From positions 1 to 43,297 of the forward strand of contig QKED01000074.1 of the NCBI GenBank assembly GCA_003252455.1: a DNA stretch of 43,297 nucleotides, written 5' to 3'. The notes below the pieces were generated by a model. It was not told where the DNA came from and searched no databases. It worked only from the letters and a program-made list of their open reading frames with translations. Of the stretch, positions 1 through 43,297 are shown piece after piece. Source of the stretch: Gammaproteobacteria bacterium (GTDB lineage Bacteria > Pseudomonadota > Gammaproteobacteria > Thiohalomonadales > Thiohalomonadaceae). A program made the position numbers and the translations under genes. Positions within the stretch are counted from its first letter, which is position 1; each line of letters starts with the position of its first letter.

Positions 1-106
1 GGCAGAGAACTATATCGTCGTCGCCTACCTGATCGCAGGGAAGTTGAAGCACCTACCGGCATCACCCTTTGCTACAACATCTTGTGCTCATGCTGGCTAA
101 CGAACG
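1..106. other. left edge, no confident gene
   Basis: Short edge segment downstream of the leftward SUKH gene. A plus-strand frame is open from the window edge for about 30 codons and ends at a TAA near position 97, so the tail of a gene lying outside the window is possible. It is too short to identify. Confidence 0.3.
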
Positions 107-781
107 CTATGGATTACCCACTCGATCCGCGAAAGAGCCCAAAGACCTTCGTCCACACTTAATGGCATCAATGAATTGTGTGGCTTTCTGTGATTTGCAA
201 TCAATAGGCGTGGTACGGTTGTTGGTGAACTGCTCCCATATCCAATACTCCGGACCGACAAAGCCGATGCGGGCATAATTATCTAAGAACGACTCGATAT
301 CATCTCCAACCTTGTATAGATGAATGTCATCAAGGTCATGGCTCAGGTATTTGATTGCGTCAACATCAGCGCCTGTTAAGGTTACGGCAAATTGATCTCC
401 GTTCTCGGTGGACATGAGAGCAAGCAAATCTTCAGGCCGATACTCAGCGTCATAGTCATCAGGCTCGAAGTCGTCGCTGAATTGAGGGTTTTCATTGAGG
501 AAATTGCACATGTGAAATGAAAATCCACCGTAATCTATCCATTCACTTCTCTTTTCGAGCTGTATTAAGGCGCCATCCGAAAAACTCCAGTCGACATCAA
601 TTCCAGCGGAACTTTCCAGAAGAAACTTTCTGAATTTCGGAGGCAGAGCCATTTTGATCTGACTTTCGATGATTTCCACATCGCTCTCTTTGGCAGGAGC
701 TGACACTTCGTTGCTTTCAACTACAGAAGGCATGCCTTTCAGTTCATTGAAAAACAGTGATAGATTTTCCTTCCACTTCAT
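107..781 (-). CDS. SMI1/KNR4 (SUKH) family protein
   Basis: The 224-residue protein has the layout of a SUKH-superfamily domain: a helix followed by a segment of the type ALPPKFRKFLLESSAG (about residues 45-60), the usual position of the 'lP.dyreFL...nGg' signature. A mid-domain strand region and an acidic stretch (FSDDFEPDDYDAEYRPEDLL) follow. SUKH proteins are mostly immunity proteins against secreted or contact-dependent toxins; some are housekeeping. No toxin gene is visible beside it, and the cognate toxin, if any, would lie left of the window. The gene is clearly more AT-rich than its neighbours, which fits an accessory origin. The start is preceded by GAGGCG. The family call is from motif reading; the immunity role is inferred. 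Confidence 0.7.
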   Translation of the reverse strand: MKWKENLSLFFNELKGMPSVVESNEVSAPAKESDVEIIESQIKMALPPKFRKFLLESSAGIDVDWSFSDGALIQLEKRSEWIDYGGFSFHMCNFLNENPQFSDDFEPDDYDAEYRPEDLLALMSTENGDQFAVTLTGADVDAIKYLSHDLDDIHLYKVGDDIESFLDNYARIGFVGPEYWIWEQFTNNRTTPIDCKSQKATQFIDAIKCGRRSLGSFADRVGNP

Positions 782-946
782 TGTTATTTATCGCCTCTGT
801 TTCAAAAGGACCAACGAAAGCATGTGATACGCCGAAGGTGAACGTTCAATAGGTGCTTATGCAAATGTTCTGCGTATGCCTGCTTTAGTCAAACGACATC
901 ATGAAGCAGATCGGTCGGCCCGGCTATGGCAAGGCTTGTCTGCTAC

Positions 947-963
947 CCTCGGCACGACCGAGG
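947..963. terminator. hairpin downstream of the LysR gene
   Basis: Perfect inverted repeat CCTCGG-CACGA-CCGAGG about 40 bp past the stop of the leftward LysR gene. It has no T-run, so it may only stabilise a 3' end or assist factor-dependent termination. Confidence 0.3.
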
Positions 964-999
964 TGCACCAGCACTGACGCACACCGTGGCTGCAAACAC

Positions 1000-1902
1000 T
1001 CACCAGCCACCCACGCCACCAAACCTCTCCAGCAAAAAATTCACAAAGCTGCGCACCTTCGCCGCGAGGTGGCGGTTGTGCGGGTAGAGCACGTAGATGC
1101 CGTACTCCTGCGCGCGATAGTCGGGCAGCAGCTGCACCAGGCGCCCGTCCCTCAAGTCGGCGTTCACCACGTAGCGCGGACAGAGGCCGATGCCGCCTCC
1201 GGCCACCAGCATCTCGCGCACCGCTTGGGCGCTGTTGGCGCCAAACCGCCCCCGAACACGTACCCGCTCCGCCTCCTCGGCGCCGTCTCGCTGCAGCACC
1301 CACTGTTCGGCATCCTGGATATTGGTGTCGATGACGCAGGTGTGTTTGGCAAGCTCTACCAACTCGGTCGGCGTCCCAGCGCGGGCCAGATACTCTGGCG
1401 CGGCGCAGAGCACTACGTGCATGGGCGAGAGGCGCCGGGCGATGAGGCTGGAGTCGGCCAGGCGACCGATGCGCAGGGCGAGGTCGAAGCCCTCGTCGAT
1501 GAGGTCGACGTAGCGGTCGGCCAGCACCAGCTCTACCGTCACCTCGGGCTGTTCGTGCAGGTAGGCCGCGACCATGCGCGTCAGGTGCCCCTCGCCGAGC
1601 AGCACCGGTGCGGCGATGCGCAGCCGCCCCTGCGGCGTGGCCTGCTCGCTGCGCGCCGCCGCCTCCAGCTCGTCGAGGTCGTCGAGCAGTTGGCGGCAGC
1701 GCTGATAGTAGGCCTGGCCCACCTCGGTGACGCGCAGGCGCCGCGTGGTGCGCTGCAACAGGCGCACGCCGAGGTGGCTTTCCAACTGGCCCACGTACTT
1801 GCTGGTGAGCGCCTTGGAGATGCCGAGGCGCTCGGCGGCCTGGGTGAAGGAGCCGGTGTCGACCACGGCGGCGAAGGTGCGCATCCCCGTGAGTGTGTCC
1901 AT
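1000..1902 (-). CDS. LysR family transcriptional regulator
   Basis: A 300-residue LysR-type regulator. The N-terminal winged helix-turn-helix (about residues 4-62) reads GMRTFAAVVDTGSFTQAAERLG then LESHLGVRLLQRTTR, the classic LTTR signature. A periplasmic-binding-like effector domain follows to the end. The frame is open upstream, but ATG at 1902 gives the standard LTTR N-terminus (MDTLTGMRTFAAV) and has CTGGAG at good spacing. It diverges from the glutathionyl-hydroquinone reductase gene 108 bp away, with a dyad between them. LTTRs usually regulate the divergent neighbour, so control of the reductase/dioxygenase pair in response to a quinone or aromatic compound is a reasonable inference. 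The effector is unknown. Confidence 0.92.
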   Translation of the reverse strand: MDTLTGMRTFAAVVDTGSFTQAAERLGISKALTSKYVGQLESHLGVRLLQRTTRRLRVTEVGQAYYQRCRQLLDDLDELEAAARSEQATPQGRLRIAAPVLLGEGHLTRMVAAYLHEQPEVTVELVLADRYVDLIDEGFDLALRIGRLADSSLIARRLSPMHVVLCAAPEYLARAGTPTELVELAKHTCVIDTNIQDAEQWVLQRDGAEEAERVRVRGRFGANSAQAVREMLVAGGGIGLCPRYVVNADLRDGRLVQLLPDYRAQEYGIYVLYPHNRHLAAKVRSFVNFLLERFGGVGGW

Positions 1903-1918
1903 GACTATCTCCAGTTCG

Positions 1919-1941
1919 TTGACAATCTTTCCCGGATTGTC
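1919..1941. promoter_or_regulatory. dyad in the LysR/reductase divergent promoter
   Basis: GACAATC (1921-1927) and GATTGTC (1935-1941) form a perfect 7-bp inverted repeat with a 7-bp spacer in the 108-bp divergent region. A consensus -35 hexamer TTGACA (1919-1924, plus strand) overlaps the left arm. A bound dimer could therefore occlude or contact polymerase while also autoregulating the LysR gene. Assigning the LysR protein to this site is inference. Confidence 0.5.
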
Positions 1942-2010
1942 CCATTTATCTCCGTCCAATGGGCAGCCATTATTCTCCTCAACAGCAGACAAACATCGAG
2001 GAGCGGTGCC

Positions 2011-2970
2011 ATGTTGATCAACGGCCAGTGGGCGAAAGACTTTCACACCCGCCATGAGACCGGCGAAGAGGGCGAGTTCATCCGCGCCGATTCGCAGCTG
2101 CGCAGCTGGATCACCCTCGACGGTGCCCCAGGCCCGAGTGGCGAGGGGGGCTTCGCTGCCGAGGTGGGGCGCTACCACCTCTACGTCGCCTTCATCTGCC
2201 CCTGGGCCTCACGCACGCTGATGGCGCGCAAGCTCAAGGGGCTGGAGGAGGTGGTCTCGGTTTCCATCCTCGACCCGCGCGTCACCCCCAAGGTGTGGCG
2301 CTTCGGCGGCGGTGAGGGCGACCTGCCCGGCTCCATGGCCGACCCGCTCTACGGCGCCGAGTACCTCTACGAGATCTACCTGCGCGGCGTGCCGGACTAC
2401 ACCGGCCAGGTGACCGTGCCGGTACTGTGGGACAAGCAGCGCCAGACCATCGTCAACAACGAGTCGTCGGAGATCATCCGCATGCTCAACAGTGGCTTTG
2501 GCGAGCTGGCCGACAACACCGTCGACCTCTACCCCGAGGCGCTGCGCACGGAGATCGACGCGGTCAACGAGCACCTCTACACGCCGTTCAACAACGGCGT
2601 CTACCGCGCCGGTTTCGCCGCCGGACAGGGTGCCTACGAGAAGGCGGTGGCGGAGGTGTTCGGCAGCCTCGACTACATCGAGCAGCGCCTGCAGGGCCAG
2701 GAGTACCTGGTCGGCAACCGGCTCACAGAGGCCGACGTGCGCGCCTTCGTTACTCTTGTGCGCTTCGAGGCGGCCTACTACGGGCTGTTCAAGACCAACC
2801 TGCGCCACCTGCGCGACTACCCGGCGGTGTGCGCCTATATCGACCGCATCTACGCCCTGCCCGGCATCGCCGAGACGGTGAACATCGAACACATCAAGGC
2901 GGGCTACTACTCCCTCGCCGAACTCAACCCCTCCGGCATCGTCCCGGCGGGCCCACAAGGCTTTTATTGA
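2011..2970 (+). CDS. yqjG: glutathionyl-hydroquinone reductase (Xi-class GST, YqjG/ECM4 family)
   Basis: A 319-residue glutathione transferase of the Xi class. The catalytic cysteine motif CPWA lies at residues 63-66 (YVAFICPWASRTL), as in YqjG/ECM4. It is followed by PVLWDKQ and NNESSEIIRMLN, a GSH-binding thioredoxin-fold signature. A C-terminal helical domain (VGNRLTEADVRAFVTLVRF) is complete. These enzymes reduce glutathionyl-hydroquinones to hydroquinones using glutathione, in the cytosol. The ATG at 2011 has GAGGAG upstream. The frame is open far upstream, but the family's N-terminus matches this start. The extradiol dioxygenase follows after 28 bp, so the two are probably co-transcribed and may act in sequence on quinone/catechol compounds. 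Confidence 0.9.
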   Translation: MLINGQWAKDFHTRHETGEEGEFIRADSQLRSWITLDGAPGPSGEGGFAAEVGRYHLYVAFICPWASRTLMARKLKGLEEVVSVSILDPRVTPKVWRFGGGEGDLPGSMADPLYGAEYLYEIYLRGVPDYTGQVTVPVLWDKQRQTIVNNESSEIIRMLNSGFGELADNTVDLYPEALRTEIDAVNEHLYTPFNNGVYRAGFAAGQGAYEKAVAEVFGSLDYIEQRLQGQEYLVGNRLTEADVRAFVTLVRFEAAYYGLFKTNLRHLRDYPAVCAYIDRIYALPGIAETVNIEHIKAGYYSLAELNPSGIVPAGPQGFY

Positions 2971-2998
2971 GCACCACGCAACCGAGAGGAGAACGACC

Positions 2999-3799
2999 AT
3001 GAACACCTTCACCTTGCCGACCCTGTTCCTCTCCCACGGCTCACCGGACATCGCTGTGCGCGATACCCCCGCCAGCGCCTTCCTGCGTGCCTTGGGGGGC
3101 GAGCTACCGACCCCGCGTGCCATCCTCGTCGTCTCCGCCCACTGGATCGACGCACCGGTGGGCATCACCCAGGGAGCGCAGCTGCGCACCATCCACGACT
3201 TCGGCGGTTTTCAGCGCGAACTCTACGAGATGGAGTACCCGGCGCAGGGTGACGCGGTGCTGAGCGAGCAGGTGGCGAGCCTGCTGCGCACGGCGGGGAT
3301 CGAGAGCCAGATCAGCACCAGCCGAGGTCTCGACCACGGCGCCTGGATCCCGCTCAAACTCGTCTACCCCGAGGCGCAGATCCCGGTGGTGCAGCTCTCC
3401 CTGCCGAGCGGCAGCCTGGAGGAGCTGGCGCGCATGGGCGCGGCGCTGGAGCCGCTGCGCCACCAAGGCGTGCTCATCGTCGGCTCCGGCGGCAGCGTGC
3501 ACAACCTGCGTGCGCTGGACATGAGCGGGCGCACCGCCGACTGGGCCGAGGCGTTCGAGGAGTGGATTCGGCTGAACGTGGAGGGTGGGCGCTTCGAGCA
3601 TATCGTCGAGCCGCAGCGCTTCCCCGCCCACTTCCGCCAGGCCCACCCCACGCTGGAGCACTACGCCCCGCTGGTCTTCGCCTGGGCCGCCGGTGGTCAG
3701 CAGCAGCCGGGCCGCCGCATGCACCTGAGCTTCGACTACGGCAATGTCGGGATGAGCTTCTACGCCTTCGGCGAGGTGGCGGTGGAGGCCGCCGCCTGA
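2999..3799 (+). CDS. ygiD: extradiol ring-cleavage dioxygenase, 4,5-DOPA dioxygenase type (YgiD/LigB family)
   Basis: A 266-residue protein of the class III extradiol dioxygenase (LigB) family. Key features are LFLSHGSP near the N-terminus (His13), VVSAHWI (His48), IHDFGGF, SRGLDHGAWIPL (His113), IVGSGGSVHNL (His168) and HPTLEHYAPL (His216/His221). These histidines match the metal site and catalytic residues of YgiD/DOPA dioxygenases. Family members open catechol rings such as L-DOPA next to the hydroxyls, using molecular oxygen. The length is normal. The gene sits 28 bp after the glutathionyl-hydroquinone reductase with GAGAGGAG before its ATG, so it is probably in the same operon. The physiological substrate here is unknown. 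Confidence 0.88.
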   Translation: MNTFTLPTLFLSHGSPDIAVRDTPASAFLRALGGELPTPRAILVVSAHWIDAPVGITQGAQLRTIHDFGGFQRELYEMEYPAQGDAVLSEQVASLLRTAGIESQISTSRGLDHGAWIPLKLVYPEAQIPVVQLSLPSGSLEELARMGAALEPLRHQGVLIVGSGGSVHNLRALDMSGRTADWAEAFEEWIRLNVEGGRFEHIVEPQRFPAHFRQAHPTLEHYAPLVFAWAAGGQQQPGRRMHLSFDYGNVGMSFYAFGEVAVEAAA

Positions 3800-3903
3800 G
3801 GGTGCAGGACCCCCTCGCCGGGGTAGGGACGTTGCCAACGCGGTCGACGGTGGAGGTATAGGGATTGGGTGTCGGGCATGGCCTGTCCAGACGGTGGTGC
3901 CGA

Positions 3904-3936
3904 TGGGGCAAGAGGATGCCCCACCGCCGATGGCGG
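3904..3936. terminator. paired hairpins between convergent genes
   Basis: TGGGGCA-AGAGGA-TGCCCCA (3904-3923) and CCGCC-GAT-GGCGG (3924-3936) lie back to back between the rightward dioxygenase and the leftward gene ending at 3939. Neither has a T-run, so they may be factor-dependent or merely protective 3' ends. Confidence 0.35.
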
Positions 3937-3938
3937 TC

Positions 3939-5096
3939 TCAGCCCCGGGCCTGACGTGGTACCACGATGCGGCTCGGCGAGAGGGACGAGCCGTAGTTGA
4001 GGGCGAGGTAGATCTTGGCGTCGAGCGCCATACTGGCGGCGCTCAGGGCGGCGGGAATGGGCCTTCCGGGCTGGTGTTGTGGTAGTCCATGGGCGGGGGC
4101 CTGATAGCTGAGCTTGACGTGGTTGATGGCCCGCATCAGGTAACCGCTGCGCGGGTCGAGCAGCGGCGGCCAGGCGTCGCCGATAAGTGCGGGGGTGAGG
4201 CGCCCCGGCCAGGCGAGCGCCGCCTCGATCTGCTCGGGGGTGCTGAGGCCGAGGGGCGCCAGGTGCTGGAGCAGGCGCCGCCAGGCGCTGGGGGTGTCGA
4301 GGTGGACCTCGAACCCGAGGCGCGGGCCGATCGATTCACCCACATCCAGGTGGAGCACAACGTGTTGGTCGTGGTCGAGCAACAGGTCGCAGAGTCCGAC
4401 CACAGGCTCCAGCGCATGGGGCCAGGCGACCTTGTCCAGGAAGGCGGTCAATTCGCTGATGGGCATGCGGGTGAGGGTGAGGCGGCAGCCACGCTGTTCA
4501 CGTGCGAGCATCAGGCCGAGGTAGCGCAGATGGGTCGGCGCGGGCATGGTGCGGATCACCTGTTCGATACGCTCCCGAGTGCCGCTCTCCATTGCGGGGT
4601 TGAGCGTGGCGAGGGCGGCGTCGAGCACGGCCAGGGTCGCGTCGTGGCGCGCGGCCACCTTAGGGCCGAGTAGCGGCGGGCGGGCGTAGTGGTCGTGCAG
4701 CTTGAGGAACAGGCTCGGGGTGGGCAGCGCGCTCCCTGGTTCGACCTCCACATCGAACTCCAGCCACCCCTCGGGGATGGCGCGGGCGAGGGGCTGCGCG
4801 GGGTCGCCCCAGGCGCGGGCGAAGGCGCCGATGCGCCGCCAGCCCTCGGTGTCGTCGCCCTGGCGCCAGCTCGGTTCGGCCAGTAGCGCGGCGGCGCCGT
4901 GCGCCAGGGTGAAGCGTGTGGCGAGGTCGACGCGCGCGTCGGGGCGCCTCCCGAGGGGGCACTCCAGGCCCATCCCGGAGAGGGGTGGCAGGCGTTCGGC
5001 GAGTCGGCTCAAGGGGGTGAGCGAGGCCGCGGGCACCAAGGGGGCGAGGGCGGGCAGGTCGAGCGCCGGAAACAGGGTGTGTAGGTTGCTGTGCAT
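3939..5096 (-). CDS. hypothetical protein, last gene of the large-protein operon
   Basis: A 385-residue protein I do not recognise. It has no signal peptide and no clear membrane segment. It looks like an all-soluble alpha/beta protein rich in Leu, Ala and Pro, with a well-formed interior (LEFDVEVEPG, SLFLKLHDHYARP, HVVLHLDVGESIGPRLGFEV). It is the promoter-distal gene of a leftward set with the EEP enzyme, the 1260-residue protein and the LamG/NHLP-like protein. An ATG at 5147 would overlap the upstream stop by 8 nt. I chose ATG 5096 because AGGA sits 8 nt before it, while the 5147 ATG has no good ribosome site. The role is unknown; context suggests it works with the neighbouring structural proteins. 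Confidence 0.75.
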   Translation of the reverse strand: MHSNLHTLFPALDLPALAPLVPAASLTPLSRLAERLPPLSGMGLECPLGRRPDARVDLATRFTLAHGAAALLAEPSWRQGDDTEGWRRIGAFARAWGDPAQPLARAIPEGWLEFDVEVEPGSALPTPSLFLKLHDHYARPPLLGPKVAARHDATLAVLDAALATLNPAMESGTRERIEQVIRTMPAPTHLRYLGLMLAREQRGCRLTLTRMPISELTAFLDKVAWPHALEPVVGLCDLLLDHDQHVVLHLDVGESIGPRLGFEVHLDTPSAWRRLLQHLAPLGLSTPEQIEAALAWPGRLTPALIGDAWPPLLDPRSGYLMRAINHVKLSYQAPAHGLPQHQPGRPIPAALSAASMALDAKIYLALNYGSSLSPSRIVVPRQARG

Positions 5097-5139
5097 CGCG
5101 AGTGTCCTGATACGTCCGTGGGGCATGGTGCGAAGGGGG

Positions 5140-7659
5140 TCATGCATCCAGATCGGGGTAGCCCGAGACCCAGAATACCCCGTCGAGCTGGGCGTTACGC
5201 TGATTCCCCGAGTGGTCGTAGAGCGTGGTGCCGTTGCCTTCGAGCATGGGGAACCAGAGGCTCAGATCACTCTGGGGGGTCGGGGTTGTGCTGCGATCCG
5301 TGAGGAAGTCGCTCTTGAGCCGTTCGCTGTCGAGGGCGCTACGCCAGAGGCGCACGTCGTAGAGCAGGCCCTGGAACGGCTGTTGCCCCTCGCTCGGTGT
5401 CGCGCTGACGCCCATGCAGAGGGTGGTGGCGGCCACGCCGAGGGCGCCGCTGGCGGCCTGCCCCGCGTTGAGGACCAGGTCGTTGAGGTAGAGCTTGAGA
5501 CCGGCGCCCCCCTCGCTGCCGTCGTAGACACCGGCCAGGTAGTACCAGACGCCGGGCTTGAGGCGCAGGCGACTGTTGCTCGGGGTGACGGTGTGCAGGG
5601 TGCCGTCGAGCAGGATGCTGAATTGGGGCACGGCGCCCCCCACGCGCAGCTCCCAACCACCGCTGCTGCCGAGGGTGGAGAGCAGCACGGCGTCGCCACT
5701 GGTGTGGTAGTCGGGGCAGCGGAACCAGGTCTCGACGGTGAGGCTCTCGCTGTCGCTCAGGCCGCTGTCGTTGGCGAGGGTGACGCGGGGCGTCGCGCTG
5801 TGCTGGAAGTCGAGCACATAGGGGGGCGAGAAGATGGCGTCGAACGGGCGGAAGGGGAGGACGATGTAGACCTCGTCGCTGCCCTGAACGAGGGCGCGCA
5901 GACCCACGCCCGCTGGGAAGCGGTAGTTGAGTTGGTCCTGCAGGGCGGAGAGGGGGTCGTCACTGAAGGCCTGATAGAACGCCGGGTCGGTGTAGAGGCG
6001 GTAGTCGATCTGGGTGTGAAAGGCGATGCGGTTGCGCAGCGCCGGGGGCGCGGCGTAGATGATCGCCAGGTGGGTGGTGGTGTCGTCGAGGCTGTCGAGC
6101 CCGGCACTGATCTGGGCCAGGCCGCGCTGGACCTCCGGTAGGTCGGTGTTGAACGCGGGGCTCACCACATCGGACTGCTGGTCGGGCAGGCGCCCGTCGG
6201 TGTGTAGTTCACCGGGTGGCAGCAGGGGGTCGACGACCCAGTTTTCGTTCGAGGTATAGGCCATGTGTTCGGCGCTGGGGACCACGTAGTAGAGCAGGCC
6301 GGAGAGGCCGCTCTGCAGGTGTTCGCCGCTCTCGCAGACCACGTGGATGGTCAGTCCGGCGGGGGGCGGATTACCGAACAGTTCGGCCAGCGCGGCGTGA
6401 GGGTCGTCGATGAGTCGAGCACGCCACTCGGCGTCGTTGATCGCACGGTTGACGATGATGCGCTGCAGTTCGGCCAGGGGTACGGCGTCGGGCAGGTTTT
6501 GCGCCACCATCGACGGGGAGGAGGGGGCGCTGACCACGTCGAGGGTCGGGCTGGTGGCGAGGGTTTGACTGCCACCCAGCAGATAGGCGAAGGCGTAGTG
6601 ACCCACGCCGGGGGCGGTGAACTCCGCCCGCCCCGTGGCGGCCCCTTGGGTCGGGACCTGGGCGAGGGGCTCGGCGTCGGGGTCGCTCAGGTCGTACAGG
6701 GCAATCTGATCGCCCGCCAGGCAGGTGTCGCTGCTCCAGGTGACCAGCACGCGGTCCGCTGGGGTGACCTCGGTCGGGTCGGGCGCGAGGGTGACCTGAG
6801 GCGTTTGGTCCGACACCAGCAGGTCGAGGGTGGCGAGGATCGCGCCGCTGCCGGTCTGGTAGGTGATGACGAAGGTGCCCTCGACGAAGGGGGGAGAGAA
6901 GTGCGCATCACCCTGGGTGCTGCCGTGGGTCGCGATGCTGGCGGAGCCGTTGTAGGGGGTGCCGGGCGCGGGGTTACAGTAGATGCGGTCGTCGCTGTGA
7001 GGCGTGGTGGTGGTGTAGGTGACATCCAGGGTGTGGCCCGTGGTCGGGTAGAGCCACTGGACGGCAGACAATTGGGTCACCGCCTGCGGGGTGACGCTGA
7101 AGCTCGCGGAGATGGCGCAGACGGTGGTCCCGAAGAGCAGATAACGGAACTCGTACTCGCCCGCGGTGTTGGGTGCCGTGAAGTTCAGGACGGCGTGTGG
7201 GTCCTGTGGGTTGATGGTGAGGGTCTGGAGCGACGCGCTGGCGTCGGCGCCGCAGGCAAACAGGCCGATGGCGTCCTGGTTGCTGATGGCGTCGCTGTCG
7301 AAGGTGCAGTGGATGGTGCTGCCCGCGACCACGGGCGAGGCGGGCGGAGAAAAGCTGACGTTGGGCTGGAGTAAGACCTGCTGTGGGTCCTGCCCCATGA
7401 GGGCCTGGCCCGAGTAGTAACAGACCTGATAGTAGCCGGGGTTGGCGGTCGTGATGATGCCCCGGGAACCCGTAGTGGCCCCTTGGGTGGTGATTTGACA
7501 CGAGGCGGGGGAGCTGGTGCTGTCGCCCCCCGCGTGGTAGAGCCCGACCACATCGTAGCTCTGGGTCGCGCCTATCGGGGCGCTCCAGGAGAGTACGGCA
7601 CTCTGCTGGTAGCGCAGTAGGTAGCTGGAGATGGAGACGCTGTAGTTGGGGTCGCTCAT
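5140..7659 (-). CDS. multidomain protein: Ig-like repeats, two NHLP-leader-like modules, C-terminal LamG-like domain
   Basis: An 839-residue protein without a signal peptide. Residues 1-377 hold four beta-sandwich repeats of about 95 residues; three carry a D.IgLY/F-type strand, and all have a later GxYxxxY-type strand (GYYQVCYYSG, GEYEFRYLLFG, GTFVITYQTG, GHYAFAYLLGG). Residues about 394-463 read like a nitrile-hydratase-type leader (NHLP): AELQRIIVNRAINDAEW, then DDPHAALAELFGN, then PAGLTIHVV and LLYYVVP. Residues about 535-603 look like a second copy (DPAFYQAFSDDPLSAL, PAGVGLRALV, EVYIVLP). Residues about 614-839 form a concanavalin/LamG-type lectin fold (SLTVETWFR, VWYYLAGVYDG, LYDVRLWRSALDSE, DHSGNQRNAQLDG). 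The gene follows the 1260-residue gene by 23 bp with GGGAG before the ATG. Domain calls are by pattern. Function is unknown; a display, adhesion or assembly role is inference. Confidence 0.82.
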   Translation of the reverse strand: MSDPNYSVSISSYLLRYQQSAVLSWSAPIGATQSYDVVGLYHAGGDSTSSPASCQITTQGATTGSRGIITTANPGYYQVCYYSGQALMGQDPQQVLLQPNVSFSPPASPVVAGSTIHCTFDSDAISNQDAIGLFACGADASASLQTLTINPQDPHAVLNFTAPNTAGEYEFRYLLFGTTVCAISASFSVTPQAVTQLSAVQWLYPTTGHTLDVTYTTTTPHSDDRIYCNPAPGTPYNGSASIATHGSTQGDAHFSPPFVEGTFVITYQTGSGAILATLDLLVSDQTPQVTLAPDPTEVTPADRVLVTWSSDTCLAGDQIALYDLSDPDAEPLAQVPTQGAATGRAEFTAPGVGHYAFAYLLGGSQTLATSPTLDVVSAPSSPSMVAQNLPDAVPLAELQRIIVNRAINDAEWRARLIDDPHAALAELFGNPPPAGLTIHVVCESGEHLQSGLSGLLYYVVPSAEHMAYTSNENWVVDPLLPPGELHTDGRLPDQQSDVVSPAFNTDLPEVQRGLAQISAGLDSLDDTTTHLAIIYAAPPALRNRIAFHTQIDYRLYTDPAFYQAFSDDPLSALQDQLNYRFPAGVGLRALVQGSDEVYIVLPFRPFDAIFSPPYVLDFQHSATPRVTLANDSGLSDSESLTVETWFRCPDYHTSGDAVLLSTLGSSGGWELRVGGAVPQFSILLDGTLHTVTPSNSRLRLKPGVWYYLAGVYDGSEGGAGLKLYLNDLVLNAGQAASGALGVAATTLCMGVSATPSEGQQPFQGLLYDVRLWRSALDSERLKSDFLTDRSTTPTPQSDLSLWFPMLEGNGTTLYDHSGNQRNAQLDGVFWVSGYPDLDA

Positions 7660-7682
7660 GGTGTGGCTCGCTCCCGCATGGG

Positions 7683-10600
7683 TTACCAGTGTTTGGGGTT
7701 GGCGTAGTAGACCACCGTGCTACCCGCCGAGTAGGCCCAGCCGAAGACCGTGGCCATGGCGTCTTCGATCTCGTTGACCAGGTAGCCCGCGCCCTGCAGG
7801 GCGTCGTGGACCAGGTCGTCGGCGATCTTCCAGGCGTGTTTGAAGAAGCTGGCCACCTCCTCGGCGGTGTAGCCGAAGACGTTTTTCAACACCGTGGCAA
7901 TCTCATCCAGCCCGTAGCCCACATCGCGCAGGATATCGGCCACATCCTCTGCGCCGAGTTCGAACACCTCGGCAATGGCCAGGGCCACCGACTCGACGTC
8001 GTAAGCGGCATCACGCAGGGCACGGGTGAGGGTGTGTATGCCGGAGTGGTAGGCGTCTTCGACCATGCTGGCGATGTCGACGACGCCCCAGTGCATGACG
8101 TGTGCGACGCCCTTGAGCAGGCCGATGGCATCGGTGAGTGTGGTGTGCAGCTCGTGGTAGAGGATCTTGGCGATCTCTGTGGTGAGGGTGATGATGCCGC
8201 TCGACACAAGGGAGAAGAGCGCCGAGGCGTCCTGCAGTATCGGCGCGGCGAGCTCCCAGAGCTGGCTGGCAAGGCTCTCTGCGTAGTGCTCGACCAGGTC
8301 GGCGAAGGTGTCGAGCGAGGTGTGCAGGGTGTGCCGGTTGAGATTCAACCGCATGCCGAGGAAGGAGAACGAGGCGCCGTACTGGAGGCTGAAGCGGGTC
8401 GCGGGGCCGAGGTCGAGGGTGAAGTCCGCGTCGAGATAGAGATCCAGATTGAGACTGCCCAGTGAGCGGCCTCCACGGGTGATGAGTGGGCCGATGTCAC
8501 CCACGGTGAAGTGGGCCGAGGCGTCGGTGGTGAACTGGTTTTGGTCGATCAGCGTGGCCTCGAACGTCACCGTGCCGAGGTGCTCGATGCGATAATCGAA
8601 GTAGAATTCGAAGGCGTCGCTCGCGACCGTCGCCAAGATGGTCAACGACTCGATCTCGTAGAGCGTCAGGCGCGCGGAGAACGCGAGGTTGGGCGAGCTG
8701 GCGGTATCGATGGTGAAGTAGGGGCCCTCGTGGGTGTTGGTGGCACCGGTCAGGGTCAGCAGATTGCCGATGTTGAGCGGCTGGCTGAGCGAGCCGCTGG
8801 CGGAGATGCCGGTGTGGTAATCGACCTGAATGGCGAAGGCGCAGACCTGACCGTAAAAGGCCAATGTGGAGCGGAAGGCGAGACCGGCACTGTAGAATTT
8901 GTTGTCCGCCGGGTTGCGCCAGCCGAGCGGGTTGGCGACGACGATCAGCTCGAAACCACGCATCTCGATGCCGTTGAGCACCGCAGGGACCGAGGCGCGG
9001 GTGAAGGTCTGGATCAGGGCGGCGAGTGCGAGGGTGCCCAGCTCCTCCACCAGCAGCACGTCGGGCAGCTCCTCGTCGACGTTGAACTCGGTCCCCGCCG
9101 CGACGACCACCTGCGAGGGGCCGGAACCGATGGTGATCTCGCCGGCGAGGCTGAAGGCGACCTCCGGGCCGACGGTGAACTCGATGCCCATGTTGTCGAT
9201 GGTCAGGCCGCGAATGCCGAAGGGGTGCACCCAAGGGGTCTCGGTGCGCAGGGCGAAATTCACCTCCTCGCCCTCCAGGGCGATGTCGCCCCCTAGGGTG
9301 AGGCTGGAGCCGAAAAGGTTGAAGGTGGCCGACATGTGCATGTCGATGTAGAGATTGAGCGGCTGGAGGGTGAGGGCGATGTCGTTGAGGATCACGGCAT
9401 CGTCGATCAGGTGGTAGGCACCATCCAGTGCGGCGATGAGGGTGGTCTGGCTGTAGTCGACCGGGATGCGTGCGGTGAGGTCGAGGTAGCTGCTGCCACC
9501 GAGTAGCCAGGCGACGGTATCCAGCGCGCCGCCCTGGAGCAGTAGGTCGCCATGCAGCTGCATCCCGGCGCTCACGCCGTTCGGCGCGCTGGGCAGTTGC
9601 GCCGGGAAGCTGTAGGCCTCGCTGGCGATGGCGCGGAACTGGAAGTTGGGGTCATCCACCGTGGCGATGATCAGCGAGAGGTTGGTGAACTGCAGCCAGT
9701 CCAGCGGGGCGAAGAGGGTGGAGAGGTCGGCGAGGGACCAGGTCTGAGGCAGGACGAAGCCCATGGCGAAGCCGGTGCCACCGCTGCCGCTGAGGAACTC
9801 GATCTCGAAGTCGCCCCAGTCGCTCCCGGCGTAGCTGAGTTGGGTACCCGCGGCCAGGTAGAGGGTGCCGCTGCGGCCGTTCTCCTCGATGAACAGCGCG
9901 GTACGCTCCAGGGTGAAGGGGGGCAGGCTGTAGTCGAGGCTATCGGCGCTGAGCAGCCCGATGAGGGTGTCGAGGGCGATGCTCGGCAGCTCGCCGGTGA
10001 TCTGGAGATCCCCCGGTAAATTCCACAGCACTTCGAGCTCGATCGCGTCGTCGCCACTCCCGAGGGTGAGGACGCCGTTGATGCCGACACGGGTCTCCTC
10101 CGAGGTGGTGTCGATAAAGAAGCCCGCGGCGGCGATGCCGAGTTGGGTGGTGCCGAGGGAGAGGTGCCAGTCGCTGCTCACCGTCGCGGCGATCTGGTAG
10201 CTGTTGCTGTAGGGCGCGGCGCTGAAGTGCAGTTCGGTCACCGCCAGGCTCGGGGCGTCCGGTAGCGGGCCGACGAACTGCTCGGCCAGCAGGCGCAGGT
10301 CGATACGGCTGTTTTCGAGCAAATCGCCGGTAAAGATGAAGTCGGGGTAGTAGCCGGTCACCGCGATCAGGCCGCCACCGAGGAGTAGCTCGCCCTGCAT
10401 CGCCAGGGCGGTGCCGAGGTCGCCGTCCCAGTCGGTGAGGGCGAAGGCGAGATTGATCTGCTCCACGGTGAGTAGACCCGTGATCAGATCGAAGGGCTGT
10501 GTGGTGGCCACCCCGAGGGAGGTCTTGAGCAGGCGCTGGGTGGATGGATTGACCAGCAGTTCGAGCGTGGTGAGGTTGAGCAGGTTGGGCAGTGTCCAGC

Positions 10601-11465
10601 CCGTCGGTAGCAGATCATCGAGGCTCACGTCGGCGAGCAGTTGGCTGAGGTCGTCGAGCGTGGAGCCGATCGGGTTGTCGATGGCGGCCCTGAACAGCAG
10701 TTGTGCGTCGCCGTCGTAGTAGCGTGCCTCGATGGGGAGGCGCAGCCCCTGGTCTTGGGTGGCGTAGGTGAGTTCGGTACTCAGTGCGGCGTAGGTGACG
10801 GCGAAGGGGGGGGCGGCGGTCGCGGGGGCCGGTGTGAGCGCGTCGCTGCACAGGTCGAGGCGGATCGGTAGGCTGAAATTCCCCAGGGCGATGGGCGCGC
10901 CGAGGGGGGCGCCGAGGGTCATCTGCGGGGCATCGCCGACCAGGCCGATGGCCCCGCTCAGGGGCAGCGTGCTGTCACCGGCCAGCAGCCAGCCGAGCAG
11001 CGCCCAGGCGCCACTCAGTGCGAGGTTGCCGGTATAGCTGAGGCCGGCCGGGTGGCCCGCCTCGTCGTCCGCCGCGGAGTTGAAGAAGAGTCGCGCACCC
11101 GCCCCCTCGACCTGGGTGGTGAAGAGGGTGTCGTCGATCATCGGGAAGGAGACACCCAGCGACCACGCCTCACCGGGTGAGTCGAGGTTGGCGAAGAGCT
11201 GCGCGCATTGCGCCTCGTCGAGCGCAAAGGTGGCGGTGATGGACAGGGTATCGAACGGCGCGTTGGCCACGCGTCCGGTGAGGGTGACGACGTCGCCCCC
11301 TGTGGGGGCGTCGAGCTTGGCGTCGTTCACCACCAGTGTCTGGTCGGCGAGGTAGGTATCGAACAGCGCGGTGATGGCGGGGCTGTCGAGGGCGCTGTCG
11401 GTCAGCGTCAGGGTGCCGTTGACGATGTTCGAATTGAGCGTGTCGAAGAGTTCCTGGAGGGTCAT
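7683..11465 (-). CDS. giant beta-rich protein with C-terminal helical repeats, possibly DUF6603-like
   Basis: A 1260-residue protein with no signal peptide. For roughly 1090 residues it consists of alternating short beta-strands and occasional helices with recurring phrases such as LSLGTTQLGIAAAGFFID, LTLGGDIALEGEEVNFAL and HPFGIRGLTIDNMGIEF. This suggests a long repetitive beta-sheet structure. From about residue 1095 it changes to an amphipathic helical region with repeats of the type VALAIAEVFELGAEDVADIL, DEIATVLKNVFGYTAEEVAS. It ends in a short aromatic tail (YYANPKHW). The style recalls large DUF6603-type proteins, but I cannot confirm this. It is second in the leftward operon, 37 bp after the EEP gene. 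A structural, scaffold or lipid-contacting role is inference. The coding call itself is secure from length and consistent codon pattern. Confidence 0.85.
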   Translation of the reverse strand: MTLQELFDTLNSNIVNGTLTLTDSALDSPAITALFDTYLADQTLVVNDAKLDAPTGGDVVTLTGRVANAPFDTLSITATFALDEAQCAQLFANLDSPGEAWSLGVSFPMIDDTLFTTQVEGAGARLFFNSAADDEAGHPAGLSYTGNLALSGAWALLGWLLAGDSTLPLSGAIGLVGDAPQMTLGAPLGAPIALGNFSLPIRLDLCSDALTPAPATAAPPFAVTYAALSTELTYATQDQGLRLPIEARYYDGDAQLLFRAAIDNPIGSTLDDLSQLLADVSLDDLLPTGWTLPNLLNLTTLELLVNPSTQRLLKTSLGVATTQPFDLITGLLTVEQINLAFALTDWDGDLGTALAMQGELLLGGGLIAVTGYYPDFIFTGDLLENSRIDLRLLAEQFVGPLPDAPSLAVTELHFSAAPYSNSYQIAATVSSDWHLSLGTTQLGIAAAGFFIDTTSEETRVGINGVLTLGSGDDAIELEVLWNLPGDLQITGELPSIALDTLIGLLSADSLDYSLPPFTLERTALFIEENGRSGTLYLAAGTQLSYAGSDWGDFEIEFLSGSGGTGFAMGFVLPQTWSLADLSTLFAPLDWLQFTNLSLIIATVDDPNFQFRAIASEAYSFPAQLPSAPNGVSAGMQLHGDLLLQGGALDTVAWLLGGSSYLDLTARIPVDYSQTTLIAALDGAYHLIDDAVILNDIALTLQPLNLYIDMHMSATFNLFGSSLTLGGDIALEGEEVNFALRTETPWVHPFGIRGLTIDNMGIEFTVGPEVAFSLAGEITIGSGPSQVVVAAGTEFNVDEELPDVLLVEELGTLALAALIQTFTRASVPAVLNGIEMRGFELIVVANPLGWRNPADNKFYSAGLAFRSTLAFYGQVCAFAIQVDYHTGISASGSLSQPLNIGNLLTLTGATNTHEGPYFTIDTASSPNLAFSARLTLYEIESLTILATVASDAFEFYFDYRIEHLGTVTFEATLIDQNQFTTDASAHFTVGDIGPLITRGGRSLGSLNLDLYLDADFTLDLGPATRFSLQYGASFSFLGMRLNLNRHTLHTSLDTFADLVEHYAESLASQLWELAAPILQDASALFSLVSSGIITLTTEIAKILYHELHTTLTDAIGLLKGVAHVMHWGVVDIASMVEDAYHSGIHTLTRALRDAAYDVESVALAIAEVFELGAEDVADILRDVGYGLDEIATVLKNVFGYTAEEVASFFKHAWKIADDLVHDALQGAGYLVNEIEDAMATVFGWAYSAGSTVVYYANPKHW

Positions 11466-11502
11466 GCTGGTTACTTCCCCTGTGCACTACCTGAATTTGG
11501 GC

Positions 11503-12540
11503 TCAAAAGGTGTAGCTGGCGTAGACCGGCAGGTGATCGCTGATCGCCTCGGAGTAGACGTGCCAGGCATCCTCGTTGTTATTCAGCGGGTTGCTGGTAA
11601 TGGCCGTGCCGTTTTTGATGGCGGTCGGGTCGAAGGCGGCGCCGCAGAGCGCGAGTTGTGGGCAGGGGTGGTTTGGCTGGACCTGTAGGTAGCTCAGCAG
11701 GTCGACCACCTGGGCGGCGTTCTCGCGCCCGGTGTTCGGTAGCTTGGCGAAGATGTTGTCGAAGGCGTTGACACGATAGTCGAGGGTGCTGGCATACCCC
11801 CCGGACTGGGTGTTCTTCTTGATCGTGCTGAGTGCGACGCGTGGGTCGGCTTGGCGCGAGGGGGGCAAGATGGCGGTATAGCCCAGGTTCATGGCGCCGT
11901 TGTAGGCGCTGCTGTCGGAGTTGACGTTGAAGTCGCCACCGATAAGGCAGGCCGTCAGGGCGTGGTCGGTGATGTACGTGGGCTGGTTGTTCGGCGGGAA
12001 GACGGTCTCGTGGAAGAGCGTGACCGCATCGCTGGAAGGGATGTTCTCGATGCCGAGTGCGCAGAAGAGGGAGCCCGGCCCAGGGGCGTGGTAGAGGATG
12101 ACGCTGAAGTATTTTGTCGTGTTGTTGTCTGTGTACTGAAAAAAGTAGGCCCCGGGCAGGCGCCCACCGCGACGGGTGTTGGTCGAGGGGAATTCGAGCC
12201 GATTGCCGTTGGCGTCTTCGTCGGTGGTGTAGGCATCGCAGAAGGTGAAGCCGAGGTCGGTGCGAAAGACCAGCAGATAGCAGTCGTTCTGTGAGGTCGT
12301 CAGACTACGCATACCCCACTGTGAGCCGGGCAGGCGGGTCTTCAAGTTGTCGACCAGATTGTAGGCCAATGCGTAGGCGAAGCCGGAGTCGATCACCTCC
12401 AGCATGCCGATGACCGAGGTATTGGTGCAGACGACGGTGGCGGCGATGGTATCGAGTGCCCGGTAGCCGTTGGTGCTGAGTAGGCGCTTCTGCGAGAAGA
12501 TCTTCAGATTCCAGAGCAGGAAATTGACCGTGATAGCCAC
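11503..12540 (-). CDS. endonuclease/exonuclease/phosphatase (EEP) family protein
   Basis: A 345-residue EEP-superfamily enzyme. All expected metal and catalytic positions are present: WNLK (Asn11), GMLEVID (Glu48), LYHAP (His151), GGDFNVNSD (Asp203/Asn205) and SDHLPV (Asp335/His336). The fold is therefore probably active as a Mg-dependent phosphodiesterase or phosphatase; the substrate could be a nucleic acid or a phospholipid or phosphoinositide. The start is GTG at 12540, with a perfect AAGGAGG 5 nt upstream; longer readings of the frame lack the family N-terminus. It has no signal peptide and is moderately Cys-rich. It is the first gene of the operon that continues with the 1260-residue and LamG/NHLP-like proteins, so it is probably the enzymatic part of that system. 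Confidence 0.88.
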   Translation of the reverse strand: MAITVNFLLWNLKIFSQKRLLSTNGYRALDTIAATVVCTNTSVIGMLEVIDSGFAYALAYNLVDNLKTRLPGSQWGMRSLTTSQNDCYLLVFRTDLGFTFCDAYTTDEDANGNRLEFPSTNTRRGGRLPGAYFFQYTDNNTTKYFSVILYHAPGPGSLFCALGIENIPSSDAVTLFHETVFPPNNQPTYITDHALTACLIGGDFNVNSDSSAYNGAMNLGYTAILPPSRQADPRVALSTIKKNTQSGGYASTLDYRVNAFDNIFAKLPNTGRENAAQVVDLLSYLQVQPNHPCPQLALCGAAFDPTAIKNGTAITSNPLNNNEDAWHVYSEAISDHLPVYASYTF

Positions 12541-12908
12541 ACAACCCTCCTTGGGTGGAGAACGGGGGGTCTGCACTGGACGGTGAGGTGCGAGTGGGCG
12601 AAGCACCACGCAGAGAGCCCCCGTCCTAGTGGCACGACCTCATGGGTGCAGCCATCATCCGGACTCACGCCCGCTCTGTGCAATTAAACAGATGGACTAG
12701 GCGTAATAGACTAGATGCCATACAACGTGCTGATAATGTTCGTAAATACCGGGTTTATCGGTTATCGAACCCACGGGCGATTGACAAATTTTGGTGAGAT
12801 TTCACGGCGGTATCTCGCCTGCTCGTTAACTGGGTTCGAGCCTTCGACGATGCCTTGAGGCCCCGGTGTGGGGTACCGCCGGGTGTCGCTGGCGGGCCGC
12901 GTTCGCCC
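12541..12908. other. intergenic region with leader of the EEP operon
   Basis: No gene seen. The part near 12670-12800 is clearly more AT-rich than the surroundings and is the likely promoter zone of the leftward EEP operon, but I could not pick a convincing -35/-10 pair. Arms ACGGGGG (12562-12568) and CCCCCGT (12618-12624) could pair across the leader just upstream of the AAGGAGG ribosome site. Confidence 0.4.
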
Positions 12909-14411
12909 TCACCAACGCCAGATCTCCGGTGTGGTGCCCTTGACCTTCTGCGCCTCGGGTTTGTCGTACCAGCGCAGGTGGGTGCTGCGCCCGCTCTGTA
13001 CGAAGGTGATGAACTCGGGATAGGCGTCACCCAGGTCGGTGCGCTCCACCGGCACCTGCCAGCTGTCCGGCACCACCAGGGCGAAGGGGTAGTGGGCGCT
13101 GTCGCTGAAGTCGTCGAGGCCGTCGAGTCGGTTGCGGCTGTAGGGCAGCACCGGGGTGTAGCCGGGCAGGTGGATCTCGTAGCCGCTGTCGTGCACGTAG
13201 AGGTAGGGGTCGAAGGGGGCGCCTGGGAGCATCGCCAGGGGCAAGGGGACGTCGAGGTCGAGCTTGAAGCTGAAGCGCGGGCCGGCGATGACGCCCTGTG
13301 CCGCCAGCGTGTTGACCACATCGTCCACCGGGTCGCGCCAGAGGTGGCGCGTCTGTTCGAACAGCAGCAGGTCGACGGCACCGACGCCCTGCACGTCACG
13401 CGGGTAGCCGCTGATGTCGCCGGTCTGGCCGCGACGCTGCAGGTTGATGCTGCCGCGGGTGACGCTCCCCTCCGGGAGGTCGATGCGCAGGTGCCAGTCG
13501 TGGTTGTAGCTGGCGCCGCGCGCCATCAGATAGCCCTCGCCGGAGAGGGCGACCACGTCGCCGTTGTTGTCCAGGTGCATGGCCACCCGGTAGCCCACCA
13601 CCAGGTCGTTGAAGTCGTAGTCGGCGCGCTCCGGGTAGCGGTCTTCGTAGGCGGCCACGTAGTAGCTGCCGTGGGCGGGGAGGTAGACGAGCCCGCTGCT
13701 GTCGCCCCCCGCGAGGGTCCCGTCGAGCACCAGCGGTGCCTCGGCACTGCCGGCGGCGAGCTGGTCCAGGTAGGCGGCATCCTCGGCGGTGACGAGGGCC
13801 ACGTCTTCGGGGCCGTTGGAGTAGTCGTAGAACGCCTCCGGGTCGCCGAGCTTGCCGTTGGTGTCGAGAAAGCGTACGCGCAGGCGGGCGGCGCTGGCGC
13901 GTGTCAGGGCGATGTCGACGGGCACACTGAGGGTGGCGTCGAAGGAGCTGGCGTTGATGTCGGAGTCGTTGGCCGCGGTGATGCGCGCCGAGCCGGTGTC
14001 GCCGAGCAGGGTGTAGTGCGGGGTGCGTTCTGTGCTGCCAGTGGCCGCCACCAGGGTGGTGGTACGGGTGGAGAAGTCGCTGTAGAGGTGCTCGACGCCG
14101 TCGATGGTCACCACCAGTTCGACGCTGGCGATGGCGATGCCCTGGCAGGAGGCCTTTTCGGTGCCGCTGGCCGCCTCGTTCACATCCACGGCGAACACCA
14201 GACTGCCGCCATGCCCCTGGCGGAATTGCTCCAGGGTCGGGCCATCGATCACCCTGCTGTGGTCGAAGGGGGCGAACAGGTCCAGGTCACCGTAGCCGTT
14301 GGCGGCAATGACGTCATCGAGGCGGGTGGAGAGGAGGGCCTGGGCCGATGTGGCGCCGAGCAGGGCGCACAGGACGAGCATGACGTGGGGGGTGAGGTGG
14401 CGATGGCTCAT
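12909..14411 (-). CDS. LruC domain-containing exported protein
   Basis: A 500-residue protein with an N-terminal signal peptide (MLVLCALLGATSAQA, likely cut after about residue 25). The hallmark of the LruC domain is the acidic metal-binding-like motif DYDFNDLVVGYR at about residues 264-275. It is followed by SYNHDWHLRIDLPEG and, far downstream, TPEIWRW at the C-terminus. LruC proteins are surface or secreted proteins of Gram-negative bacteria, often Ca-binding-like and often paired with lipoproteins. The start overlaps the stop of the upstream lipoprotein gene by 4 nt (ATGA), so translation is probably coupled and the two products likely act together in the envelope. The molecular function of the family is not established. 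Confidence 0.85.
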   Translation of the reverse strand: MSHRHLTPHVMLVLCALLGATSAQALLSTRLDDVIAANGYGDLDLFAPFDHSRVIDGPTLEQFRQGHGGSLVFAVDVNEAASGTEKASCQGIAIASVELVVTIDGVEHLYSDFSTRTTTLVAATGSTERTPHYTLLGDTGSARITAANDSDINASSFDATLSVPVDIALTRASAARLRVRFLDTNGKLGDPEAFYDYSNGPEDVALVTAEDAAYLDQLAAGSAEAPLVLDGTLAGGDSSGLVYLPAHGSYYVAAYEDRYPERADYDFNDLVVGYRVAMHLDNNGDVVALSGEGYLMARGASYNHDWHLRIDLPEGSVTRGSINLQRRGQTGDISGYPRDVQGVGAVDLLLFEQTRHLWRDPVDDVVNTLAAQGVIAGPRFSFKLDLDVPLPLAMLPGAPFDPYLYVHDSGYEIHLPGYTPVLPYSRNRLDGLDDFSDSAHYPFALVVPDSWQVPVERTDLGDAYPEFITFVQSGRSTHLRWYDKPEAQKVKGTTPEIWRW

Positions 14412-14809
14412 AGGGCGATCTCCCCCCGCTGGGGCGGGTCGGCGGGGTTCTCGGTGAACAGCTCGTAGTCGAGCCGGGTGTCGTCGAGACGCGTATCCAC
14501 GGTGAGGGTGAAGGGGCGGTTGCGTTCGACCTCGCCGAGGTAGAGGGTCGCCCCGTCGCCCCGGCTCAGTTTGAGAAAGCAGCGCTGGCCGAGGGTGGCG
14601 TAGCCGCTGGGGTCGAGGGTGACGCGTTGCTGGGTGAAGTTATCGAAGCTCACCCCGGTGCGCAGGGGGTTGTCTGCCAGACGGGTGGAGCGGGGGGCGC
14701 TGGCGCTGGGCGGGGCGTCGCCCGCCCCGCCGCCGCAGCCCACGAGGGCGAACAGCAGCGGGACGAGTCGTAGCGTGAGCCGCCGCGCGTGGGGTGGGTG
14801 TTGCTGCAT
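14408..14809 (-). CDS. small lipoprotein, partner of the LruC protein
   Basis: A 133-residue protein with a type II signal peptide: basic N-region, hydrophobic LRLVPLLFALVGC and lipidated cysteine at residue 25, followed by a flexible GGGAGDAPPSASAP linker. The mature part is a small beta-rich domain (VTLDPSGYATLGQRCFLKLS, LYLGEVERNRPFTLTVD) with no recognised family. AGGGAG sits 8 nt before the ATG. The gene ends inside the start of the LruC gene (4-nt ATGA overlap), so the pair is an operon. It probably sits at the inner face of the outer membrane or on the surface. Confidence 0.82.
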   Translation of the reverse strand: MQQHPPHARRLTLRLVPLLFALVGCGGGAGDAPPSASAPRSTRLADNPLRTGVSFDNFTQQRVTLDPSGYATLGQRCFLKLSRGDGATLYLGEVERNRPFTLTVDTRLDDTRLDYELFTENPADPPQRGEIAL

Positions 14810-14845
14810 GGTCGACTCTCCCTGGGGGTGATGGGGGGAGTCGGG

Positions 14846-14861
14846 GCAATTTCACTGCCAA
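14846..14861 (-). promoter_or_regulatory. sigma-54 (-24/-12) promoter candidate for the lipoprotein-LruC operon
   Basis: On the minus strand the sequence TTGGCAGTGAAATTGC places GG and GC exactly 10 nt apart, matching TGGCA-N-TTGC of RpoN promoters. The predicted start would lie about 25 nt before the lipoprotein ATG at 14809. This implies activation by an enhancer-binding protein; no such gene is in the window. Confidence 0.5.
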
Positions 14862-14926
14862 CCCGGTGAGTGCAATCCGTTCAATGGGTTAGCGCGGTGC
14901 AATCGGCCACAGGAGGGGGGCGCCGA

Positions 14927-14970
14927 GGGTCGATTCGCAGAATGCGACCCAGGTTGCGACGCGCCGTCGC
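14927..14970. terminator. hairpin pair downstream of the methyltransferase gene
   Basis: GGGTCG (14927-14932) pairs with CGACCC (14945-14950), with an inner ATTC/GAAT pairing. GCGACG-CGC-CGTCGC (14956-14970) forms a second perfect hairpin. Both lie just past the leftward methyltransferase stop (14979). There is no T-run, so this is a probable but non-canonical terminator. Confidence 0.35.
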
Positions 14971-14978
14971 GGTTGCGA

Positions 14979-15860
14979 TTAAGCGATGCTCGCCAGCACC
15001 AGGTATTCACCGCACGCCGGATGGCCCTCCTCGCGGGCGACGAGGTAGCGCGATTGCAGTGCCGTGGCGTCGCAGCTCTCCAGGCGTTGGTACCCCTCCA
15101 CATGCAGGAAGGCATCCATCTCACCCTCGCGCACCAGCCAGAGAGGTGGTGCGTCGGTGCGCGCGCGCAGGAGGCGCAGTAGCGGGCCGTGCGGGATCGC
15201 CTCGCCATCACTTGGCTCCAGGGCGCAGAAGAGGAGGTGCGTGCCGCTGCCGGTGATGCGCCGGATGGCGCGAAACAGCGTGCTCACCTCGCGCGGCGGC
15301 AGGGTGATCAGCGCCTCTTCGCAGACGAACAGTGTGCGCCGCGCCGGGTTGAAGCGGCGGCTGTTGCGTAGGGCGCCGTGCAACTCGACCTGTGCCAGCG
15401 TCACCGCCAGCAGCTCCAGGTTGTCGGCCTTCTTCAGTGCCAGGGCGCGCTGCTTGACCATGCTGGTGGCCGGATGGTCGAGCTCGATGAAGTTCACCAC
15501 TGGGTGCTGGATGTGTAGGCGCCAGGCCAGGGTGTCGAAGCCAGAGCCGAGCCAGATCACCTGACTCACCCCCGCGTCGATGGCCAGGCGCACCTGGTCT
15601 TCGATGTAGCGCTTACGCAGGGCGTAGTGCAGGGTGATGCCCGGGGTGAACCAGCGTTCCAGATGGTGGGCGGCCCAGCGGTAGGTGGCATGCTCCAGCT
15701 GCCCGAGGCGCCGTCGCCCCTCCTCGGAGGCGGACAAGATGCGCCGACTCACGGCCACCGACTCGTGTGGCACCAGGGCCCCGTAGGCCTGGTCGCGCGC
15801 CACCAAGAGCAGCCCCTGCACCACTGAATAGGCGCTTGTATTGATCGGATCCTGTGGCAT
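14979..15860 (-). CDS. class I SAM-dependent methyltransferase, leucine carboxyl methyltransferase (LCMT) family
   Basis: A 293-residue protein with the LCMT/PPM layout: LRKRYIEDQV ahead of the SAM motif VIWLGSGFDTLAWRL, then VNFIELDHPAT (acidic ribose-binding position), TLFVCEEALITLPP (family E-G/A-hydrophobic segment) and a C-terminal domain ending GEYLVLASIA. Bacterial members are widespread O-methyltransferases of mostly unknown substrate, some in secondary metabolism. ATG 15860 gives the natural N-terminus with a weak GAGG upstream; a GTG 21 nt earlier is the alternative. It points away from the SWIM-SNF2 gene with a divergent promoter region between. Confidence 0.85.
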   Translation of the reverse strand: MPQDPINTSAYSVVQGLLLVARDQAYGALVPHESVAVSRRILSASEEGRRRLGQLEHATYRWAAHHLERWFTPGITLHYALRKRYIEDQVRLAIDAGVSQVIWLGSGFDTLAWRLHIQHPVVNFIELDHPATSMVKQRALALKKADNLELLAVTLAQVELHGALRNSRRFNPARRTLFVCEEALITLPPREVSTLFRAIRRITGSGTHLLFCALEPSDGEAIPHGPLLRLLRARTDAPPLWLVREGEMDAFLHVEGYQRLESCDATALQSRYLVAREEGHPACGEYLVLASIA

Positions 15861-16112
15861 GGTCGTGTTGCCTCGCTGCACGGTGGGCCATCCCGGCGTT
15901 GCCCCGGCGCGGAGGACGGGGGAAGCCAGGGGTTGGATAGAGTATTGCGTGGGAAATATTCACACTCAATCGAGCCCGCGTGAGGATTTGTCAGGATCTG
16001 TAAGGCCGTGGCTGACATGTCGCCCCCCTACGCGCACCGCGGTGCACCGCGCGATGGGCAGGCGTTACACTGGCCGCCCTTGTCAGCCACATCTCACCAA
16101 CCGGGTATCGCC

Positions 16113-19100
16113 ATGCTGCTCGCCGAACTGCTCACCCTCCCTGAACCGCAGCTCAGGGCGCTGTTCGGTGACCTCGTCTATCGCCGTGGCCTCGACTACC
16201 AGCAGCAGGGTCGGGTGAGTCAGGTGGAGTTTTTCGAGGATCTGGGGGAGGACGGGGGCATTGTCGGCCTAGTCCAGGGGGGCGGGCGTCGCCCCTACCA
16301 GGTGGAGATCGCCACCGGCAGTGGTCGGCGGGGCGAGCTGCTCAGCGACTGCAGTTGCCCGGTCGGTAGCGACCGGTGTAAACACGCCGCCGCGCTGCTG
16401 ATCGAGGCCCGCGTGATGTTAGAGCGGGTGCTGGCGCGGTCCCAGGGCGACCCGCTGGAGGGGTGGCTGGCAGGGGCCGAGGCCCTCACCGAGGTGCCGG
16501 TCGCCCCCCTGGAACACCCGGGTAAGGAGCAGCTCCACTATGTCCTCACCCTGCGCGAACACTACGGCCAGGAGTACCTCTGCCTCGACGCGATACGCAG
16601 CAAGCCGCTCAAGCGCGGCGGCCTCGGCAAGGGGCAGGCGGTCTCGCTCGAACGGGTGGCGGGGCGCGGCGGTTACGCTTTCGGTTGGGACTACGCCCCC
16701 AGGCCCAACTACGTCACCCCCCAGGACGAGGCGATCGCCCACCTCGCCCTGGCCTTGGACCTCGACCTCTTCCTCGATACCACCAGCTTCTCCGGCGATG
16801 CCGCCGTGGTGCTGCTGCGTCGCCTGCTCGCCACCGGGCGCTGCCACTTCGAGTCGCACCAGGGGCTGGTCCTGCGCGAGGGGGGGCCGCGCGCATTGAG
16901 CTTCGACTGGTGCGAGACGGGCGCCGGGCGGCGGCGCCTCGAAGCGCACCTCGCGGGGCTCGAACGGTGGCTGCTGCTGCCCACCGAACCGCTCTGGTAT
17001 CTCGACCCCCAGAACGGCGGCTGTGGCCCCACACAGAGTGACCTGCCGCCCGCCCTGGTGGGCCACCTCGGACGCCTGCCCGAACTCGACGACGAGGCCC
17101 AGGTGCGTTTCTCGGAGGCGATGCAGGGTCGCCTGCCCGCCTCCTTCCCGTTGCCGAGCCAGGTGGAGGTGGAGCGTATCGAGCAGCCCCTGCGGCCCCA
17201 GCTGCGCCTGTTCGGGGTCGACAACCCCGCAGGGCAGCGCCTACCGCTGGCCGAGCTGGGCTTCGGTTACGGCGAGCACACACTCCCCATGAGCGCCGAG
17301 GGGCCGCAGGCGCAGAGCCGCCTGCGCCACGCGGGTCGCACCCTACTCATCACGCGTGATATCGCTGCGGAGATGGCCGCGGTGGAGCGGCTGCTCGACC
17401 TGCACCTGTGCAGCGCCGAGGGTGGCGCGGTCGGTCTGCCCGGGCGCTCGATCTTCATCCCCGCGTGGGATGCCGAGGCCCCCTCGCGTCTCGACCTGCG
17501 CATCTGGGCCGGCCTCATCGCCGCCCTGCCGTCGCTCGAAGCGGCGGGTTGGCAGATCCGCCACGACGAACAGGCCCCCCCCATGTCGCTGCATCCGGTC
17601 GAGGCGATCTCCGGCCAGCTCCAGAGCCGTGACGGCGACAACGACTGGTTCGAGGTGGGGCTCAACATCGAGGTGGACGGCAAGACCCTGCCCCTGCTGC
17701 CGCTCATCGCCCAACTGCTGGCCAAGGGGGTGGCACTGCACACCGAGCTGCCCCTGGTGGTCGAGATCGCCCCGGGACAGTGGGTCACTCTGGCACAGAC
17801 GCAGGTACGTCCGCTGCTCGACGCCCTGCTCGAACTCTATGACGCACCGCTCGGCGAGGGGGGGACCCTGCGCCTGCCGCGCACCCGCGCGGGGGTGGTC
17901 GAGCAACTGGAGGAGAGCCTCGGCGTGGGGCGGCTCGACACCCGCCAGGCCAGCGCCATCCGCGAGCTGGGCCACAAGCTGCGCCACTTCGACGGCATCG
18001 CCGCCGTACCCGCCCCCGTCGGACTCCGGGCCGAGCTGCGCCCCTACCAGCAACGCGGCCTCGACTGGCTCGCCTTCCTGCGCGACTACGGCCTCGGCGG
18101 CCTGCTGGCCGACGACATGGGCCTGGGCAAGACGCTCCAGACCCTCGCCCTGCTGCTGCACGAAAAGGAGGCCGGACGCCTCGACCGCCCCGCCCTGGTG
18201 GTCTGCCCCACCAGCCTGCTCGGCAACTGGCGGCGCGAGGCGGAGCGCTTCGCCCCCGCGCTCAAGGTGCTGGAGTGGCACGGCCCGCAGCGCAGCCGCG
18301 AGCTGAGTGAGCTGGCCGCGCACGACCTGGTGATCACCAACTACCCGCTACTGGCGCGCGACGGCGAGTTCCTCGCCGCGCTGGAGCTGCACTACCTCAT
18401 CTGCGACGAGGCACAGCAACTGAAGAACCCCCGCGCCCTCGCCTCACAGGCCGCGCGCAACCTCCAGACCCGCCACCGCCTGGCCCTCACCGGCACCCCG
18501 CTGGAGAACCACCTGGGCGAACTCTGGGCCCTCTTCGACCTGGTGATGCCCGGCTTCCTGTGGGATGAGAGGCGCTTCAACCAACTGCTGCGCCACCCCA
18601 TCGAGAAGCTGGGCGACGCCGAGCGCCGCGCCCAGCTCGCCCAGCGCGTCTCCCCCTTCATGCTGCGCCGCACCAAGGGCGAGGTGGCCAGCGAACTGCC
18701 ACCCAAGAGCGAGATCATCCGCCTGGTCGAACTCGGCCCGGACCAGCGTCGCCTCTACGAGACCATCCGCGTCGCCATGGCCGACAAGGTGCAGAAGCTG
18801 CTGGCCGAGAAGGGGCTACAGCGGGCGCGCATCGAGATCCTCGACGCCCTGCTCAAGCTGCGCCAGGTCTGCTGCGACCCGCAGCTGGTGAAGACCGCCA
18901 GCGCACGCAAGGTGCAGGAGTCGGCCAAGCTCGAACTGCTGATGGAGATGCTGCCCGAGCTGTTGGAGGAGGGGCGGCGCATCCTACTCTTCTCCCAGTT
19001 CACCAGCATGCTCGGCCTCATCGAGGCGCGCCTGGGCAAGGCGGGCATCGCCTACACCAAGCTCACCGGCCAGACGCGCAGGCGCCAAGAGGCGATCGAG

Positions 19101-19430
19101 CGCTTCACCTCCGGCGAGGTGGCGCTCTTTCTCATCAGCCTCAAGGCCGGTGGCACCGGCCTCAACCTCACCGAGGCGGACACCGTGATCCACTACGACC
19201 CCTGGTGGAACCCCGCCGTCGAGGCCCAGGCCACCGACCGCGCCCACCGCATCGGCCAGGACAAACCGGTGTTCGTCTACAAACTCCTCGCCGAGGCGAC
19301 CCTGGAGGAGAAGATCCTCGCCATGCAGCAGCGCAAACAGGCCCTCGCCGACGCCGTCTACGCCAAGGGCGAGGGGCAGGACGCCTTCGCGCTGGATGCC
19401 TCGGCGTTGAGCGAGCTGTTCGCGCAGTAA
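16113..19430 (+). CDS. SWIM zinc-finger SNF2-family helicase/ATPase
   Basis: A 1105-residue protein. An N-terminal SWIM zinc finger has CxC at residues 80-82 and CxH at 89-91 (DCSCPVGSDRCKHAAALL). About 550 residues of linker and family-specific domain follow. Then comes a complete SNF2 motor: Walker A DDMGLGKT (667-674), Walker B CDEAQQLKN (DEAQ 765-768), LTGTPLENHLGELW, and helicase motif VI QATDRAHRIGQ (about 1039-1049). These are ATP-driven double-stranded DNA translocases of the RapA/HepA relatives. The SWIM domain suggests contact with DNA or protein. The chosen ATG follows the last plausible upstream start; the ribosome site is weak. Stands alone as a transcription unit. A second SWIM protein is encoded at 35.7 kb. 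Confidence 0.92.
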   Translation: MLLAELLTLPEPQLRALFGDLVYRRGLDYQQQGRVSQVEFFEDLGEDGGIVGLVQGGGRRPYQVEIATGSGRRGELLSDCSCPVGSDRCKHAAALLIEARVMLERVLARSQGDPLEGWLAGAEALTEVPVAPLEHPGKEQLHYVLTLREHYGQEYLCLDAIRSKPLKRGGLGKGQAVSLERVAGRGGYAFGWDYAPRPNYVTPQDEAIAHLALALDLDLFLDTTSFSGDAAVVLLRRLLATGRCHFESHQGLVLREGGPRALSFDWCETGAGRRRLEAHLAGLERWLLLPTEPLWYLDPQNGGCGPTQSDLPPALVGHLGRLPELDDEAQVRFSEAMQGRLPASFPLPSQVEVERIEQPLRPQLRLFGVDNPAGQRLPLAELGFGYGEHTLPMSAEGPQAQSRLRHAGRTLLITRDIAAEMAAVERLLDLHLCSAEGGAVGLPGRSIFIPAWDAEAPSRLDLRIWAGLIAALPSLEAAGWQIRHDEQAPPMSLHPVEAISGQLQSRDGDNDWFEVGLNIEVDGKTLPLLPLIAQLLAKGVALHTELPLVVEIAPGQWVTLAQTQVRPLLDALLELYDAPLGEGGTLRLPRTRAGVVEQLEESLGVGRLDTRQASAIRELGHKLRHFDGIAAVPAPVGLRAELRPYQQRGLDWLAFLRDYGLGGLLADDMGLGKTLQTLALLLHEKEAGRLDRPALVVCPTSLLGNWRREAERFAPALKVLEWHGPQRSRELSELAAHDLVITNYPLLARDGEFLAALELHYLICDEAQQLKNPRALASQAARNLQTRHRLALTGTPLENHLGELWALFDLVMPGFLWDERRFNQLLRHPIEKLGDAERRAQLAQRVSPFMLRRTKGEVASELPPKSEIIRLVELGPDQRRLYETIRVAMADKVQKLLAEKGLQRARIEILDALLKLRQVCCDPQLVKTASARKVQESAKLELLMEMLPELLEEGRRILLFSQFTSMLGLIEARLGKAGIAYTKLTGQTRRRQEAIERFTSGEVALFLISLKAGGTGLNLTEADTVIHYDPWWNPAVEAQATDRAHRIGQDKPVFVYKLLAEATLEEKILAMQQRKQALADAVYAKGEGQDAFALDASALSELFAQ

Positions 19431-19431
19431 C

Positions 19432-19520
19432 GGCGTAGGGCGGATGTGCGCAGCGGCATTCGCCACACAGTCTGAGTGTCGCCTAGGTCAGCCCACGCTC
19501 GGCGCCAGCCGCCCTGCGCC
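19432..19520. repeat. REP/BIME-like inverted repeat element
   Basis: GGCGTAGGGCGG (19432-19443) and CCGCCCTGCGCC (19509-19520) are complementary at 11 of 12 positions around a 65-nt interior. The interior itself contains GGCGGATG...CATTCGCC. It lies between the convergent SNF2 gene and the hypothetical gene ending at 19611 and probably serves as a bidirectional 3' end. Copy number in the genome cannot be judged from here. Confidence 0.5.
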
Positions 19521-19610
19521 GGGTGGATGACGCTGCGCTCGTCCTCGCACACAGGGTGCCGCGCCACGGGGTTGGGCATGGCCCACGAACCGCCTGCGAC
19601 TCTCCAGCCG

Positions 19611-20567
19611 TCACAGTGACAACGCGTAGAAGCGGGCCGTCTGTTTGGCCTTGCGCAGTCGCCGCTCGATCCTCTTGTCGTGCAACATCGCCGGTGTGTC
19701 GTCCCGCTCCTGGAAGCAGAACTGCCGAGGCAGCGTCTGGTAGAGGGAGCGCGGCGGTGCCCAGGTGGGGTCGATCCCCTTGAGTGCGTTGCCGCTGGCC
19801 CAGGTGTGGTACCAGATGTGGCGAATCCCCAGCTCCTCGCGTAGGAAGAAGAGCGTGGCGCTGAGCATCGCCTCGTCCCACACCGAGAGATAGGGGGCGA
19901 ACACCGCGTCGAGGTAGTGGTGTGCCGCCTGGTTGATACGACAGCGCTCCGAACCGCCTGGGCTTTGGCACTTGGGGCAGTCGGGTAGCTTGCGTCGCTG
20001 ATCGCGCGCCTCGCGGACCCAGTCGGTCTGGATCTCCTCGATCAGCGCCTCACCGCGCGCAAGGTCTACATCCAGGCGGGCCCAGGCGAGGGTCTCACGG
20101 TAGTAGGCGCGCTCACCCGGTTTGAGGGTCGGGTGGCCGGAGGCCCAGTTGAGTGAGTCGTCGCCGTAGTAGGGCGTGAAGAGGCGCTTGAAGGTGCGGT
20201 CGTGGTCACGGCTGAAGTTGAGCCGCAGCACCAGGTTGAAGCCGGGGCGCGAGGTCTGGCGGAAACGATAGCCGCGTGCGTTGCCCCACAGGCCGAGTGT
20301 GAGCAGAAACGGCAGGTGTGGCTCCTGCCAGACGTAGCGCGTGCTCTCGGCGCTGACGCGGCCATCGCCGCACTCGGCGAGCAGTTGGCGCACCAGGGGC
20401 TTGTTGAGCAGACGGGCGTAGGGGCCCGCGCGCAGTTGGTCGATACGTGCACCGTCGCCGCTGGCGTAGCCGAGCAGCTGGAGGGCGTAGCGATCCTTGA
20501 AGTAGTTGAAACGGGTGCGCTCAGCCGGGAGGCAGGCGATGATCTCTTGTGCGTTGGCGATATCCAT
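19611..20567 (-). CDS. hypothetical protein with conserved EIQTDW segment
   Basis: A 318-residue soluble protein with no recognised family. It has an RYALQLL segment, a CPKC pair near the middle (LPDCPKCQSPGGSERC, four Cys that could bind zinc), a striking LIEEIQTDWVREA segment and a basic C-terminus (RIERRLRKAKQTARFY). The frame is well populated and shows no breaks. It lies 119 bp downstream of the leftward slipin gene and in the same orientation, so co-transcription is possible. ATG 20567 has a weak GAGA upstream. No function is proposed. Confidence 0.75.
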   Translation of the reverse strand: MDIANAQEIIACLPAERTRFNYFKDRYALQLLGYASGDGARIDQLRAGPYARLLNKPLVRQLLAECGDGRVSAESTRYVWQEPHLPFLLTLGLWGNARGYRFRQTSRPGFNLVLRLNFSRDHDRTFKRLFTPYYGDDSLNWASGHPTLKPGERAYYRETLAWARLDVDLARGEALIEEIQTDWVREARDQRRKLPDCPKCQSPGGSERCRINQAAHHYLDAVFAPYLSVWDEAMLSATLFFLREELGIRHIWYHTWASGNALKGIDPTWAPPRSLYQTLPRQFCFQERDDTPAMLHDKRIERRLRKAKQTARFYALSL

Positions 20568-20686
20568 AATGTTCTCGTGTCGAGATGATTCGATGCTTGA
20601 ATGGGTGTGTCGGTCGCGGTTTGGTGGGTGCAGACATAGCGTCTCTCCTCGGTCGGGGCCCTCGGCGGGAGGCCGAGGGCGTGGGG

Positions 20687-21850
20687 TTAGCCCTGCGCGG
20701 CGGCGGGCAGTTGAATACGCACGGTGTCCTTGAGGATGGCGTCGAGGCCACCGTAGACGGTGAAGCTGCCGACGCGCTCGGCCACCCTCTCCAACGTCTC
20801 CAGCTCCTTGAGGCGCAGCAGCGTCGGGTTCTCCTCCATTAGGCGCGCGGTGTTGAGCAGCGAACGCGTAGCCGCCGTCTCTTCACGCCGCTTGATGATG
20901 TTGGCCTGGGCCTGCTTCTCCGCCTCCACCACCTGGTTGAGGATCTGCTTCATCTCGCCAGGCAGGATCACATCGCGGATGCCGACGCTGTCGAGGGCGA
21001 TGCCGTAAGGCTCGGCGCGTGCCTGCGTGTAGTCGAACACCAGCGCCTCCAACGCGCCCTTGTCGCTGAGTAGGGCATCCAGGCTGCGCGTGCCGATGGC
21101 CTGGCGCAGACCGTGTTGCAGGGTGCGGTAGAGGTGCTTCTCTACGCTCTCAAGCTCAGTGCGCGCACGTACCGGGTCGGCGACGCGGTAGGTGGCGCCG
21201 AGGTTGATGCGCAGGCTCACCTTGTCCTGGGTGAGGATCTCCTGGCCCTGCACCTCGATGCTCAGCAGGCGGCGGTCGGCCTGTTCAACGCTGAGGCTCT
21301 GGTCGACACTCCAGAAGGCGTGAAAGCCCGGACCCAGCGTCTCTTTGAGGCCACCATCCAGCAACAACAGGCCGACGTGGTGGTCGGCCACCTCAGTGGT
21401 GAGCAGCCAACGCGAGAGTTTGGCCTGCTGGCCCTGCGTGCGCAGTGCACGTTGCAGGTGGCGTGCGGTCTCAGCGGGGATGCGTATGTCGGCGGCCGTG
21501 TCGACTACGTCTACCCGCACCGCCACCGGCCCGCGCCAGAAGAGCGTGCGGCTCTCCGGCTCCAGCAGGTCGGCCAAGCGCCCGTTGTGAAACACCAGCC
21601 CCACCTCGTTACGCCCGAGCGTCACCTGCTGAAAGTGCTCCTCGCACAGCGCCGGATGGTTGCTCAAAAGGGTGTCGATGAGCTTGGAGTCGAACCGCGG
21701 CTCGTTGAGGTCGTATCGGCGGATCTCACGCTCACCGAGCAGGTCCCAATAGGCGTAGACGCCCGGCCCCAGGATGCGCGTGACCACACGGTTGACCCAT
21801 TCGATGCCGCGCTCGTGCTCGGCAACCACCACTCTGTTGTATCCCAACAT
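20687..21850 (-). CDS. slipin / SPFH (stomatin-prohibitin) family protein
   Basis: A 387-residue protein with an SPFH/band-7 core: GPGVYAYWDLLGEREIRRYD, VSLRINLGATYRVADPV, YGIALDSVGIRDVILPGEM, then the typical charged coiled-coil EAEKQAQANIIKRREETAA and the tail NPTLLRLKELETLERVAERV. SPFH proteins form oligomeric scaffolds at membranes. Unusually, the N-terminus (MLGYNRVVVAEHERGI) has no hydrophobic membrane segment, unlike most slipins, and the middle contains an extra or duplicated SPFH-like stretch (residues about 95-190). AAAGGAGA lies close before the ATG. It may be cytosolic or attach through a partner. Confidence 0.85.
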   Translation of the reverse strand: MLGYNRVVVAEHERGIEWVNRVVTRILGPGVYAYWDLLGEREIRRYDLNEPRFDSKLIDTLLSNHPALCEEHFQQVTLGRNEVGLVFHNGRLADLLEPESRTLFWRGPVAVRVDVVDTAADIRIPAETARHLQRALRTQGQQAKLSRWLLTTEVADHHVGLLLLDGGLKETLGPGFHAFWSVDQSLSVEQADRRLLSIEVQGQEILTQDKVSLRINLGATYRVADPVRARTELESVEKHLYRTLQHGLRQAIGTRSLDALLSDKGALEALVFDYTQARAEPYGIALDSVGIRDVILPGEMKQILNQVVEAEKQAQANIIKRREETAATRSLLNTARLMEENPTLLRLKELETLERVAERVGSFTVYGGLDAILKDTVRIQLPAAAQG

Positions 21851-22191
21851 GCTTGTCTCCTTTCTCGCCCCTGCTTAGGGCGCTCTCATCGACCCAATGA
21901 ATAGGACGACGGGCAGACCACGCCACCACCGGCACCGCTAAGGGTTCAGCCCTCAGGGGGAGTGGGCGGAGCGAGTGCGAGCGGCGCGTTCATGCCCTGG
22001 CTCCCTGCTCGGCTCACACCACCTGGCCCACCCTTGCCGAAGGCCTCGCCTTGGCGGCGGCGGTGGCAGTGCTGCGAAGAGCCGACGGCTATATGGCCGC
22101 CCAGCCCATCGCCGGTCTACCTATCGTTGAAGAGCAGTTACCTGCTCGATTGCGCGGACCTAAACCACGTGCCCCCGGCACACACCAAGGG
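21851..22191. other. intergenic region upstream of the slipin gene
   Basis: No gene supported. It holds the slipin ribosome site and presumably its promoter. Short open frames exist but look like chance frames in GC-rich DNA. Confidence 0.3.
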
Positions 22192-22272
22192 CAAAGGAAG
22201 AGGGAATCGAACCCCCGCGATCTTGCGATCAGCTGATTTACCGTCAGATGCCTGTACCTCGGGCGTTCCCCG
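22192..22272 (-). tRNA. degenerate class II tRNA-like sequence (anticodon position GTA, Tyr-like)
   Basis: Read on the minus strand, this has a good T-arm (GGGGG-TTCGATT-CCCTC), a variable-arm hairpin GATC-GCAA-GATC, an anticodon-like hairpin CTGA-CGGTAAA-TCAG with GTA in the anticodon position, and a short D-arm (GCC-loop-GGC). The acceptor arms pair only partly (GGGGAA with TTCCTT, using two G-T pairs). The position before the anticodon is G instead of the invariant U. The 3' end is GCCC, not CCA. I read it as a tRNA-Tyr-like relic or an unusual tRNA; it may not be functional. Confidence 0.4.
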
Positions 22273-22419
22273 CACTTTCACGCCCCCACCGCTCGGAATA
22301 CGCTCGCGCAATCGGACACAACCGAGCCGAGCGCACCAGACAGGCCTAAAAACCTGCACCGCTGAACGGTGGGTGCCATGAAACCCAAACGCCCCTGCCC
22401 AGGCAGAGGGCGCAAACAT

Positions 22420-22454
22420 AAAAAAACCCCGATAGGCCAAGCCGATCGGGGTTT
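22420..22454 (-). terminator. intrinsic terminator, leftward
   Basis: AAACCCCGAT (22424-22433) pairs perfectly with ATCGGGGTTT (22445-22454), and GGC/GCC extends the stem inside the loop. On the minus strand the stem is followed by a run of T residues. The plus-strand flank has only TTT, so direction is leftward. Confidence 0.8.
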
Positions 22455-22506
22455 ATCGATCGCGAGGCCTAGCGAGGCCCCGCGAACATCACAGCTGCAC
22501 GGGGCA

Positions 22507-22611
22507 CTACGTCAGTGCATAGAGATAACCGACCCACAGGCCCCCTGGCTGCGCGAGACGCGCGGCCGAGGGGCCGGTTGGGCGGTGGTTGGTGGTGAGC
22601 TGGATGTTCAT
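22507..22611 (-). CDS. possible 34-residue small protein
   Basis: The frame runs MNIQLTTNHRPTGP to GLWVGYLYALT and ends at a TAG. Its ATG lies about 4 nt downstream of the predicted transcription start and has no Shine-Dalgarno, so translation would have to be leaderless or nearly so. No family is recognised. A chance ORF inside a small RNA is equally possible. Confidence 0.3.
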   Translation of the reverse strand: MNIQLTTNHRPTGPSAARLAQPGGLWVGYLYALT

Positions 22612-22621
22612 AGTGGGCGGA

Positions 22622-22649
22622 ATTATAGGCGGCGAATTCGAGAGTTCAA
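22622..22649 (-). promoter_or_regulatory. sigma-70 promoter of the small transcript
   Basis: Minus-strand TTGAAC (22649-22644) and TATAAT (22627-22622) separated by 16 bp; the -10 is a perfect consensus. The -35 region is flanked by AT-rich sequence. Confidence 0.6.
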
Positions 22650-22834
22650 CGTGTGATTTAGATTTTTTTCTCGTGACTGCTTTGGGCGGAGTGAAACGCC
22701 TCATCTCGACATAATTCTTGCGCAGTGGATGCGGCCCCAGGCGAGTGAACCAACGCATAGCCAGGCGAGAGATGCCATGCGGCCTGTGCTACCGTCGACA
22801 CCGCTCAACCATCACCGCAGGGAGAACCGCACCC

Positions 22835-23704
22835 GTGACACCCCAAACCGTAACCTTCGACTGCGCAGGCAGCCAGATCGCCGCCCACCTCTATCTGCCG
22901 CAGGGTGAGGGCACGCCCGCCCCCGCCATCCTCCTCTGTCACGGTTTTGCCGGGGTCAAAGAGCTGCTGTTGCCCGCCTTCGCCGAGTATTTCGCCAACG
23001 CCGGATTCGTCGCCATGACCTTCGACTATCGTGGCTTCGGCGCCAGCGAAGGGGAGCCGGGCCGCCTGGTGCCCGCCCTGCAGATCGAAGACATCCGCAG
23101 CGCCGTCGACTACCTGGTGGGCCGCCCCGAGGTGGACGCCGAGCGCATCGGCCTCTGGGGCACCTCCTTCGGCGGCGCCAACGTGGTCTACACCGCCGCC
23201 GCGGATGCCAGGGTCAAGGCGATCTCCGCGCAGCTCACCTTCGCCGACGGCGAGCGCGTGGTCACCGGCGCCATGAGCGACGATGAGAAGGCCAAGTTCC
23301 TCGCCACCCTGGAGCGCATGCAGGAGAAGAAGCAGAACACCGGCAAAGAGATGATGGTGCCCATCGTCAAGGTGCTCTCCGATACGCAATCGAAGCGCTT
23401 TTACGAGGAGTACGCCGAGGCCTTCCCCGCGCTGAAGATCAAGATCCCCTTCCTCACCGTCGCCGAGACCCTCAAGCACAAACCGGTGGAGGTGATAGGC
23501 CAAGTGCAGGTGCCGGTGCTGGTGGTCGCGGCGGGCGACGACAGCGTCAACCCGGTGGCCGAGTCCCATGCCCTCTTCGCCGCGGCCAACGAGCCAAAGG
23601 AGCTGATGGAGATCGCCGGGGCCACGCACTACGAGGTCTATGCGGGGGCGGCGTTCGAGCGGGTCGCCGCCAGGCAGGTGGCGTGGTTCGACACCTACCT
23701 GTAA
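22835..23704 (+). CDS. alpha/beta hydrolase (dienelactone hydrolase-like / acyl-peptidase fold)
   Basis: A 289-residue single-domain alpha/beta hydrolase. The oxyanion-loop segment is ILLCHGFAGVKE, the substrate-loop segment FDYRGFGASEGEPG, the nucleophile elbow GTSFGG (Gly-x-Ser-x-Gly), the acid AAGDDSVNP and the catalytic histidine GATHYEVY. All triad positions are present, so an active serine hydrolase is expected, probably an esterase or thioesterase; the substrate is unknown. The start is GTG 22835 with AGGGAG upstream; the frame is open further up, but without a better start. It stands alone after the small transcript region. Confidence 0.85.
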   Translation: MTPQTVTFDCAGSQIAAHLYLPQGEGTPAPAILLCHGFAGVKELLLPAFAEYFANAGFVAMTFDYRGFGASEGEPGRLVPALQIEDIRSAVDYLVGRPEVDAERIGLWGTSFGGANVVYTAAADARVKAISAQLTFADGERVVTGAMSDDEKAKFLATLERMQEKKQNTGKEMMVPIVKVLSDTQSKRFYEEYAEAFPALKIKIPFLTVAETLKHKPVEVIGQVQVPVLVVAAGDDSVNPVAESHALFAAANEPKELMEIAGATHYEVYAGAAFERVAARQVAWFDTYL

Positions 23705-23830
23705 CGGTAATGCCGAGCAGAGAGTGGGATCTGTCATCGGTTTTCACGACTCATTACGCCGAACTGGGATAGTCGAGCTAAGTGGAGAACGGTTTATTCC
23801 GATATCTAGGCGTGGGGTTGCAGTATCCAT

Positions 23831-23868
23831 GCAAGAGCTTCTCTTGCGACGATGAGTTAGAATCATCG
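23831..23868. promoter_or_regulatory. two hairpins upstream of the small zinc-ribbon gene
   Basis: GCAAGAG-CTT-CTCTTGC (23831-23847) and CGATGA-GTTAGAA-TCATCG (23850-23868) stand side by side about 40 bp before the start at 23907. The second contains TAGAAT, a plausible -10. They could be a terminator of the hydrolase gene or operator/leader structure; sequence alone does not decide. Confidence 0.3.
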
Positions 23869-23906
23869 GCCCAAAGTACCAGCAACCCATGTTCAAGGAG
23901 GAGAGG

Positions 23907-24356
23907 ATGAATATCGAGTGTCCACACTGTGAGACGGTGAACGAGATCCCTTTAGAAAATGCCGTCTGTGCAGAGTGTGAAGGGTCGTTGAATGAACATA
24001 CGTTCAGTAAACACAAGAAGCCGCTGATATCGACCGTTACCGCCATCATCCTTGGCGGGATCGTTGGCCACCATATCGGCGAACCCTCTGATAAAGAGCT
24101 GGCCGCCTTAACCCCACCTCCTATCATGGTCGAAAAAGATGATCGCTACCCTGTCGCAGTCGAATATGCGCTTCTCGATGTGTGCATAAACGGCTCCAAC
24201 TATTACCGCTCTGAAGCACAGGTAAGGAGAACGACGCAGACCTGTACCTGCGCATTAGAGGGGACCATGAAAGAGATCAAACACAGCGACTACATAAGAA
24301 ACGAGACGCATTTTGCGTCTCGCTTCCTTGCTCATGCTAAGGCCTGTCGGGTTTAA
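23907..24356 (+). CDS. small membrane protein with N-terminal zinc ribbon
   Basis: A 149-residue protein beginning MNIECPHCETVNEIP then VCAECEG, a CxxC-CxxC zinc-ribbon signature of the FmdB/YgiT-like kind. A single hydrophobic segment follows (PLISTVTAIILGGIVGHHIG, about residues 38-57), then a soluble domain with further Cys (TQTCTCALEG). The latter includes a segment CTCALEGTMKEIKHSD typical of a small conserved tail. AAGGAGGAGAGG lies right before the ATG at 23907. Probably anchored in the inner membrane; function unknown. Its stop overlaps the stop of the convergent 64-residue gene by 4 nt. Confidence 0.7.
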   Translation: MNIECPHCETVNEIPLENAVCAECEGSLNEHTFSKHKKPLISTVTAIILGGIVGHHIGEPSDKELAALTPPPIMVEKDDRYPVAVEYALLDVCINGSNYYRSEAQVRRTTQTCTCALEGTMKEIKHSDYIRNETHFASRFLAHAKACRV

Positions 24357-24547
24357 CGCCCCTTAGGCTTGTTGTTGCCGCGGCCACCACCCGAGGGGTT
24401 GCCCGTGGTGCTGGGGCCGTTGGGCGGAGTGCCCGCGGCCGCGGACTGGGCGCGTGAGGCAAACGAGCCCTTGGGTACTTGACCACCGTTGGCCTTAGCC
24501 GTGGCGGATTGAATGCGGGATGCGTCGGATTGGGTCATGCGCTTCAT
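24353..24547 (-). CDS. small basic hypothetical protein (SRIQS-type)
   Basis: A 64-residue protein: MKRMTQSDASRIQSATAK, then VPKGSFASRAQSAA and a low-complexity Gly/Pro/Asn-rich basic tail. Short proteins with this SRIQSxTAKxNGGxVxKGSFAxRAQ pattern are common in proteobacteria and are unannotated in function. AGGAG sits 8 nt before the ATG, which supports a real gene. It converges with the zinc-ribbon gene (4-nt overlap of the stops). Confidence 0.65.
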   Translation of the reverse strand: MKRMTQSDASRIQSATAKANGGQVPKGSFASRAQSAAAGTPPNGPSTTGNPSGGGRGNNKPKGR

Positions 24548-24680
24548 TCGTCTATCTCCTGAAAGTAGGATTGGTGGAGTGCTTTCAGGTGCATGCGCCA
24601 TAACTGGCACGTTGCCTCCTGATAAACACACTGTTGTCCCAGCGGGGACAACGGAAGCGTACAGAGGTCGATAGAGACAA

Positions 24681-25040
24681 ATGGAGACAGACGCAGAGAC
24701 AGTGCGTCTCCAAGAGGAGATTAGAGCGTTGCTTGGGCGTCTGGGCTGGAGTCAGGCCAAGGGCGCGCGGGTGCTCTACATCGACAGAAATGACGATGAC
24801 GATGAAGAGGCGATCCGTCGTTTCGAGAAAACCTTCAATAAACACTTAACTAGAGTTACGACCAAACCGACTACGTTGCAGGGCTACCTGAATGACCTGC
24901 GAAGGTCACACGATGCGAAAAAGGCAGGACTCATTCACAACCACTACGTCTCCACTGGTGAGCTCACCCCCAAGCTTGAACGAGCGATGAGGCGGATATC
25001 GACAGAGCTGAATGAGTGGTCGGTCGATGAGGATGAGTAG
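24681..25040 (+). CDS. hypothetical protein, acidic, 119 residues
   Basis: A 119-residue soluble, charged protein of no recognised family. The N-terminal part LQEEIRALLGRLGWSQAKGA resembles one turn of a helix-turn-helix but is not convincing. A run of acidic residues follows (RNDDDDEEAIRRF) and the C-terminus is acidic (WSVDEDE). Composition is more AT-rich than the core genes. It faces away from the 64-residue gene and ends before the convergent Fic gene; a role with either is not supported. Confidence 0.6.
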   Translation: METDAETVRLQEEIRALLGRLGWSQAKGARVLYIDRNDDDDEEAIRRFEKTFNKHLTRVTTKPTTLQGYLNDLRRSHDAKKAGLIHNHYVSTGELTPKLERAMRRISTELNEWSVDEDE

Positions 25041-25206
25041 GTAGAAAGTAACCGCCTCCTCGTGACTGCTTGCCAGGATTGACCTTGAGGTTACTCAGTG
25101 AGATGACCTCTTCGATGATCATTGAAGGCAGGATAAGTACTTCAAATATGTGCGGTGTGAGGGCGAGTCTAATAGCTGTTAGTCGGTGCCGATAACTGGG
25201 TGCTGG

Positions 25207-26697
25207 TTACCCAAACGCCTCTCCAAACACCCTCTCCACCCGCTCGACCTCCTCATCGCTCAGCTCTCTGAACAGATCGCGCTTCTTCCCCGATAACTTC
25301 CCTCCGTTCTGGTGCAACAGTTTCAGCAGCAGGTCTAGGCGTCGGTCAGGCATGTCGACCAGTGCGCGAATGCCATTGCGCGCTTGGTCGTAGCCAAGTA
25401 GGAAACCCAGTTCATCTTTCAGGACCTGCTGGATGGTGAGGGCCAGGGTCTGTTGCAGGTACTCGGTCTGCGCGGTGAGGTCGGGGTAGCGGTAGTAGGC
25501 GTCAACGTCCTCGGGGTTGAGCAGGGTCAGGGTGCCTTCGTCATCGACCTCGTAGCGCAGGAGCTGCTCCATCAGCGGGCGGGAGTAGCGCTCCAGTGAG
25601 GCGTCGTAGTCGGTGAGGTGCTTCAGCATGGTGGCCGAGATGGGCAGGATCAGGCCGGGCGCGCCGAGGCCGCTACGCTGTAGCAGGTCGTGGATCAGAA
25701 AGCGGTGCAGTCTGCCGTTGCCATCCTCGAACGGGTGGATGAAGACGAAGCCGAAGGCGACGGCGCTTGCTTGTAAGACCGGGGCCAGCCCTTCGACCCT
25801 CTCGGCTACCTCGGCCAGGCCGCGCATCAGCGGGTGGACGAGGTGGGGAGGCGGGCAGGCGTAGTGGACGCGCTGGGTGTAGTCCGGGCGCATCTCACCC
25901 ACATAGTTCTGATAGTCACGATAGTGGCCGACGGCATAGCGGGGATCGACGATACGGTTCTGCCGCTCGACCAGCGTGGCCTCGCCGAGGATTGTCGCGC
26001 GTGAGCCCTCACCGGCCTCGTGCAGCAGGGCGATGAAGCGCAGCGCGCGGTCCGCCGTGGGCATGGGTTCGTGCTCGATACCGAAGGTGGAGCGGGTCTC
26101 TTTGGTGTAGAGGTAATCGGAGGCGCGCTGAAACAACACCGGCGGGAAGTCGGCCAACAGCGCGGTCAATTCGCTCTGGAGTGGTTGGGCCAGCCCCTCG
26201 GCGAGCGCCGGGGTGTGGCGGATGATGGGGCAGTAGTCGGGGGGGCCGAGGAGGTTGTCGCGTACCCGCCAGCGCGCGTTACGCTGTGGGTGAGGGGAGA
26301 CGATATGGTCCTTCGGATTCAGCGCGTCGACGTAGTTGCCGCCGACCATGAGGTCCGGGTCCAGGCGTTGTCCGGTGGTGTATTCGAAGAAGAAGCCGAG
26401 CAGGCGGCTGTACTTACCCGTGGGTGTCTGCCTGATGTGCTGCTCGATCGGCCCTGGACCGATGGCGCGAAAGCACTCCCGCAGCAGCGCCAGATTGACC
26501 CCTTCGTATTTGAGGGCGAAGGTGAGGTGACCGATGGGGTCGTCGCTGGGCTGGTATTGCGGGGTGAACTCCTTGACGACGCTCCCGTCGCGCAGCTCGG
26601 CGGTTTTCAACTGTGAACCGATCTGGGAGCGCACGGGGAGTGGATAGTCGAGTAGTGCGAGATGGCGGATGAGCCATTGGTAGCCAAGCAGTGACAC
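25207..26697 (-). CDS. Fic family protein
   Basis: A 496-residue Fic/DOC-superfamily protein. The complete active-site motif HPFEDGNGRLHR lies at residues 321-332, preceded by the family helix AVAFGFVFIHP. His, Phe and both Gly/Arg positions of HPFxxGNGRxxR are present, so AMPylation activity is expected. It has a long N-terminal region (about 250 residues) and a C-terminal helical part (DMPDRRLDLLLKLLHQNGGKL) that may be a winged-helix. The start is GTG 26697 with TTGGAG 5 nt upstream; a GTG 27 nt earlier lacks a ribosome site. Two near-identical 19-bp direct repeats lie just upstream, suggesting autoregulation. The target protein is unknown. Confidence 0.9.
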   Translation of the reverse strand: MSLLGYQWLIRHLALLDYPLPVRSQIGSQLKTAELRDGSVVKEFTPQYQPSDDPIGHLTFALKYEGVNLALLRECFRAIGPGPIEQHIRQTPTGKYSRLLGFFFEYTTGQRLDPDLMVGGNYVDALNPKDHIVSPHPQRNARWRVRDNLLGPPDYCPIIRHTPALAEGLAQPLQSELTALLADFPPVLFQRASDYLYTKETRSTFGIEHEPMPTADRALRFIALLHEAGEGSRATILGEATLVERQNRIVDPRYAVGHYRDYQNYVGEMRPDYTQRVHYACPPPHLVHPLMRGLAEVAERVEGLAPVLQASAVAFGFVFIHPFEDGNGRLHRFLIHDLLQRSGLGAPGLILPISATMLKHLTDYDASLERYSRPLMEQLLRYEVDDEGTLTLLNPEDVDAYYRYPDLTAQTEYLQQTLALTIQQVLKDELGFLLGYDQARNGIRALVDMPDRRLDLLLKLLHQNGGKLSGKKRDLFRELSDEEVERVERVFGEAFG

Positions 26698-26729
26698 GGT
26701 GACTCCAAAAGGATTCGAGAGCACTTCGA

Positions 26730-26768
26730 GTTCAATAAAATCGATATTCGTTCAATAAAATTGATATT
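26730..26768 (-). repeat. tandem direct repeats in the fic promoter
   Basis: Two 19-bp copies of GTTCAATAAAATYGATATT (plus strand) start at 26730 and 26750, an exact 20-bp spacing (two helical turns). A weaker third copy, ATGAATAAAACGATTA, lies at 26781-26796. They sit 33 bp upstream of the Fic start in a very AT-rich patch, so they probably are operator sites covering the promoter. Confidence 0.6.
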
Positions 26769-26983
26769 TCAATGATTTGTATGAATAAAACGATTATTTT
26801 TGCTTGATAGCGGGAAGGGGGGAGGAGACGGCCATGCGCCGTGCTACAAGCAGCGCACACCGACAAAAGTAGCAATATGTGATGCTTTTGGGTGGGCGCT
26901 GTGCAACTGTGACGATACGCGTTGCCCTGCATGCCACCTGGTCTTAACTTGACCGGCACACCCACCCAACGGAGCGCCGCCCC

Positions 26984-29900
26984 ATGGACCGCCTACTCGG
27001 CTTCTTCCCCTTCCTCGCCGTGGTCTTCCTCAACGCCTTTGTCGACCTCGGCCACAAGATCGTCATCCAGAACACCATCTTCAAGATCCACGACGGGCAG
27101 GAGCAGATCGTCCTCACCGCGCTGGTCAACGGGCTCATCCTGCTCCCCTTCGCCCTGCTCTTCACCCCGGCGGGCTTCCTCTCCGACCGCTTCCGCAAGC
27201 CGCGCATCATGCGCATCGCCGCGCTCGTGGCGGTGGGGCTGACGCTGCTCATCACCCTCGCCTACTACCAGGGCTGGTATCTGGCGGCGTTCGGTCTGAC
27301 CTTCCTGCTGGCGGTGCAGAGCGCCCTCTACTCCCCGGCCAAGTACGGCTACATCAAGGAGCTGATGGGGCGCGAGCGGCTGGCCAGCGGCAACGCCTGG
27401 GTGCAGAGCGTCACCATCGTCGCCATCCTCGGCGGCATCTTCTGCTTCTCGCTGCTGTTCGAGAACGGACTGAGCGGCGTGAGCTACAGCGACGAGGCCG
27501 ACATCCTGCGCGCCATCGCCCCCATCGGCTGGCTGCTGGTGCTCTGCTCGCTGGCTGAGTGGGCGCTCACCCTGCGCCTGCCCGAGGGGAAGCACGAGCC
27601 GACCCCGCTCAATTTCGACTGGCTGCACTACGGCAAGGGCGGCTACCTGAAGGAGAACCTCGGCACGCTGCACGCCAACCGCGTCATCTGGCTCTCGGTG
27701 GTGGGCCTGGCGGTCTTCTGGGGCGTCTCGCAGGTGGTGCTGGCCGCCTTCCCCGCCTACGCCAAGGCGAGCCTGGGGCTGCTGGACACCCGCGTGGTGC
27801 AGGGGCTGCTGGCCGCCTCCGGCATCGGCATCGTCATCGGCTCGCTCATCGCCGGGCGCGCCTCGCGCCAGTTCATCGAGACCGGGCTGGTGCCGCTCGG
27901 CGCCTTCGGCCTGCTCGGTACTCTGGTGGCCCTGCCGCTGCTCACGGACACCACCCTCATCGCCGCCGACATCCTCGCCTTCGGACTCTTCGGCGGGCTG
28001 TTCATCGTGCCGCTCAATGCGCTCATCCAGTTCCACGCCGGTGAGGCGCGCCTCGGCACCGTGCTGGCGGGCAACAACTGGATCCAGAACCTGGTGATGC
28101 TCGCCTTCCTCGGCCTCACCGCCGGGTTCGCCCTCGCCGGGTTCGACAGCCTGGGGCTCTTCGCGCTGATGATGGCGGTGACCGCCGTCGGCGCCCTCTA
28201 CACCCTCTGGCAACTGCCGCAGTCGCTGGTGCGCTACCTGGTCGCGCTGCTCTTCGCCAGCCGCTACCGCGTGCGCGTCATGGGCTTCAAGAACATCCCC
28301 GAGGAGGGCCCGGTGCTGATGCTCGGCAACCACATCAGCTGGCTCGACTGGGCGATGATCCAGATCGCCTCGCCGCGCCCGGTGCGCTTCGTCATGCACC
28401 GCGCCATCTACCAGCGCTGGTACCTCAACTGGCTGTTCCGCATCTTCCGCGTGGTGCCCATCACCAGCGGCCAGAGCAAGGGGGCGATGGCGCAGGTGAA
28501 CGAGCTGCTGCGCGCGGGCGAGGTGGTCTGCCTCTTCCCCGAGGGCTCCATCAGCCGCTCCGGCCAGCTCGGCGAGTTCAAGCGCGGCTTCGAGAAGATG
28601 GTCGAGGGGGTCGACGGGGTGATCCTCCCCTTCTACCTGCGCGGCCTCTGGGGCAGCCGCTTCTCCCGCTCCGGCGCTCACCTGCAGGAGCTGCGCAGCG
28701 ACTCAGGTCGACGCGACGTGGTGGTCGCCTTCGCCGCCCCCATGCCCATCGACAGCAGCGCCGAACAGGTGAAGCAGCGCGTCTTCGACCTCTCCATCGA
28801 GGCGTGGGAGGCGCACACCGAGGGCTTCGAGCCCCTCTCCCTCGCCGCCCTGCGTGGCCTGAAGCGCAGCGGCAAGCAACTTGCCGTGGCCGACACCACT
28901 GGCAGTGCGCTCTCCGGCTATCAGGCCATCGCCGGGGCCATCGCCCTGTCACGCATCATCGAGGCCGAGGGCAAGGAGCAGAACGTCGGCATCCTGCTGC
29001 CGACTACCAGTGCCGGGTTGCTCACCAACCTCGCCGCCCTGCTGCGTGGCCGCACCCTGGTCAACCTCAACTACACCGCCAGCGAGGAGGCACTGCTCGG
29101 CGCGGTGACCAAGGCGCGCATCAAGACGATCTACACCTCGCGCAAGTTCGTCGCCAAGCTGGAGACGCGCGGCGTCGACCTCACCGAGCTGTTCGCCTGG
29201 TGCAAGGTGGTCTACCTAGAGGATCTGAAAATGCGCATCGGCACTGGACGCAAGCTCGCCTACTGGCTACTCGCCATCGCCCTACCGGCCCGTCTGCTGC
29301 ATACCCTGTTCGCCAAGCGCGTCGGCATCGACGCCCCCGCCGCCATCCTCTTCTCCAGCGGCAGCGAGGGGACGCCCAAGGGCGTGGTCCTGAGCCACCG
29401 CAACCTGATGGGCAACACGCGCCAGATCTCCGACGTGCTCGATACCCGCAGTGACGACAAGATCATGGCCACCCTGCCGCTGTTCCACGCCTTCGGCCTC
29501 ACCGTCACCGGCCTGATGCCGCTCTTAGAGGGTGTTCCCGTGGTCTGCCACCCGGACCCGACCGACGTGGTGAATATCGGCAAGGCGATCGCCGAGCACA
29601 AGGCGACCGTCTTCTGCGCCACCGCGACTTTTTTGCGCCTCTTCGCCCGCAACGGTCGCATCCACCCGCTGATGCTCGACCCGCTGCGCCTGGTGGTGGC
29701 CGGGGCCGAACGCCTCCCCGCCGAGGTGCGCGACGCCTTCGAGCTGAAGTTCAAAAAGCCCGTCTACGAGGGCTACGGCGCCACCGAGACCGCCCCGGTG
29801 GCCAGCGTCAACGTCCCCGACCGCATCGACCTGCGCGACTGGCGTGTGCAGGTGGGCAACAAGCACGGCACCGTCGGCATGCCCCTGCCCGGCAGCAGCT

Positions 29901-30424
29901 TCCGCGTGGTCGACCCCGAGAGCCTCAAGACCCTGCCCGCCGGTGAAGACGGCCTCATCCTCATCGGCGGTGCCCAGGTGATGCAGGGCTACCTGGATGA
30001 TGCCGAGAAGAACGCCGAGGTGCTGGTCGAGCTGGAGGGCACGCGCTGGTACAAGAGCGGCGACAAGGGCCACCTGGATCTTGATGGCTTCCTCACCATC
30101 GTCGACCGCTACTCGCGCTTCGCCAAGATCGGCGGCGAGATGGTCAGCCTAGGTGCGGTGGAGTCCGCCATCGGGCATCAGCTGCCCGAAGAGGTCGAGG
30201 TGCTGGCAACCAATGTGCCGGATGGCAAGAAGGGTGAGCAGGTGGTGGTGCTCTGGTCTGGTGATATCGACGAGGCGACGCTGCATGAGGCGGTTGCGAA
30301 GGCCGGGCTCACTGCCCTGGCGCAGCCGTCGCGGCTGGTGCGGGTCGACGAGATCCCCAAGCTGGGGAGTGGCAAGAGTGACTTTGCCAGGGCCAAGCAG
30401 TTGGCGCAGGGCGAGGAGGCCTGA
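26984..30424 (+). CDS. aas: LplT-Aas fusion: lysophospholipid transporter / 2-acylglycerophosphoethanolamine acyltransferase / acyl-ACP synthetase
   Basis: A 1146-residue three-part membrane protein. Residues 1 to about 410 are a 12-helix MFS transporter like LplT (VFLNAFVDLGHKIVIQNTIF, GFLSDRFRKPRIMR). Residues about 430-630 are a PlsC-type acyltransferase with the HxxxxD motif NHISWLDW (His450, Asp455) and FPEGSISRSG. From about 680 to the end is an adenylate-forming acyl-ACP synthetase: SSGSEGTPKG (about 789-798), YGATETAP, and a catalytic lysine in GSGKSDF (about 1129). In enterobacteria lplT and aas are separate genes; together they import lysophospholipid and re-acylate it in the inner membrane. 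Here one polypeptide does the whole repair cycle. ATG 26984 has CGGAG upstream. Confidence 0.93.
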   Translation: MDRLLGFFPFLAVVFLNAFVDLGHKIVIQNTIFKIHDGQEQIVLTALVNGLILLPFALLFTPAGFLSDRFRKPRIMRIAALVAVGLTLLITLAYYQGWYLAAFGLTFLLAVQSALYSPAKYGYIKELMGRERLASGNAWVQSVTIVAILGGIFCFSLLFENGLSGVSYSDEADILRAIAPIGWLLVLCSLAEWALTLRLPEGKHEPTPLNFDWLHYGKGGYLKENLGTLHANRVIWLSVVGLAVFWGVSQVVLAAFPAYAKASLGLLDTRVVQGLLAASGIGIVIGSLIAGRASRQFIETGLVPLGAFGLLGTLVALPLLTDTTLIAADILAFGLFGGLFIVPLNALIQFHAGEARLGTVLAGNNWIQNLVMLAFLGLTAGFALAGFDSLGLFALMMAVTAVGALYTLWQLPQSLVRYLVALLFASRYRVRVMGFKNIPEEGPVLMLGNHISWLDWAMIQIASPRPVRFVMHRAIYQRWYLNWLFRIFRVVPITSGQSKGAMAQVNELLRAGEVVCLFPEGSISRSGQLGEFKRGFEKMVEGVDGVILPFYLRGLWGSRFSRSGAHLQELRSDSGRRDVVVAFAAPMPIDSSAEQVKQRVFDLSIEAWEAHTEGFEPLSLAALRGLKRSGKQLAVADTTGSALSGYQAIAGAIALSRIIEAEGKEQNVGILLPTTSAGLLTNLAALLRGRTLVNLNYTASEEALLGAVTKARIKTIYTSRKFVAKLETRGVDLTELFAWCKVVYLEDLKMRIGTGRKLAYWLLAIALPARLLHTLFAKRVGIDAPAAILFSSGSEGTPKGVVLSHRNLMGNTRQISDVLDTRSDDKIMATLPLFHAFGLTVTGLMPLLEGVPVVCHPDPTDVVNIGKAIAEHKATVFCATATFLRLFARNGRIHPLMLDPLRLVVAGAERLPAEVRDAFELKFKKPVYEGYGATETAPVASVNVPDRIDLRDWRVQVGNKHGTVGMPLPGSSFRVVDPESLKTLPAGEDGLILIGGAQVMQGYLDDAEKNAEVLVELEGTRWYKSGDKGHLDLDGFLTIVDRYSRFAKIGGEMVSLGAVESAIGHQLPEEVEVLATNVPDGKKGEQVVVLWSGDIDEATLHEAVAKAGLTALAQPSRLVRVDEIPKLGSGKSDFARAKQLAQGEEA

Positions 30425-30429
30425 GCCGA

Positions 30430-30519
30430 GCGGCAGAGCCGCAAAGACGGGGTAACGAGGCGGAGCCTCGCATATTCATCAACACGTCCCCATCCCAACT
30501 GGTGCCGAGGCTCTGCCTC
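30430..30519. repeat. palindromic intergenic element (REP-like)
   Basis: A small perfect hairpin GCGGC-AGA-GCCGC (30430-30442) precedes GAGGCGGAGCCTCG (30457-30470), which is itself palindromic and also complementary at 13 of 14 positions to CGAGGCTCTGCCTC (30506-30519). It sits directly after the aas stop and probably acts as its 3' end. The rest of 30520-30716 shows no gene. Confidence 0.5.
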
Positions 30520-30716
30520 ACTGCCGTTAAGTTAAGCCTGGCCGGACGGGCGCTGTGCGTCCGTCCGGTAGAATGGAGACCGTCACAGGAGGTGCACCGG
30601 GTGGTGTTGGCAGAGGCCGCACACGCCAAGGCGTGTACTCCAAGTGCACAGCAGGCTCACCTTACTTGCCTCTTGCCGCTCCGCCGCCTCTGAACGGAGG
30701 CACCAAAACCACGACA

Positions 30717-30734
30717 TTGCACCAGACAGTGCAA
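30717..30734. promoter_or_regulatory. operator-like dyad of the toxin-antitoxin operon
   Basis: TTGCAC-CAGACA-GTGCAA, a perfect 6-bp inverted repeat, lies 40 bp before the antitoxin start. Ribbon-helix-helix antitoxins bind short palindromes of this kind to repress their own operon. TTTGAC at 30745 may belong to the promoter. Confidence 0.5.
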
Positions 30735-30773
30735 ATAACTACTCTTTGACTACCTCAAACAGGAGTCACCTCC

Positions 30774-31058
30774 ATGAGCCTGGTCTCCACCTCCCTCAAA
30801 CTCTCTCCCGAACTCAAACAACGCATCCAGCGCCTCGCCGAACGCAGCAATCGCTCGGCCCACAGCTTCATGGTCGAGGCGCTGGAGCGCGAGGTGGAGC
30901 GTGAGGAGCGGCTCGCCGACTTTGTCCAGCAGGCGCTGAAGGCGGACGGCGCCATCGAGCAGGGGGCGGAGGTCTACGGCGCTGAGGACGTGCACCAGTG
31001 GCTCACCCGTCTAGCAGAGGGCAAACCCGCCAAGCGGCCAAAAGCGTGCCGCAGGTAG
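30774..31058 (+). CDS. ribbon-helix-helix antitoxin (ParD/CopG type)
   Basis: A 94-residue protein. The N-terminus (MSLVSTSLKLSPELKQRIQR then SAHSFMVEALEREVE) is a ribbon-helix-helix DNA-binding domain: a short basic strand followed by two helices. The C-terminal half (DFVQQALKADGAIEQGAEVYGA) is the variable, toxin-binding part. CAGGAG lies before the ATG. It overlaps the toxin start by 13 nt, the usual antitoxin-first arrangement with coupled translation, and an operator-like dyad lies upstream. It should neutralise the toxin and repress the operon. Confidence 0.85.
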   Translation: MSLVSTSLKLSPELKQRIQRLAERSNRSAHSFMVEALEREVEREERLADFVQQALKADGAIEQGAEVYGAEDVHQWLTRLAEGKPAKRPKACRR

Positions 31059-31339
31059 TCTATGCGGCCCAGGCGCTCGACGACCTGGAGCGGCTGATGA
31101 ACTACCTGCTGGAATACGATGCAGGGAGCGCCACTCAGGCCGTCGGCGTCATCATCAGTGCTGTCGATGCCCTGCAAAATCACCCACTGATCGGGCGACG
31201 TGTCGAGGGTGAGCTCCGCGAGCTGGTCATCTCTTTTGGCAAGACTGGCTACATGGCGCTCTATCGCTTTGTGCCGCTTCTTGATGAGGTACGCATCCTC
31301 GCCATTCGGCATCAGAGGGAACTCGACTATCCCGTGTGA
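31046..31339 (+). CDS. ParE/RelE-family toxin
   Basis: A 97-residue protein of the RelE/ParE fold: VYAAQALDDLERLMNYLLE (helical hairpin), DALQNHPLIGRRV, LRELVISFGKTGYMALYRF and a C-terminal VRILAIRHQRELDYP strand-helix. The RELVISFGKTGYMALYRF segment is the typical central sheet of ParE-like proteins. Whether it poisons gyrase (ParE) or cleaves mRNA (RelE) cannot be told from sequence; the ParE-type appearance is stronger. GTG 31046 is preferred because it overlaps the antitoxin end by 13 nt; an earlier GTG at 30998 would extend it by 16 residues without family similarity. Confidence 0.85.
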   Translation: MPQVVYAAQALDDLERLMNYLLEYDAGSATQAVGVIISAVDALQNHPLIGRRVEGELRELVISFGKTGYMALYRFVPLLDEVRILAIRHQRELDYPV

Positions 31340-31450
31340 TGGATATAGTACCGCCTTTGTCACTGACTCGGTCCCATAGGGTGTGCCGAGGAACGAGGCG
31401 CACCAATCACACTGATTACCCAGCTCCTCCATCGCCATCCGACCGTCAAA

Positions 31451-32296
31451 TCAGGCGATCATCAAGCCGTAGTCCTCGGCAATACGCTGGGTATAGCCAG
31501 GGTCGACCACCCCTTCACTCTCACTGCCGATGGCGTAGTCGACCAGCTCGTCCGGGGTGATCTGAAGCTGCTGGCCCAACTTGAAGCCGGGACAGTCGTG
31601 CGGTCGTGACTCCAGCACAGCGACTAAAGTCGCCGCGTCGCTCCAGTCGATGGGGCGCACCCAGACGTATTCGAGGCTCTCGTCACGGGTCGGCAGGCCG
31701 ACCTTGAAGCCGAGATGCAGCTCCCCCATCCCGGCCAGGAAGCGCTCGCGGATCGCCGGTAGGCGTGCCTGCACCTGCGCCTTGGCCGCCGCGAATACCT
31801 CGGGGTAGCTGGAGGTCGGCAGTGGCACCGGTGGCTCCAAACCGAGTGCCGCGGCGAGGGTGAAGAGCCACTCGTCGTAGCTCCCCGCCCAGTCGCCGGG
31901 CGGACGGGGGGTGATGAAGAGGTTCTCCTCGACCTCCTCATCTTCATCGTCGTCGAACGCATCCTCGGCATCGAAGGCGTATGCGTCTTGCGCCTCTGGC
32001 CCAGCGACCATCTCCAGCAGGAGGCTGACCCCGGCGGGGTCGACCCTCGCTGGATTGAAGCGATGGGCGAAGTTTGGGGTGCTGTTCAGGTCGGCACTAT
32101 CGAGTGTGACCACCCCCGGTATGTCACCGCGAAACGAGTCGAGTTTATGTACCAAGAGGAGGGCGAGGGCATGGCCGACCCGGCAGTGGTTGCCCGCGAC
32201 CGGCTCGACCTGGATCGGGGGGATGCCCATGGTGGTGAACCAGTGGCGCTGGTCATCGGTGAGCGAATGCATCACCAGGGGGAGGTTGAGGAACAT
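31451..32296 (-). CDS. DUF2314/YegJ-like domain protein
   Basis: A 281-residue protein. The C-terminal segment HLGFKVGLPTRDESLEYVWV, then FKLGQQLQITPDELVDYAIG, has the pattern of DUF2314 (phage/plasmid-associated YegJ-like) domains. The N-terminal half (LVMHSLTDDQRHWFTTMGIPP, VGHALALLLVHKLDSFRGDI) is a different, unrecognised domain, and a long acidic linker (DAEDAFDDDEDEEVEEN) joins them. A strong GGAG sits 6 nt before the ATG. Some DUF2314 proteins are thought to be immunity-like, but nothing here tests that. Confidence 0.65.
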   Translation of the reverse strand: MFLNLPLVMHSLTDDQRHWFTTMGIPPIQVEPVAGNHCRVGHALALLLVHKLDSFRGDIPGVVTLDSADLNSTPNFAHRFNPARVDPAGVSLLLEMVAGPEAQDAYAFDAEDAFDDDEDEEVEENLFITPRPPGDWAGSYDEWLFTLAAALGLEPPVPLPTSSYPEVFAAAKAQVQARLPAIRERFLAGMGELHLGFKVGLPTRDESLEYVWVRPIDWSDAATLVAVLESRPHDCPGFKLGQQLQITPDELVDYAIGSESEGVVDPGYTQRIAEDYGLMIA

Positions 32297-32392
32297 CGGA
32301 TCTCCTTATCGTGACACAGACGCGTGAGGCACCCTCGGCGGCGCGAACACCAAGCCGAGGGCGAAAACCTAGCAGCACGGTCGAGCCGACGT

Positions 32393-32929
32393 CTAGGCGC
32401 GCGCGTGAGCGAGCGCGAAGCGGGCGTTGAGCTGCTTGTTAAATAGCCCGATCACCTCGTTCTGGAAGGCGTTGGGCGCTCCATCGAAGCTGGCGATGTG
32501 GTTGAGCAGCTCGGTGGCGGAGCGCGCCTGCGCCTCGCTGAAGCGCTCTAGGCTCGGTTGCAGCAGCTTATCCATCTGCTTCACCTGGTCGAGGTTGTCT
32601 TGCAGCAAAAACACCGAGGAGGCGACCAGCGCCGTGGCCTCCTCCTCGGAAAGGTGGAAGTCGGATTGAAAGCGCGCCTTGATCTCGCGCTTCTGCTCCG
32701 TGCTCATCTCCCCCTCGCTCTTACTCAGTGCCACCATCAACAGCGCGGTCACCTCCATCGGCTGCTGGATGGCGAACATCGGGTTGGCGTGGTACTTCTT
32801 CGCCCACTCACGGCGTCGCTTCCAGGCGAAGGGGTTGAGCCAGCCGATGTCGATACCGTTATCGGAGAGTCGGTTGAGGAGGATCAGAATGGTGACGGCG
32901 GCACCGAGGATGCCGAGAATGATGTGCAT
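32393..32929 (-). CDS. membrane-anchored TerB-like domain protein
   Basis: A 178-residue protein with an N-terminal membrane anchor (IILGILGAAVTILILL), a short basic linker (AWKRRREWAKKYH) and an all-helical domain. That domain reads PMEVTALLMVALSKSEGEMS...EIKARFQSDFHLSEEEATALVASSVFLLQD, the TerB/DjlA-like pattern (acidic residues that can bind metal, two four-helix repeats). TerB domains occur in tellurite and stress-response and membrane-scaffold proteins; here the anchor would place it on the inner membrane, facing the cytosol. GGAG is 8 nt before the ATG. It diverges from the AAA ATPase gene. Confidence 0.72.
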   Translation of the reverse strand: MHIILGILGAAVTILILLNRLSDNGIDIGWLNPFAWKRRREWAKKYHANPMFAIQQPMEVTALLMVALSKSEGEMSTEQKREIKARFQSDFHLSEEEATALVASSVFLLQDNLDQVKQMDKLLQPSLERFSEAQARSATELLNHIASFDGAPNAFQNEVIGLFNKQLNARFALAHARA

Positions 32930-33242
32930 ATCCGCTGCTCCAGTAGGGGTTGTGATGAGGGGGTGTCGGTACCCCGATCCAGTTCTAGCGCCATGATCCA
33001 GTTGTCCTGTGCAAATGCACTGCGCTGTTCGAGAGTGGGGCTGGCAAGCCTCACACCCAGTCGAGGCGCCTAATGTAGGCCGACCGGGCCGAGTCAGGCA
33101 ACTACTCTCTGTATGCTTGTTGTAGTCATCCGCTGGTTTTGCCCAAGTAGGGGCTTACACCGCTGCATACGAGTCTGCACCGAGCCACGACTCCTGCTAG
33201 GCTCATGCGCAGAGGGTGTCGACAGCGAGCATGGAGACCGAC
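32930..33242. other. divergent intergenic region with 9-bp direct repeats
   Basis: Separates the leftward TerB-like gene and the rightward ATPase gene. It holds GATCCAGTT twice (32976-32984 and 32995-33003, starts 19 bp apart) and a GGGGT-GTCGGT-ACCCC hairpin (32960-32975). No gene is seen. No convincing -35/-10 pair could be fixed. Confidence 0.35.
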
Positions 33243-33977
33243 ATGGAAGCCAAACCCTACCTACGCAGCATCGAACTCAAGCGCGACAAGGTCGCCTGCA
33301 GCGACGACTATCCATTCAGCGTACCCGCCGTACGTGAATTGGATTTTCTCGACTTTCACCCCGACGTCACCTTCTTCGTCGGCGAAAACGGCTCGGGCAA
33401 GTCGACCCTGATCGAGGCGATCGCCCTGGCGATGGGCTTCTCCCCCGATGGAGGTACGCGCAACGTCCGCCTCGCCTCGGCCAACGACCAGAGCGGCCTC
33501 GCGGAGCACATCAAGCTCATCCGCAGCTTCGCCCAGCCGAAGGACCACTACTTCCTACGCGCCGAGAGTTTCTACAACGTGGCCACCTACATGGATGACA
33601 TCGGCTACCTGCAAGGCTACGGCGGTAAATCACTGCACCAGCACTCACACGGCGAGGCGTTCATCGCCACCCTCACGCACAAACTCAAAGGTAAGGGCTT
33701 CTACCTCTTCGACGAGCCCGAGGCGGCGCTCTCACCCCAGCGCCAACTCGCCGCACTGGCCGCGATCCATCAGCTGGTGAACAACGGATCACAGTTCATC
33801 ATCGCCACCCACTCGCCCATCCTGCTCGCCTATCCGCAGGCGAAGATCATGCTCTTCGACGGCAGCGGCATCAGCCAGGTCGACTACGAGGAAACAGAGC
33901 ACTACGCCATTACCAAGGAGTTTCTGAACAACCGCCAGCGGATGTTGCGCTACCTGCTGAGCGAGGATGGGGATTAG
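33243..33977 (+). CDS. small AAA family ATPase (ABC/RecF-like)
   Basis: A 244-residue ATPase. Walker A is GENGSGKS (residues 47-54), Walker B FYLFDEPEAALSP (Asp157/Glu158), and the H-loop is FIIATHSPILLAYP. The order and the EPE after Walker B place it with the short ABC-type ATPases related to RecF/SMC hinge-less proteins and OLD-like ATPases, which typically work with a partner nuclease or protease. No partner is obvious. It starts MEAKPYLRSIELKRDKV; ATG 33243 has GGAG 6 nt upstream, while ATG 33231 lies inside that ribosome site. GTG 33216 would add 9 residues. It ends 13 bp before the repeat block. Confidence 0.85.
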   Translation: MEAKPYLRSIELKRDKVACSDDYPFSVPAVRELDFLDFHPDVTFFVGENGSGKSTLIEAIALAMGFSPDGGTRNVRLASANDQSGLAEHIKLIRSFAQPKDHYFLRAESFYNVATYMDDIGYLQGYGGKSLHQHSHGEAFIATLTHKLKGKGFYLFDEPEAALSPQRQLAALAAIHQLVNNGSQFIIATHSPILLAYPQAKIMLFDGSGISQVDYEETEHYAITKEFLNNRQRMLRYLLSEDGD

Positions 33978-33990
33978 GTGAGATCGGCCA

Positions 33991-34365
33991 TCGCGCCCAT
34001 GGGGACACTCCAACAGTGATTGATGCAGCGTAGGAGCGGGCCACGCCCGCGATGGCCGGTGGCGCCGAATGCAGGTATTCAAAATCTGCTAACCGACCAG
34101 CGCACTAGCGACCGAGCCAGTCGCGCCCATGGGGACGCTCCTACAGTGATTGATGCACCGTAGGAGCGGGCCACGCCCGCGATGGCCGGTGGCGCCGATG
34201 CAGGTGTTCAAAAACTGCTAACCGACCAGCGCACTAGCGACCGAGCCAGTCGTGCCCATGGGGACGCTCCTACAGTGATTGATGCAGCGTAGGCGCGGGC
34301 CACGCCCGCGATAGCCGGTGGCGCCGCATGTAGGCGCTCAAGGTCTCGTAGCCGACCCTCCCCTC
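33991..34365. repeat. tandem BIME-like repeats, about 130 bp, three copies
   Basis: Three head-to-tail copies start at 33991, 34121 and 34250 (periods 130 and 129); the third is degraded after about 100 bp. Each holds the palindrome-rich segment GTAGGAGCGGGCCACGCCCGC (with arms GCGGGC/GCCCGC around CAC) and an opposed GCCCATGGGGACGCTCC segment, joined by ACCGACCAGCGCACTAGCGA. This looks like a BIME built of REP-type units. It precedes the MoxR/vWA operon. No gene is seen from 34366 to 34518 beyond the vWA ribosome site. Confidence 0.8.
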
Positions 34366-34518
34366 GCCAACGCGCCCAATCACTCTATCCTCACAAGCCT
34401 TTTCTCCGTCTCCTCCGTGCCTCCGTGGCCAATCCCCTTCGAGGTTGCCCGCCACCAGCTTGAACCCGCCCCCCATCTCCGCCATCATCCCCCCACCACA
34501 AGGAGCCAAGGAGACGTG

Positions 34519-35679
34519 GTGAACGACCCCCATCAGCGCCGCTGGCGCCTCATCCTCGGCGGCGACAAGGCCGACGGTATCGGCTGCCCCCTGAGCGACG
34601 ACGATCGCGCCATGGACGCCGCCCTCGGTGCCCTCTACGACGCCGAGCGCGGCGGCGGCCTGGGCCGCTCCTCGCCCAAGGTGGCGCGCTGGCTCGGCGA
34701 CATCCGCCGCTACTTCCCCGCCAGCTCGGTGCAGGTGATGCAGCGCGACGCCCTGGAGCGGCTCAACCTCACCGCCATGCTGCTCCAGCCCGAGCTGCTC
34801 CAGGCGGTGGAGCCCGACGTACACATGGTCGCCACCCTGGTCTCCCTCGGCTCGATGATCCCCGAAGAGACCAAGGAGACCGCCCGCCAAGTGGTGCGCC
34901 AGGTGGTCGACCAGCTCCTCGCCCGCCTCGAACAGCCCACCCGCCAGGCGATCAGCGGCAGCCTCGACCGCGCCCAGCGCAACCGCCGCCCACGCCACAA
35001 CGAGATCGACTGGCTGCGCACCATCCGCGCCAACCTCAAGCACTACCAACCCGCGCACCACAGCATCGTCCCCGAACAGCTCATCGGCTACGGACGGCGC
35101 CAGCGCAGCCACCAGAAAGAGGTCATGCTCTGCGTCGACCAATCCGGCTCCATGGCCGCCAGCGTGGTCTACTCCAGTATCTTCGCCGCCGTGATGGCCG
35201 CCATCCCCGCCCTCGCCACCCGCCTGGTGGTGTTCGACACCGAGGTGGTCGACCTCAGCGAGCAGCTCGACGACCCGGTCGAACTGCTCTTCGGCACCCA
35301 ACTCGGTGGCGGCACCGACATCGCCCGCGCCCTCGGCTACTGCCGCCAAGGCATCACCCGCCCGACCCAGACCACCCTGGTGCTCATCACCGACCTCTAC
35401 GAAGGCGGCGACGCGCGCCTCATGCTGCGCCGCGCCGGGGAGCTGATCGCCGCCGGGGTGCAGCTCATCGTCCTCCTCGCCCTCAGCGACGAAGGGGCAC
35501 CGGGCTATCACAAAGAGCACGCCGGGGCCTTCGCCGCCCTCGGCGCCCCCACCTTTGCCTGCACCCCCGACCAGTTCCCCGAACTGATGGCCGTCGCCCT
35601 ACGCGGCGGTGACCTCGACCAGTGGCTCGCCGCCCAGGGTATCGTCGCCACCCCCGCCAGCGCGGAACCGCTGCGATGA
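34519..35679 (+). CDS. vWA (von Willebrand factor A) domain protein of the MoxR-associated operon
   Basis: A 386-residue protein with a C-terminal vWA domain. The MIDAS metal site is complete: CVDQSGSM (Asp207, Ser209, Ser211), GGGTDIARAL (Thr266) and LITDLYE (Asp292). The N-terminal 200 residues hold helical segments (AMDAALGALYDAER, EETKETARQVVRQVVDQLL). The start is the second of two adjacent GTG codons, with AAGGAG 5 nt upstream; the longer reading has no ribosome site. MoxR-associated vWA proteins bind the AAA+ ring and the substrate. The stop overlaps the next ATG (ATGA), so it is the first gene of the operon vWA-SWIM-...-MoxR-DUF5682. Confidence 0.9.
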   Translation: MNDPHQRRWRLILGGDKADGIGCPLSDDDRAMDAALGALYDAERGGGLGRSSPKVARWLGDIRRYFPASSVQVMQRDALERLNLTAMLLQPELLQAVEPDVHMVATLVSLGSMIPEETKETARQVVRQVVDQLLARLEQPTRQAISGSLDRAQRNRRPRHNEIDWLRTIRANLKHYQPAHHSIVPEQLIGYGRRQRSHQKEVMLCVDQSGSMAASVVYSSIFAAVMAAIPALATRLVVFDTEVVDLSEQLDDPVELLFGTQLGGGTDIARALGYCRQGITRPTQTTLVLITDLYEGGDARLMLRRAGELIAAGVQLIVLLALSDEGAPGYHKEHAGAFAALGAPTFACTPDQFPELMAVALRGGDLDQWLAAQGIVATPASAEPLR

Positions 35680-37016
35680 GCTGGACCCCGGAGCAAGTCG
35701 CCAACCTCGCCCCCGACGCCAGCTCACTCAAGGCGGCGCGCGGCCTCACCGCGCCCGCCAAGTGGCCGCTGCTGGCGCAGGCCGACGGCGCGCTCTGGGG
35801 CGAGTGCCAAGGCAGCGGCAAGAGCCCCTACCGCACGCGTATCGACCTGCGCAGCGACGAGCCCGCCTTCAAGTGCTCCTGCCCCTCGCGCAAATTCCCC
35901 TGCAAGCACGCACTCGCGCTCTTTCTCCTCTTCGCCGAGCGGGCCGACGCCTTCGGCCCCGCCGAGCCGCCCGACTGGGTCAGCGAGTGGCTCGACACGC
36001 GCAGCGAGCGCCAGGAGAAGCAGGTGGCCAAGGCCGAGGAGCGCGCAGCCAAAGAGAGTGCCGACCCCGCCGCCCAGGCACGGCGTGCCGAGAAGCGCGA
36101 ACGGCGCGTCGACGACGGCCTCGACGCCCTCGAACTCTGGCTCCACGACCTCCTGCGCCAGGGCCTCGCCAGCGCCCGCGAGCGCAACTACCGCCACTGG
36201 GAGGAGCAGGCCGCGCGCCTGGTCGACGCCCAGGCCCCCGGCCTCGCCGCCCGCGTGCGCCGTCTGCCCCAGCTGCTGCACAGCGGCCAGGGGTGGGAGG
36301 GGCGCCTGCTCGCCGCCCTCGGCCAGCTGCACCTCATCCTGCGCGCCTACCGCAACCTCGCCGCCCAGCCCGAGGGGATGCAGGCCGAGCTGCGCGAACT
36401 GATCGGCTGGAACCAGGCGAAAGAGCCGCTGCTCGCCCAGCCCGGCGTCCACGACCAGTGGCACTGCTGCGGCCAGTGGGTCGAGCAGGGCGACGACAAC
36501 CTGCTCATCCAGCGCATCTGGCTCCATGGCGCCCACAGCGGCCACCACGCCCTGCTGCTCGACTTCGCCCACCCGCGCGCCGCCACCGGCCTCACCCACG
36601 GCTGGCGCACCGGCCAGAGCTACCAGGCCGAGCTGGTCTTCTACCCCGCCAGCGCCCCGCAACGGGCGCTGCTCAAGGGCGAACTCACTGCTTTGGATGC
36701 CCCCATCACGCCGCCACCCCACCCGCACCTACAGGCACTCTTCGCCGCGTTCGGCGAGGCCCTCGCTGCACGCCCCTGGCTCGACCGCCTCCCCGCCACC
36801 ATCGCCGGGCTCACCCCCGTGCCCCAGGGCGACGGTCACCTGCTGCGCGACGCCCTCGGCCAGACCACACCACTCCACCCTAGCGCGCGGGTGTGGGACC
36901 TCTACCTGCTCAGTCGCGGCGCCCCGCTCACTCTCTTTGGCGAGTGGAGCCCCGCGGGGCTGCTGCCCCTGGCGGCGCAGTGTGATGGCATCACCCACGA
37001 CCTGAGCGTGAGGTAG
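35676..37016 (+). CDS. SWIM zinc-finger protein of the MoxR-associated operon
   Basis: A 446-residue protein. An N-terminal SWIM finger (KCSCPSRKFPCKH: Cys67, Cys69, Cys76, His78) is followed by a long, highly charged helical stretch (EKQVAKAEERAAKESADPAA) and a C-terminal region of about 300 residues without a recognised fold. No helicase motor is present, unlike the SWIM-SNF2 protein at 16.1 kb. SWIM fingers bind nucleic acid or protein. Start ATG 35676 overlaps the vWA stop by 4 nt (ATGA). In this operon it probably recognises a target for the MoxR-vWA pair; that is inference. Confidence 0.88.
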   Translation: MSWTPEQVANLAPDASSLKAARGLTAPAKWPLLAQADGALWGECQGSGKSPYRTRIDLRSDEPAFKCSCPSRKFPCKHALALFLLFAERADAFGPAEPPDWVSEWLDTRSERQEKQVAKAEERAAKESADPAAQARRAEKRERRVDDGLDALELWLHDLLRQGLASARERNYRHWEEQAARLVDAQAPGLAARVRRLPQLLHSGQGWEGRLLAALGQLHLILRAYRNLAAQPEGMQAELRELIGWNQAKEPLLAQPGVHDQWHCCGQWVEQGDDNLLIQRIWLHGAHSGHHALLLDFAHPRAATGLTHGWRTGQSYQAELVFYPASAPQRALLKGELTALDAPITPPPHPHLQALFAAFGEALAARPWLDRLPATIAGLTPVPQGDGHLLRDALGQTTPLHPSARVWDLYLLSRGAPLTLFGEWSPAGLLPLAAQCDGITHDLSVR

Positions 37017-37022
37017 CCTGAG

Positions 37023-37247
37023 ATGTGTTCATTGATGCAGTTGGCGGGAAAGATTGCTCTTGATGAAGTCATAATATCGGATAACACCCAGTGGGTGATG
37101 GAGATGCTCAAAACGGGGTATGAGTCTGATAGTTTGTCGGAGTTTGCCGTACTGGGATTCGATAAATCCATGGATGCATACGAAACACGTGTGTCCTTTG
37201 ATTCATGGTTTATTGATGAAAATACTGGTGTATATGGTGGGTGCTGA
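37023..37247 (+). CDS. small hypothetical protein in the AT-rich cassette
   Basis: A 74-residue ORF, MCSLMQLAGKIALDEVII to FIDENTGVYGGC, with no recognised domain. It starts 7 bp after the SWIM stop, with GAGGT in reach. Its base and codon composition is far more AT-rich than the neighbours, consistent with recent acquisition. Real coding status is moderate. Confidence 0.45.
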   Translation: MCSLMQLAGKIALDEVIISDNTQWVMEMLKTGYESDSLSEFAVLGFDKSMDAYETRVSFDSWFIDENTGVYGGC

Positions 37248-37282
37248 TGTGTTTTGTATTTGAAAGTTGTTTTGGGTGAGGA

Positions 37283-37588
37283 ATGAAAGAGCAGGAAGAA
37301 AGTGAGTTGTTGAAGAGGATGAAGTCCGACTCTTCTGAGTGGGAGGGGTGGTTTTCTCTGAAAATTATTGAGATACACACCTGCTCATATTTACCGGAAG
37401 ATCACTCTTCTTTGATTGCAAAAGGTCAAGATGAAGATTCCATCTCAAAGCAGTGGCTCTTTTGTAATGTACGGTTGGCGACGGTTTATGATGTAAAAGT
37501 TGGAGAAGCGGAGCAAGAGGGTGAGATGTTGACCGCAACAGCGGTTGCAATTGCCTACTGTCCTTTTTGCGGAGAGAAATTGCTGTGA
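37283..37588 (+). CDS. small hypothetical protein with C-terminal CxxC
   Basis: A 101-residue ORF with a charged N-terminus (MKEQEESELLKRMKSDSSEW), a CNVRLATVYDVKVG-type strand region and a C-terminal AYCPFCGEKLL, a CxxC knuckle that could bind zinc. AT-rich like the preceding ORF, and the two could be one acquired cassette. The ribosome site is poor (GAGG directly before the ATG). Function unknown. Confidence 0.5.
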   Translation: MKEQEESELLKRMKSDSSEWEGWFSLKIIEIHTCSYLPEDHSSLIAKGQDEDSISKQWLFCNVRLATVYDVKVGEAEQEGEMLTATAVAIAYCPFCGEKLL

Positions 37589-37668
37589 TTAAGATGCTGA
37601 GTTGTGAACACTATGGCATACAATCAGAAGTTGCGTAAAAATTTTGGATTGCTATCACACAATAACCC

Positions 37669-37873
37669 ATGCTTATCCTTTATCCAGGTTTCTGGTTAAT
37701 TGAAACGGTAGATAATGAATTTTTTGAACTGAGTGAAGGGGGCAAGGTGGCTATATGGTCGAAAGTTCTCTAGAACGCCCTTGGATAAATCCTGGTATCT
37801 ATTCGGTAATGGCATTTCTCTTCGCACCATTAAACAGACCTTTAGGCTGCGAGTCGTCTCCTTGTATGGGTGA
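37669..37873 (+). pseudogene. probable decayed gene fragment
   Basis: A frame from ATG 37669 reads MLILYPGFWLIETVDNEFFE then GGKVAIWSKVL and stops at 37773. A second frame, shifted by one base, stays open from 37733 to a TGA at 37873 and reads DKSWYLFGNGISLRTIKQTF. The two reading frames overlap in protein-like sequence, which suggests one former gene split by a frameshift. No family is recognised. The AT-rich composition matches the two ORFs before it. Confidence 0.3.
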
Positions 37874-37879
37874 AAGCGC

Positions 37880-39442
37880 ATGACTACCAGTGCCTGGCAA
37901 CAGCTGGTCACCCAGGCCCTGCTCGGCACCGCGCGCCAGCCGCTACAGCTGCCGCTGATGCCCGACGCGCCACGGCTCAGCGAGCAGTTCCAGGCCTTCG
38001 ACACTGCGCAACCCGAGCGCGCCCTGCTCGACGCCGCCGCGCTGCTGCACCACTACCGCCTCGCGGGCCAGCCACCCTTCGGCCTGCTCGCCGAGGAGGC
38101 GCTGCCGACGCCACCCGAGGCGGAGTCCCAACCGCTAACCCCGCCGAGTCTCTCCGCCCTGTTGCCTCGCGCCATCGTCCTGCCCCAGGCGGGGCACGCG
38201 GTGGACGAGTTGCTCCAGGCCGTGAGCGCGCGGGGCGAGCGCCTGCCGCCGCAACTCATCCCCGCGCTGTTCGACCTCTGCCGCAGCCACGCCCAGCTCT
38301 GGCCCCTCGCCGCGCGCGTGAGCGGTACCCTCGGCCCCTGGCTCGCACGCATCAACCCGGAGTGGGCCGGGCTGCTGCCCCGTGCCGAGAACGGCGTGCC
38401 CGAGAGCTGGCCGGGCGGCACACCGACCCAGCTGCGCGCCATGGCCGAGATCTGGCGCGGCCACGACCCGGCAGCGGCGCGTGAACTCATCGCGCGCTTC
38501 TTTGCCGGGGAGAGGGCGCCGCAGCGTACCGCGTTGGTAGAGGCACTTCGGGTGGGGTTGAGTCGTGATGATCAGCAACTGCTGGAGCAGGCGGCGACGG
38601 ATCGCAGTGGTACGGTGGTCACAGCTGCTGTCCCTCTGCTACTTCGCCTTGGCGGCAATCAGACCTCCGCCTCCATCGAGCAGGCCCTTGTCGCACTCAC
38701 TAGTTATGAACAGAAGGACGGCACCGCAAAGCCATGTCTGCGCTTCGAACTTCCGCAACAATTCGACCCCGCCTGGAAGAGATTCGGCATGGTCGAAAAG
38801 GGTGGTGGGGGTCTCGGCGCCCGCACATGGTGGCTGAAGCAACTGCTCTGTTTCGTTTCTCCGGCTTTTTGGAGGAACCGATTCAATTTAACGAGCCAGG
38901 AGCTGTTGGATGTCGTCGATAAGGGGATTCGAGTAGTCGTCATCAAGGCATGGCGAGAAGCAGCGGTCCTCTTCGAGGATAGAGAGCACGCCCTAGCGGA
39001 ACTGAAACGGCAGGAATCGCGTGGCGTGGCGGATATCAGAAACTTGGTTAGTCGCTATCATCACTTTCTGCATGGGCCTGATATCGAGTCCTTGATCCTG
39101 CAACAACTCGATACCCAATCGAATGAATTACCGAAAGACCTGCTCGACTCGTTCAGCAATTTTGGTGCAACTTTCCCCGATGGTTTCTCTGAGACAATCA
39201 GCCAAAAATTGATTGAACGGCTCTCAGCCCTACCGCGAGACGTCGAACTGATCTACCGCTGGAGTGGAGCGATGGATGTTGTCGCCCCCCGCATACACCC
39301 GCGCCACCTCACCGCCTTCCTCAACCTACTCGACACCCTGGAGCAGAGCCCCATCGGCCCACGCCTACAGGACGCTCGCTCCCATGCCCACTTCCGCCTC
39401 GACCTGCACAAGGAACTGACCCATGACCCAGACCCTGCGTGA
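37880..39442 (+). CDS. DUF5691 family protein
   Basis: A 520-residue protein matching the DUF5691 pattern seen in MoxR-associated gene clusters: an N-terminal WQQLVTQALLGTARQP, helical repeats in the middle, and a C-terminal GLGARTWWLKQLLCFVSP segment. It is probably a helical-repeat scaffold. Codon and base composition change inside the gene: the first 640 bp or so are very GC-rich, whereas about 38540-39290 is much more AT-rich, so the gene appears mosaic. The stop lies 20 bp inside the MoxR gene start. The role is unknown; by position it belongs to the MoxR-vWA system. Confidence 0.8.
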   Translation: MTTSAWQQLVTQALLGTARQPLQLPLMPDAPRLSEQFQAFDTAQPERALLDAAALLHHYRLAGQPPFGLLAEEALPTPPEAESQPLTPPSLSALLPRAIVLPQAGHAVDELLQAVSARGERLPPQLIPALFDLCRSHAQLWPLAARVSGTLGPWLARINPEWAGLLPRAENGVPESWPGGTPTQLRAMAEIWRGHDPAAARELIARFFAGERAPQRTALVEALRVGLSRDDQQLLEQAATDRSGTVVTAAVPLLLRLGGNQTSASIEQALVALTSYEQKDGTAKPCLRFELPQQFDPAWKRFGMVEKGGGGLGARTWWLKQLLCFVSPAFWRNRFNLTSQELLDVVDKGIRVVVIKAWREAAVLFEDREHALAELKRQESRGVADIRNLVSRYHHFLHGPDIESLILQQLDTQSNELPKDLLDSFSNFGATFPDGFSETISQKLIERLSALPRDVELIYRWSGAMDVVAPRIHPRHLTAFLNLLDTLEQSPIGPRLQDARSHAHFRLDLHKELTHDPDPA

Positions 39443-40502
39443 ACACGCCGAACAGCAGTTTGCCGAGGAGCTGGCGGCGCTGGCCCGTGCCGACAGCCAC
39501 GCGCGCCCGCCCAACTGGCGCCTCTCGCCGCACGCGGTGGTCGACTACCTGCTCGGCACCACGCTCGACGACGGCTTTGTGGTCAGCCCCAAGTACATCG
39601 GCAGCGGCCGCCTGATGGAGATCGCCGTCGCCACCCTGGCCACCGACCGCGCGCTGCTGCTCTACGGCGTGCCCGGCACGGCCAAATCCTGGGTCAGCGA
39701 GCACCTGGCGGCGGCCATCAGCGGCGACTCCACCCTGCTGGTGCAGGGCAGCGCCGGGATCGCCGAGGAGGCGCTGCGCTACGGCTGGAACTACGCCGAG
39801 CTGCTGGCCCACGGCCCGAGCCACAAGGCGCTGGTGGCCAGCCCAGTGATGCGCGCCATGGAGGAGGGGCGCCTGGCGCGGGTCGAGGAGCTGACGCGCA
39901 TCCCCGCCGACGTGCAGGACACCCTCATCACCATCCTCTCCGAAAAGGCGCTGCCGATCCCCGAGCTGAACGACGAGGTGCAGGCGATCGGCGGCTTCAA
40001 CCTCATCGCCACCGCCAACAACCGCGACCGTGGCGTCAACGAACTCTCCAGCGCCCTCAAGCGCCGCTTCAACACTGTGGTGCTGCCCACCCCGGCGAGC
40101 GAGGACGAAGAGGTGGAGATCGTCCGCTACCGCGTCGAGGCGCTCGGACGCGCCCTGCAACTGCCCGCCGAGCCCCCGGCGCTGGAGGCGATCCGCCGCG
40201 TGGTGACCATCTTCCGCGAGCTGCGCGAAGGGGCCACGCAGGATGGGCGCAACAAGCTCAAGTCCCCCAGCGGCACCCTCTCCACCGCCGAGGCGATCTC
40301 CGTCATCACCAGCGGCATGGCCCTCGCCGGCCACTTCGGCAGCGGCAGCCTAGACGACGCCGACATCGCCTCCGGCCTGCTCGGCGCCGTGGTCAAAGAC
40401 CCGGTGCAGGACGCCATCGTCTGGCGCGAATACCTGGAGACCGTGGTGCGCGAGCGCGACGGCTGGAAGGGGCTCTACGGCGCCTGCCGCGAGATCAGCT
40501 GA
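39423..40502 (+). CDS. MoxR-type AAA+ ATPase
   Basis: A 359-residue AAA+ ATPase of the MoxR/RavA group. Walker A is GVPGTAKS (residues 82-89), close to RavA-type GPPGIAKS. The Walker B region reads LARVEELTRIP (Glu-Glu in place of Asp-Glu), followed by DTLITILSEK, the sensor region NLIATANNRDRG and the arginine finger LKRRFNT. A C-terminal lid domain follows. MoxR proteins act as chaperone-like hexamers with a vWA partner, here the protein from 34.5 kb. It overlaps DUF5691 by 20 nt and abuts the DUF5682 start by 1 nt (TGATG). It should be the motor of the operon's product complex. Confidence 0.9.
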   Translation: MTQTLREHAEQQFAEELAALARADSHARPPNWRLSPHAVVDYLLGTTLDDGFVVSPKYIGSGRLMEIAVATLATDRALLLYGVPGTAKSWVSEHLAAAISGDSTLLVQGSAGIAEEALRYGWNYAELLAHGPSHKALVASPVMRAMEEGRLARVEELTRIPADVQDTLITILSEKALPIPELNDEVQAIGGFNLIATANNRDRGVNELSSALKRRFNTVVLPTPASEDEEVEIVRYRVEALGRALQLPAEPPALEAIRRVVTIFRELREGATQDGRNKLKSPSGTLSTAEAISVITSGMALAGHFGSGSLDDADIASGLLGAVVKDPVQDAIVWREYLETVVRERDGWKGLYGACREIS

Positions 40503-42787
40503 TGAGCGACGCGCGCGTCCACCTCTTCGGCATCCGCCACCACGGCCCCGGCTGCGCGCGCAGCCTCGGCGCGGCACTGGCCGAGCTGGCCCCCGACTGC
40601 CTGCTGATCGAGGGGCCCGCCGAGGGCGAGGCGCTGCTGGAGCTGGTCGACGACCCCGCCCTGGTGCCGCCGGTGGCGCTGCTGGTCTACGCGGAGGCGC
40701 AGGTGCAGGACGCGGTCTTCTACCCCTTCGCACGCTTCTCCCCCGAGTGGGTGGCGCTGCGCTACGGGCGCGGCGCGGGCATCCCCATCCGCCTCTTCGA
40801 CCTGCCGCAGTGCCACCAGCTGGCCCTCGCCGCCGAGGCGCGCAAGGAGGCCGAGGCACAAGCAGAGGAGAGCGATGGGGAGGGCACCGACAGCGAGCCA
40901 GAGGCGCCACACGCCGAGCCCGACGGCGACCCGCTCGACTGGCTCGCCCGCGCCGCCGGTTACAGCGACGGCGAGCGCTGGTGGGACCACCAGATCGAAC
41001 AGCGTCGCGACCATACCGACCTCTTTCACGCCATCCACGACGCCATGCACGCCCTGCGCGACGAGCTGCCACCGCGCGGCACTGCCGCGCAACAGCATCG
41101 CGAGGCGCTGCGCGAGGCGTGGATGCGCCGCCAGCTACGCGCCGCGCTCAAGGAGGGGTTCGAGCGCATCGCCGTGGTCTGCGGCGCCTGGCACCTCTCC
41201 GCCCTCAGCCAGCTCCCCTCGGCCAAGGGGGACGACGCCCTGCTCAAGGGGTTGCCCAAGGTGAAGGCGAGCGCCGCCTGGGTCCCCTGGTCCCACGCCC
41301 GCCTCGCCAGCGGCGGCGGCTACGGCGCCGGGGTCGAGAGCCCCGGCTGGTACGACCACCTCTGGCAGCACGCCGACGACGGCGCCGGGCTGGTGGCGCG
41401 CTGGCTCGGTCGCGCCGCGCGCCTGCTGCGCAAAGAGGGGCTCGACGCCTCCTCCGCCGGGGTGATCGAATCGGTGCGTCTGGCCGATGCCCTAGCCGCC
41501 CTGCGCGGTCGTCCGCTGCCGGGCCTGGCCGAACTCGACGACGCCCTGGGCAGCGTGCTCTGCTTCGGCGACCCCACGCGCCTCGCCCTCATCCGCCGCC
41601 GCCTGCTGCTCGCCGACCGCCTCGGCGAAGTCCCAGAGAGCGCCCCGCAAGCCCCCCTGCTGCGCGACCTCAGCGCCGAGCAGCGCCGCCTGCGCCTCAA
41701 ACCGAGCGCCGACGAGCGCGAGCTGACCCTCGACCTGCGCAAGCCGACCGACCTGGAGCGCTCCATACTGCTGCGCCGCCTCTCGCTCATCGGCATCGCC
41801 TGGGGCAGCGGCGGCCAGCGCGGCGATGGGCGCGGCACCTTCAAGGAGGTGTGGCAGCTCGCCTGGCAGCCCGAGTTCGCCGTCGAGCTGATCGCCGCCA
41901 GCCGCTACGGCAACACCGTCGCCGAGGCCGCCGACGCGCGCGCCCGCCAACGCATCGACGAGAGCCTCCACCTCGGCGAGATCGCCGGGAAACTCCAGCG
42001 CCTGCTCCACGCCGACCTGCCCGAGGCGCTCGACTACGCCCTGCGCCGCCTCGCCGAACGCAGCGCCGTGAGCCACGACCTCGACCAACTCATGGCCACC
42101 CTGCCACCACTGGTCGAGACCCAGCGCTACGGCGACGTGCGCGGCACCGACGCCGGACGCATCGAGACCCTGCTGCACGGCCTCGCCGAGCGCATCTGCA
42201 TCGGCCTACCCGCCGCCTGCTACAGCCTCGACGACACCGCCGCCGAGGCGATGGTGCAGCAGATCGACACCACCGCCCACGCCTTCGGCCAGTGGGCCGA
42301 CACGGAGCGCCTGGCCGACTGGCAACAGGCGCTGCGCCAACTGCTCGACCAATCCGGCCTGCACCGCCTGGTGGCCGGGCGCACCACACGCCTACTGCTC
42401 GACGCCAACGCCCTCGACCCCGAAGCGGCGGCGCGCCACCTGAGCCACGCCCTCAGCCCCGCCAACCCGCCACTGGAGGCGGGCCAGTGGCTAGAGGGCT
42501 TCCTGCGCGGCAGCGGCCTCCTGCTGCTGCACGACGACACCCTCTGGCAACTGGTCGACCGCTGGGTACGCGGCATCGGCGACGACCACTTCACCGAACT
42601 GCTGCCGCTGCTGCGCCGCGTCTTCGCCGCCTTCACCCCGGCGGAGCGGCGGCAGATGGGCGAGCGGGTAGTGGCGGGGGGCCCTAGCGCCAGCGTGGTG
42701 ATGGGGCAGAACGAGGTGGGCTTCGAGCGGGAGGCGGCGGAGGCGGTGGCCGACACGGTTGCGCGGCTACTGGGGATTGGCGGATGA
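40502..42787 (+). CDS. DUF5682 family protein
   Basis: A 761-residue protein starting MSDARVHLFGIRHHGPGCAR. The RHHGPG motif (Arg12-Gly17) and LIEGPAEGE, with SPEWVALRYG further on, are the DUF5682 signature. Its order of strand-motif-acidic pair resembles the TraB/ChaN/EreA fold, so a metal-dependent hydrolase-like or binding domain is possible, but that is inference. Residues about 110-170 are an acidic, disordered linker. The remainder is helical. Its ATG shares one base with the MoxR stop. DUF5682 genes regularly accompany MoxR-vWA pairs; the function is unknown. Confidence 0.85.
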   Translation: MSDARVHLFGIRHHGPGCARSLGAALAELAPDCLLIEGPAEGEALLELVDDPALVPPVALLVYAEAQVQDAVFYPFARFSPEWVALRYGRGAGIPIRLFDLPQCHQLALAAEARKEAEAQAEESDGEGTDSEPEAPHAEPDGDPLDWLARAAGYSDGERWWDHQIEQRRDHTDLFHAIHDAMHALRDELPPRGTAAQQHREALREAWMRRQLRAALKEGFERIAVVCGAWHLSALSQLPSAKGDDALLKGLPKVKASAAWVPWSHARLASGGGYGAGVESPGWYDHLWQHADDGAGLVARWLGRAARLLRKEGLDASSAGVIESVRLADALAALRGRPLPGLAELDDALGSVLCFGDPTRLALIRRRLLLADRLGEVPESAPQAPLLRDLSAEQRRLRLKPSADERELTLDLRKPTDLERSILLRRLSLIGIAWGSGGQRGDGRGTFKEVWQLAWQPEFAVELIAASRYGNTVAEAADARARQRIDESLHLGEIAGKLQRLLHADLPEALDYALRRLAERSAVSHDLDQLMATLPPLVETQRYGDVRGTDAGRIETLLHGLAERICIGLPAACYSLDDTAAEAMVQQIDTTAHAFGQWADTERLADWQQALRQLLDQSGLHRLVAGRTTRLLLDANALDPEAAARHLSHALSPANPPLEAGQWLEGFLRGSGLLLLHDDTLWQLVDRWVRGIGDDHFTELLPLLRRVFAAFTPAERRQMGERVVAGGPSASVVMGQNEVGFEREAAEAVADTVARLLGIGG

Positions 42788-43005
42788 GCGAGGGTGGGGT
42801 CGGACGGGGCGTGCTGCGCCTGCCTCGCTATCTCGCCTATCCCCTCTGCCTCCTCGGCGGGGCGATGCTCGCCTCCTTCCTTCACGCAGCGGTGGCGCAG
42901 CTGTTACTCCCACCTTGGGAGGCACTGGCGTGGGTCGACCAATACAACCTCCCCGTATCACTGCTTGGCGCCGTGGTGGGTGCCTACCTGCTCTATCGGG
43001 GCTAG
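42784..43005 (+). CDS. small two-helix membrane protein
   Basis: A 73-residue protein with two probable membrane helices (YPLCLLGGAMLASFLHAAVA and SLLGAVVGAYLLYRG) and a short loop with WVDQYNLP. The ATG overlaps the DUF5682 stop by 4 nt (ATGA), so translation is coupled. A possible membrane anchor for the operon's complex. Confidence 0.6.
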   Translation: MSEGGVGRGVLRLPRYLAYPLCLLGGAMLASFLHAAVAQLLLPPWEALAWVDQYNLPVSLLGAVVGAYLLYRG

Positions 43006-43013
43006 TCGTGCAC

Positions 43014-43297
43014 GGAGCCACAAGCCAACGGCTTGTGAGTAGGGGCATCGTTCAGAGTGTGAGGGTTCAAGCCGTTGGCTTGAAGCGCCGGCGCGGCGCT
43101 CTCGGAGCCACAAGCCATCGGCTTGTGTGTTGAGGCGTTGTTCGGAGTGCGGGGATTCAAGCCGTTGGCTTGAAGCTCCGGTGCGGAGTTCCCGGAGCCA
43201 CAAGCCAACGGCTTGTGAGTTGAGGCGTTGTTCGGAGTGCTGGGATTCAAGCCGTTGGCTTGAAGCTCCGGTGCGGCGCTCCAGGAGCCACAAGCCA
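43014..43297. repeat. 90-bp tandem repeats with mirrored hairpins, open at the window edge
   Basis: Copies start at 43014, 43104, 43194 and 43284, an exact 90-bp period; the fourth is cut by the window end. Each copy holds CACAAGCC-AAC-GGCTTGTG and TTCAAGCC-GTT-GGCTTGAA, two perfect 8-bp hairpins whose cores are reverse complements. The second copy reads ATC in the first loop. This is a BIME-like array of REP units. Because 90 is a multiple of 3, long open frames run through it. Confidence 0.85.

Follow-up and report, generated by a model that had tools for sequence, protein, structure and literature searches.

The described proteins that come closest to parts of the locus reported here are the DNase I and MnuA nucleases, the DUF6603 giants (PF20248), and the TULIP and P47/OrfX proteins, which the part of PMC6791001 drawn on here presents as lipid-binding proteins. 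Other parts of the locus recall NHLP proteusin and Nif11 lanthipeptide clusters, and a 2025 paper reports, in the part drawn on here, a leader-dependent ABBA prenyltransferase, MppC, in a Nif11 lanthipeptide cluster (PMC12715784). A limited look at the literature returned no paper on DUF6603, no paper on NHLP (nitrile hydratase leader peptide) with LamG or laminin G and, among the isoprenyl, JHBP, TULIP and cluster papers listed, no title on a cassette of the kind described below.

The locus lies on a 43,297-nucleotide contig of a gammaproteobacterium (QKED01000074.1, assembly GCA_003252455.1), the whole of which we refer to as the window. A sequence-only reading had picked out four genes for large proteins, head to tail on the minus strand (12540-3939), and their open reading frames were confirmed. 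The first encodes a 345-aa EEP-fold (DNase I-like) enzyme (12540-11503, minus) with AGGAGGG ahead of its GTG start; the second a giant protein of 1260 aa (11465-7683, minus); the third an 839-aa Ig/NHLP/LamG protein (7659-5140, minus) in which the Ig/SKICH-like repeats are weak; and the fourth a 402-aa protein (5147-3939, minus). The likely start of this last gene is the ATG at 5096, which better matches the start of its relatives. With that start the small gaps of the earlier reading measure 37 nt between the EEP and giant genes, 23 nt between the giant and 839-aa genes, and 43 nt before the 402-aa gene, whose first ATG, at 5147, would instead give an 8-nt overlap. This spacing is the one basis on which we infer co-transcription of the four genes; no promoter was matched in the region, and terminator matches were as numerous as expected from shuffles. 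By hydropathy none of the four proteins has a strongly hydrophobic N-terminus or a membrane helix, in keeping with the earlier view that the large proteins have no signal peptide. That view also held that the set corresponds to no described pathway, and indeed the four proteins match only single domains in Pfam and NCBIfam, with no known system, and none of them has a match in PADLOC, on which ground a known anti-phage defence system was rejected. Horizontal transfer is likewise unsupported by composition, as the G+C of the four genes (0.64-0.71) falls inside the range of the window (0.57-0.74). On the same strand, about 370 nt upstream of the four genes, is a gene for an LruC/DUF4842 protein (E 5e-44), adjoined by a gene for a small protein that is lipoprotein-like by eye (window 12909-14809).

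The earlier reading took the four genes for one undescribed system and proposed recurrence of the set as its test. The set recurs nowhere that we searched: no second genome with all parts was found in the 398-genome panels, and among 72,556 plasmid records none had matches to two or more proteins of the set. What does recur, in distant bacteria, is the pair formed by the EEP and giant genes, and we regard this as a well-supported recurring cassette. At six of six loci of the EEP family (the window, panel genomes G117 and G529, Herpetosiphon, Calothrix, and Azospirillum lipoferum) the EEP gene is followed on the same strand by a giant, with gaps of 10-66 nt, a proportion that is partly a matter of ascertainment because most cassette loci were reached through the giant; the searches that started from an EEP used those of the window, Herpetosiphon, and A. 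lipoferum and the panel EEP profile.

Searching the plasmid records by tblastn with the giant (E <= 1e-3) matched eight of them, from Priestia, Herpetosiphon, Paenibacillus, Streptantibioticus (two), Hymenobacter, and Deinococcus (two). On the Herpetosiphon plasmid pHAU01 an EEP gene (PF03372, E 2e-8) lies 29 nt upstream of the giant. Among 398 genomes, the full giant of G117 is the only strong match (E 1.1e-91, profile A1 built without G117) besides that of G000, the window's own genome, and a further giant, that of G529, was found among the 246 genomes of an order panel, G117 being one of them (E 7e-29, profile A2 built without G529); in both G117 and G529 an EEP of the same family is directly upstream of the giant. 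The three 398-genome panels are taken as the same draw, as inferred from their identical size and listing. The Herpetosiphon EEP matched only itself and Calothrix sp. NIES-4101 among the 72,556 plasmid records (tblastn, E <= 1e-5), and in this cyanobacterium, which is absent from every profile, a 1494-aa giant lies 63 nt downstream of the EEP gene. With the G529 giant as query we reached A. lipoferum 4B, where a gene annotated EEP is followed after 18 nt by a giant of 3380 aa; this EEP is a distant member of the family (19% identity, E 2e-6 to the profile) and matches only itself among the plasmids. The window EEP gave no tblastn match to plasmids. At E <= 1e-5 the EEP family is present in two of the 398 panel genomes, G000 and G117, which are the two with a strong giant match and both of which contributed sequences to the EEP profile.

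The flanks fetched around four giants, in Streptantibioticus, Priestia, Paenibacillus, and Hymenobacter, contained no EEP of the family, and therefore six of the ten sizeable-giant loci (these four and the six cassette loci) have one. Left out of the counts are weak DUF6603-type matches in G280 and G351 (of which G280 alone was fetched), a partial 402-aa match in G370 (E 8e-4), a partial match in a transporter-like ORF of G643 (E 5e-4), weak NHLP matches in G217 and G171, and Deinococcus proteins that have the helical repeat only. In a set of 95 genomes, that of the window together with its relatives, only the window's genome has the giant; this protein had no match in phages, and scans of genome contigs with the EEP alignment and with the giant gave no confirmed relative. 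A viral origin was rejected, since neither the giant nor the 402-aa family has a confirmed relative in viral contigs. As the cassette occurs in Pseudomonadota (A. lipoferum), Chloroflexota (Herpetosiphon), and Cyanobacteriota (Calothrix), a shared function of EEP and giant is implied, one described by none of the libraries searched, and the cassette offers a concrete handle on a nameless family of giant beta-rich proteins. The Calothrix cassette is preceded by genes for proteins of 775, 329, 282, and 209 aa (L047 4990-9885) whose relatives lie close together on AZO_p5 of A. lipoferum, where they adjoin a gene annotated as of the HBL/NHE enterotoxin family (L051 3082-10886).

Pfam and NCBIfam give no family for the giant itself up to E 1. 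It had been called beta-rich, and residues 1-1070 do show a beta-type amphipathic periodicity (z 6.5 against shuffles), followed by a C-terminal helical repeat region at about residues 1083-1250 (7716..8219, minus); helical amphipathicity of the last 190 residues has a z of 8.2. This architecture is common among the giants tested: the N-terminal part has beta periodicity in seven of seven (z 2.7-6.5), the last 190 residues have helical amphipathicity in six of seven (z 2.3-8.2), the exception being Streptantibioticus, and a strongly hydrophobic N-terminus is seen in none of the seven. Matches of the giant to solved structures are helical bundles at the C-terminal part and nothing else, and the helical repeat region matches Hymenobacter and Deinococcus proteins. 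The Deinococcus plasmid proteins have the helical repeat without the beta part (L009 10927-12810, L010 11896-12663, L050 6975-9116). Within its first half the giant family has a stretch that aligns with the N-terminal portion of a DUF6603 protein (E 9e-8, hhalign probability 94%). A DUF6603 giant stands in a run with genes for an MBL-fold protein, a FabA-like dehydratase, and what by eye is a ketosynthase (L021 2654-13714). AlphaFold2 run on single sequences gave models with a mean pLDDT of 35, too low to read a fold from, both for residues 620-1090 of the giant and for the 402-aa protein.

Genes near several giants bear on what these proteins may handle. In Streptantibioticus, G117, and G529 the giant has a polyprenyl-diphosphate synthase gene no more than about 5 kb away, which makes at least three of the ten sizeable-giant loci; in the window, whose ORFs were for the most part assessed by eye, no such synthase was recognised. 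The same three loci have in common a neighbour family, A6, two members of which weakly match the lipid-binding family JHBP (E 0.002 and 0.003, below the cut-off). The A6 family gave no relevant PDB entry, and by profile the giant resembles neither A6 nor A7, another family of neighbours. We take the polyprenyl synthases and the A6/JHBP neighbours as hints, not proof, of a lipid role. TULIP identity was considered and set aside, both for the giant, which by profile is unlike the TULIP-like proteins encoded beside other giants (a label given by eye in unannotated loci), and for those neighbours, whose JHBP matches are weak and which have none in PDB. The Streptantibioticus A6 gene matches in two overlapping frames, possibly reflecting a frameshift in the record or overlapping genes (L007 9065-10852).

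The third and fourth genes of the window have other affinities. The 839-aa protein had been read as NHLP-like, which proved correct and double: two stretches, at 6316..6471 and 5845..6024 (both minus), match TIGR03793 with genome E-values of 1.1e-6 and 4.3e-4, each below the curated cut-off, as is the whole protein (E 1.2e-11; 44.3 versus 50.9 bits). They are the only NHLP stretches found in this genome. Both are internal, followed by a linker or by LamG, and in the translation no GG motif is seen by eye directly behind either. The LamG/concanavalin-like domain, also foreseen, spans residues 624-779 (5323..5790, minus) and is over the PF13385 cut-off (64.5 versus 27.6 bits, E 1.6e-17).

Searches of Pfam and NCBIfam up to E 1 assign the 402-aa protein to no family, and its affinities come from its relatives. 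By tblastn these are in Nostoc (E 4e-26), Pseudanabaena (6e-16), and Azospirillum B510 (3e-11); another was found by profile in G428 (E 2e-30), and one in Acaryochloris is split over pieces. All five strong relatives outside the window are in Nif11/NHLP RiPP clusters, four of them with a LanM-type protein. The Nostoc cluster has LanM, with Nif11 and NHLP leaders over the cut-off (a second NHLP being labelled by eye) and a radical-SAM protein below it; in Pseudanabaena, with annotated LanM and Nif11, the 402-aa relative is fused to a 2OG-Fe(II) oxygenase. The Azospirillum B510 cluster has LanM, a YcaO domain, and NHLP leaders over the cut-off, with a TfuA-like protein below; that of G428 a DUF4135/LANC protein, a JmjC protein, and a Nif11 leader below the cut-off; and that of Acaryochloris an annotated Nif11 precursor and RiPP radical SAM methyltransferase. 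Beside the Pseudanabaena relative is a 598-aa protein that matches no Pfam family and has a 41% identical counterpart adjoining the Azospirillum B510 relative (L012 5719-9295, L013 9920-11713).

ABBA prenyltransferases are built of alpha-beta-beta-alpha units with K-x-Y and arginine ligands. The 402-aa family, with its alternating beta pairs, invariant K378-x-Y380, and invariant arginines, recalls this fold when read by eye; searches of Pfam and NCBIfam up to E 1 and of PDB up to E 5 gave no ABBA prenyltransferase match. Homology between the 402-aa protein and the Calothrix 329-aa protein was not detected, so that an ABBA-like nature of both is a by-eye idea.

The tight gene run thus holds two modules, the EEP-giant cassette and the NHLP protein with its 402-aa partner. 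The earlier view of an enzyme, a giant, and a lectin-like protein in one assembly is borne out for the first two as a gene pair, and the 839-aa and 402-aa proteins point instead to NHLP/Nif11 RiPP biology; a large particle formed by these proteins is possible. The explanation we favour, and hold only tentatively, is a signal-less complex that handles a lipid or isoprenoid and uses RiPP-like docking. The giant would be its soluble cytoplasmic scaffold or carrier, the beta-amphipathic body and amphipathic C-terminal helices holding a hydrophobic cargo, for which an isoprenoid or another lipid is the likeliest candidate, and the EEP would act on a phosphodiester or phosphate group of that cargo, or in some species may be retained as a structural partner. 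The 839-aa protein of this genome would contribute an arm that binds glycans (LamG) together with two docking domains of the NHLP fold, and the 402-aa protein would bind these domains as RiPP enzymes bind leaders, modifying or loading the complex without making a RiPP. A more specific version, which we consider unlikely, applies RiPP logic to the giant complex throughout: the NHLP tags would dock a leader-dependent 402-aa enzyme, possibly an ABBA-type prenyltransferase, that lipidates or loads the EEP-giant particle, and in some other species the isoprenoid of the cassette would come from the polyprenyl synthase encoded nearby. If the NHLP pairing is functional, leader-type recognition would be operating on a large protein and not on a peptide antibiotic.

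Two rivals to the lipid-handling complex are serious. One, which is possible and which we hold just as tentatively, is that the two modules are unrelated neighbours, the NHLP protein and 402-aa partner having been left from a RiPP-like locus beside an EEP-giant cassette. The giant and the 402-aa family occur together in the window only, and because the second module is beside a giant here alone it may be an unrelated neighbour; the NHLP region, moreover, has no large multidomain relative in the 398-genome panel. However, the giant and 839-aa genes are 23 nt apart in a run of four genes on one strand, and the NHLP protein is no obvious relic, because it is an intact ORF without a RiPP core. The idea of one four-gene system is partly supported, the link between the cassette and the NHLP pair being seen in this genome alone.

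The other serious rival concerns what the EEP acts upon. The window EEP had been described as active-looking, and it does keep the catalytic positions E48, R127, H151, D203, N205, D261, D335, and H336, all eight of which are invariant in four aligned sequences (the window and three relatives). Its family assignment is below threshold, with 13.8 versus 24.5 bits for Pfam PF03372 (gathering cut-off) and 34.3 versus 185 bits for MnuA NF045851, which is far under the curated cut-off; the Herpetosiphon EEP, at 34.7 bits, is above the PF03372 cut-off of 24.5. Compared with solved structures, the EEP-family profile is best on DNase I (1atn, E 2.6e-5) and then DNase gamma (9.5e-4), with the R-x-P, GDFN, and SDH positions aligned. 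The closeness of the profile to true DNases does not favour a lipid substrate, and the same alignment suits a nuclease system, with a DNase I-type nuclease for the EEP and a giant that carries, scaffolds, or inhibits it, directed against other cells or mobile DNA. Also consistent with such a system are the four of eight giant-matching plasmid records that are typed mobilizable, the TIR-domain and restriction genes annotated near the Priestia giant, and the HBL/NHE-family neighbour of the A. lipoferum relatives of the Calothrix upstream genes. We nevertheless regard it as rather doubtful. In the Calothrix EEP the catalytic Glu, the GDFN Asp, and the Asp-His pair are missing, so that this copy is probably inactive, a likely pseudoenzyme; PADLOC has no match; no secretion signal is seen by hydropathy; and the polyprenyl synthases near three giants are left unexplained. 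The loss of catalytic residues in Calothrix counts against the lipid-handling complex as well.

Weakest is an ordinary RiPP (proteusin) locus with an unusually large precursor, which would suit the two NHLP leader-like domains of the 839-aa protein and the RiPP-cluster setting of the 402-aa relatives but which we consider very unlikely and largely refuted, the NHLP domains being internal in a protein below the curated cut-off with no GG motif directly after either (by eye), and no DUF4135/LanM domain being found at E <= 0.1 in the genome (a draft of 118 contigs, 99.7% complete) by a search in which none of 14 built-in controls rang and which was positive in G428.

The favoured lipid-handling complex can be set against the described systems. 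With NHLP proteusin and Nif11 lanthipeptide clusters, as far as the part of PMC12715784 drawn on here represents them, the window shares an NHLP-fold domain and a protein with relatives in such clusters; in contrast to them, its NHLP domains are internal in a protein of 839 aa, and no core peptide, GG motif, or LanM was found. Relative to the TULIP and P47/OrfX proteins, as presented in the part of PMC6791001 drawn on here, some neighbours of other giants are weakly similar to JHBP, a TULIP family, whereas the giant is unlike those neighbours by profile comparison. The DUF6603 giants (PF20248) share the first-half alignment with the giant family, but the window giant has no DUF6603 domain in Pfam up to E 1, and the one DUF6603 locus viewed lacks an EEP of the family while carrying genes of MBL-fold and FabA-like type. 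With the DNase I and MnuA nucleases the EEP shares the fold family and the catalytic E, R-x-P, H, GDFN, and SDH; it differs from them in having no visible membrane anchor or signal, and in that its family lies upstream of a giant at the six loci found.
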